Shown piece after piece: positions 1 through 41,141 of a DNA stretch of 41,141 nt. The stretch is from an uncultured Pseudomonadota bacterium. Its GTDB lineage: Bacteria > Pseudomonadota > Alphaproteobacteria > UBA3830. Location of the stretch: NCBI GenBank assembly GCA_902796155.1, contig CADBNZ010000008.1, positions 1 to 41,141 of the forward strand, in the 5' to 3' direction. Position 1 is the first letter of the stretch, and every line of letters starts with the position of its first letter. Made by a program: the position numbers and the translations under genes. The notes under the pieces are model-generated. The model saw nothing but the letters and a program-made list of their open reading frames with translations. It was not told the DNA's origin and searched no databases.

Positions 1-1
1 A

Positions 2-145
2 AAATTTGTAAAACAGATCTTGGCTAAAAGAGGCATGCTGCAAGAACTGAATGAATACGAAAACGGAAAAGTGAAAAGGAGAAATCCGAAAGTAATAGTC
101 GATAACGAAAGGGAAAAGCGATATTTGGAAATAATCATAACATGA
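2..145 (+). CDS. C-terminal fragment of an unrecognised protein (cut by window edge)
   Basis: An open frame enters from the left edge and runs 47 codons to a TGA at 143-145. The visible tail is strongly charged and rich in Lys, Arg, Glu and Asn, ending LEIIIT. I do not recognise a family. The charge pattern and the terminase-like gene 5 kb away would fit a phage or plasmid protein, but that is only context. The start lies outside the window, so neither length nor function can be judged. Confidence 0.4.
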   Translation, partial: KFVKQILAKRGMLQELNEYENGKVKRRNPKVIVDNEREKRYLEIIIT

Positions 146-495
146 TAAAACGTCTGTTTTGAGGCATTTTTGTCGGGGTTTGGGGGATTAGGGGCTTGAG
201 CTTGCCTAATGCACTGAAAAAAATATTTTCGTTTTTCATTTTTGAGAGCCGTTTGGGGGCGCAAATTTCTTATTTTGGGGCGTACCCCTTTCAATCCCCA
301 AATTAGTGCTGGACTAAAAACGGCATAATATCGTTATTTATCAATATATTATCAACACAAAATCCCCAAAACCCCAAATCCCCAACGGTTTTCGTAATTT
401 TTGAAGATTCTCTTATTTTCATAAAAGCATGGTTGTACTTGAACACATGAAATTGAAATGATAGTGTTACTATTTTTACGCTCGTTGTATCTTCG
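146..495. other. Gene-free spacer with G-run and C-run tracts
   Basis: No convincing reading frame is present. The visible structure is a G-rich tract at 175-194 (runs of 4, 5 and 4 G) and a C-rich tract at 361-386 (runs of 4, 4 and 4 C). The two are near-complementary over about 15 bases, so they could pair across about 170 bases. Shorter C-runs lie at about 286-300. This could be the decayed edge of a mobile element. I see no clear terminator or promoter. Confidence 0.5.
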
Positions 496-3400
496 CTAAA
501 ACATATTATGTGGTTCTATTCCTTTATCTTTTAGTATTTTCCAAAGTCTTTGCAACGATTCTTCTTTATTGTAGTAGAATGCTGATTCACGTATTCTGAA
601 AAATTCCCATCCGCATCGCTCAAGTTGCCGTTGTCTTTGCATATCATCCTAATAATTATCTTGATTATGCCAATGATCTCCATCACATTCTACCGCTAAA
701 CGCGCATTTCCTCCTATCACGACAATATCGATGTGTTTCCCTGCGACTTCATATTGCGGTAGTATTTGATATCCTTTACGCATTATTTCCAATGCAACAT
801 CTATCTCAAACCAACTGTCAAACGGTTTTGATGGTTTTTATATTATTTCGTTTTCCTTTAGATTGATGTGCAATTTTTTCTAATTCCTCTCCTAATATTC
901 CATTAACTGCATTTATATTTCTATTTTCAAAAAATTCTAGTAAACGACGACGAAGACATGAAGTACTTAGATCTCCAATTTTTACAGAATGAAATAATAT
1001 TACTTGTTCTTTTGCTCGACTCATTGCCACATTGAATCTTTGTTCATCTGTCTTTTTTTGTTAAAGCAGTAAATTGAACATTAGGAGCTGCCAGCATAGA
1101 TAACAAAATAATATCTTTTTCATTCCCTTGGAATTGAGATGGAACACCACATATTATTTCATGTTTTTCATACTGTTCAGTGCTTAATCTTTGACTTAAT
1201 TGACTTTGTATTAGTTCAGCCTGCGCTTTTCCCTGTAAGGCAATAATGCCGATACTTTTATTACCATATCTTTCATCAATACAGATTTGCTCTATTTTAC
1301 TAACGATTGCATCTGCTTCTGGCCTATTTATTACTTTTTCTCCTTTTCCTTCCCTATAACCTTCAGCAACAAACATATTTTCAAGTGGCGGCAAACGATT
1401 TGCACCATATTGTTTAAGCGGAATCAGCGGTGTATTAGAATAGCAAAGATTATTGCTGAACCTTATTATTTCTGGCATACACCTGAAATGCTCTCTTAAA
1501 ACTATCTGGCTACTATTAAAAACAGCGTTGCCGACATCAAATAAACTGTAATCACAATTAAAACGAACTTTAAAAGAACCAAAATCGCTCAGATATTCAT
1601 TCATCAATTGATCGGTTTTGCTTCGATCAATCCCAACGTTTTCAGGACTAATTTGTTTATCATCTCCAACTATAAGAATCTTTTTAGCAAAATAAAATAA
1701 AGGAAGGGAATCAATTCCACATTGAGATGCTTCGTCTACTATTATTATATCAAAAATTTCTGGAGCTGCTGATAAATTATCCCAAACATTATAAAGTGGC
1801 ATAATCCATGCGGGAATAGCTTCACGACAACCGCTAAGATGTTCTTGAGCTGATTTTCTCCATTTATTTGCATGCTTACCTGTGCCTTTTCCTAATTTTT
1901 CTAAGGCTTTTTTCCAATGAGCAGCATGTTCTTTTTGTTCAGGTGTTAATCTATTAATACAAAAATCCCAAGATTTTAATTCAGCTAATTTTTGTATACT
2001 GTCTTTTATTCCATCTTCTATATCTTCCAGACTCTCTTTAATTTCTGAAATATTATTCTTGTTTATATAAGTTTCTATCCAATTTTTTGCTTGCGACCAA
2101 TACCAAGCATTTTCCAACTGTTCTTTTATTCTATTTTCCCAAATTGTATCATTATATGATTGCTCTATTTCGTTCATGGTACATGGAATTTTTTCTTTTA
2201 ATTCTGCTACAATATCCTTCAGCTCTGAAAATTCGTTTTTCATTTTAAGAAGATTGTCCAAACGAATTTTTGCTTTGCGATATTTTTCAGTATTAAATTG
2301 CTCTATTGCAGTTAATAATTCAGAAACTATAGGATGAGCATTATTTTTATCAATAATCACCTGTAATTGTTTCTTTACCTTATTGATTACTGTATAACTG
2401 CATTTCTGCTTTATATTATTTAGATCAGAAATCGATATAGTTGTATACTTAGAAAGATCGGTTTTGCTTATATCTGAAAATAAATTGTTTACCTCTGAAA
2501 TATCTTTTAAAATTTTAATCTTTCTTTCAATTTCTCGTAGCTTGATATCTTCAGAAATATCCATAAACTCACAAAGTAAATCTTTTATAATTTCTATATT
2601 ATAGTGATACTTAGAACAATTTATCAATATATTCAAATCCTCAATTGTTTTTTGACAAAATTGACCGTTTATTTTTATCTTATCAAATATATATGTACAT
2701 TTGCGTATATTTCTAGGTTTAAGTAGATTTAATCGACTTAAACTATGTCCTTCTTCCATATATTTTTTAAGAATTTTGGCATCTTCATAAATGCCTGCTA
2801 TCGTTAGTTCCAGAGGATAATCTATTTGATAATTATTTGCTGTTCCCTCGGAAATTCTAACTTCTTTTATGCAGTTATTTATCTCTTCTAAAATTCCATC
2901 ATAATTAGTTTCATTCCCATCAGAGATATTTTCGAATTCTGCGTTTATCCAATCTTCTTTATGTCGTAATAGGATAGCTTCTTTCTTGCTTTCTAACTTT
3001 TTAGTCAGTTGCAAAATTGAAATGAGATCATTAATAGATAATTTGGATAACTCATCGTTTTTATCTAAATCTTTCAAACTTGAGGCTTGAAGTGGAGGCA
3101 ACTCAGCAATCAAACTATCAAAAATTTCTGGTATTACAGTTATATCTTCAAAATCTTTCGATAATTCATCTCTTATATTATAAAACTTCCTCATTCCTCC
3201 TAAAATTCCCAGCATTTTGCTGGTGGATAAATTAAATTCTGCCTCCAAGACGATTTTATCTTTAAACCAAGCATATTTTTCCAACTCTTCATTAATTCTT
3301 TGTACGATTTCAGACGCCGTTCCGTTATATCGTCCTCTGCCAACTGATTGTTTGAAAGTTTCAGATTTTATAATACCTTCCAGTTGCCTATCTTTTTTCG

Positions 3401-4830
3401 CTTTTTCTCTCCTTAATTGATCTAAATTTTGACGGATTTTACTAATTTGATAATTAATTTTTTCACTATTCCATCGGTTACTTGAGTCTAAAATTGCACT
3501 AATACCACCTTCTAGTATCCTTTTTTCTTCTGTATTATTTCCAAGTAAACTAATAACAAGATTTTTCAATGAATCCGGTATTTTATCTCTCAAAACTTTC
3601 AATGCTGTCGCGGTTTTTGCTGTAACAAGTATTCTATTGCCAGTTGCTAACAAATGACATATCAAATTTGCAATAGTATGTGATTTCCCAGTGCCTGGAG
3701 GTCCTTGAACTACAACTCCGCTGGTGGATTTAATCCTATCGATAATTTTCTCTTGTGCTTCATTATAAGGTAATGGGAAAAAAAGCTCGTCTGCATCAAT
3801 ACTTATATTGTTGCTATTTTCTTGTTCAGCTACACCGCTATGCTCATTTCCTATACTTGTAAGTTCTCTGAACAAAGCAGGTATTTTCCCTCCTTCATTA
3901 ATTTGATGAATAATATCTTCTAAAATCTTTTTTAAACCTATTTGAGGACGATCTCTTAAAATACTTGCAAGAGAAAATGTTATGGTTGGTTTGTTACTAA
4001 CATTGCCTATTCGTTCAAGAACAGGCGAGTATTCACCATCGCCAAATATTGTGTTCAACGCTTCCTTTAAGATTTTATCAATATTTTCTTGAGTAAGTGA
4101 GCTGTCATCCTCCAATAATTTTTTTACTGCCTCTTCAGTTTCTCTGTTTATATTGTCTTCAAGCATTTCAAATTCAGGATATCGATTCCCCATATCGGAA
4201 GACAAACGAACTGTAAGTTCTGATTTTTGAGCATCTAATTCAATTTCTGTTTTTCGAAACAAGCAAATGCCTTGTTATCGTATTACCATCTTTGTTTTTA
4301 TATTGTAAAAGTCCTAAACCTAAAATTAATTCGTATTGTTCCTTATTCTTATTTAATGCTTGGCGAATTGCAAAAAGCTTCTGATAATACTTTTCTTCTT
4401 TTTTCCATTTATCATGTTGACTTTTCCATTCTCCCCATTGTTTTAAGTATTTATCAAAATTCAATTTTACTTGTGGATAATTCAATAACTTTCTCTCGAA
4501 TTTTTCAAATTTAGATTCCTCAAAAATATTATCTCTCAATTGAGGTTTTGAATCGTCGTCTTCTTCAACGATCCATTGAACGCATATTTCAGGTATACTA
4601 GGTTTAACAGGTTCTTGTTTACGCCGAACTTTTAACAACTCATCATCTGTATTTGACCAATCCTTTAAAGTACAATTTGTATCAACCAAATCGCTAAACC
4701 ATAAAATATTTTCTTCTCCGTAATCAGTAGGTATGTATAAAATGGCCTTACGAGTTGCCTGTGTTATCTTTAACAAATATTCAATAAGTTTGGATTGTTT
4801 TTCTTTTCTACCTATATCATATTTAGACAT
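496..4830 (-). pseudogene. Broken SF1 (Upf1-like) helicase with C-terminal Vsr/DUF559-like nuclease
   Basis: The pieces form one gene of about 1,440 codons split over several frames. Residues 1-196 (4830-4240) are an N-terminal domain. The frame then changes at an A-run near 4255, and 1044-4262 carries the helicase. Its motifs are Walker A GPPGTGKS, Walker B IIVDEASQ, GDDKQ and LREHFRCMPE, with a long coiled-coil-like insert between them. A second shift at the A7 run near 1046 separates it from the next piece, which continues DEQRFNVAMSRAKEQ, the usual SF1 motif VI. A third shift near 845 leads to PFDSWFEIDVALEI, then IDIVV, RLAVECDGDHWH, a TAG stop near 651, DMQRQRQLERCGWEFFRIR and the TAG end at 496-498. 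That last part is the PD-(D/E)XK nuclease seen in Vsr-like/DUF559/MTES_1575 proteins. Such helicase-nuclease fusions are often found in defence islands. Sequencing error at the homopolymers cannot be excluded for two of the shifts. Confidence 0.85.
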
Positions 4831-5084
4831 ATTTTTTTCCTAATAATTGGGGAGCGCTACTCTTTATGATAACAAAATAATGTTACTATTATATTAAGGT
4901 ACTGTAAACCAATTGAATCGATGCGGACGCGAAGCCCCCGTAATTTCGCTAGCGGCAGAAATTTTTATTTTGGTTAACTTTACCGACGAATAGGGACTAA
5001 ATAGGACTGTATCAGCCTTGTCTGCATCTGAAATTTGAGTGTTAAGTTTACTTTTTGGCTTTTCCGTATTTCCCGAAAAAATGA

Positions 5085-5110
5085 TATAATTCTATATATC
5101 GCAAGGAGGT
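5085..5110 (+). promoter_or_regulatory. Candidate -10 box and strong Shine-Dalgarno of the terminase-like gene
   Basis: A perfect TATAAT lies at 5085-5090, and a consensus AAGGAGG at about 5103-5109 lies a few bases before the ATG at 5115. No good -35 hexamer is found at 17 bases. A weak TTTCCG lies 18 bases upstream. The ribosome site is stronger than that of most genes in the window and fixes the start. Only about 18-20 bases separate the end of the -10 box from the Shine-Dalgarno, so the leader would be very short. Confidence 0.5.
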
Positions 5111-5114
5111 AGTC

Positions 5115-5534
5115 ATGGCATTAATGAAGAAATCGGAATTAGCGCAAAAGTTGGGCGTTTCCAGGGCTTATATTTCAAAGCTCATCAAAGAAGGGAAATT
5201 GAAAGAGCAAGGGAAATTAGTCGATGATGAATCGCTGAACAGGTATAAAAGCCTAAAAGATCAGTTATTAGAAGCGAAATTGCATAATGAGGAGCTGAAA
5301 GGCGAGCTTTTGAGGGAGCGAGTAAAAGAAATCGAAAGCAAATATATTCCCAAAAATGAAGCTATAGCAGTATTTGAGGAACGAGCGAACACTGTCCGCA
5401 ACGCAGTGCTTAAAATTCCAGACAGAGTAGCTGAGGCAATAGCTTTAATGACGGATATAAGAGCGATCGATCAACTTTTAAGGGATGAAATAAGGGCAAC
5501 TCTATTCCGAATAAGCGAAGGAGCAAAAGAGTAA
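5115..5534 (+). CDS. Phage terminase small subunit, Nu1-like DNA-packaging protein
   Basis: The product is 139 residues. The N-terminus has a winged-helix/helix-turn-helix signature (ELAQKLGVSRAYISKLIKEG, about residues 8-27). A charged helix (about 45-75) follows, then the segment KYIPKNEAIAVFEERANTVR and KIPDRVAEAI. This order and length match the lambda Nu1/Phage_Nu1 family, in which the small subunit recognises phage DNA at pac/cos and brings in the large terminase ATPase. No large subunit, portal or capsid gene is visible on either side, so it is an isolated remnant or has been kept for another role, for example as a DNA-binding regulator. The AGGAGG site supports translation. It lies between a broken helicase-nuclease gene and the 3' side of tRNA-Ser. 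Confidence 0.75.
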   Translation: MALMKKSELAQKLGVSRAYISKLIKEGKLKEQGKLVDDESLNRYKSLKDQLLEAKLHNEELKGELLRERVKEIESKYIPKNEAIAVFEERANTVRNAVLKIPDRVAEAIALMTDIRAIDQLLRDEIRATLFRISEGAKE

Positions 5535-6042
5535 ATCGCAAAATGAGTACCCCAACGCCATGAGAACCGATTTAATGAGTTTTTTCTTTTAGCAAGGACT
5601 CAATATCTGTACAATGATTCGCAGTTGGTATGGAAAAATCTTTTTTAATCCGAGGTGGTTTTACTTTATAGCATCAACCTTTAAGGGGTACTTTTAGGGG
5701 TATATTTCAGAAATTTGAAATCAAAAACACTGAAATATTAGAGTTCTTAAACGATGGACAGGAGTCCCTAGGGGACGCCAAGTTTGTATCTAAAAAAATT
5801 AATTTAATGTTCCTATTTAACTTTTTTGAGCCAACACAGGCGTGATTGTGATCGATACCACAGAACAAGAAACTAGATATTATTTAGAAGTTTTTAAGGA
5901 CGGTCATGGAAAGAGAAGATATGCTGCAGCGTTTGTTATAGGCAAAAACAGTAATGGTCTACAGACTGGAAAACAAATAATTATGTTCATCAAAAAAATT
6001 CGATTGTTAATTGATTAGAATAGCAGATATAAATACATCATC
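5535..6042. other. Mostly gene-free spacer between terminase-like gene and tRNA-Ser
   Basis: The stretch has no gene that I recognise. A 59-codon open frame (5842-6018, listed separately) is the only candidate. The adjoining tRNA-Ser presents its 3' end to this region, which is where site-specific integrases usually act. I saw no second copy of the tRNA 3' end in the window and no integrase. Confidence 0.45.
5842..6018 (+). CDS. Possible small protein or gene remnant of unknown function
   Basis: A GTG-started frame of 58 residues begins VIVIDTTEQETRYYLEVFKD and ends KKIRLLID. An in-frame TGA at 5827-5829 limits it upstream. There is no obvious Shine-Dalgarno, so it may be the remnant of a longer gene. 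The composition looks protein-like (alternating charged and hydrophobic residues), but no family is recognised. Chance is a real alternative at this length. Confidence 0.2.
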   Translation: MIVIDTTEQETRYYLEVFKDGHGKRRYAAAFVIGKNSNGLQTGKQIIMFIKKIRLLID

Positions 6043-6131
6043 TGGCGGAGAGAGCGAGATTCGAACTCGCGAAGGGGGATACCCTTGCCGGTTTTCAAGA
6101 CCGGTGCCTTAAACCACTCGGCCATCTCTCC
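6043..6131 (-). tRNA. tRNA-Ser(UGA)
   Basis: The minus strand folds as a class II tRNA of 89 nt with encoded CCA. The acceptor pairs GGAGAGA with TCTCTCC, followed by discriminator G and CCA (complement at 6043-6045). The D-arm has GGCCGAGTGG. The anticodon stem-loop is CGGTCTTGAAAACCG, with anticodon TGA. A long variable arm (AAGGGTATCCCCCTT) and the T-loop GTTCGAATC are clear. It closely resembles Escherichia coli tRNA-Ser(UGA). Its 3' end faces the accessory region at 1-6042, so it is a candidate integration site. Confidence 0.96.
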
Positions 6132-6144
6132 GCAATGCAGTAAA

Positions 6145-6169
6145 CTGCAGTAGAACTACTCTACTGCAG
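6145..6169 (-). terminator. Hairpin after the MFS transporter gene
   Basis: A perfect 10-base-pair inverted repeat CTGCAGTAGA / TCTACTGCAG has a 5-base loop and lies 9 bases beyond the transporter stop codon. On the minus strand it is followed only by a short T stretch (TTTA), so it is a weak intrinsic terminator. On the plus strand it is followed by AATTATTTTTA. It separates the transporter transcript from tRNA-Ser. Confidence 0.55.
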
Positions 6170-6177
6170 AATTATTT

Positions 6178-7482
6178 TTAGTACTCGCTGTCTTCTTTCC
6201 AAATAAACAGCGCGACTGCTGTCAATCCTGCAGATATTATGAATAATACAGCAGGAATGGTCGGATCACCACTCCATTTTATCAAATATGTAGCCAAAGT
6301 AGGAGCGTATGCACCGAAAGCTGCCATAGCGAAGTTGTGAGCGATCGAAACGCCGATCAAACGTACTCTTGTAGGCAGCATTGAGCAGATAGTCGCCGGA
6401 ATTGGTCCGTAATACATTGAGAACAGGAATATAATCCCCATTTCTCCGAGAAGGGCGCTAACAAATGTCGCCGATTCTACCATGTAATCAAAAAACGGAA
6501 AAGCCAAAGCTGATAATGAAACGCACGCAATCAACATTTGTATACGCTTTCCTAAACGATCGGCAAGCCATCCTCCAAGCAATATGGACAATCCAAACAC
6601 TGTCATGTTTATAGATTGAATTATAAATACGGATTCTTTTTCAAGATGAAGGATTGTTTCAAAATATGTTGTAAAGAAAATCGCTATGAGGAAATATCCG
6701 CAGGCTGTAAGAACATCTGTGATGGTTATGAGGGTTACGCCTTTCCAATGGTTAAGGAATAAATTGCGCAGAAGTCCTTTCTTTTTATTCTCATCTATTT
6801 CACTTTTCTGTTGAGCGATAAATTCTTTTGGATCATCAAGTTTGAGTTTGACATATTCAGCTATAAATGTTCCTAAGAAACTGATTATGAAAGGGATTCT
6901 CCAACCGATAGTTTCCAATTGTTCCGGCGTGAAGATTTTTGCCATGATTGTTGCAACAATAGCGCCCAAAATAAAACCTGTTACCAAGCTGAACGGCGCC
7001 CAAGCCGAATACGTGGATTTTTTAGATGGGCTGGAATGCTCGTAGAGGAACACGATTGTGCCTGTAAAACCGCCTCCGAGTGCCAATCCCTGCACGATTC
7101 TTACAATTGTGAGGATAATACCTGCCCATATACCTATTGTTTCATAGGTAGGTAAAAAGCCCATAAGAGCTGTAGGGATAGCCATCATATAAATTGATAT
7201 AACAAGAGCTTTTTTACGTCCATATATATCTCCTATGTATCCAAAAAGCACTGCTCCGATAGGACGAGCGATGAGACCTGATGCAAAAGCTCCAAATGAT
7301 GCAATTATTTCTTGAAAATCGTCTCCTGATGGAAAGAATAATTTACCGATGATTGTTGCAAAAAATCCGTATACCGCAAAGTCATACCATTCCAAGGCAC
7401 TTCCCGCGACACACGATATAATCACCTTTTTCATTTTGCTAAATTCTGATTCGTTTCTACTACTTACAGTATTTGTTGACAT
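6178..7482 (-). CDS. MFS transporter, metabolite:H+ symporter (ProP/KgtP-like) family
   Basis: The product is 434 residues, a normal length for the MHS branch of the major facilitator superfamily. The N-terminal signature SALEWYDFAVYGFFA is typical of ProP, KgtP and CitA relatives. The loop 2-3 motif appears as GYIGDIYGRKKALVIS, and its repeat in the second half as GGWLADRLGKRIQ. About 12 hydrophobic segments are visible. The protein would sit in the inner membrane and import a compatible solute or organic acid with protons. The substrate cannot be told from sequence alone. The start at 7482 is chosen because TTAGGAGTTAGAAG lies just before that ATG; an upstream start at 7527 lacks such a site. 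The gene stands alone, is followed by a hairpin, and is divergent from rpoH. Confidence 0.88.
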   Translation of the reverse strand: MSTNTVSSRNESEFSKMKKVIISCVAGSALEWYDFAVYGFFATIIGKLFFPSGDDFQEIIASFGAFASGLIARPIGAVLFGYIGDIYGRKKALVISIYMMAIPTALMGFLPTYETIGIWAGIILTIVRIVQGLALGGGFTGTIVFLYEHSSPSKKSTYSAWAPFSLVTGFILGAIVATIMAKIFTPEQLETIGWRIPFIISFLGTFIAEYVKLKLDDPKEFIAQQKSEIDENKKKGLLRNLFLNHWKGVTLITITDVLTACGYFLIAIFFTTYFETILHLEKESVFIIQSINMTVFGLSILLGGWLADRLGKRIQMLIACVSLSALAFPFFDYMVESATFVSALLGEMGIIFLFSMYYGPIPATICSMLPTRVRLIGVSIAHNFAMAAFGAYAPTLATYLIKWSGDPTIPAVLFIISAGLTAVALFIWKEDSEY

Positions 7483-7666
7483 TCTTCTAACTCCTAAAAA
7501 AATAAAAGAACCTAAAACTTCTATCATAAAAAGATAAAATTCTCAATATATTGGTCAATAGTCTCTGATATTTTATGCCTCTGGTATAAACGATGGAAAA
7601 AATGCTATTCTGAAAATGAGAAGCAAGTTACGTTGTTGCGTAGTATTATGTGTAGTGAGTGTAAAA

Positions 7667-8614
7667 ATGGTCGGAAGATTCAGTGGATTATATAACGAAG
7701 AAGCTCTTTCGCTTTATATGGAGGAAATCAAAAAATTTCCTATCCTTGGGCAGGATGAAGAATACGAACTTGCAACACGATGGAAGGAAAAAGGCGATAA
7801 GCGCGCTATGGATAAACTCATCAAAAGCCATCTACGACTTGTAGCAAAAATTGCTCGCGGATATTCCGGATATGGTCTTTCTCAAGCAGATCTTATAGCA
7901 GAAGGAAACATTGGCATAATGCATGCTTTACAGCATTTCGATCCGAGCGTCGGATATCGTTTTTCAACGTACGCAATGTGGTGGATAAAGTCGAAAATCA
8001 GGGATTTTATATATAATTCGTGGTCTATAGTTAAACTTGCGGGCTCAAAAGATAATAAAAAAGTATTTTTCGGACTTAATAAAGCGAAAAGAGCTCTCGG
8101 AATAGACAAGGTTTCCGATGAGAACGCAAAGCTTGTCGCAGAAAAAATGAAAGTCGATGAAGACGATATCATAACCTTGGAAAAACGCTTCACGAATAGA
8201 GATTTTTCTGCAAATACTCCAATGGGAGAAGACAGCAATAGTTCATATCAGGATTTTATTGCAGATATGTCCCAATCCCAAGAAGAACAACTGCTGGAAC
8301 AACAGGAGCACGAATACCGCAAGAAAATTTTGCATGAGGCGCTGAATACACTGAACAAACGAGAATATGATATAGTTTCTGCATATCGTTTGAATACTCC
8401 AACCAAAAGTTTGCGTGAAATAAGTAAGGAAATGAATTTGTCAGCGGAACGTGTCAGACAAATCGAGAATGCTGCATTTATGAAATTACAGAGGCATATA
8501 AGAAATGTCGAATGGAATATGGAAAACCTTGGCAACAATAATAAAGACGGTAGCGGTTCTTCTTATCAAAATATAGCGAAATGCTTCGCAAACGTACTTT
8601 TAATTATCGGATAG
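7667..8614 (+). CDS. rpoH: RNA polymerase sigma-32 factor (heat shock sigma factor)
   Basis: This is a sigma-70-class protein of about 315 residues. Region 1.2 (LSLYMEEIKKFPILGQDEEY), region 2 (DLIAEGNIGIMHALQHFDP, FSTYAMWWIKSKIRDFI) and region 4 (LREISKEMNLSAERVRQIEN) are in order. The segment after region 2.4, SWSIVKLAGSKDNKKVFFGL, is the counterpart of the RpoH box (QRKLFFNLR in E. coli), which marks sigma-32. It would direct RNA polymerase to heat-shock promoters such as those of chaperones and proteases. The start at 7667 aligns best with the family. An in-frame ATG at 7616 would add 17 Cys- and Val-rich residues and looks less likely. The C-terminal tail after region 4 (about 35 residues, Asn/Gly-rich) is longer than usual. 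Confidence 0.9.
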   Translation: MVGRFSGLYNEEALSLYMEEIKKFPILGQDEEYELATRWKEKGDKRAMDKLIKSHLRLVAKIARGYSGYGLSQADLIAEGNIGIMHALQHFDPSVGYRFSTYAMWWIKSKIRDFIYNSWSIVKLAGSKDNKKVFFGLNKAKRALGIDKVSDENAKLVAEKMKVDEDDIITLEKRFTNRDFSANTPMGEDSNSSYQDFIADMSQSQEEQLLEQQEHEYRKKILHEALNTLNKREYDIVSAYRLNTPTKSLREISKEMNLSAERVRQIENAAFMKLQRHIRNVEWNMENLGNNNKDGSGSSYQNIAKCFANVLLIIG

Positions 8615-8657
8615 TTGAGCATAGAAAACTAGCAAGCAAAAAATTAATAGAAACAAT

Positions 8658-9548
8658 TTATATCTTCGGGAAATATTCAGGCAGGGGAGCGATAATTTCC
8701 AGTTTCATTCCTTCAATATTTACCTTATAAGCATGCAAGAATAATTCTTGATGAAGCGAGTTCTTGTTGTATTTTTTATCGCCTAAAATCGGGGCATGTA
8801 AAGTCTCAGCGCAATGGACTCGCAGCTGATGCTTTCGACCCGTTTGTGGCTGGAGTTCAAGCAAAGTATAGTATTTAAACTGCTGATCAGAAATTTTTCT
8901 GGGAAGATATTTCGTTATCGCGCGTTGACCTTCTCCATTTAACGCAACTCTTATTTTTTCTTCGCCACCAACAATAGTTTTTTGCAAAAAATTATCGATA
9001 GTTCCAGCTGTTTTTATTTTTCCATCGACTATTGCGAGATAAGTTTTGTGAATCTTATTTTCTCTAAATAATCTGGTTAGTTTTTGCGCCGCAAGTCTTC
9101 CTTTTGCTATTAATAAAATTCCGGAAGTATCTTTATCTATTCTATGCACAAGTTTTAAATCGTTTCTATAAAAGTTCATCATGGTTTCTACAGAGATTTT
9201 TACTTTAGATCCCATCTGAACTGAAAGATTTGTGGGTTTATTTATTGCAATAAGATCTTCGTTTTCGAAAACAATCATTTGCTTGAATTGTTCCAGCAAT
9301 TTTTGATTTTTTGATTCGTCATTATTGGCTTTTTTCAAATCGGTTGGAGAATTTTTATTTGCGAAAATTTGTACAATATCACCTTTATTGAGATGGTCAG
9401 AAGCCTGCGAGCGTTTCCCGTTCACTTTTACTTTTTTTGTGCGAAAAATTTTCTGTAAAAAAGTATAACTTACTTCTCCGAAAACATTCGCGACAATTTT
9501 ATCAGCTCGCAAACCATTTTCTTCTGCAACAACTATGTGCTCAATCAT
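8658..9548 (-). CDS. rluC: RluA-family 23S rRNA pseudouridine synthase (RluC-like)
   Basis: The product is 296 residues. An N-terminal S4 RNA-binding domain (about 12-65, with FLQKIFRTKKVKVNGKR) is followed by the catalytic domain. The catalytic motif is HRIDKDTSG, with the nucleophilic Asp at residue 138. The family motif near the C-terminus reads PQTGRKHQLRVH. The enzyme isomerises specific uridines of 23S rRNA. RluC (positions 955/2504/2580 in E. coli) is the best guess because of length and S4 domain, but RluD-type specificity cannot be excluded. The start codon overlaps the alaS stop as ATGA, so the two are translationally coupled with alaS upstream. It converges on rpoH. Confidence 0.85.
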   Translation of the reverse strand: MIEHIVVAEENGLRADKIVANVFGEVSYTFLQKIFRTKKVKVNGKRSQASDHLNKGDIVQIFANKNSPTDLKKANNDESKNQKLLEQFKQMIVFENEDLIAINKPTNLSVQMGSKVKISVETMMNFYRNDLKLVHRIDKDTSGILLIAKGRLAAQKLTRLFRENKIHKTYLAIVDGKIKTAGTIDNFLQKTIVGGEEKIRVALNGEGQRAITKYLPRKISDQQFKYYTLLELQPQTGRKHQLRVHCAETLHAPILGDKKYNKNSLHQELFLHAYKVNIEGMKLEIIAPLPEYFPKI

Positions 9549-12160
9549 ACCACTTCAATAAATTTACTGACGGCTTCTGCGATTTTTGCTTTTCCTGTGC
9601 CTGCTCCTTGCGCAAATGCTGCGTTTCCTCCGCCTTTACCGCCGAAAAATTCAACGCAACTTTTCAAAAGTTTTTCGGCGTTGTATTTATTTTGCAAATC
9701 CGCACTTACCGAAACAACGACATTGACTTTATCCGATGAATTTTGCCCAGAGATTATCAGAGCTATTGTTTTTTCAGGGTGTTTTGCTTTTACAATATCG
9801 CCTATAGACCTTAATTCGTTAATGTCATAATCATCTGCAATCAAAGAAGCAATTGATATGTTTCCTTTTTCTTTTATCTCAAGTTTTTCAATGGCCATTT
9901 TTTGTTTGCAAACGACTAATTCTTGGTTTTTCTTTTTCAAATCATTTAGGACATCATCGATTTTTTGGATAATTTCAGCCGTTGTGCATTTCAGATGGTC
10001 AGATGCGATGTTGAGTGTGTTTTCAACTTCTCTAAAATGTTCCAAAACTTTTGCACCTGTAATTGCCTCAGTACGTCTTATGCCAGAACCGATGCTTGCT
10101 TCCGACAAAATCTTGAAAGCTCCAATCAATGCAGTGTTGTGAATATGCGTTCCTCCGCACAGCTCAAAAGACAAAGCTTTTCCTTTGCAATTAGAAGAGG
10201 CGACCTTGACCGTCCGCACAACATCGCCGTATTTTTCTCCGAATAAAGCCGTTGCGCCTGCGGAAACCGCGTCGTTTTTTGACATAGATTCGTTTGCGAC
10301 ATCTAGTCCTTGCAAAATCCAATCATTTACTAAATCTTCTACTTTTTCAATTTCTGCTTTCGAAAGAGCGGCATTATGCGAAAAATCAAAACGCAAACGC
10401 TCATCATTTAAAAAGGATCCACGTTGCGCAATATGATTTCCCAAAACCGAGCGCAAAGCAGCTTGTAAAAGGTGTGTTGCCGTATGGTTCGCTCTAATTT
10501 TGCGACGCTTTTCTGAGTCGATTCGCATGCATACATCGTCCGAAACTGAAATTTTTCCGGAAATAATTTCGCCTTTGTGCGCTGTTATAGTGTCACAAAA
10601 TCTGAGAGTGTCATTTACTTTAAATTTCGCTCCGTTTTTCGTTTCAATAATGCCTGTATCACCGCATTGTCCTCCGCATTCGGCGTAAAATGGAGTAGAA
10701 GAAGTTATCAAAAATGCTGTTCCGTCAGATAATTCACTGATTTCTTCGTTATCTTTTACTATTGCGACGACTTTTGAATCGCAGGAATCATTTTCGTAAC
10801 CAATAAAGTTTGTCGCAGCCAATTTCTCTTTCAGAGTATGCCAAATTTTCTCTTCTTTACTGGCTCCGGAACCTGCCCATTTCGCGCGATTCCTTTGCTC
10901 ATCTAATGCAATATCAAACGCGGCTGTATCTACTGATATATTTTTTGATTTCAAAATATCTTGCGTTAAATCAAGTGGAAATCCATACGTGTCATATAAT
11001 TTAAATGCAATGTCGCCACTCAAAACGCCGCCGGAAGGAATATTTTGCGCACTTTTATTTAATATGCTTAAACCACGCTCAAGAGTATCTAAAAATTTCT
11101 CTTCTTCGTTTAATGTTATCGCAGATATTGTTTCACGCGCCTTTTCAAGTTCCGGATATGCGTCTTTCATTGTATCTACAAGGGAATTTGAGAGCTTAAA
11201 CAAAAACGGCTGCTTAATTCCGAGCATATTTCCATGCCTGATGGCACGTCTCAGAATGCGTCGCAAAACATAACCCTGCCCTTCGTTGCTCGGTACCACC
11301 CCGTCTGCAATCAAAAACGAAATCGATCTTATGTGGTCAGCAATAACTTTGTAGGATGGATAAGTATCTTTGAAATTCGTTTTGGAAATTTCTTTTGTGT
11401 CTTGAATTAATTTTGTGAATAAATCCGTTTGGTAGTTGTCATGAACGCCTTGGAGTACACTTGCGATACGCTCAAGCCCCATGCCTGTATCTATGGATTT
11501 TTTCGCGAGAGGAACTTGCTTGCCTCCTGCTTTTTGCTCGAATTGCATGAATACCAAATTCCAAATTTCGGTGTATCTGTCGCCGGATTCGTCAGGTGTG
11601 CCGGGAAGTCCTCCGGGAACATCAGGGCCATGATCATAAAATATCTCCGTGCAAGGACCGCAAGGACCAACATCACCCATTGACCAAAAATTATCAGACG
11701 TTGAAATTGGGATAATGAGAACATCCCCTGCGACTTTCTTCCAAATTTGCTTTGCTTCTTCATCGGTATGGTAGACAGTTACTGATAATTTTTCTTTTGG
11801 GATTCCCAATTCTTTTGTAAGCAAAGTCCATGTAAAATTAATAGCATCAGCTTTAAAATAATCGCCGAAAGAGAAGTTACCAAGCATCTCGAAAAAAGTG
11901 TGGTGACGAGCTGTATATCCGACTTGATCGAGATCGTTGTGCTTACCTCCCGCGCGAATACACTTTTGCGAAGTTGTAGCTCGCTTATATTCTCTTGCTT
12001 CCAATCCTGTGAAAACATTTTTAAACTGAACCATGCCTGCGTTCGTAAATAAGAGGCTTGGGTCATTGTGCGGAACAACAGAACTCGATTCCACAACCTT
12101 GTGCCCGTTCTTTTCAAAAAAACTGAGAAAAATGCTACGTATATCTGATGCCAGTAACAT
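9545..12160 (-). CDS. alaS: Alanyl-tRNA synthetase
   Basis: The product is 871 residues, close to the bacterial norm of about 875. The class II catalytic domain begins at FTNAGMVQFKNVFTG, and GDVGPCGPCTEIFYD and GMGLERIASVLQG follow. The editing domain carries the zinc and active-site motifs HTATHLLQ (HxxxH) and CGGTHI (CxxxH), so editing of mischarged Ser/Gly should be intact. A C-terminal coiled coil and C-Ala domain with GKGGGNAAFAQG close the protein. It attaches Ala to tRNA-Ala in the cytosol. Its stop overlaps the start of rluC by 4 bases. The start at 12160 fits the family (MLLASDIRSIFLSFF), although the Shine-Dalgarno is weak (GGAATG). Confidence 0.97.
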   Translation of the reverse strand: MLLASDIRSIFLSFFEKNGHKVVESSSVVPHNDPSLLFTNAGMVQFKNVFTGLEAREYKRATTSQKCIRAGGKHNDLDQVGYTARHHTFFEMLGNFSFGDYFKADAINFTWTLLTKELGIPKEKLSVTVYHTDEEAKQIWKKVAGDVLIIPISTSDNFWSMGDVGPCGPCTEIFYDHGPDVPGGLPGTPDESGDRYTEIWNLVFMQFEQKAGGKQVPLAKKSIDTGMGLERIASVLQGVHDNYQTDLFTKLIQDTKEISKTNFKDTYPSYKVIADHIRSISFLIADGVVPSNEGQGYVLRRILRRAIRHGNMLGIKQPFLFKLSNSLVDTMKDAYPELEKARETISAITLNEEEKFLDTLERGLSILNKSAQNIPSGGVLSGDIAFKLYDTYGFPLDLTQDILKSKNISVDTAAFDIALDEQRNRAKWAGSGASKEEKIWHTLKEKLAATNFIGYENDSCDSKVVAIVKDNEEISELSDGTAFLITSSTPFYAECGGQCGDTGIIETKNGAKFKVNDTLRFCDTITAHKGEIISGKISVSDDVCMRIDSEKRRKIRANHTATHLLQAALRSVLGNHIAQRGSFLNDERLRFDFSHNAALSKAEIEKVEDLVNDWILQGLDVANESMSKNDAVSAGATALFGEKYGDVVRTVKVASSNCKGKALSFELCGGTHIHNTALIGAFKILSEASIGSGIRRTEAITGAKVLEHFREVENTLNIASDHLKCTTAEIIQKIDDVLNDLKKKNQELVVCKQKMAIEKLEIKEKGNISIASLIADDYDINELRSIGDIVKAKHPEKTIALIISGQNSSDKVNVVVSVSADLQNKYNAEKLLKSCVEFFGGKGGGNAAFAQGAGTGKAKIAEAVSKFIEVV

Positions 12161-12477
12161 GATAATTCATTCCATCTATTATAATGCTGCGCTATTTTAC
12201 GCCAATAATGGATTTTGTGGAAGAGAAAGAACATTTGAGATGATTTTTATATTATAGAGAATTATTAGCTCTTTCAGAATAACGGAGAACACGAGCTTTA
12301 AAATAACAGTCAGGATTGTTTCCAGCTAAAAACTGAATTCCAACTTGTTTGCAACTATATTCGACATTTTTAGTATCTCATATATTATTTTTAAAAAATC
12401 TCCATAATTTTTGACAATCTTTACTTATTTTTAACGTTTTTTAATTAAGATCAAATCAATAACATGGAGAAAAACAT

Positions 12478-13053
12478 ATGAAGAAAATAATTTTTTGCTT
12501 TTTTCTTATCTCAGGTGTCGTTGTTGCTTCAGATTTTTCGATAGAGTCGATCTTCCCATCTGAAGAGCTACTTCGTTCAGATACACCAGAAATTCCAATG
12601 CAAATAGAAGACTTGCCTTTCGGTTTTAAGATTGTTGTACGTGATAATGATGATATATCCAATGACATTGATGAACAGAATAAAACAGAGAAAAAACGAA
12701 TTCATCATTTCAATCATCAAAAAATGCCACCGAAACATGAACAAAAATGTTCGTGTCCGCCACCTCCACCGCCATGTCGGCATTTAGCCGAAAATACAGA
12801 CTGTTTCCAGCTGGGTCATAGGATTTCGTGCGATGATGATGTTTCGTTCAATAAGAGATGTGGTATTGAAAAAAGAACAGATTCTATGGTGAAACTAATG
12901 AAAAATCATCATAAGGGTGAAGAAATACTTGGAATATTGCATAAACAAACGCAACTGTTAAAACGCATTATGATATCGTTGGAAAAACTGCTAGAAGAAA
13001 GAACGAATTACCATAAGAAACACTACGAATTTCCTTTTGTAGATGATAATTAG
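12478..13053 (+). CDS. Small secreted Cys/Pro/His-rich protein of unknown function
   Basis: The product is 191 residues. A classic signal peptide (MKKIIFCFFLISGVVVASDF) suggests Sec export, with cleavage likely near residue 19. The mature part is His-rich (HHFNHQ) and then has a CSCPPPPPPCRH cluster and several further Cys, which could form disulfides or bind metal. A C-terminal amphipathic helix (GILHKQTQLLKRIMISLEKL) looks able to pair with itself or a partner. No family is recognised. GGAGAAAAAC before the ATG supports the start. A TTGACA lies at 12410-12415, but no convincing -10 follows at the normal distance. It is divergent from alaS and converges on pgk, from which it is separated by a hairpin. 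Confidence 0.75.
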   Translation: MKKIIFCFFLISGVVVASDFSIESIFPSEELLRSDTPEIPMQIEDLPFGFKIVVRDNDDISNDIDEQNKTEKKRIHHFNHQKMPPKHEQKCSCPPPPPPCRHLAENTDCFQLGHRISCDDDVSFNKRCGIEKRTDSMVKLMKNHHKGEEILGILHKQTQLLKRIMISLEKLLEERTNYHKKHYEFPFVDDN

Positions 13054-13117
13054 TAAATTCGTTATCGAGTCTTTACAAAGATACGATTATTGTTCTTTTT
13101 TGTTCTCCTATTAAAGA

Positions 13118-13160
13118 AGCTACTTGAAGTGATGGAGTTCATTACTTCAGTAGCTATTTT
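13118..13160. terminator. Bidirectional terminator hairpin between convergent genes
   Basis: A long stem pairs AGCTACTTGAAGTGATG with CATTACTTCAGTAGCT, with one unpaired base in the arms and a short loop. It is followed by ATTTTG on the plus strand and TTCTTTAATAGG on the minus strand. It lies 64 bases after the secreted-protein gene and 75 bases beyond the pgk stop, so it can serve both transcripts. Confidence 0.75.
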
Positions 13161-13234
13161 GTAACTGTGACATCATGAACAAACATAATAAATAGAAGAA
13201 AAGATAAGGGAAAAAACAGTTCAAGAAAGCGCGT

Positions 13235-14446
13235 CTAAGCAGCTTCTAATTCCCGTAGCGAGAGTGCGTCCCTCATTGCCACAAGTCCCGGAAGTTTGCT
13301 TCCTTCCAAATACGCCAAAAAAGCTCCGCCCGAAGTAGATTGATATGTCAAATCTTTTGAAAGCCCGAATTTGTTCATCGCAAATGCAGTGTCTCCGCCT
13401 CCCACAATTGAGACAATTTTTCCCTCTTTCGTCAGTCTCGCTATTTCTTCTCCTATCGCTCGAGTTCCAAAGTCAAATGGGGTTTTCTCGAACAACCCTA
13501 CAGGGCCATTCCACAAAACTGTCGCACTCTCTCTGATATGTTTCAGGAACAATTTCACGCTATCAGGTCCAATATCAAAAATCGAGGCATTAAGTCCGTC
13601 AGCTGTTATGATAGAATTAGCGTCACTTTCTGACATTAACGCATTGAAATCAACAGGAAATATCAATTCGCATCCGCATTCTTTCGCATTTCCGACTATT
13701 TCCACGACTTCCTTTTCAAATTCCTTCTGCGCTGCGATTTTTAACGCCGTATTCCCTTGAAATGCCAAAAAAGCGCCCGCAATTCCGCCTCCAAGCGCCA
13801 ATTTATCCACTTTCTTCACAAGATTCTTGAGCAAATTTACTTTTGTCGACAGCTTCGCGCCTCCAACAATGCTCATTTTTGGGGATTTCGCATTGTTCAA
13901 GAAATTATCTATAACGCCTATCTCTTTTTTGAAAGCCAATCCAAGCGCATGTGGTAGAAATTGCGGCAAAGCGTAAACAGACGCATGTTTTCGATGCGAA
14001 ACCGAAAACGCTTCATTGATATAAAAATCGCCAAGTCTCGCAAGTTTTTGCGCAAATTCTTGATCGCAGGCCTCCTCTTCCTTATAAAAGCGAAGATTTT
14101 CAAGGAGAATTAAGTCATCATAAGATGCATCTGATATTATTTTATCAGCTTGTTCACTTAAACAGTCATCTATGAATATGACTCTGCTCGTATACTCTTC
14201 CTCCAAGGCTTTTGCGATATGTCGTAGGCTTTGTGCGTCATTTTTCGGATTGGTTTTTCCTAGATGTGAGATTAAAATTACTTTTGAATGAGCTTTTTTC
14301 AGAAAATCGATGGTAGGAGAGATATTTTTTATACGAGATATATCTTGAACAATTCCGTTTTGAATAGGAACATTAAGATCAACTCGAACAATTACTCGTT
14401 TTCCTTGCAAATCAGGAATTGATATAAAATCATCAGTCGCTGTCAT
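13235..14446 (-). CDS. pgk: Phosphoglycerate kinase
   Basis: The product is 403 residues, the usual size. The N-terminal substrate domain has VRVDLNVP, ISHLGKTNP and LLENLRFYKEEE. The hinge and nucleotide domain have INEAFSVSHRKHAS, VGGAKLSTKV, LWNGPVGLFE and VSIVGGGDTAFA. It transfers phosphate from 1,3-bisphosphoglycerate to ADP in glycolysis, or the reverse in gluconeogenesis. The start at 14446 gives MTATDDFISIPDLQGKRVIV, as in relatives. A TTG start 30 bases upstream would add an atypical Cys-rich leader. No other glycolytic gene (gap, fba) is adjacent. Confidence 0.96.
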   Translation of the reverse strand: MTATDDFISIPDLQGKRVIVRVDLNVPIQNGIVQDISRIKNISPTIDFLKKAHSKVILISHLGKTNPKNDAQSLRHIAKALEEEYTSRVIFIDDCLSEQADKIISDASYDDLILLENLRFYKEEEACDQEFAQKLARLGDFYINEAFSVSHRKHASVYALPQFLPHALGLAFKKEIGVIDNFLNNAKSPKMSIVGGAKLSTKVNLLKNLVKKVDKLALGGGIAGAFLAFQGNTALKIAAQKEFEKEVVEIVGNAKECGCELIFPVDFNALMSESDANSIITADGLNASIFDIGPDSVKLFLKHIRESATVLWNGPVGLFEKTPFDFGTRAIGEEIARLTKEGKIVSIVGGGDTAFAMNKFGLSKDLTYQSTSGGAFLAYLEGSKLPGLVAMRDALSLRELEAA

Positions 14447-14733
14447 TTCAATACCACCATCACAACGAACACACAAGGCAATAAACCTATACTATTATGG
14501 TACTATCATTAATTAGTTAATAAAAAGTAAAAAACAGCCAAACGAAGCCAACTTTATATCAAAAATTGAAAAAATCAATTTTTTTCTTCAAAATTAATCT
14601 TTTATTAATAGTTCTTGCGTATACTTTTATATTATTCTTAGTATTAATCTCGTATTTTTTCGTAAAATCAGCCTTTTTAGTAATTTCGTCTTTGTTTTTT
14701 TTGTATCAGTAAAACATGAAAAAGGAGATTAGA

Positions 14734-15474
14734 ATGAAAATATTAACGAAATTAAAAATATTAGCAGCAGCTTTGTTTGTATTTTCGAATACGTACGGAA
14801 TGCTAACAGAAGATACTAATACGCCATTGAACGAATCACAAACTCTTACACAGCCAATTCCACAACTAAACGACACAGCAATCGCTATCACAAGAGAAGC
14901 CAGCAATATCACACCTGAAAATAATATTCCGCCATCCAATCGAGGAAGAAATTATGAACCTTTTTTGAGATCTATAGGTGTAACAGAAAATATTGATAAA
15001 GTAATCGAAAGTTGCAGACTTCTAGAGAATAATTACATGACTCCCGAACAAATTGCTCAAGCGGATATGGAAGCCTTGTCGATTGACCGGGAACTAATAA
15101 GAAGCGTGTACGATTGGAGAAGCGCAGGTTGGGGAATCGCTCAATGGTTCGCTGGAACATCACAAAACTTCGCGTCTATTACAGTCGTAATTTGTGCGGT
15201 ATTAGCTAATGCTTTTCCGAATAAAGCAGTTTCTTTGGCAACGACCAGCGGAGCTGTAGCTAGTATAGGTGCCTTACTATCGAAAATACATTCTTATTGC
15301 AAAACAAAACGTCTGACTTGCATTGCGTATAATATGATAGTAATGGCGGGGCAAGCTGCGGCACGAGAAAGAGCGGAACGAGCATTGGAAAATCAAGAAG
15401 ATATTGATGAAGAGAATGCCACATCAAATCATGCATCAAATTCGACTAATTTATCACAAATTGAGTCGATTTGA
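14734..15474 (+). CDS. Secreted or membrane-associated hypothetical protein
   Basis: The product is 246 residues. The start at 14734 is preferred over an in-frame ATG at 14716 because AAAAGGAGATTAGA lies directly before it. A signal peptide is clear (MKILTKLKILAAALFVFSNT, cleavage near YGM). A Thr/Asn/Pro-rich linker follows. A central part (ENIDKVIESCRLLENNYMTP) precedes a hydrophobic stretch of about 45 residues (FASITVVICAVLANAF to VASIGALLSK) that may cross or dock to a membrane. The tail is rich in Glu, Asn and Ser. No family is recognised. The upstream 240 bases are very AT-rich. A hairpin follows the stop at 15499. Its exported nature and lack of homology fit a lineage-specific surface or host-interaction protein, which is speculative. 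Confidence 0.75.
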   Translation: MKILTKLKILAAALFVFSNTYGMLTEDTNTPLNESQTLTQPIPQLNDTAIAITREASNITPENNIPPSNRGRNYEPFLRSIGVTENIDKVIESCRLLENNYMTPEQIAQADMEALSIDRELIRSVYDWRSAGWGIAQWFAGTSQNFASITVVICAVLANAFPNKAVSLATTSGAVASIGALLSKIHSYCKTKRLTCIAYNMIVMAGQAAARERAERALENQEDIDEENATSNHASNSTNLSQIESI

Positions 15475-15846
15475 TTCACATGCAGACATTCTCTAGGTGC
15501 AGCGGCAAACACCAGTCCGATATAAACACAACATCATATCGGATTTGGTGCGCTGCTAATGATGGATAGCGTTTTAAAAAGATTTGAGACGCTCTTTGGA
15601 TTCTGCACAGTTGTCGATTTTTGATGGCGTTGAAGCATTTCTCCATACTTTTTCGGGATTTTACTTCAACAAAAACGATAAGATCTCCTTGAAGCTATTA
15701 AATCTATCTCTCCGCAATGGGTTTTGAATCTTCTCCCTTCGATTCGAAACCCTTTTAACATCAAATAGAGTGATGCAATAAATTCTCCTAAAATTCCTTT
15801 ATATTTCGTATGCATTAGGACTTTTTAAACTCCCATTAACCAAAAA
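15475..15846. other. Gene-free spacer with gene-like debris
   Basis: Apart from the hairpin at 15499-15556 there is no intact frame. Short frame pieces such as EAIKSISPQWVLNLLPSI (plus strand, about 15690-15745) read like protein, but they break by frameshift and stop at once. They may be remains of a decayed gene. No family can be named. Confidence 0.4.
15499..15556 (+). terminator. Long imperfect hairpin after the secreted-protein gene
   Basis: The arms 15499-15523 and 15536-15556 pair as GCAGCG, CACCA and TCCGATAT against their complements, giving about 19 pairs with a 5-base bulge and a 12-base loop. It starts 24 bases after the stop codon. No U-run follows, so it may be a transcript-stabilising or processing hairpin rather than a true intrinsic terminator. 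Confidence 0.5.
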
Positions 15847-16500
15847 TCATTTATCAACAACCGGAAACAATCCTGGTTTTGGTGTAATAACGAACTGATA
15901 TTGTAATAAATTTGAACCAGTACCCGAGTTTTGTGGCACCATTAACAAAAATCCCAATTTAGATTTATCGAAACTTTTTCTTCTGTAACAAACCTCAACT
16001 ACTAAGCGTTCATCTCCATCCTTATGGCAAATCAAGTCTGGATGCATGTTTCTAACTTGGTTTGCTGTTTTTGTAGAGCTAGTATTAATTCCCTTATTTA
16101 TATTGCCTGGCCCGGTACCTCCAATGGATGATACCCAAAAGAGTAGATATTGATAACTATTGACCTCCAACCTTTTTACGTATCTGTAATTTATATAGTA
16201 ATAAATCCCAAATGGCCAAGGGTTAAACATAGTGTTTGTATGAAACAAATTAAGACCACTGGCAAATGTTATTCTTGCAAGATCGCTTATTGTCAATTGC
16301 TTATCTGTTCGTGTATTTCCTAAATTCTGTATCATGCTTGCGGCAAGATATGCAGAATTTTTTATTTTGTTTTTAAGTTCATAAAATCGATAGTGGTCAT
16401 TTACAAAAAACAGAAGGATTATGCAAAGGGGAATACAAAAAGTAAATTCGATTAATATTCCACCTTTGTGCTTCTTTCGCATCGATAAGAAATCACGCAT
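15847..16500 (-). CDS. TadE-like pseudopilin / pilus-associated protein
   Basis: The product is about 217 residues from the ATG at 16500. A basic leader (MRDFLSMRKKHKG) is followed by GILIEFTFCIPLCIILLFFV. This is the TadE/TadF class N-terminus: a Gly before the cleavage point, Glu at position 5 of the mature chain, and a hydrophobic helix. A TadV-type prepilin peptidase would process it, and the mature protein would stay in the inner membrane with its C-terminal domain outside. The C-terminal part is Tyr-rich and ends FVITPKPGLFPVVDK. Relatives belong to Tad/Flp pilus clusters, but no other tad gene is seen here. The start is uncertain: the frame extends to 16620, and an internal ATG lies at 16482. 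AAGG about 11 bases upstream weakly favours 16500. Confidence 0.6.
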   Translation of the reverse strand: MRDFLSMRKKHKGGILIEFTFCIPLCIILLFFVNDHYRFYELKNKIKNSAYLAASMIQNLGNTRTDKQLTISDLARITFASGLNLFHTNTMFNPWPFGIYYYINYRYVKRLEVNSYQYLLFWVSSIGGTGPGNINKGINTSSTKTANQVRNMHPDLICHKDGDERLVVEVCYRRKSFDKSKLGFLLMVPQNSGTGSNLLQYQFVITPKPGLFPVVDK

Positions 16501-16722
16501 TTGATAAACTGCCTTCAAATCACCCATCATTTTCTTCATCAAAGCCAACTTTAAGCGACTTAACACAAAAATGTCTCTATTATCATGTAAGAAACACTTA
16601 TCATGTATCTGTTTTAGCAAAATATAGTTAAGAAAAAGAAAAAATTTGTGACAAGGTCTTTAGTTGAGTGTATAGGCATCCATTGTAATGATAGCGCAAT
16701 AGCGATATACCATCGAAAATCC

Positions 16723-16799
16723 TGGTCGGAGTGAGAGGATTTGAACCTCCGGCCCCTGCCACCCGAAGACAGTGCTCTACCAGGCTGAGCTACACTCCG
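16723..16799 (-). tRNA. tRNA-Pro(CGG)
   Basis: The minus strand folds into a 77-nt tRNA. The acceptor pairs CGGAGTG with CACTCCG, then discriminator A and encoded CCA. C1-G72 with A73 is the bacterial tRNA-Pro signature. The D-arm has TAGCTCAGCCTGGTAGAGCA. The anticodon loop TTCGGGT gives anticodon CGG followed by G37. The T-arm is GGAGGTTCAAATCCTC. It reads CCG codons. It sits just downstream of rpoC, outside the terminator. Confidence 0.96.
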
Positions 16800-16823
16800 A
16801 CAAACAATGCATCATAATAATAA

Positions 16824-16871
16824 CAACAGTAGTGATCATAACAAAGGAGTAAAGACTAATCACTACTGTTG
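16824..16871 (-). terminator. Terminator hairpin after rpoC
   Basis: A perfect 13-base-pair inverted repeat (CAACAGTAGTGAT / ATCACTACTGTTG) starts 14 bases after the rpoC stop. In the rpoC direction it is followed by TTATTATTATG, an interrupted U-rich tail. In the other direction CGATTTTTA follows. It probably ends the rpoBC transcript before tRNA-Pro. Confidence 0.7.
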
Positions 16872-16885
16872 CGATTTTTATAATA

Positions 16886-19800
16886 TCATTGTTTTTCGCT
16901 CTGTGCGATAGCTTCTGCGTCTCTCGCCAAAGCAGTTCTGCGAACTTTGTTCATTATCAAACCAGTACCCGCAGGAATCAAACGACCGACCAAAACGTTC
17001 TCTTTCAGACCATACAGCCTATCGACCTTACCTGTGATAGCCGCTTCTGTAAGAACTCGTGTTGTTTCTTGGAACGATGCTGCGGAAATAAACGATTTTG
17101 TCTGCAAAGATGCCTTTGTGATACCTTGCAAAATCGGATAAGCAGTTGCAGCAGCTCCGCCTTCTTTTACCACACGTGCGTTTTCTTCCTCGAAATCAGA
17201 ACGATCGACTTGTTCATCAACCAAGAATGTCGTGTCACCAGGTTCGGAAATTTTAACTTTCTGCAACATTTGTCTGACGATAATTTCGATATGTTTATCA
17301 TTAATTTTAACACCTTGCAGTCTGTAAACGTCCTGAATTTCGTTGATAAGGTACTCTGCCAAGGCCTCAACACCAAGCACTCGTAGTATATCATGAGGTG
17401 CTTTGTTCCCATCGACCAAAACATCGCCTTTGACAACAGTATCGCCCTCTTTTACTACTACCTGACGCCATCTTGGAACCAGATACTCAACCGGATTCAA
17501 GGATTCATCCTCAGGGTGAACGATAATGCGCTTCTTGCCTTTGTAATCCTTGCCGAATTCAACACGTCCATCGCATTCGCTGATAATCGCCGGATCTTTC
17601 GGCATACGAGCCTCGAACAGCTCGGAAACACGCGGAAGACCTCCTGTGATGTCCTTCGTTTTTGACGTTTCTCTCGGAACACGAGCCAAAACGTCACCAA
17701 CTTTTACGCTATCGCCCGTTTTTACGGCCAAAATAGCATCTGGACTCAAAGCATAGCGAATTTCTTGGCCATTCGGCAGCAAAAGCAGATTACCATCGTC
17801 ATCTGTAAGAACGATTCGTGGCTTCAAATCCGCATATCTGGCATGTTGACGCCAATCTGAGACAACGTAAGTGGCGACACCTGTTGATTCATCTATGGAT
17901 TCTTTCAAAGAAATACCTTCAATTAAATCCAAGCACTGAACTTTACCGGCTCTTTCCGTAATAACAGGCGATGTAAACTGATCCCAATCGGCCAGTTTTG
18001 CGCCTTTTTGGACTTGCTCACCGTCCTTAACATACAATCTCGAACCGAACGGAAGTTTATGCAAGGCGCGCTCTTTGCCTTTTGCGTCTAACATAGCAAT
18101 TTCAGCGTTTCGATTCATAACGATGACTTGCTTATCGGTGTTTGTAACCGTCTTTGCATTGCGAATAGCTACCGTACAATCATATGTGGCATCGATGGAT
18201 GACATTTCAGCGCCTTTCTGAGCTGTACCTCCGATATGGAATGTACGCATTGTAAGCTGTGTTCCAGGCTCACCGATAGATTGCGCAGCGACAACACCAA
18301 CGGCCTCACCAATGCTGACTTTTGTACCACGAGCCAAATCGCGCCCGTAACATGTCGCACAAATGCCATTTTTGCACTCGCAAGTAAGAACAGATCTGAT
18401 ATAAACCTCATTTACGCCAGCTTCTTCGATTTTCTTTACGAGAGCCTCGTCAATGAGAGTGCCTGCTTTTACAATTACCTTGCCGGTTGTTTGATCTACA
18501 ACATCACGCGCCGCTGTTCTTCCCAAAATACGCTCTGAAAGAGGAGCAATAACGTCACCACCTGAGATGATATCCTTCATCAAGATTCCCTTGCTTGTGC
18601 CGCAATCATCTTTCACGACAACGCAATCTTGAGCGACATCAACCAAACGACGGGTCAAATATCCGGAGTTTGCCGTTTTCAAAGCCGTATCTGCCATACC
18701 TTTTCTGGCACCATGCGTTGAAGTGAAATACTCCAAAACCGTAAGACCTTCTTTGAAGTTGGAGATAATAGGAGTCTCAATAATTTCACCGCTTGGTTTC
18801 GCCATAAGGCCTCGCATACCGGCAACCTGTCTCATCTGGGTTACAGAACCACGAGCACCAGAATGCGCCATCATATACGCAGAGTTCATAGGAATGCCCT
18901 TTTCAATTTTGGACATGCCTTTCATCATTGCGTCGGCAACTTTATCGCTGCAAACCGCCCATGCGTCGACAACCTTGTTATAACGCTCGCCCGCGGTAAT
19001 TAATCCGTCCATATACTGGCGTTCGTACTCGTTGACGACCTTCTTTGTTGAATCAACGATTTTCTTTTTCTCAGGCGGAATGACCAAGTCATCTTTACCA
19101 TAAGAAAGCCCGGAAACCGTGGCATAATAGAATCCAAGATCCTTCAGTCTATCTGAGAAAATAACAGCGCTTTTCTGTCCGCATACACGATAAACAGTCT
19201 CGACAACCGCTGCTGATTCCTTAGTAGTAAGCAACCTGTTGATGAGAGAGAACTGAATCCCAGGATGCTTTGGAAGAGCTTGTGACAAAATCATGCGGCC
19301 TGGTGTAGTATCCACCGTCGAGCTCTTGTAAGAGCCATCTGGCTGTATTTGATGATATCTTGCCTTGATTTTGGTATGCAGAGTAACGATTTTCTCTTGC
19401 AAAGCGTGTTCTATCTCGCCGATAGTCGCGAAACACATGCCTTCGCCCGGTTCTTCCGGTAATTCCATTGTAAGATAGTAAATACCAAGAATAATATCTT
19501 TCGTAGGAAGAATAATCGGACGACCGCTCGATGGGCTGAGAATATTGTTCGTAGACATCATAAGAACGCGCGATTCCAGCTGCGCTTCAAGAGACAATGG
19601 CACGTGAACAGCCATTTGGTCGCCGTCAAAGTCTGCATTAAATGCCGTACAAACGAGGGGATGAAGTTTTATAGCCTTTCCTTCGACTAGCACAGGCTCG
19701 AACGCCTGAATACCAAGTCTATGCAACGTAGGTGCACGGTTCAAAAGCACAGGATGTTCTTTAATTACTTCTTCAAGGATATCCCAAACTTCTGGACGGC

Positions 19801-21019
19801 CTTTTTCCACCATGCGTTTTGCAGCTTTAAGCGTAGTTGCGAGCCCATATCTCTCTAATCTGGAGTAAATAAACGGCTGGAACAGCTCGAGAGCCATTTT
19901 TTTCGGAATACCGCATTGATGCAGCTTTAATTCAGGACCAACGACAATAACAGAACGTCCTGAATAGTCGACACGCTTACCCAGAAGGTTCTGACGGAAT
20001 CGACCTTGCTTGCCTCGTAACATGCTGGATAGCGATTTTAACGGGCGCTTGCTGGTTCCCGTGACAACTTTTCCTCTGCGACCATTATCAAACAGGGCAT
20101 CAACAGCCTCCTGCAACATTCTTTTTTCGTTTTTCACAATGATATCAGGAGCTTTAAGCTCGAGAAGTCTCTTTAAACGATTATTCCTGTTGATAACACG
20201 ACGATATAAGTCGTTTAAGTCTGACGTTGCGAATCTGCCTCCATCTAATGGAACTAGCGGGCGCAATTCAGGCGGAATGACAGGAATACACTGTAAAATC
20301 ATCCATTCAGGACGTGTATCGGAGTTCAGAAACGCTTCGATTAGCTTTAAACGTTTTACCAAACGACGGCGCTTCATATCGGAAGTTGTTTCTTTCAGCT
20401 CAAGGCGCAGTTTTTCTTTTTCTGCTTTAAGGTCAATGCTTGCAAGCATAGCCCGCAAGGCTTCTGCACCAATTCCGGCAACAAACGAATCTTCGCCGTA
20501 CTCATCTTGGGCGCGATAATAATCCTCTTCGGAAATAAGTTGATATTGTTTCAAAGGCGTTACACCCGGATCAATAACAACATAATTCTCGAAATACAGG
20601 ATTTTATCCATCTCGCTTGATGTAATATCCAGCAACAATGCAATTCTGCTTGGAGGAGATTTTGTAAACCAAATATGAGCAACAGGCGACGCAAGCTCAA
20701 TGTGTCCCATGCGCTCTCTTCTGACTTTCGAAAGAGTTACCTCGACGCCGCATTTCTCGCAGATAATACCGCGATATTTCATGCGCTTGTATTTTCCGCA
20801 AAGACACTCGTAATCCTTCACAGGACCGAATATGCGAGAGCAAAAAAGACCGTCTCTTTCAGGTTTGAACGTTCTATAGTTGATGGTTTCCGGCTTTTTT
20901 ACCTCACCAAACGACCACGATCTGATTCTATCAGGACTGGAAATAGACACCTTGATAGCATCAAAGCTGTTAAGATTACTAACCTGACCAAAAATCTTTT
21001 GTAGTTGATTATCTGCCAT
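16886..21019 (-). CDS. rpoC: DNA-directed RNA polymerase beta' subunit
   Basis: The product is 1,377 residues, typical of Alphaproteobacteria. The N-terminal zinc site has Cys 72, 74, 87 and 90 ([10 protein letters not shown] and ICEKCGVEV). The catalytic Mg-binding motif [15 protein letters not shown] lies near residue 465. The bridge-helix/trigger-loop region has [16 protein letters not shown]. The second zinc site has [15 protein letters not shown]. With beta, alpha and omega it forms core RNA polymerase. It lies 21 bases downstream of rpoB, with GCGAGG as ribosome site, and the two are surely co-transcribed. A hairpin follows the stop. Confidence 0.99.
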
Positions 21020-21040
21020 AATGTAATGCCTCGCCCTATT

Positions 21041-24000
21041 TTATTCGTCTATTTTGTGTTCATCTGAGATAGCGTCTTGCTGAAACTCGAAGTTCAATCC
21101 AAGACCACACAACTCTTTCATGAGAACGTTAAACGACTCCGGTATCCCCGGAACAATATTTTCATCGCCTTTGATGATCGATTCATAGGCTTTTGTTCGA
21201 CCTGTAACATCATCGGACTTAACTGTAAGGATTTCTTGAAGAGTATACGCTGCACCGTAAGCCTGCAACGCCCAAACCTCCATTTCTCCGAATCTTTGAC
21301 CACCGAATTGAGCCTTACCGCCGAGAGGTTGCTGGGTAACAAGACTGTACGGACCAATTGAACGTGCGTGAATCTTGTCATCGACCATGTGATGCAGTTT
21401 CAGCATGTATATACACCCGACTGTGACTTGACGATCGAATTTCTCACCCGTACGACCATCGTACAAAGTGACCTGACCGGAAGTGTCAAGTCCCGCTTTC
21501 TTCAAGGCCGCAACGATATCTTGCTCACGGGCACCATCGAAAACAGGGGTCGCAACAGGAATACCGTCTGTAACATTTGTCGCGAACTCAACCAACTCAT
21601 AGTCAGAGAGTTTTGCGATATCCTTCTTGTCTTTTTCGTCATTGTATATATCGCTCAACTCTGCTCTCAAGGCTTTTATAAGCTCTTCATCAGATTGAAT
21701 ATTCTCGATAACTTCACGCACCTTCTTGCCGAGACCTTTCGAAGCCCAACCAAGATGCGTCTCCAAGATTTGCCCTACGTTCATACGGGAAGTAACACCT
21801 AATGGGTTCAAAATAATGTCCAAAGGCGTGCCATCCTCCAAATGAGGCATATCTTCTACAGGAAGAATCTTCGAAACGATACCTTTATTCCCATGACGTC
21901 CCGCAAGTTTATCTCCTGGCTGTAATTTGCGTTTATCCGCGATATAAACCTTGACCATTTTCAATACGCCAGGAGCAAGGTCATCTCCCTTGCGCAATTT
22001 CTCGACTTTTTCATCGAATGTTTTGTGCAATTTCGAAAGAATTTCGTTGAAATCGCTGTGCAAGCCAACTATTTCAGCCGCAACATCCTTATCTGCGATT
22101 GTAATTTGTCGCCACTGACCACGAGTCATGGAATCCAAATATTCCTCTGTGATTTTCGCGACTTTTCCTTTAACTGGAGATGAAACAACTTTCTGACCCA
22201 GCAATTTTTCACACAATTTGCTGTAGTAAACATCCTCAACGATTTTTTGCTCTGCATCCAGATCGTTTTTGTAGTTCTCGATCTCTTTTCTTTCAATTGC
22301 GATCGCTCTTTCGTCTTTTTCAATACCACTTCTTGAGAAGATTTTGACGTCAACAACTGTTCCTCTTACTCCAGGAGGTACTCGCAAAGAAGAATCTCGA
22401 ACATCTGCTGCACGCTCGCCGAAAATCGCTCTCAACAGCTTCTCTTCAGGAGTCATCGCAGACTCACCTTTTGGCGTAACTTTACCGACTAGGATATCTC
22501 CCGCCTGAACTTCGGCACCGATGTGTACAATTCCGGCTTCATCGAGGTTACGCAAAGCATCATCAGATACATTCGGAATGTCTCTCGTAATTTCCTCATT
22601 GCCGAGTTTCGTATCACGAGCCATTATCTCAAATTCTTCGATGTGAATTGATGTGAAATAGTCATCTTGAACGAGTCTTTCGGAGATGATAATAGCGTCT
22701 TCGAAAGTATATCCATGCCATGGAAGGAATCCGACCAAAACGTTCTGTCCAAGAGCAAGTTCACCAATGTTGGTACCTGCGCCGTCAGCAATAATATCGC
22801 CGACTTTTATAACATCGCCCTTCTTAACCAGAGGTTTTTGGTTCAAGCAAGTGCTGTGGTTCGATCTCTTGAACTTCCTCAAATTATAGATATCAACACC
22901 AACGTCTGTTCTATCGCTTTCTGTTCGAATAACAATTCTATCAGCGCTGACTTGATCCACGACGCCGTCATGTTTTGCAGCAACCGAAACGCCCGAATCC
23001 ATAGCGACAACGCCTTCCATACCTGTACCGACCAACGGCGCTTGTCCCCTTAATAATGGAACCGCTTGGCGTTGCATGTTCGCTCCCATAAGGGCTCGGC
23101 TGGCGTCATCATTTTCAATAAACGGAATCAGTGTTGCCGCGATAGAAACGATTTGCTTTGGCGAAACGTCCATAAAATCGATTTCTTCTGCAGGAGCGTT
23201 GGTAACTTCACCCGCTTTTCTGCAGGTAACAAACTCGTCTTTGAATTTTCCGTTAGCATCGACGGCAGCATTAGCCTGAGCTATAACGTGCTTAGCTTCT
23301 TCCGTTGCCGAAAGATACACAACTTCGTTCGTCAATTTGCAATCTTTTACCCTTCTATATGGAGTTTCGATAAATCCATATCTATTTATTCTTGCGAAAA
23401 CCGCCAAAGAGTTAATAAGACCGATGTTTTGGCCTTCTGGAGTTTCGATAGGGCATATACGGCCATAATGGGTTGTGTGCACGTCTCGAACATCGAAACC
23501 AGCTCTGTCACGGGTCAAGCCACCAGGTCCAAGAGCCGATATACGACGTTTATGTGTAATTTCCGCCAGAGGGTTTGTTTGATCCATGAACTGAGACAAC
23601 TGCGACAGTCCGAAAAACTCTCTGATGGCAGATGAGATCGGTTTTGCGTTCACAACATCATTAGGAACAGCATTTTTTATATCAACAGAGCCCATGCGCT
23701 CTCTTATGGCACGCTCCATTCTTGCGAAACCGACTCTGAATTGGTTTTCCATAAGCTCACCGACAGAACGAACTCGTCTGTTCGCAAGGTTATCGATATC
23801 GTCAATTTCGCCAACACCATCTTTAAGCTCGTGCAATATCTTCAGAATGCGCAAAATATCGTCTTTTGTGAGAATCCCCAGCGATTCAGGCTTATCAACC
23901 CCCAAACGCTCGTTCATTTTTACACGACCAACTGTCGACAAATCGTATCTATCTTCATTAAAGAAGAGCGAATTGTTGAACAACTCTTGCGCAGAATCCA

Positions 24001-25225
24001 CTGTCGCTGGCTCTCCAGGGCGCATAACCCTGAAAATTTCAATCATGGCTTCTTCTCTGTTGTTGCATTTATCAATCGCAAGCGTATTTCTGATATATCC
24101 GCCTATTTCTGTATGATCAATAAGTAAAACCGAGAATTTATTCTGCTTTTCGAGAATTTTTTTGATTAATTCTTCCGTAAGTTCGTCGCCTGCTTCTGCA
24201 ATAACAAGGCCGTTATCTTCATCAATGATATCAAATGCGACATATTGACCGACCAAATCCTCGGCAAATACGACAACATCCTTCAGACCATCTTCTTGGA
24301 GCTTCTTTGCTGTTCTCGATGTGATTTTTTCACCTGCTTTGAGTACGACTTCGCCTGTTTTTGCGTTAATTAAGTCTTTTTCGAGTCGGATTCCCTTCCA
24401 ATGCTTTGCATCAAATGCCCTTGAAAGGACGCCACCCTTCGCACTCTTTATTTCGTAGGAATCATAGAAATAGGAAAGAATTTCCTCGCGGCTCATTCCC
24501 TGTAGTTCAGATGACTTAAACTCCTTATCGGGATTTTCCGCGCGCATTTTCTCTGTTTCAGCAGAATCTAAAGCCAACAGCAAAGTTGAAACAAGAAGCT
24601 TCCTTCTTCTGTCGATTCTTATATAAATGATGTCTTTCGCATCAAATTCAAAGTCCAGCCATGCTCCTTTATATGGGATAACGTGACCTGCAAACAAATA
24701 TTTTCCTGATGTATGAGTCTTCCCGTGGTCATGATCAAAGAATACTCCCGGAGATCTTTGCATTTGCGAAACAATAACACGCTCAATACCATTAATTATG
24801 AACGTTCCGTTGTCAGTCATCAAAGGAAGATCACAGATATATACGTCTTGCTCTTTTATATCTTTTATGGTGCGCTCACCTGTTTCTTCATCAGTGCACC
24901 ACACAATTAAACGAAATATAGCTCTCAAAGACGCGGCATAAGTAAGACCGCGATTGCGGCATTCATCTTCCGTATACTTCGGCTCATCAAAATGATAGCT
25001 GCAAAAATCGAGCTGTGCACGCCCACTGGCGTCTTTTATAGGAAATGTGTCCTTAAATGCTTCGCTAAGACCGATATCTTCTCTGACATTTTTCACATTC
25101 TCAGAATGCAAAAATACATCATATGATGCCCTTTGCAATTCTATAAGGTTTGGTAGCGTCGCTACCTCCTTAATACGTCCGAAATTTTTTCTAAATCTCT
25201 TACGCTCAGTGAACGTTCTGACCAT
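21041..25225 (-). CDS. rpoB: DNA-directed RNA polymerase beta subunit
   Basis: The product is 1,394 residues, the alphaproteobacterial size. The rifampicin pocket reads [20 protein letters not shown]. It keeps the residues equivalent to E. coli Asp516, His526 and Ser531 and differs at 508 (Leu), 518 (Thr) and 522 (Ala). Other hallmarks are [35 protein letters not shown] and [15 protein letters not shown], with [17 protein letters not shown] near the end. It forms the catalytic core with beta'. AGAGG before the ATG fixes the start. Unusually, no rplJ/rplL lies upstream. Instead there are about 600 bases of repeats and then an outer-membrane protein gene, so rpoBC must have its own promoter here. 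Confidence 0.99.
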
Positions 25226-25292
25226 ATTGAAACCTCTGTAAAAACGAAATGAACAACAATTACTGACCGTGGTAACCTACGCTTAGGGTAAT

Positions 25293-25321
25293 AAAATACA
25301 GGCATAAGAACGAAAACACAA
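25293..25321 (-). promoter_or_regulatory. Candidate promoter of rpoBC
   Basis: On the minus strand TTGTGT (25321-25316) and TATTTT (25298-25293) are separated by exactly 17 bases and lie about 70 bases before the rpoB ATG. Both hexamers match the sigma-70 consensus only in part. Because rplJL is absent, a promoter in this spacer is needed, but this particular one is a guess. Confidence 0.3.
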
Positions 25322-25513
25322 GCCCTTGTATATGAATTTTATAAAAAACGGTTAATATTCGGGATTTTTTTCCGATGGATTTGCTGCTTTTGGGGGTATA
25401 GACGCCGCACACGGCTGCCGTAGAGAAGGTATGAGAGGTGGAGTAGGGAATGATGGAGGGAAGGAGAGGAGAAGAAAAGGAAAAAACAATAACATCACAA
25501 CAACAAAACAACT

Positions 25514-25752
25514 CTGGATTCTTCGCTACGCTCAGAATGACGAGTGGTGGTAGGGCAGAATGACGGGATGACAGGTAGCCGGATTCTTCACTCCTGTTAG
25601 CCTTCCTGAATAACGATGTATCCTCCTTCGTCATACTAAAGGTCTCGCCTCCTTGGTCGTCATCTTAAGGAACTCTAATCTATTCTCCCCTGTCATTTTG
25701 AACCTGTCCTCCACTCGTCATCCTGAGGGAGCGGAGCGACTGAAGGATCCAG
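25514..25752. repeat. Dispersed repeat cluster 1 (units B, C and A)
   Basis: Three unit types recur in the window. Unit B (28 bases, GTCATTCTGAGCG...) is here inverted at 25514-25541, with further copies at 28298-28325 and 33586-33613. Unit C (52 bases) is here at 25629-25680, with an inverted copy at 33524-33575. Unit A (36 bases, GTCATCCTGAGGGAGCGG...) is here at 25717-25752, with inverted copies at 28249-28284 and 33450-33485. Partial units lie between. Copies differ at only one or two positions for B. In some frames they read like 'HSERSEES', a repeat family known from many bacteria. An apparent frame of about 120 codons across this cluster is a by-product of the repeats. Confidence 0.9.
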
Positions 25753-25770
25753 TTCGAACAAATTCCACAT

Positions 25771-25801
25771 AAAAAAACAGGTATGACCAAAGCCATACCT
25801 G
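25771..25801 (-). terminator. Rho-independent terminator of the outer-membrane protein gene
   Basis: On the minus strand a perfect 8-base-pair stem CAGGTATG / CATACCTG with an 8-base loop is followed by seven T. It lies about 40 bases beyond the stop of the 25842-26537 gene. This is the clearest intrinsic terminator in the window. Confidence 0.92.
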
Positions 25802-25841
25802 CCAACTAATACCTTATAGGTTCTAACAGACTATCCGATAA

Positions 25842-26537
25842 TTAGAAGCGGACGTTGTAAGAAACCAAAGCGCGGATATTGAAACCATCGTTTCCTTTAA
25901 GCTCAACTCCATTCGCTTTCTTTGTTGCTTTAAATCTGTATTCACCTTCTAAGCGAGCTGTGAATTTCTTGCAGAAAGCTTTCTCAACACCAAGAGCCAA
26001 TGTTGGGACGATTTTAGCAGCTTTAAGCTCGCCGTTATCTGCAAGATTAGTAGCCTTTACGCTTGAATGAGAACCGGCGACCTTGAAGTATACCATTGTA
26101 TTGTACTTAGGAACGATGTAACCGAGTCTCAAGCCAAGAGAAGTGAAAAGACCGTTGCTCTTCAATTTTACATCATTTCCATTGAATCTTTCGGTCCAAT
26201 CTTTTGATTTTGTGAAGTCAAACAAAACTTCTAATCCAGCATAGATTTTATCTTTAAAGACTTTTCCGCCGCCAATACCAACTGTTCCAATGAAGCGGTT
26301 TGCGTTCTTGGAAATCTTTGCATTGGTACCGCCATCTTTATCTTTCAATTCGGCTTTCAAGAAGCTTCCGCCGATACCGAGAATGAACTGAATGCCACCG
26401 AAATCTGGGGTGCAGCACTCTTCAGGTGCTTGCTCGACGATTGCCGGCTCTTCGTGTGCTGTGACTACGGCGGTATCCGCATCCACTGCTGGGAACAAGA
26501 AACCAGCTAATGCTGTTGATGCTACTATTTTCTTCAT
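25842..26537 (-). CDS. Outer-membrane beta-barrel protein (OmpA/opacity-like porin fold)
   Basis: The product is 231 residues. A signal peptide (MKKIVASTALAGFLFPAVDA) is followed by a short acidic Pro/Glu linker containing CC. Alternating amphipathic strands follow (FILGIGGSFLKAEL, IGTVGIGGGKVFKDKIYAGL, LFTSLGLRLGYIVP, ARLEGEYRF), ending RALVSYNVRF. The terminal Phe is the Bam-recognition signature of outer-membrane barrels. About eight strands fit the small 'outer membrane protein beta-barrel' class. The role may be surface adhesion or a pore; it is not determined. TTAGGAGTAATTTAA precedes the ATG, and a strong terminator follows, so it is probably a well-expressed single gene. It sits where rplJL would be expected. 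Confidence 0.85.
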   Translation of the reverse strand: MKKIVASTALAGFLFPAVDADTAVVTAHEEPAIVEQAPEECCTPDFGGIQFILGIGGSFLKAELKDKDGGTNAKISKNANRFIGTVGIGGGKVFKDKIYAGLEVLFDFTKSKDWTERFNGNDVKLKSNGLFTSLGLRLGYIVPKYNTMVYFKVAGSHSSVKATNLADNGELKAAKIVPTLALGVEKAFCKKFTARLEGEYRFKATKKANGVELKGNDGFNIRALVSYNVRF

Positions 26538-26589
26538 TTAAATTACTCCTAAATTAAACATACTCAGGAGTGTATACCTGTTTTTCTTT

Positions 26590-27516
26590 TTAATCAAGAT
26601 TTGCGCTCAATATGTTGCTATTGTGTTGCAAAAAAGTCGCAGTACTCTTCGCGTATATAGATGTCCTGTACATTCTGTTTATGAGGGATCCAAAGCCAAG
26701 AGAAGCGAGAAAATCGTGCGCTTTTTCATGGTTATAATTGAATTTTATAGACGGAAAAATATCGAAAATTTTAACGTTTTTGCTTAAAGTCGCCAATTTC
26801 TTTGATAATTCAGCATCTTCCTTATGAGCAACAAGTTTGACTTTTAATTTCTTTGGTTCGATTTTCTCAACGTTTTCATATATTCCTTGCAAAGATCCGT
26901 AATTTTTTATCAGTTTCGCTGCAGTAACTGGCCCTATACCTGTAACTCCAGGAATGTTGTCGGCTTTATCGCCTACCAACGCCTGAAAATCAATCATTTG
27001 AGATGGAACTACGCCATATTTTGCTTTTACATCTTCTGTTGTAACAATTTTCGATTTTACAGGATCGTATATTTCGATATTGTCATTCATAAGTTGCAGA
27101 AGATCTTTGTCAATCCCGACTATTCGAACCTTATAGCCCCGATTGGCCAATTCATTTGAGTATGAAGCGATTACATCATCTGCCTCGAATCCCGGTTGCG
27201 ATATTGTAGGCAGTCCGAACGCTCCGCAAGCTTCGCTCATGAGAGGCATTTGAGCTCGTAAATCATCAGGCATTGCTTCGCGATTGGCCTTATACTGCGG
27301 ATACATATCAAGGCGGAATGTGTGCCGTCCTGAATCCATTGCAACGCAAAATAGATCGGAATCATGCTTGCAAAGCTGAGAAATAAGCATGGTGCAGAAT
27401 CCATGAACTGCACCAACAGAACGTCCGTCAGCAGTCTTCATAGGAGGGCATGCAAAAAATGCTCTGAAAATGAAGCATGAACCGTCCATTATGACTGCTA
27501 ATTTTTCTCCGGACAT
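26590..27516 (-). CDS. Stand-alone 5'-3' exonuclease (DNA polymerase I N-terminal type)
   Basis: The product is 308 residues, only the 5'-nuclease portion of a normal PolA of about 900. Acidic metal-binding motifs are visible: MDGSCFIFRAFFA at the start, PGFEADDVIASY, GIDKDLLQL and VGDKADNIPGVTGIGP (helix-hairpin-helix). The family removes RNA primers and flaps. No polymerase or proofreading domain follows: the frame ends after an unconserved tail (STATFLQHNSNILSANLD), and the next gene starts after about 50 bases. Either a separate gene supplies the polymerase part, or the gene was truncated and its tail is new. It may share a transcript with secB upstream. Confidence 0.85.
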   Translation of the reverse strand: MSGEKLAVIMDGSCFIFRAFFACPPMKTADGRSVGAVHGFCTMLISQLCKHDSDLFCVAMDSGRHTFRLDMYPQYKANREAMPDDLRAQMPLMSEACGAFGLPTISQPGFEADDVIASYSNELANRGYKVRIVGIDKDLLQLMNDNIEIYDPVKSKIVTTEDVKAKYGVVPSQMIDFQALVGDKADNIPGVTGIGPVTAAKLIKNYGSLQGIYENVEKIEPKKLKVKLVAHKEDAELSKKLATLSKNVKIFDIFPSIKFNYNHEKAHDFLASLGFGSLINRMYRTSIYAKSTATFLQHNSNILSANLD

Positions 27517-27561
27517 TGTTCGTTGCGCCTTTCCTTGTTATCCGCTAGTTAATTATAGTTA

Positions 27562-28038
27562 CTATTGAAGAGTCTTTCCTTTTGAATCTAATTGCTGCTG
27601 ATATAGCTCTGCGAAATTGACAGGTGCCAAATACAATGGCGGGAATCCTCCTTCGCTTACAGCTGTTGCAACTATATTTCTCGCAAATGGGAACAATAGG
27701 CGTGGACACTCTATATAAAGGATCGCCCCCATAAGATCGTCAGGAAATCCTGAAATAGTAAATTCGCCTTTGTAGTTCAAATCTAATATGAACATTGTTT
27801 TGCTATCTATTTTCGCGTGGATATTCACGATAAGAGAAACATTATAGAGGCCTTTTGCTTTGTCCGCATCTTCGACATCGACTTTTATTTGCGCATCTAT
27901 TTCCGGCTGCTTGTTTGAGGTTATGTGTGACGCCGGTGTGACGTTTTCGAAAGAAAAATCCTTTGTATACTGCACATTTATTGCGAAAACCTGCTGTTGC
28001 TGCTGACCATTATTGCCTGATTTCTTATTATCTGCCAT
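27562..28038 (-). CDS. secB: Protein-export chaperone SecB
   Basis: The product is 158 residues, the expected size. SecB features include FAINVQYTKDFSFENVTPAS, the strand IDAQIKVDV, and the conserved IECPRLLFPFARNIV and GGFPPLYLAPVNFAELY. The tetrameric cytosolic chaperone keeps preproteins unfolded and hands them to SecA. It suits a genome with many exported proteins such as those in this window. A Gln-run (five Q) lies near the N-terminus. The start has AGAGAG as a weak ribosome site. It lies 45 bases upstream of the exonuclease gene. Confidence 0.96.
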   Translation of the reverse strand: MADNKKSGNNGQQQQQVFAINVQYTKDFSFENVTPASHITSNKQPEIDAQIKVDVEDADKAKGLYNVSLIVNIHAKIDSKTMFILDLNYKGEFTISGFPDDLMGAILYIECPRLLFPFARNIVATAVSEGGFPPLYLAPVNFAELYQQQLDSKGKTLQ

Positions 28039-28248
28039 GTAAAACTCTCTATATCTATATGATTATGAAATGATAATTAAATAAAACAAATATGAGGATA
28101 TGATACAGGAAAAAGGCGCATAAAACAATCCGTATTGCGACTCGTTTGTGTCTTTTGGATGGCAGAATAGGGCTAAATTAAGCGACACGAAGGCTATGAA
28201 GAGAAAGATGAAAGGAAAAAAATAATAAAAAAGCATCAAAAAGAACCC

Positions 28249-28325
28249 CTGGATCCTTCGGTCGTTTTACTCCCTCAGGATGACGGAAGAAAAAACAGTC
28301 ATTCTGAGCGTAGCGAAGAATCTAG
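28249..28325. repeat. Dispersed repeat cluster 2 (inverted unit A plus unit B)
   Basis: Unit A is in inverted orientation at 28249-28284 and is followed 13 bases later by unit B at 28298-28325. The order and orientation match cluster 3. It lies between secB and the sugar transporter genes, within a spacer (28039-28374) that otherwise shows nothing. An apparent reading frame crossing it (VILSVAKNL) is the repeat translated. Confidence 0.9.
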
Positions 28326-28374
28326 TATTTTCACCAGTATCAGCACTACAAACCGATACTAATACACCTGTATC

Positions 28375-29220
28375 CTATCCCTTAACAGAACCCGCGGTAA
28401 GGCCGGAGATAATTCTGCGCTGGAAAATGACCACCAAGATAAGGAGCGGCAAGGTAACAAGTACGCTAGCGGCCATAATCAATCCCCATGGAAGCTCATG
28501 TTGTGACGCGCCACTAAATAGCGCCAACGAAACAGGCACTGTCCTTGCTTGATTTGTCAATGCAAAAGTCAGAGCAAACAAAAATTCATTCCAAGCTGCA
28601 ATAAATGCCAAAAGTCCTGTTGTTACGATAGCAGGCTTCAAAATCGGCAGAAAAACTTTTGTCAATATCGTATATCTGCTTGCGCCATCCATAATTGCGG
28701 CTTCTTCTATCTCTTTTGGAATGCTTCTCATGAAATTTGTCATAACCCACAACGTAAACGGCACGGTGATAATCATGTAGGATAAAACCAGCGCAGATTT
28801 TTCGTTGTATATGTCCAAAAACCTAATGAGTTCGAATAATCCCGATAAAACAGCGACATGCGGAAGGGTTGTTACCCCAAGAGCGGTCATTAAAACGCGT
28901 TTTTTTCCTCTGAATCTTGCGCGGGCAAGAGGATATGCGGCAAGAAGGCACACTGCAAGAGTAATCAGCGATGTTAATATTGCAACAATCGCTGAGTTAA
29001 AAAAGGAATGACCGAATGTTGCATCGTTGAACACTTCAACATAGTTAGCGAACGTAATTTTTGACGGCAAAAGTTCTGTGGAAAACAGGCTTGCACTGTC
29101 TCGTAAAGACGAAACAATAGCCCAATAAAACGGGAACAAACAGCATAACGCAACGACTAAACAAATGCCGAAAAATGCTCCTTCTTTTATTAATTTTTTT
29201 GTTTTCCAGATCATAATCAT
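28375..29220 (-). CDS. Sugar ABC transporter permease (MalG/ThuG-like)
   Basis: The product is 281 residues with about six membrane segments, the first being FFGICLVVALCCLFPFYWAI. The EAA loop reads EEAAIMDGASRYTILTKVFL and PILKPA; it docks with the ATPase. The protein is the second membrane subunit of a CUT1-family importer (trehalose, maltose or related sugars). It ends the run aspS-thuE-thuF-thuG with a 3-base gap to the previous gene. No ATPase gene follows; repeats and secB come next. The C-terminal FQRRIISGLTAGSVKG is typical of the family. Confidence 0.9.
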   Translation of the reverse strand: MIMIWKTKKLIKEGAFFGICLVVALCCLFPFYWAIVSSLRDSASLFSTELLPSKITFANYVEVFNDATFGHSFFNSAIVAILTSLITLAVCLLAAYPLARARFRGKKRVLMTALGVTTLPHVAVLSGLFELIRFLDIYNEKSALVLSYMIITVPFTLWVMTNFMRSIPKEIEEAAIMDGASRYTILTKVFLPILKPAIVTTGLLAFIAAWNEFLFALTFALTNQARTVPVSLALFSGASQHELPWGLIMAASVLVTLPLLILVVIFQRRIISGLTAGSVKG

Positions 29221-29223
29221 AGG

Positions 29224-30141
29224 TCAGCTCATTTCCCTTAGTTTTTTCTGATTGAATGATACATACAGCACGCCCAAAAATGCGACAAAGAACAGCAGAA
29301 AAGTTGCCGCGGCCGAACCATATCCGACATCTGCGTAATCGACCAAAAAGCGCCGTGAATATACGGACATTGTGGCGTTTTCATTATTTCCGCTGCTTAA
29401 AACATACACAAGATCGAAGATTCTTACAGCATCTAATGTTCGGAAAATCATGGCGACGATAATTGTTGGCTTCATGAGTGGCAAAATAATGCTCTTAAAG
29501 GTTGTTCTGAATGGAATGCTGTCGACTTCCGCAGCTTCAAAGCAATCTTGCGGCAACGATTGCAGACCTGCAAGCAGCAGCAAAGCCATATAAGGCGTCG
29601 TTTTCCACACATCTACCAGGATTATCGACACAATACTGAGAGCATTCGAAGCAATCCAAGGAATAGGCTCGTTTATTATGGACATGCGCATTAATAGGTC
29701 GTTTATAATACCGTACGAATCGTTAAGCATCCACGCCCACATTTTGGCGGAAACGATCGTTGGAATAGTCCACGGTATCAAAACAATAGCGCGCATCCAT
29801 CCGCGCCCTCTGAAATTACGGTGCAAAATCAAGGCAATGACCATGCCAAACGCTGTTTCCATCGGAACAGACACAATCGCTATGACAAAAGTATTCAAAA
29901 CGGCTTTCCACCAATCTTGATCGCGTGCAATTGCGATGAAGTTATCGACTCCCACGAACTCGACATTCCAAAGATTGTCCAAAGTCGCGTCCGTGAACCC
30001 GAAAAATATGGTCCTTACCAGTGGCCATCCTGCGCAGATTATCAGAGTCAGCAAACAAGGTGTCAGAAACATCCAATTTAGGAAATTTCCGCTACTTGGA
30101 ATCTGACGTTTTTTGAATTTTTGCGGGTGAAAAATCTTCAT
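29224..30141 (-). CDS. Sugar ABC transporter permease (MalF/ThuF-like)
   Basis: The product is 305 residues with six predicted membrane helices, starting LNWMFLTPCLLTLIICAGWP. The EAA loop is EAAEVDSIPFRTTFKSIILP, with LMKP following. The periplasmic region DNFIAIARDQDWWKAVLNT is usual in ThuF/UgpA-type proteins. It forms the heterodimeric channel with the MalG-like subunit and takes substrate from the binding protein. Genes are almost touching on both sides (2-base gap upstream, 3-base gap downstream), which indicates one operon. Confidence 0.92.
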   Translation of the reverse strand: MKIFHPQKFKKRQIPSSGNFLNWMFLTPCLLTLIICAGWPLVRTIFFGFTDATLDNLWNVEFVGVDNFIAIARDQDWWKAVLNTFVIAIVSVPMETAFGMVIALILHRNFRGRGWMRAIVLIPWTIPTIVSAKMWAWMLNDSYGIINDLLMRMSIINEPIPWIASNALSIVSIILVDVWKTTPYMALLLLAGLQSLPQDCFEAAEVDSIPFRTTFKSIILPLMKPTIIVAMIFRTLDAVRIFDLVYVLSSGNNENATMSVYSRRFLVDYADVGYGSAAATFLLFFVAFLGVLYVSFNQKKLREMS

Positions 30142-30143
30142 TA

Positions 30144-31520
30144 TTATTTTATCCCAAAAATACTTTTTATCTTATCCCAGAGGCTCATACTTTCGCCTTT
30201 TGCTTTTTTCGGGGCTTTTTTATCGGCTTTATTTAACAAGCGAGCCAACTTTTTGTTCAGTTTATTGAGCAATCTTCTGGCCTCTGTCTTGGTCATTTCC
30301 GATTCAGTAGACTGAGTAAGAATTGTATTTACGGCGTTGTATATCTCAGAACTCGCTCTTGAATAATTCTTGCCAAATTCTATGGATGGCCGAGTAACTG
30401 CATTATTCAGAGAATCGAAAACTTCAGCAAAGAAAGGATTTGAATCGATTACTTCTTTATCCTGATACAAACTTTTGAAAGTCGGAAGATATGAATACTG
30501 CGCACGATATTTTTGCTGCACTTTATCGGTCAAGAATTTTATGAGATCAGCTGCAATTTCCGGATGTTTGGAGTATTTAGAAACGACAAGGAACCAACCG
30601 CCAAGAGAACCACTGTTTTTTCCGCCATTTGCGCTTCTTGGAATAGGCATAACGCCAATTTTTCCGGCAACGACTGTTGTAGGCTCATTCATCAATGCCC
30701 AAGCATACGGCCAATTGCGCATAAATACGGCGTTTCCGGACTGAAACACACCACGGGCATCTTCTTCTGAATAATTAAGTACGTTATGGTTTGTTATACT
30801 GTTTATGCATTTTACCATAAACATCGTTGCATTGACTGCTGCGTCGCCATCTACTACGGCTGTTCTGTCTCGGACTATAGCCCCACCGAACGAATCAACA
30901 AATTCTAAGAAATTGCACGTGAGAATCTCAAATGCCTTGGCTTGGTACAGAAATCCATGAAATTTGCCTTTCTTTTCAGGCTGTTTCCTTTCTTCGTTCT
31001 GAATATACAAAGCCGTTTCATATAATTCTTCCCAAGTTGTAGGAACCGCTCGTCCGTATTTTTCCAGCAAATCTTTGCGATAATACATTAGGCCGCAGTC
31101 GGTATACCAAGGAAGAGCGACTATATCGCCCTCCGCGGTGTACATACTTCTGCGAACGGCGTCGAAATAGTCGTCCGTATCGATCTCATTCGGAGCGAAA
31201 ACCTCATTCAAATGATATAAATAGTCTGAGAAAACACCTATCCATGCGACATCCATTTGCATTATGTCTATATCGAACGTTTCTGCGCTCAACCACTGCT
31301 GATACAGCGCAAAACACTCATTACTGGCATGAGGCAAAGTCACAATTTCGACTTTATGCTTGCCCCCGTGCTTTTTCACCCACTCATCGATGGCTTTTTT
31401 GCACAACTCAATTTCTCGACCTTTCGAACGACATGTCATTCTGATAGTCCAGGCATTAAGATCGGAAAAACTCGTCACAAAAATCGACAAAACCGCGAGC
31501 AAAGACAGAAGTTTCTTCAT
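30144..31520 (-). CDS. Sugar ABC transporter solute-binding protein (ThuE-like, CUT1)
   Basis: The product is 458 residues. A signal peptide (MKKLLSLLAVLSIFVTSFSD) precedes a family 1 extracellular solute-binding fold with IDIMQMDVAWIGVFSDYL, ALPWYTDCGLMYYRKDLLEK, FQSGNAVFMRNWPYAWALMN and GSLGGWFLVVSKYSKHPEIA. It would bind a sugar, plausibly a disaccharide, in the periplasm. The start at 31520 has AAGGTG at good spacing; a start at 31529 would be too close. The C-terminus carries an unusual Lys-rich tail of about 30 residues (NKADKKAPKKAKGE, then LWDKIKSIFGIK) beyond the fold. It is 13 bases after aspS. Confidence 0.9.
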   Translation of the reverse strand: MKKLLSLLAVLSIFVTSFSDLNAWTIRMTCRSKGREIELCKKAIDEWVKKHGGKHKVEIVTLPHASNECFALYQQWLSAETFDIDIMQMDVAWIGVFSDYLYHLNEVFAPNEIDTDDYFDAVRRSMYTAEGDIVALPWYTDCGLMYYRKDLLEKYGRAVPTTWEELYETALYIQNEERKQPEKKGKFHGFLYQAKAFEILTCNFLEFVDSFGGAIVRDRTAVVDGDAAVNATMFMVKCINSITNHNVLNYSEEDARGVFQSGNAVFMRNWPYAWALMNEPTTVVAGKIGVMPIPRSANGGKNSGSLGGWFLVVSKYSKHPEIAADLIKFLTDKVQQKYRAQYSYLPTFKSLYQDKEVIDSNPFFAEVFDSLNNAVTRPSIEFGKNYSRASSEIYNAVNTILTQSTESEMTKTEARRLLNKLNKKLARLLNKADKKAPKKAKGESMSLWDKIKSIFGIK

Positions 31521-31533
31521 ATAAAACACCTTA

Positions 31534-33327
31534 TTAATTGTTCCCTGATTTTATTGTAGCTTTTTTAGGCAAATCAAGCTTAATATGCAGCTCTTTCAAT
31601 TGTTTTTCTGAAACAGCTGACGGAGCGTCCATCATTAAATCTTGCGCCTGCTGATTCAGAGGAAATGCGATAACTTCTCTTATATTCGGCTCGTCTGCTA
31701 GCAACATAACCATCCTGTCGATACCCGGAGCGCAGCCGCCATGAGGAGGAGCGCCATATTGGAACGCGTTAAACATTCCCTTGAATTTTTCTTTTGTAAC
31801 CTCGGCTGGATATCCAGCGATTTCAAAGGCTTTTACCATAATATCTGGCTCGTGATTTCTGATAGCACCACTGGAAAGCTCTATTCCATTGCAAACAATG
31901 TCATATTGATACGCTTTTATCTTGAGAGGATCCAGATTTTGCAGAGCATACATACCTCCTTGCGGCATAGAAAATGGATTGTGCGAAAAATCGATGCCCC
32001 CGGTGTCCTCATTGCGTTCATACATAGGAAAATCGACAATCCAACAAAACTCAAAGCCATCAGAAAGAAGATTTAAATCATTTCCCAACTTTGTGCGAGC
32101 CATTCCTGCGAAATTATTAGCTCTTTGCTCTGTATCACAGATGAAAAACACAACGCCCGTACCCCACAAATTCGTTTTTTCTTTTAGCGTTGTAAGCTGC
32201 GCATCTGTCAGAAACTTTGCGATAGGTCCTTTTATATCGTCTTCGCCGTAAGTCACATACCCAAGACCTGCCATTTCATTTTGTTTGGCCCAATCGTTCA
32301 GTTTATCGAAGAAACTCCGAGGCTGTTTGTTGGCTCCAGGAACGGCAATTGCGCGAATAACTTTTCCATCTCTCAGTGCATCAGTGAATAAAGTGAATGT
32401 TGACCCCGCGAATATATCGCTAACATCCTCAATCATCAAAGGATTTCGCAAATCAGGCTTATCGGTTCCATAATGCAACATCGCATCATCGTACGAAATG
32501 CGTCTAAACGGATACTCTGAGATCTTTTTATTAGAATATTCTTTGAAAATTTCGTAAATAACGGGCTCTATGGTCGCGAAAACGTCTTCTTGAGTTACAA
32601 ACGACATTTCAAAATCTAGTTGGTAGAACTCGCCGGGAGACCTTTCAGCGCGACTATCCTCATCTCTAAAACACGGAGCTATCTGGAAGTATTTATCAAA
32701 TCCCGCAACCATAAGAAGCTGCTTAAATTGCTGCGGTGCTTGAGGTAATGCGTAAAACTTGCCCGGATGCAATCTGCTTGGCACCAAAAAATCTCGCGCT
32801 CCCTCAGGAGAACTGGCTGTAAGAATAGGTGTGCTTATCTCCAAAAATCCCGCTCGCTTCATTTTTTCACGAACGCTGGAAATTATATTTGAACGCAACA
32901 CGATATTTTTATGTAATTTCTCGCGGCGTAAGTCCAAAAACCTGTATTTTAAGCGATTTTCTTCCGATAAATCCGAAACACTGCTGATTGCAAATGGAGT
33001 ACTCGCGACATATGAAAGAACCGTAAATTCTTCGATTTTTATCTCAACCATTCCCGTAGGATTCTCTTTGTTTATGGTCGAATCATCTCTTTTTACGACA
33101 GTTCCCTTTATCGTAACGATACATTCGTGGCGAATTTTCTCAACTTCAGGAAATACTTCGCTTTCGGAATCAATCACGCACTGCGTTATGCCATAGTGGT
33201 CGCGCAAATCAATAAAAAGCAAGCTGCCGTGATCGCGCTTTTTGTGCACCCAACCGGATAATTTTACGACCTTTCCGACATCAGACTCTCGTAATTCTCC
33301 GCAATTGTGAGTTCTATACAGACACAT
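31534..33327 (-). CDS. aspS: Aspartyl-tRNA synthetase
   Basis: The product is 597 residues, bacterial type. The OB-fold anticodon-binding domain comes first ([20 protein letters not shown]). Then come class II motif 2 ([20 protein letters not shown]), the GAD insertion (about 290-420) and motif 3 ([20 protein letters not shown]). It charges tRNA-Asp and, in organisms with GatCAB, often also tRNA-Asn; which applies here cannot be told. GAGGA six bases before the ATG at 33327 selects that start over one at 33333. It heads an apparent operon with the sugar importer, an odd pairing. Confidence 0.97.
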
Positions 33328-33449
33328 GACCATTCCTCATTAACACAAATAATAAGCAATAAGATAACTCAATAATTCTGGATATCTAATTGTGATATCT
33401 GTTTATTATCTTAAATAAATGACTTTTTTTCAATGAGAATTTTCTTGAA

Positions 33450-33613
33450 CTGGTTCCTTCGGTCGCTTCACTCCCTCAGGATGACTGGGAGGAAGGAATA
33501 GAGTCATGGATAACGGGGGAAGGGATTAGAGTTCCTCAAAATGCCGAGTGGAGAGGTGAGACCTTTAGGATGACGGAGAAAATCAGTCATTCTGAGCGCA
33601 GCGAAGAATCCAG
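33450..33613. repeat. Dispersed repeat cluster 3 (inverted A, C and B units)
   Basis: Unit A (inverted) at 33450-33485, unit C at 33524-33575 and unit B at 33586-33613 lie between aspS and glmS. Together they are an inverted version of the order seen in cluster 1. The spacer 33328-33678 holds nothing else that I can see except AT-rich sequence next to aspS where its promoter should be. A frame of about 70 codons across the cluster (SHSERSEESS) is repeat translation and runs into glmS on the other strand. Confidence 0.9.
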
Positions 33614-33678
33614 TCTAAAAAATTCAACTTTCGGCGTTCTATTCTCTATAAACAAAGCGCATCTAAACCAATGCCTTA

Positions 33679-35454
33679 TCATTCCACGGTTACGGATTTC
33701 GCTAAATTTCGTGGACGATCGACGTCAGTTCCACGCAGTACAGCTGTATGGTATGCCAGCAGCTGCAAAGGAATCGAGTACAGTATAGGTGACAATGCTG
33801 ACTGAATACTCAGCATCGGAATGGTTGTTACGCCACTGCTCATAGCGCTTTCTTCCGCATCTGTTATTACGAAAATATTTTTTCCTCTCGCAAGAGCTTC
33901 CTGCACATTAGAAACTGTCTTCTCAAACAAACTGTTTTTCGGGCATAGCACAATAACCGGGACGTTATCATCAATCAGGGCTATAGGGCCATGTTTCATT
34001 TCTCCGGCGGCAAATCCTTCCGCATGAATATACGAAATCTCCTTAAGTTTCAAAGCTCCTTCCAATGCTATGGGATACAAAGCACCTCGTCCAAGGTATA
34101 TCGCGCTACTGTAATTGTGTATTTTTTCGGCGATCTCCTTCATTCTGTCAGAAAGTCCCACTATTGATTCGCAAAGTGTTGGAACGTTATGCAGCTGCTG
34201 AAGCATAAATTCGTTTTTACAGAATGCTATGCTGGCCAACACAGTCAATTGAGCTGTAAATGCCTTTGTTGAAGCAACGCACATTTCTACGCCTGCTTCT
34301 GTGTAAAATACAAGATCGGATGCTCTTACCGTGGCGCTATTTTTCACATTTGCAATTGCGATCGTCTTACAGCTGCTATTGCTCCTGACATATTCGATTG
34401 CGCTTAGCGTGTCTATGGTTTCTCCTGACTGCGAAATCGATATCATTAGCGTATTATCTGAAATAATTGGATTGCGATATCTAAACTCAGAAGCAATTTC
34501 AACATCGGTAGGAATTTTTAGGAATTTTTCGAACCAATATTTTGCGACCATACCCGCATAAAATGATGTTCCGCACGCAATTATAAGGATTTTCGAAACG
34601 CCATCTAAAATCGATGAATCAATTGAATTTCGCGCGATTGTGTTGCGAATAGCTACCGGCTGATCCATTATTTCTTTCAGCATAAAGTGCGGATATCCAT
34701 TTTTTTCGACAGCAAGCCCTGTTCTTTCTGTTTTGACGCGAGGGCGTTCGACTTTTTCGAAATTTTTATCGAAGAAAACAACGCCGTTGTTGCTTATCTC
34801 GACGCTATCGCCATCCTCAAGATAGGTTACTTCATCGCACATGCTAGATAACGAGCCAGCGTCAGAGCCTACGCAAACATTGTCGCCAAAACCGACCGCT
34901 AGAGAGCTATTGCGACGAACCGCAATAATCGTATCAGGCATTGAGGCGAATATAACGGCAATGGCATACGCTCCTTCTAACGTTTTTGTGGCGTTTCTTA
35001 TTGCCTCTCGTGGAGACAATCCCCTGTCTAATTCTCTTTGCAAAAAATGCGCGACTACTTCCGTATCGGTTTCTGATTCAAAAACATATCCATCGGCTTC
35101 TAAGGAAAATTTGAGCTCTTTGTAATTCTCGATAATACCGTTATGTATCAGTGCAACATCTTTTGACATCATAGGATGAGCATTTTCTTCTGTAGGCTTT
35201 CCATGAGTCGCCCAACGAGTATGGCCTAAGCCAACATTGCCCTGCAGATCAATGGATTCAAGCTTTTCTTTGAGGCGGGCAAGCTTTCCCGCTGCTCTGA
35301 CTCGCCGAATTTTTCCATTATCGCCATCTTTCGTGGATACTACAGCAACTCCTGCAGAATCATATCCACGATATTCAAGTCTCTCTAATCCAGCGATTAT
35401 TTTCGGAACGACATTTTCTCCGTTTTTTCCGACAATCCCTATTATTCCGCACAT
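33679..35454 (-). CDS. glmS: Glutamine--fructose-6-phosphate aminotransferase (isomerising)
   Basis: The product is 591 residues. The N-terminal Cys nucleophile is in place (MCGIIGIVG) and the glutaminase domain continues with RGYDSAGVAV, LGHTRWATHGKP and IHNGIIENYKEL. Two SIS sugar-isomerase domains follow (ACGTSFYAGMVAKYW, ISQSGETIDTL, YLGRGALYPIALEGALKLKE). The end RPRNLAKSVTVE is standard. It makes glucosamine-6-phosphate for peptidoglycan and lipid A. It follows glmU by 40 bases in the same direction, and the pair supplies the UDP-GlcNAc route. I see no glmS-type ribozyme. Confidence 0.98.
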   Translation of the reverse strand: MCGIIGIVGKNGENVVPKIIAGLERLEYRGYDSAGVAVVSTKDGDNGKIRRVRAAGKLARLKEKLESIDLQGNVGLGHTRWATHGKPTEENAHPMMSKDVALIHNGIIENYKELKFSLEADGYVFESETDTEVVAHFLQRELDRGLSPREAIRNATKTLEGAYAIAVIFASMPDTIIAVRRNSSLAVGFGDNVCVGSDAGSLSSMCDEVTYLEDGDSVEISNNGVVFFDKNFEKVERPRVKTERTGLAVEKNGYPHFMLKEIMDQPVAIRNTIARNSIDSSILDGVSKILIIACGTSFYAGMVAKYWFEKFLKIPTDVEIASEFRYRNPIISDNTLMISISQSGETIDTLSAIEYVRSNSSCKTIAIANVKNSATVRASDLVFYTEAGVEMCVASTKAFTAQLTVLASIAFCKNEFMLQQLHNVPTLCESIVGLSDRMKEIAEKIHNYSSAIYLGRGALYPIALEGALKLKEISYIHAEGFAAGEMKHGPIALIDDNVPVIVLCPKNSLFEKTVSNVQEALARGKNIFVITDAEESAMSSGVTTIPMLSIQSALSPILYSIPLQLLAYHTAVLRGTDVDRPRNLAKSVTVE

Positions 35455-35494
35455 TTTCTCGTTCCTCTTCGCTCTTTTTCTATTATTTTACCTG

Positions 35495-36835
35495 CTATTT
35501 CCGTGCCTTTGATTTCCAATCGTCTATATTCCTTTGACGTCCACGGGCCATTGCCAGCGCATTTTCTTGCACATTTCTCGTAATTACGCTACCTGCGCCG
35601 ATAGTTGCATTGTCCCCTATCTCAACAGGAGCCACAAGAGCAGAATTTGAACCGACAAAGACATTCTCTCCTATGTGGGTTTTATGCTTATGCACACCAT
35701 CGTAGTTGCATGTGATAGTTCCTGCGCCGATATTTGTATTTTTTCCAACGAAACTATCGCCAATGTATGTTAGATGATTTACCTTAGCACCTTCTGACAC
35801 AACGCTTTTCTTAATCTCTACGAAATTGCCGATTTTTACCCCATCGTTTATTTCTGCACCAGGTCTGAGCCTTGAGAAAGGTCCGACTTGTGCTGTTCCA
35901 ATTTGCGCACCTTCAACGACGCAAAATGGCCCGACATTCGCTCCGCTCTTTATGTGAACACCCTCATAAAACGCAACAAACGGCTGAATAACAACGTCAG
36001 GTTCTGTTTCTGTATCATAAGAGAAAAATACGGTTTCGGGAGCGATCAATTTTACTCCGTTTGCCATAACTTTTTCTCGCATCATATCCTGAAAATTGCG
36101 CTCCAAAGCAGCCATTTCCGAGAGGGTATTAGCTCCGCTCAATTCACGTGCATCTGCCTCATAATAGCGGCAAACATATCCGTTTTCGTAAGCTATTTTG
36201 ACGAGTTCTGTTATATAAAACTCATTTGTAACTGTGCTTGGTTTTATTGTGCCAATAAATCTATCCAAAAGAGATTTTTTTATAAGAAGCCCGCAATTGC
36301 ACAATGGCAGAAGTTTCGCGGTCGAGTTTTGCGCGTCTTTTGCTTCGACTATGCTTTTTATGGTGCCTTTTTCGTCCCCAGCTTCAAGTTTTCCCAGATT
36401 TTTCGCGCCATTCGAATCCATAGCAAGAACAACAACGGCTGTTTTCCCGCAAGTATGAGCGACTTTGTGCATTTCAAGAAGGGTTTCGGACGTTACAAGA
36501 GGAATATCCGCATACAAAACATAAACCCACTCATCGTCTTCTCTATTTTGTTTGCTATTCAGAGCCGATAATCCGCATTGAACAGCGTGCGCAGTCCCTT
36601 TTTGAACATCTTGAACAGCCTTGACAACTCCATCGGCGTATTTTAATTGTTCCATCGCAAAATCAGGCTTTGTAACGACAATAACTTCTTTCGAATCAAT
36701 GCTTTTTGCACTGCGAATTACATGGTCCAACAGAGCCAATCCACCGACTTTATGCAATACCTTTGGCGTTGATGACTTCAAGCGAGAACCATGGCCGGCA
36801 GCTAAAATAATCACAGAGTAAGAACACATGCGCAT
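35495..36835 (-). CDS. glmU: Bifunctional GlcNAc-1-P uridyltransferase / GlcN-1-P acetyltransferase
   Basis: The product is 446 residues, slightly under the usual 450-460. The N-terminal nucleotidyltransferase has LAAGHGSRLKSSTPKVLHKV and VLYADIPLVT. The C-terminal left-handed beta-helix has hexapeptide repeats (IGNFVEIKKSVV, INIGAGTITCNYDG-like, IGENVFVGSNSALVAPVEIG). It acetylates glucosamine-1-P and couples it to UTP, giving UDP-GlcNAc. The start may be M1 (36835) or M3. Upstream lies a divergent membrane-protein gene. glmM is not seen. Confidence 0.97.
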   Translation of the reverse strand: MRMCSYSVIILAAGHGSRLKSSTPKVLHKVGGLALLDHVIRSAKSIDSKEVIVVTKPDFAMEQLKYADGVVKAVQDVQKGTAHAVQCGLSALNSKQNREDDEWVYVLYADIPLVTSETLLEMHKVAHTCGKTAVVVLAMDSNGAKNLGKLEAGDEKGTIKSIVEAKDAQNSTAKLLPLCNCGLLIKKSLLDRFIGTIKPSTVTNEFYITELVKIAYENGYVCRYYEADARELSGANTLSEMAALERNFQDMMREKVMANGVKLIAPETVFFSYDTETEPDVVIQPFVAFYEGVHIKSGANVGPFCVVEGAQIGTAQVGPFSRLRPGAEINDGVKIGNFVEIKKSVVSEGAKVNHLTYIGDSFVGKNTNIGAGTITCNYDGVHKHKTHIGENVFVGSNSALVAPVEIGDNATIGAGSVITRNVQENALAMARGRQRNIDDWKSKARK

Positions 36836-36977
36836 TACCTAAAAAAACGTGAAATGTTTACCATCCATAAACCTTTTTTTGAGAAAATGAAAAAAGGATA
36901 TAAAGGCAACTGTTACATTATATTAAGTTTGAACAAATATAACAGTGGTTGCCTTAAAAATTTTGAGATGATTATTC

Positions 36978-38039
36978 ATGAATAAGGTCGTAGCGGTTCT
37001 TGGCATAATAGTTTTATTGACGCTTGCAATGCTGTTCTTTTGCATTGGGTTCTTCACAGGCTCGACTGTTACTCCGGGAACTATTACGGAAGCGATTTCA
37101 TCGGAAATTAAGAAGGACGCGGGCGACAATATGAGCAAAGAGGCAATTGCTCAAAAGTTAGGCGATTTGGGAGATGTAAAATCAGCAAAAATTTCCGACA
37201 AAATCATGGGTATTTTGGCTGCTGCTGGATATACGGTTGAAAATTTTTCGGAAATCGTTAAATCAAAAACATCAAATGTAGGGAAATTTTCGAGCAAAAA
37301 GAAATTAAATGACGGAGGCCATTTAACTGTTGACTCATTATTAAGAGAAATGGCGATTTCGCATGATACAAAAGATGATTGCTCGTATGAAAAGACGATG
37401 AAGGAAATACAAGAGCAATCTCCAGTCACAGAACAACCTTTGCAAGGTAAAAAAGTCGTGTTTATAGGATATTTTAAAAATGCGATTGCGGGGCAGATTC
37501 AAAAATTGCTTACGGGCAAGGGATATAAAACGCATGTAGAAATGTCTAATGATGGGCACGAGTCATTTGTTTTTTGTGGCCCCTTCAAGAGAGATGAAAC
37601 AGCAAATAAACTGCTGAAATGGTTACAGGCTCATGATTTTTCAGAAGCAAGGGTTGTAAGCATATCAAAAGAAGCTATCGAAGAGACTCTATACGATGCG
37701 ATGAACGATGGAACAGGACTGCCTGAGAATGATGAGAACGCCCCGACTTCTTCTGCTGCAACAACCGGCGTTGCTGTGGGAGGTGCAAATACCGGAGCTA
37801 TGACAGGCGTTGCTCCAGCGAATACGACTATCGGTATGGGAACAACAGGGAATATGACAACGACTGCCCATAACTCTGCTGTAACTTCTTCAACAATAGC
37901 AAATCCTGCACTAACTCAACCAGCTGTTACGACTTCGCCATTTCCTACGACGATAACGCTACCTACAACTCCGACAGTTGGCACTGTCGTTCCACCTTCT
38001 CCTACGACTACAACAACGGCAATCCAACAAATAAGGTAG
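36978..38039 (+). CDS. Membrane-anchored protein with SPOR-like domain and Thr-rich tail
   Basis: The product is 353 residues. Residues 4-27 form one hydrophobic anchor (VVAVLGIIVLLTLAMLFFCI) with a short cytosolic start, so the rest probably lies in the periplasm. Residues about 158-229 (KKVVFIGYFKNAIAGQIQKL, then SFVFCGPFKRDETANKLLKW) show the strand-helix-strand repeat of SPOR domains, which bind denuded glycan strands at the division septum. This assignment is by pattern only. Residues 252-353 are low-complexity Thr, Ala, Gly and Pro, as in a flexible or wall-spanning tail. The architecture, an anchor followed by a SPOR-like domain, recalls FtsN or DamX, but the order differs because SPOR is usually C-terminal. 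It is divergent from glmU and convergent with the 780-residue gene. Confidence 0.6.
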   Translation: MNKVVAVLGIIVLLTLAMLFFCIGFFTGSTVTPGTITEAISSEIKKDAGDNMSKEAIAQKLGDLGDVKSAKISDKIMGILAAAGYTVENFSEIVKSKTSNVGKFSSKKKLNDGGHLTVDSLLREMAISHDTKDDCSYEKTMKEIQEQSPVTEQPLQGKKVVFIGYFKNAIAGQIQKLLTGKGYKTHVEMSNDGHESFVFCGPFKRDETANKLLKWLQAHDFSEARVVSISKEAIEETLYDAMNDGTGLPENDENAPTSSAATTGVAVGGANTGAMTGVAPANTTIGMGTTGNMTTTAHNSAVTSSTIANPALTQPAVTTSPFPTTITLPTTPTVGTVVPPSPTTTTTAIQQIR

Positions 38040-38320
38040 TTGCTTGATAAGTAAAATCTGTTTAAATCAAAGGAGGGAACTTCTTTCCCTACTATTACAG
38101 GAAGCGTGACGCACGTTTACCACAACCTGATCTCCTGCAAAAGCAAACAGCATAGAGCCACGTAGCCTTATAAACGCTATTTTTCTTGACATTCTACTAT
38201 TACAACAAAAGCTTATTTCCAACTTCAATAAAAAACAATCTTAACTTCTTCTGTGATGGTACTTTTTTATCACGCCCATACCGTCTAAATTAGCTAAGAA
38301 GTGATCCAACGGATTATACC
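38040..38320. other. Spacer between convergent genes
   Basis: The spacer shows no gene. A small 6-base-pair hairpin at 38074-38090 (AGGGAA / TTCCCT) lies after the SPOR-like gene but has no T-run. I found no strong terminator for either convergent transcript. Confidence 0.4.
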
Positions 38321-40663
38321 TCACGATCTTTTCGTCTTTTTTGTTGATCTATTTTGTGTTCCAGAAGTACCATTAGCAGACGTTGCGCTGTTTTTTTGCT
38401 TCTTTTTCTTTTTTGCTGACTGCTGTTGAGTTCCGGAAGATGCCCCTGAGCTGCCATTACTAGATGCAGAGCTACCTTTTTTCTTCGTTTTCTTTCTTCT
38501 GCTTTGATTGTTACTATTTGATGTATCGTTCTGCGTGCCTGCCGATTGTCTCGAACTATCATTGTCAGAATATGCTAAAGAATTTTCATTTTTTGAAGCC
38601 GCTTTTGATTTTATTCCACTGGCAATCGATGATATAAGCGAAGTTAATGGTTGAGCGGCGTTTTTGATAGCTTCTGCTGAATTTGCCACCTGAGATGCAG
38701 TATTTGCGGCTGTCGCGACAGCGTTATTCGCAGCGTTAACTGCTGTAGTAGCCGCTCCTACAGCTGTGTTGGTAACATTTTCCACTGCTCCTGTTGCAGC
38801 ATTTGCTGCTGTAGATACTGCCGAAGTAGCTGTTCCTGTTGCTTTTGCCACAGCCTCTGTGGCAGCGTTTGTTACACCAGGAGCGGTTGTAGCCCCTGCA
38901 GCAGCGGCAGCGGCTCCAGCTGCCAAACCTTCAGCGGCGGAAGTAGCAGGCCTCATTTGGCTGGTTGTTGGGTCTTTTACATACCCATAAGGAGCGCTTG
39001 GATCAGATCCTATAGGTACTAGCTGTCCTTGAGTGTTCATGACCATCTGTTGTCCGCCAGATCCTGCGATTCCGTTTGTTCCGTTGCCAAATATATTGTT
39101 ACCCGCGCCGAATATTCCTCCCAATCCGCCTCCTGTTAATCTATTAGCAATAGTTCTCAATTGGTCAGCTCCGACTGGACTGGGATTTCCATTTCTCATC
39201 ATTTCGTTATTGCCATATGGACTTCCGTAATAACCTCCGCCAGAATCATCATAGCCACCTCCGGAACCGTAGCTTCGGATTCCGTTATTGCCACCTCCAC
39301 CGCGATTGTCATCACCACCACCGAAGAGTGACATCACTCCTCTTTCTAAGACTCCTTTTATGCCACCAGCGCCGAATGCTCCTCCGTAAGAATCTCGGGA
39401 ACGCAAGCAATCTTCACAAACACCGCGCATCCCTTGGCCCCTTATTTGAAATACGAATTTTGGTCTCATACATATGATACATTCGCCATCTACCATACCC
39501 GCAGACATTTTTGAAACGCGATTTTCGTCCAAAACTCCCAAATTCCTGAGATATTCTATGGTTTCATTAACTACACTTGCATAAGCCTGCTGACTCATGC
39601 CACCATTTCCGTATTGAGGCATCATTGAAGCATTGCCCATCTGCCAGTAAGCACCGTTATTCATATCATTTATACCATATTGTCCAGCTTGTAATGGCTG
39701 ATTTGGTTGGCTGTAAGGATATTGATTGGCTAAAGAACTAGGATCCATTGTAGCCAGTTGATTTTGCTGATCAAGAGCTGGATATTGCGGAGTTTGAGGC
39801 AGGGCAGGGTACTGCAAATTATCTGGGTATGTAGGAAGAACATTCACATCTCCTGTAGGTGCAGTAGGAAGTGATGTTGCTGGCAGTTGCTGTTCCATAG
39901 GAACTTGAGCTGCTTCGATATCTGTCATTTCATCTTCTGTTTCTTCATTTTCGTTATTAAAATCGTCTTCCTCTGATTGATCCTCTTCCTCTTCTTCCTC
40001 GTCAGATTCATCATAATCATCCGACTCATCACTTTCATCGTTTGTATCATAATTGTCAGATTCATCGCCATATGATGAATCATCGTATTCTTCCCAGTCA
40101 TCTAAAGATCTTACATGATGACGTTGACCATCGAAATCTGCTGAATCATCTCCTTCGCTCATGATATCTGAGGAGAATTCGTCTTCTTCATATTCGTTTT
40201 CATTTTCTGAAACAGATGATTCTGCATTTTCGTTGTAGAAGTGTACACCTCTTAGATCCAGAGCATATTTTCCTCTGACTGTCTCATTTTTAGTAATGGT
40301 ATTTGAACGACTATTTCTCTGCTCATTTTCTGTTTCTTCGTCACCATAGTTGTGATCAGAGGAAGGCGACCTATATTCTTCTGCTTGTCGACTGTATTCA
40401 CCATTTTCGAGACCATGCTTACAGAATTGACACCCATTTTTGTTGTTTTGCCTGGTAAAATGGTCGTCTCTTTTATTAGAGTGTCCGCAAAAATTACACT
40501 TGTCGTCAGTCGATTTTCCTGAAGATACCCTACTTTGTCTACTGTTATTATGCCCGCAAAATGAGCATGTATTTGATGCTCTTGAGTCAGCAAAAATACG
40601 TTCGGTATGTGTTGCAATACCGCTTATTACGAACATAACCATAAGACAACAGAATATTCGCAC
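38321..40663 (-). CDS. Secreted mosaic low-complexity protein with Cys/His knuckles
   Basis: The product is 780 residues. Residues 1-25 form a signal peptide (MRIFCCLMVMFVISGIATHT, cut near FADS). Three near-identical knuckles follow at Cys 33/36-His 38, Cys 56/59-His 61 and Cys 78/81-His 83, read as CxFC(G/K)H with spacings of 23 and 22 residues. Residues about 156-250 are strongly acidic (Asp, Glu, Ser), and 250-350 are Pro/Gln/Tyr-rich. A fourth Cys site, CIIC at 395-398 and CEDC at 416-419, matches a C-x2-C-x17-C-x2-C zinc finger, reminiscent of the ClpX zinc domain. Residues 445-535 are Gly-rich, 575-670 are Ala/Thr/Asn-rich with helix-like repeats, and the end (721-780) is Lys/Ser-rich. 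No overall family is recognised. Export with so many disordered segments suggests a host- or matrix-facing protein; that is an inference. Confidence 0.75.
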   Translation of the reverse strand: MRIFCCLMVMFVISGIATHTERIFADSRASNTCSFCGHNNSRQSRVSSGKSTDDKCNFCGHSNKRDDHFTRQNNKNGCQFCKHGLENGEYSRQAEEYRSPSSDHNYGDEETENEQRNSRSNTITKNETVRGKYALDLRGVHFYNENAESSVSENENEYEEDEFSSDIMSEGDDSADFDGQRHHVRSLDDWEEYDDSSYGDESDNYDTNDESDESDDYDESDEEEEEEDQSEEDDFNNENEETEDEMTDIEAAQVPMEQQLPATSLPTAPTGDVNVLPTYPDNLQYPALPQTPQYPALDQQNQLATMDPSSLANQYPYSQPNQPLQAGQYGINDMNNGAYWQMGNASMMPQYGNGGMSQQAYASVVNETIEYLRNLGVLDENRVSKMSAGMVDGECIICMRPKFVFQIRGQGMRGVCEDCLRSRDSYGGAFGAGGIKGVLERGVMSLFGGGDDNRGGGGNNGIRSYGSGGGYDDSGGGYYGSPYGNNEMMRNGNPSPVGADQLRTIANRLTGGGLGGIFGAGNNIFGNGTNGIAGSGGQQMVMNTQGQLVPIGSDPSAPYGYVKDPTTSQMRPATSAAEGLAAGAAAAAAGATTAPGVTNAATEAVAKATGTATSAVSTAANAATGAVENVTNTAVGAATTAVNAANNAVATAANTASQVANSAEAIKNAAQPLTSLISSIASGIKSKAASKNENSLAYSDNDSSRQSAGTQNDTSNSNNQSRRKKTKKKGSSASSNGSSGASSGTQQQSAKKKKKQKNSATSANGTSGTQNRSTKKTKRS

Positions 40664-41141
40664 TCTTTTTCACACAAGTTCTATCCTTGGTTCGATTATT
40701 TCATATATTGATTTAATTTTTATTAAATTGCGTTTTTTTGACTGAATTACGCAATTATTGTTGGATCTTTAAAAAGATAAAATTATTAGCACTAAATCAA
40801 ATGATGAAAAAAAGCTAAAAAGATCCAAGAAAAGGTATTTTGATCGTTTTACGTAATGTAGACTTAACTTCAAATACCTAGTTACCGCTTTTTGATAACA
40901 AATTATTTAAATGTAAGTCATTTAAGGTCTTCAAACAATAAACACAAATCAACAAAAGCCAGCAAGAGCGCGCATAGTTTCATTTGTGGCTATAAAATAA
41001 CGCAAGTAAACCGCATATCCCTGTGATAGCTCTATTTATACCAGCAAAGTTTGTAAACAGCTACCCACCAGCTAAGCTGGTGGTTCTGCATATGCGCCTA
41101 TAAGGCTAGGGTACTAGCCTTCGCCTTAAGGGCGTACCGTA
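40664..41141. other. Gene-free right edge with a hairpin run
   Basis: The first 380 bases are AT-rich and show nothing firm apart from where the promoter of the 780-residue gene should lie. From 41065 three inverted repeats follow in close order (listed separately). No ORF of significance is visible to the edge. Confidence 0.5.
41065..41134. repeat. Consecutive hairpins, possible mobile-element end or structured RNA
   Basis: Hairpin 1: CCACCAGC / GCTGGTGG with a 3-base loop (41065-41083). Hairpin 2: AAGGCTAG / CTAGCCTT with loop GGTA (41102-41121). Hairpin 3: CGCC...GGGCG (41122-41134) with one bulge. A small GCCT / AGGC pair also lies at 41096-41106. Perfect hairpins so close to each other recall the ends of IS200/IS605-type elements or the scaffold RNA next to TnpB, but no transposase lies within the window. 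Confidence 0.5.

What the first reader, a model, noticed from the sequence alone, without database searches (positions are those of the whole stretch)
38321..40663. Secreted mosaic protein with regularly spaced CxFC(G/K)H knuckles
Three near-identical Cys/His knuckles at 23- and 22-residue spacing lie right after a signal peptide. They are followed by acidic, Pro/Gln/Tyr, zinc-finger-like, Gly-rich, Ala-rich and Lys-rich blocks. Zinc-knuckle-like motifs in a secreted protein are uncommon, and the C-x2-C-x17-C-x2-C site resembles ClpX zinc domains normally found in the cytosol. Alternating acidic and basic blocks could favour condensate or matrix formation. No described family fits.
Basis: partly seen in the sequence, partly recalled or inferred. 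Interest (0 to 1): 0.7.

Follow-up and report, generated by a model that had tools for sequence, protein, structure and literature searches.

The report
Exported zinc-site protein of Holosporaceae-type bacteria
This gene belongs to a previously unrecognised family of long, mostly unfolded proteins that one lineage of small-genome, Holosporaceae-labelled bacteria appears to send out of the cytoplasm, each holding one small conserved module that very probably grips a zinc ion; what it does is still untested.

Summary
The ORF (38321-40663, minus strand, 780 aa) has an N-terminal signal-peptide-like segment, three CxFC(G/K)H knuckles (residues 33, 56, 78; spacing 23 and 22), a C-x2-C-x17-C-x2-C site (395-419), and acidic, Pro/Gln, Gly, Ala and Lys blocks.

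It is not an isolated mosaic. Orthologues occur at one copy per genome in 22 of 41 genomes of its taxonomic family (all six genera), with repeat-bearing fragments in a few more. None were found in nine genomes of the order's other families or in 381 further class genomes. Named relatives are 'Holosporaceae' MAGs.

The hallmark is not the triplet (three knuckles in three species, one in a fourth) but the C4 module. It is 97% identical between two species while its flanks are 43-62% (core dN 0.012, dS 0.61). Three members swap one Cys for His, which argues for a metal site rather than disulphides. A 45-aa C-terminal repeat is a second shared module. No Pfam, NCBIfam, PHROG or PDB family matches, and the ClpX profile test failed.

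Best reading: a Sec-exported, largely disordered envelope or host-interface scaffold with one structural zinc module. Export, zinc and function are inferred. A real new orphan family, of moderate interest.

The parts
38321..40663 (-). Whole ORF, 780 aa, GTG start
   Evidence: orthologues
40586..40663 (-). Residues 1-26: Sec-type signal-peptide-like segment (MRIFCCLMVMFVISGIATHTERIFAD)
   Evidence: hydrophobic peak 2.90 (Kyte-Doolittle, 12 residues) at residue 3; comparable segment in the other complete orthologues; helix, pLDDT 84 over residues 1-10. No dedicated signal-peptide predictor was available
40550..40567 (-). Knuckle 1, CSFCGH, residues 33-38
40481..40498 (-). Knuckle 2, CNFCGH, residues 56-61
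40415..40432 (-). Knuckle 3, CQFCKH, residues 78-83
39914..40393 (-). Acidic low-complexity region, residues 91-250
   Evidence: 39% D+E; pLDDT about 30-40
39599..39913 (-). Pro/Gln/Tyr-rich linker, residues 251-355
39389..39583 (-). Conserved core module, residues 361-425: helix (VVNETIEYLRNLGVLDENR) then C-x2-C-x17-C-x2-C site
   Evidence: found once per genome in 22 family genomes; dN/dS about 0.02 against a sister species; model helix-hairpin-helix
39074..39388 (-). Gly-rich linker, residues 426-530
   Evidence: 33% Gly
38921..39055 (-). Single copy of the ~45-aa C-terminal repeat (QMVMNTQGQLVPIGSDPSAPYGYVKDPTTSQMRPATSAAEGL), residues 537-581
   Evidence: profile A3 matches in 21 family genomes, often several copies; predicted two beta hairpins plus helix, pLDDT 58-80
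38570..38920 (-). Ala-rich stretch predicted helical, residues 582-698
   Evidence: 35% Ala; helices 599-698 in the low-confidence model
38324..38503 (-). Lys-rich tail, residues 721-780 (KKTKKKG... KKKKKQK... KKTKRS)
   Evidence: net +17 in the last 80 residues; replaced by a coiled coil in several genera

Best explanation
It is the local member of a lineage-specific family of exported, mostly disordered scaffold proteins. The Sec pathway carries it across the inner membrane and the first ~26 residues are removed. Outside the cytoplasm, a 65-residue module (one helix plus a C4, sometimes C3H, site) folds around one Zn2+ and serves as the one invariant folded anchor or binding domain. The long charged arms and the C-terminal repeat give reach and multivalent contact, either within the envelope or on the surface facing the eukaryotic host. 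In this genus the extra CxxC(G/K)H knuckles add a second, N-terminal metal-binding cluster. Shown: conservation, architecture, lineage restriction, Cys-to-His exchange, strong purifying selection on the module. Inferred: export, zinc, scaffold role, place of action.
For: One copy per genome in 22 of 41 family genomes and all six genera, although these genomes are small (0.6-2.2 Mb). Repeat-bearing fragments occur in further genomes such as G021, G043 and G048. Retained N-terminal hydrophobic segment in the complete members examined; in the window protein no later 19-residue stretch exceeds 1.13 against 2.90 at the N terminus. In most members the four core Cys are the only Cys after the signal segment. 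One core Cys is replaced by His in G020 and G023 (position 4) and G016 (position 3), which fits metal ligation and not disulphides. Core dN 0.012 and dS 0.61 against flanks dN 0.29-0.46. 650 of 780 residues have pLDDT below 50; the signal segment, core and repeat stand out. DsbB is absent in 37 of 41 genomes while the control Caulobacter has it, so free thiols outside the cytoplasm are plausible. SecB is encoded in the same window.
Against: No metal-binding, localisation or expression data. The model of the core has only moderate confidence (mean pLDDT 61), from six sequences. No fold match. No conserved gene neighbour that names a pathway. Scaffold is a default reading of low complexity. Four genomes have DsbB, including G017 and G044, which keep the C4 site. 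DsbA and VKOR-type oxidases were not searched.
Confidence: 0.5

Rival explanations
1. Host-directed secreted protein: after Sec export it leaves the cell and acts inside the protist or animal host, its Lys-rich tail contacting nucleic acid or acidic surfaces. It would work like PRP1 (63 kDa) of Holospora obtusa, a periplasmic protein released into the host macronucleus.
For: PRP1 is a precedent in the same order for an exported protein ending up in the host nucleus (PMC9866348). Lys-rich tail in G000, G005, G013, G024 and G009. Fast-evolving arms with a fixed core suit a host interface. A Tad locus and a second secretin locus are present in the genome as possible exit routes.
Against: The basic tail is not conserved; several genera have a coiled coil instead. 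No translocation evidence. PRP1 sequence could not be compared here. No host is named for the source genome.
Confidence: 0.22
2. Accessory or tip protein of the Tad-type pilus or of the large TadE/TadF-like protein set of these bacteria.
For: A Tad locus (CpaB, CpaC, CpaD, CpaE-like ATPase, two T2SSF proteins) is present. TadE-like genes lie next to the focal gene in G014 (32 bp apart, same strand), G016 and G004.
Against: TadE-like genes number 13 in this genome and up to 54 in a relative, so about one adjacency in 20 genomes is expected by chance. In the focal genome the one in the window is 22 kb away. The Tad locus itself lies on another contig.
Confidence: 0.1
3. Zinc storage or buffering protein of the envelope, using the knuckles and the acidic region as a sink.
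For: Three knuckles plus a core plus about 60 acidic residues in this species.
Against: Most relatives have only one four-ligand site in 560-1200 residues, a poor sink. No zinc-uptake neighbours seen.
Confidence: 0.06
4. Cys pairs form disulphide cross-links that stiffen an envelope matrix rather than binding metal.
For: Exported CxxC pairs are often oxidised in other bacteria (general knowledge).
Against: Cys-to-His swaps at two different positions in three members. DsbB missing in 37 of 41 genomes. Invariant His in each knuckle of G000, G005, G002 and G004.
Confidence: 0.08

Closest known systems
ClpX N-terminal zinc-binding domain (Pfam PF06689, zf-C4_ClpX)
   Same: Four Cys as two CxxC pairs with similar spacing and a hairpin-then-helix layout in the model; hhalign pairs all four Cys over 29 columns at 51% probability.
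   Different: PF06689 does not reach its cut-off on the focal core. No AAA+ ATPase domain; predicted to be exported. The genomes carry their own true ClpX.
uS14 type Z, Rad14/XPA, DksA and ClpC/ClpK-type C4 zinc modules
   Same: Best but non-significant PDB sequence matches of the 20-sequence core profile (S14Z E 0.026, Rad14 0.21, ClpC/ClpK 0.31, DksA 0.37), all zinc-binding C4 modules by general knowledge.
   Different: None significant; Foldseek and VIA-align give no match.
UPF0547 / zinc-ribbon families (PF10571 and others)
   Same: CxxCG-type half sites; E 0.065 at the first knuckle.
   Different: 13.8 bits against a cut-off of 29; only half a site covered.
Holospora obtusa periplasmic infection proteins (63-kDa PRP1, 89-kDa tip protein)
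   Same: Envelope or exported proteins of order Holosporales; PRP1 is described as a novel sequence (PMC9866348, PMC5911502).
   Different: Sequences not available here, so relation untested. PRP1 is described with a D5_N domain and no zinc site is mentioned.

Membership tests
ClpX zinc-binding domain (PF06689) | Profile score above the curated cut-off (27 bits) | tested here: not met
   Best focal hits 12.4 bits (first knuckle) and 9.9 bits (second); core not hit in G000. True ClpX in 38 of 41 genomes scores 68-73 bits
ClpX zinc-binding domain (PF06689) | C-x2-C ... C-x2-C site | tested here: met
   C395, C398, C416, C419
ClpX | AAA+ ATPase domain, cytosolic | tested here: not met
   No Pfam ATPase domain; N-terminal signal-like segment
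CCHC zinc knuckle (retroviral type, C-x2-C-x4-H-x4-C) | CCHC spacing | tested here: not met
   Knuckles read C-x2-C-x-H with no Cys at the required later positions
c-type cytochrome | CxxCH haem attachment | tested here: not met
   Motif is CxxC(G/K)H; Cytochrom_CIII only E 1.4 in one member of the family
UPF0547 zinc ribbon (PF10571) | Profile above cut-off (29 bits) | tested here: not met
   13.8 bits
Plectin/plakin repeat | Match of the 45-aa repeat to the Pfam or PDB repeat | tested here: not met
   Lead recalled from memory (DPxTG ... EGL). No plectin hit among the Pfam families shown at E 5 for ten members or in PDB at E 10
Tad pilus component | Encoded in, or next to, the Tad locus | tested here: inconclusive
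   Tad locus on another contig; adjacency to TadE-like genes in three relatives explained by their copy number
Holospora PRP1 / 89-kDa protein | Sequence homology | not testable with these tools
   Sequences not held; only descriptions read
Sec-exported protein | N-terminal signal peptide | tested here: inconclusive
   Hydrophobic N-terminal segment in the members examined and AF2 helix, but no signal-peptide predictor and no experiment

The most novel reading that the evidence does not exclude
A lineage-defining, exported zinc-module protein through which this group of Holosporaceae-type symbionts engages its eukaryotic hosts: disordered arms that evolve quickly around a fixed zinc module, possible because the envelope lacks the usual disulphide-forming DsbB and so keeps thiols free for zinc.
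Probability: 0.2. Interest if true: 0.65.

Novelty: new variant of a known kind. Interest (0 to 1): 0.42.

Why it matters
It turns an odd single ORF into a defined protein family that marks one family of little-studied symbiont-type bacteria and gives them a candidate host-interface or envelope gene. An exported structural zinc site in bacteria that mostly lack DsbB is unusual and can be tested with a 65-residue recombinant module.

Tried and rejected
First genome-contig scan with the whole protein found nothing, because its patterns came from low-complexity stretches; a repeat-based alignment found six named records. Viral contigs, phage and plasmid collections gave no match. ClpX membership rejected. 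Plectin-repeat idea rejected. Association with TadE-like genes first looked strong and was dropped after a copy-number check. A short N-terminal motif (FDLP...IF type) is real but confined to one genus (4 of 21 members; shuffled mean 0.07). Isolated NCBIfam hits to TolA, EbpS and collagen-like adhesins (one member each) were read as low-complexity matches. Low-complexity hits outside the family with E above 0.1 were ignored.

Full report
What is there. The ORF at 38321-40663 (minus strand) encodes 780 aa from a GTG start. The close orthologue in the same genus starts with GTG at the same residue. The knuckles CSFCGH, CNFCGH and CQFCKH lie at residues 33, 56 and 78. A degenerate DNA pattern for them occurs four times in the 1.07 Mb assembly, three of them here; the fourth is in a phage terminase gene, and the reversed control gives none. 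The C-x2-C-x17-C-x2-C site is at 395-419.

It is a family. Searching related genomes with the protein, then with profiles of the core (A2, A6) and of the C-terminal repeat (A3), gave orthologues at one copy per genome in all six genera of the taxonomic family. The count is 21 genomes with a clear core match, plus G009, a divergent member first seen as a weak core match and then read out in full. G021, G043 and G048 hold repeat-bearing fragments cut by contig ends. Nine genomes of the three other families in the order have neither the core nor the repeat. Among 385 genomes drawn from the class, only the four from this family match the core. Named records that carry it are 'Holosporaceae bacterium' MAGs and a red-deer MAG.

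Architecture. Members are 557-1205 aa long: hydrophobic N-terminal segment, acidic or otherwise low-complexity region (net negative in 19 of 21), the ~65-aa core, a Gly-rich linker, 0-4 copies of a ~45-aa repeat (QMVLNxxGQLVPxxS...PYGYVKDPxTGQxxPATSxxEGL), then an Ala-rich part, and a Lys-rich or coiled-coil tail. G005 has a second signal-bearing protein with one copy of the repeat. So the triplet decorates a subclade, and the C4 core defines the family.

The core is a likely metal site under strong constraint. Between G000 and G005 the core is 97% identical with dN 0.012 and dS 0.61; flanks after the signal segment are 43-62% identical with dN 0.29-0.46. In most members the four core Cys are the only ones after the signal segment. 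G020 and G023 have CxxH at the second pair (LCHYH, LCPFH) and G016 has HxxC (GIHKDC). A Cys-to-His swap keeps a zinc ligand and breaks a disulphide, so metal binding is the better reading. DsbB was found in 4 of 41 genomes only, which removes one common obstacle to free thiols outside the cytoplasm. AlphaFold2 gives a helix, a hairpin and a helix for the core at moderate confidence (mean pLDDT 61; 77-82 around the Cys). The full-length model is mostly disordered (650 of 780 residues below pLDDT 50), with the signal segment, core and repeat as islands.

What it is not. No Pfam or NCBIfam family reaches significance for the window protein, and no PHROG family matches. PDB sequence searches with core and repeat profiles give nothing significant; the weak core hits include other C4 zinc modules. 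The ClpX zinc profile, which scores true ClpX at 68-73 bits in these genomes, scores the focal protein at 12.4 bits at most, and only at a knuckle. hhalign of the core against local ClpX sequences gives 51% probability over 29 columns, a shared layout at best. Foldseek and VIA-align find no relative. Phage and plasmid collections have no match.

Context. Neighbours differ between genera. In the window the gene is convergent with an unrelated membrane-anchored ORF (36978-38039). The genome has a Tad locus and a second secretin next to a prepilin-type protein, and SecB is in this window, so export routes exist. A tempting link to TadE-like genes was dropped: those genes are present in up to 54 copies.

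Mechanism. I favour an exported scaffold with one structural zinc module (0.5). A host-directed secreted protein is the main rival (0.22); Holospora obtusa PRP1 shows that this order can release an envelope protein into the host nucleus (PMC9866348). Export, zinc content, location and role are inferences; none was measured.

Noticed in passing
window 15847-16620 (-): TadE/TadF-like protein (weak Pfam match) belonging to a strongly expanded family: 13 matches in this genome, 32 in G005, 54 in G008, 28 in G049, at least one in 38 of 41 family genomes. The reason for the expansion is unknown.
   Followed up: partly
L107 (G000:C16) 2776-10959 and L106 (G000:C34) 6908-9850: A Tad pilus locus (CpaB, CpaC secretin, CpaD, AAA ATPase, two T2SSF proteins) and a separate secretin beside a prepilin-type protein; every one of 41 family genomes has at least one secretin.
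   Followed up: partly
L024:4559-6028 (-) in G005: A second signal-bearing 489-aa protein carries one copy of the family's 45-aa repeat, so the repeat is shared between exported proteins.
   Followed up: no
G000 and 36 other family genomes: DsbB not found in 37 of 41 genomes; present in g2 (G012, G017) and two g5 genomes (G044, G046).
   Followed up: no
L074:2-3844, L081:2809-6972, L024:6691-8664: Large repeat proteins ('YGGDKFVTVAYNS..AAYSTTGTGTW' type) recur near the focal gene or its repeat paralogue in several relatives; no Pfam family above its cut-off.
   Followed up: no
window 36978-38039 (+): Convergent neighbour: membrane-anchored protein with a weak SPOR-like stretch (E 0.19) and a Thr/Pro-rich tail.
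   Followed up: no
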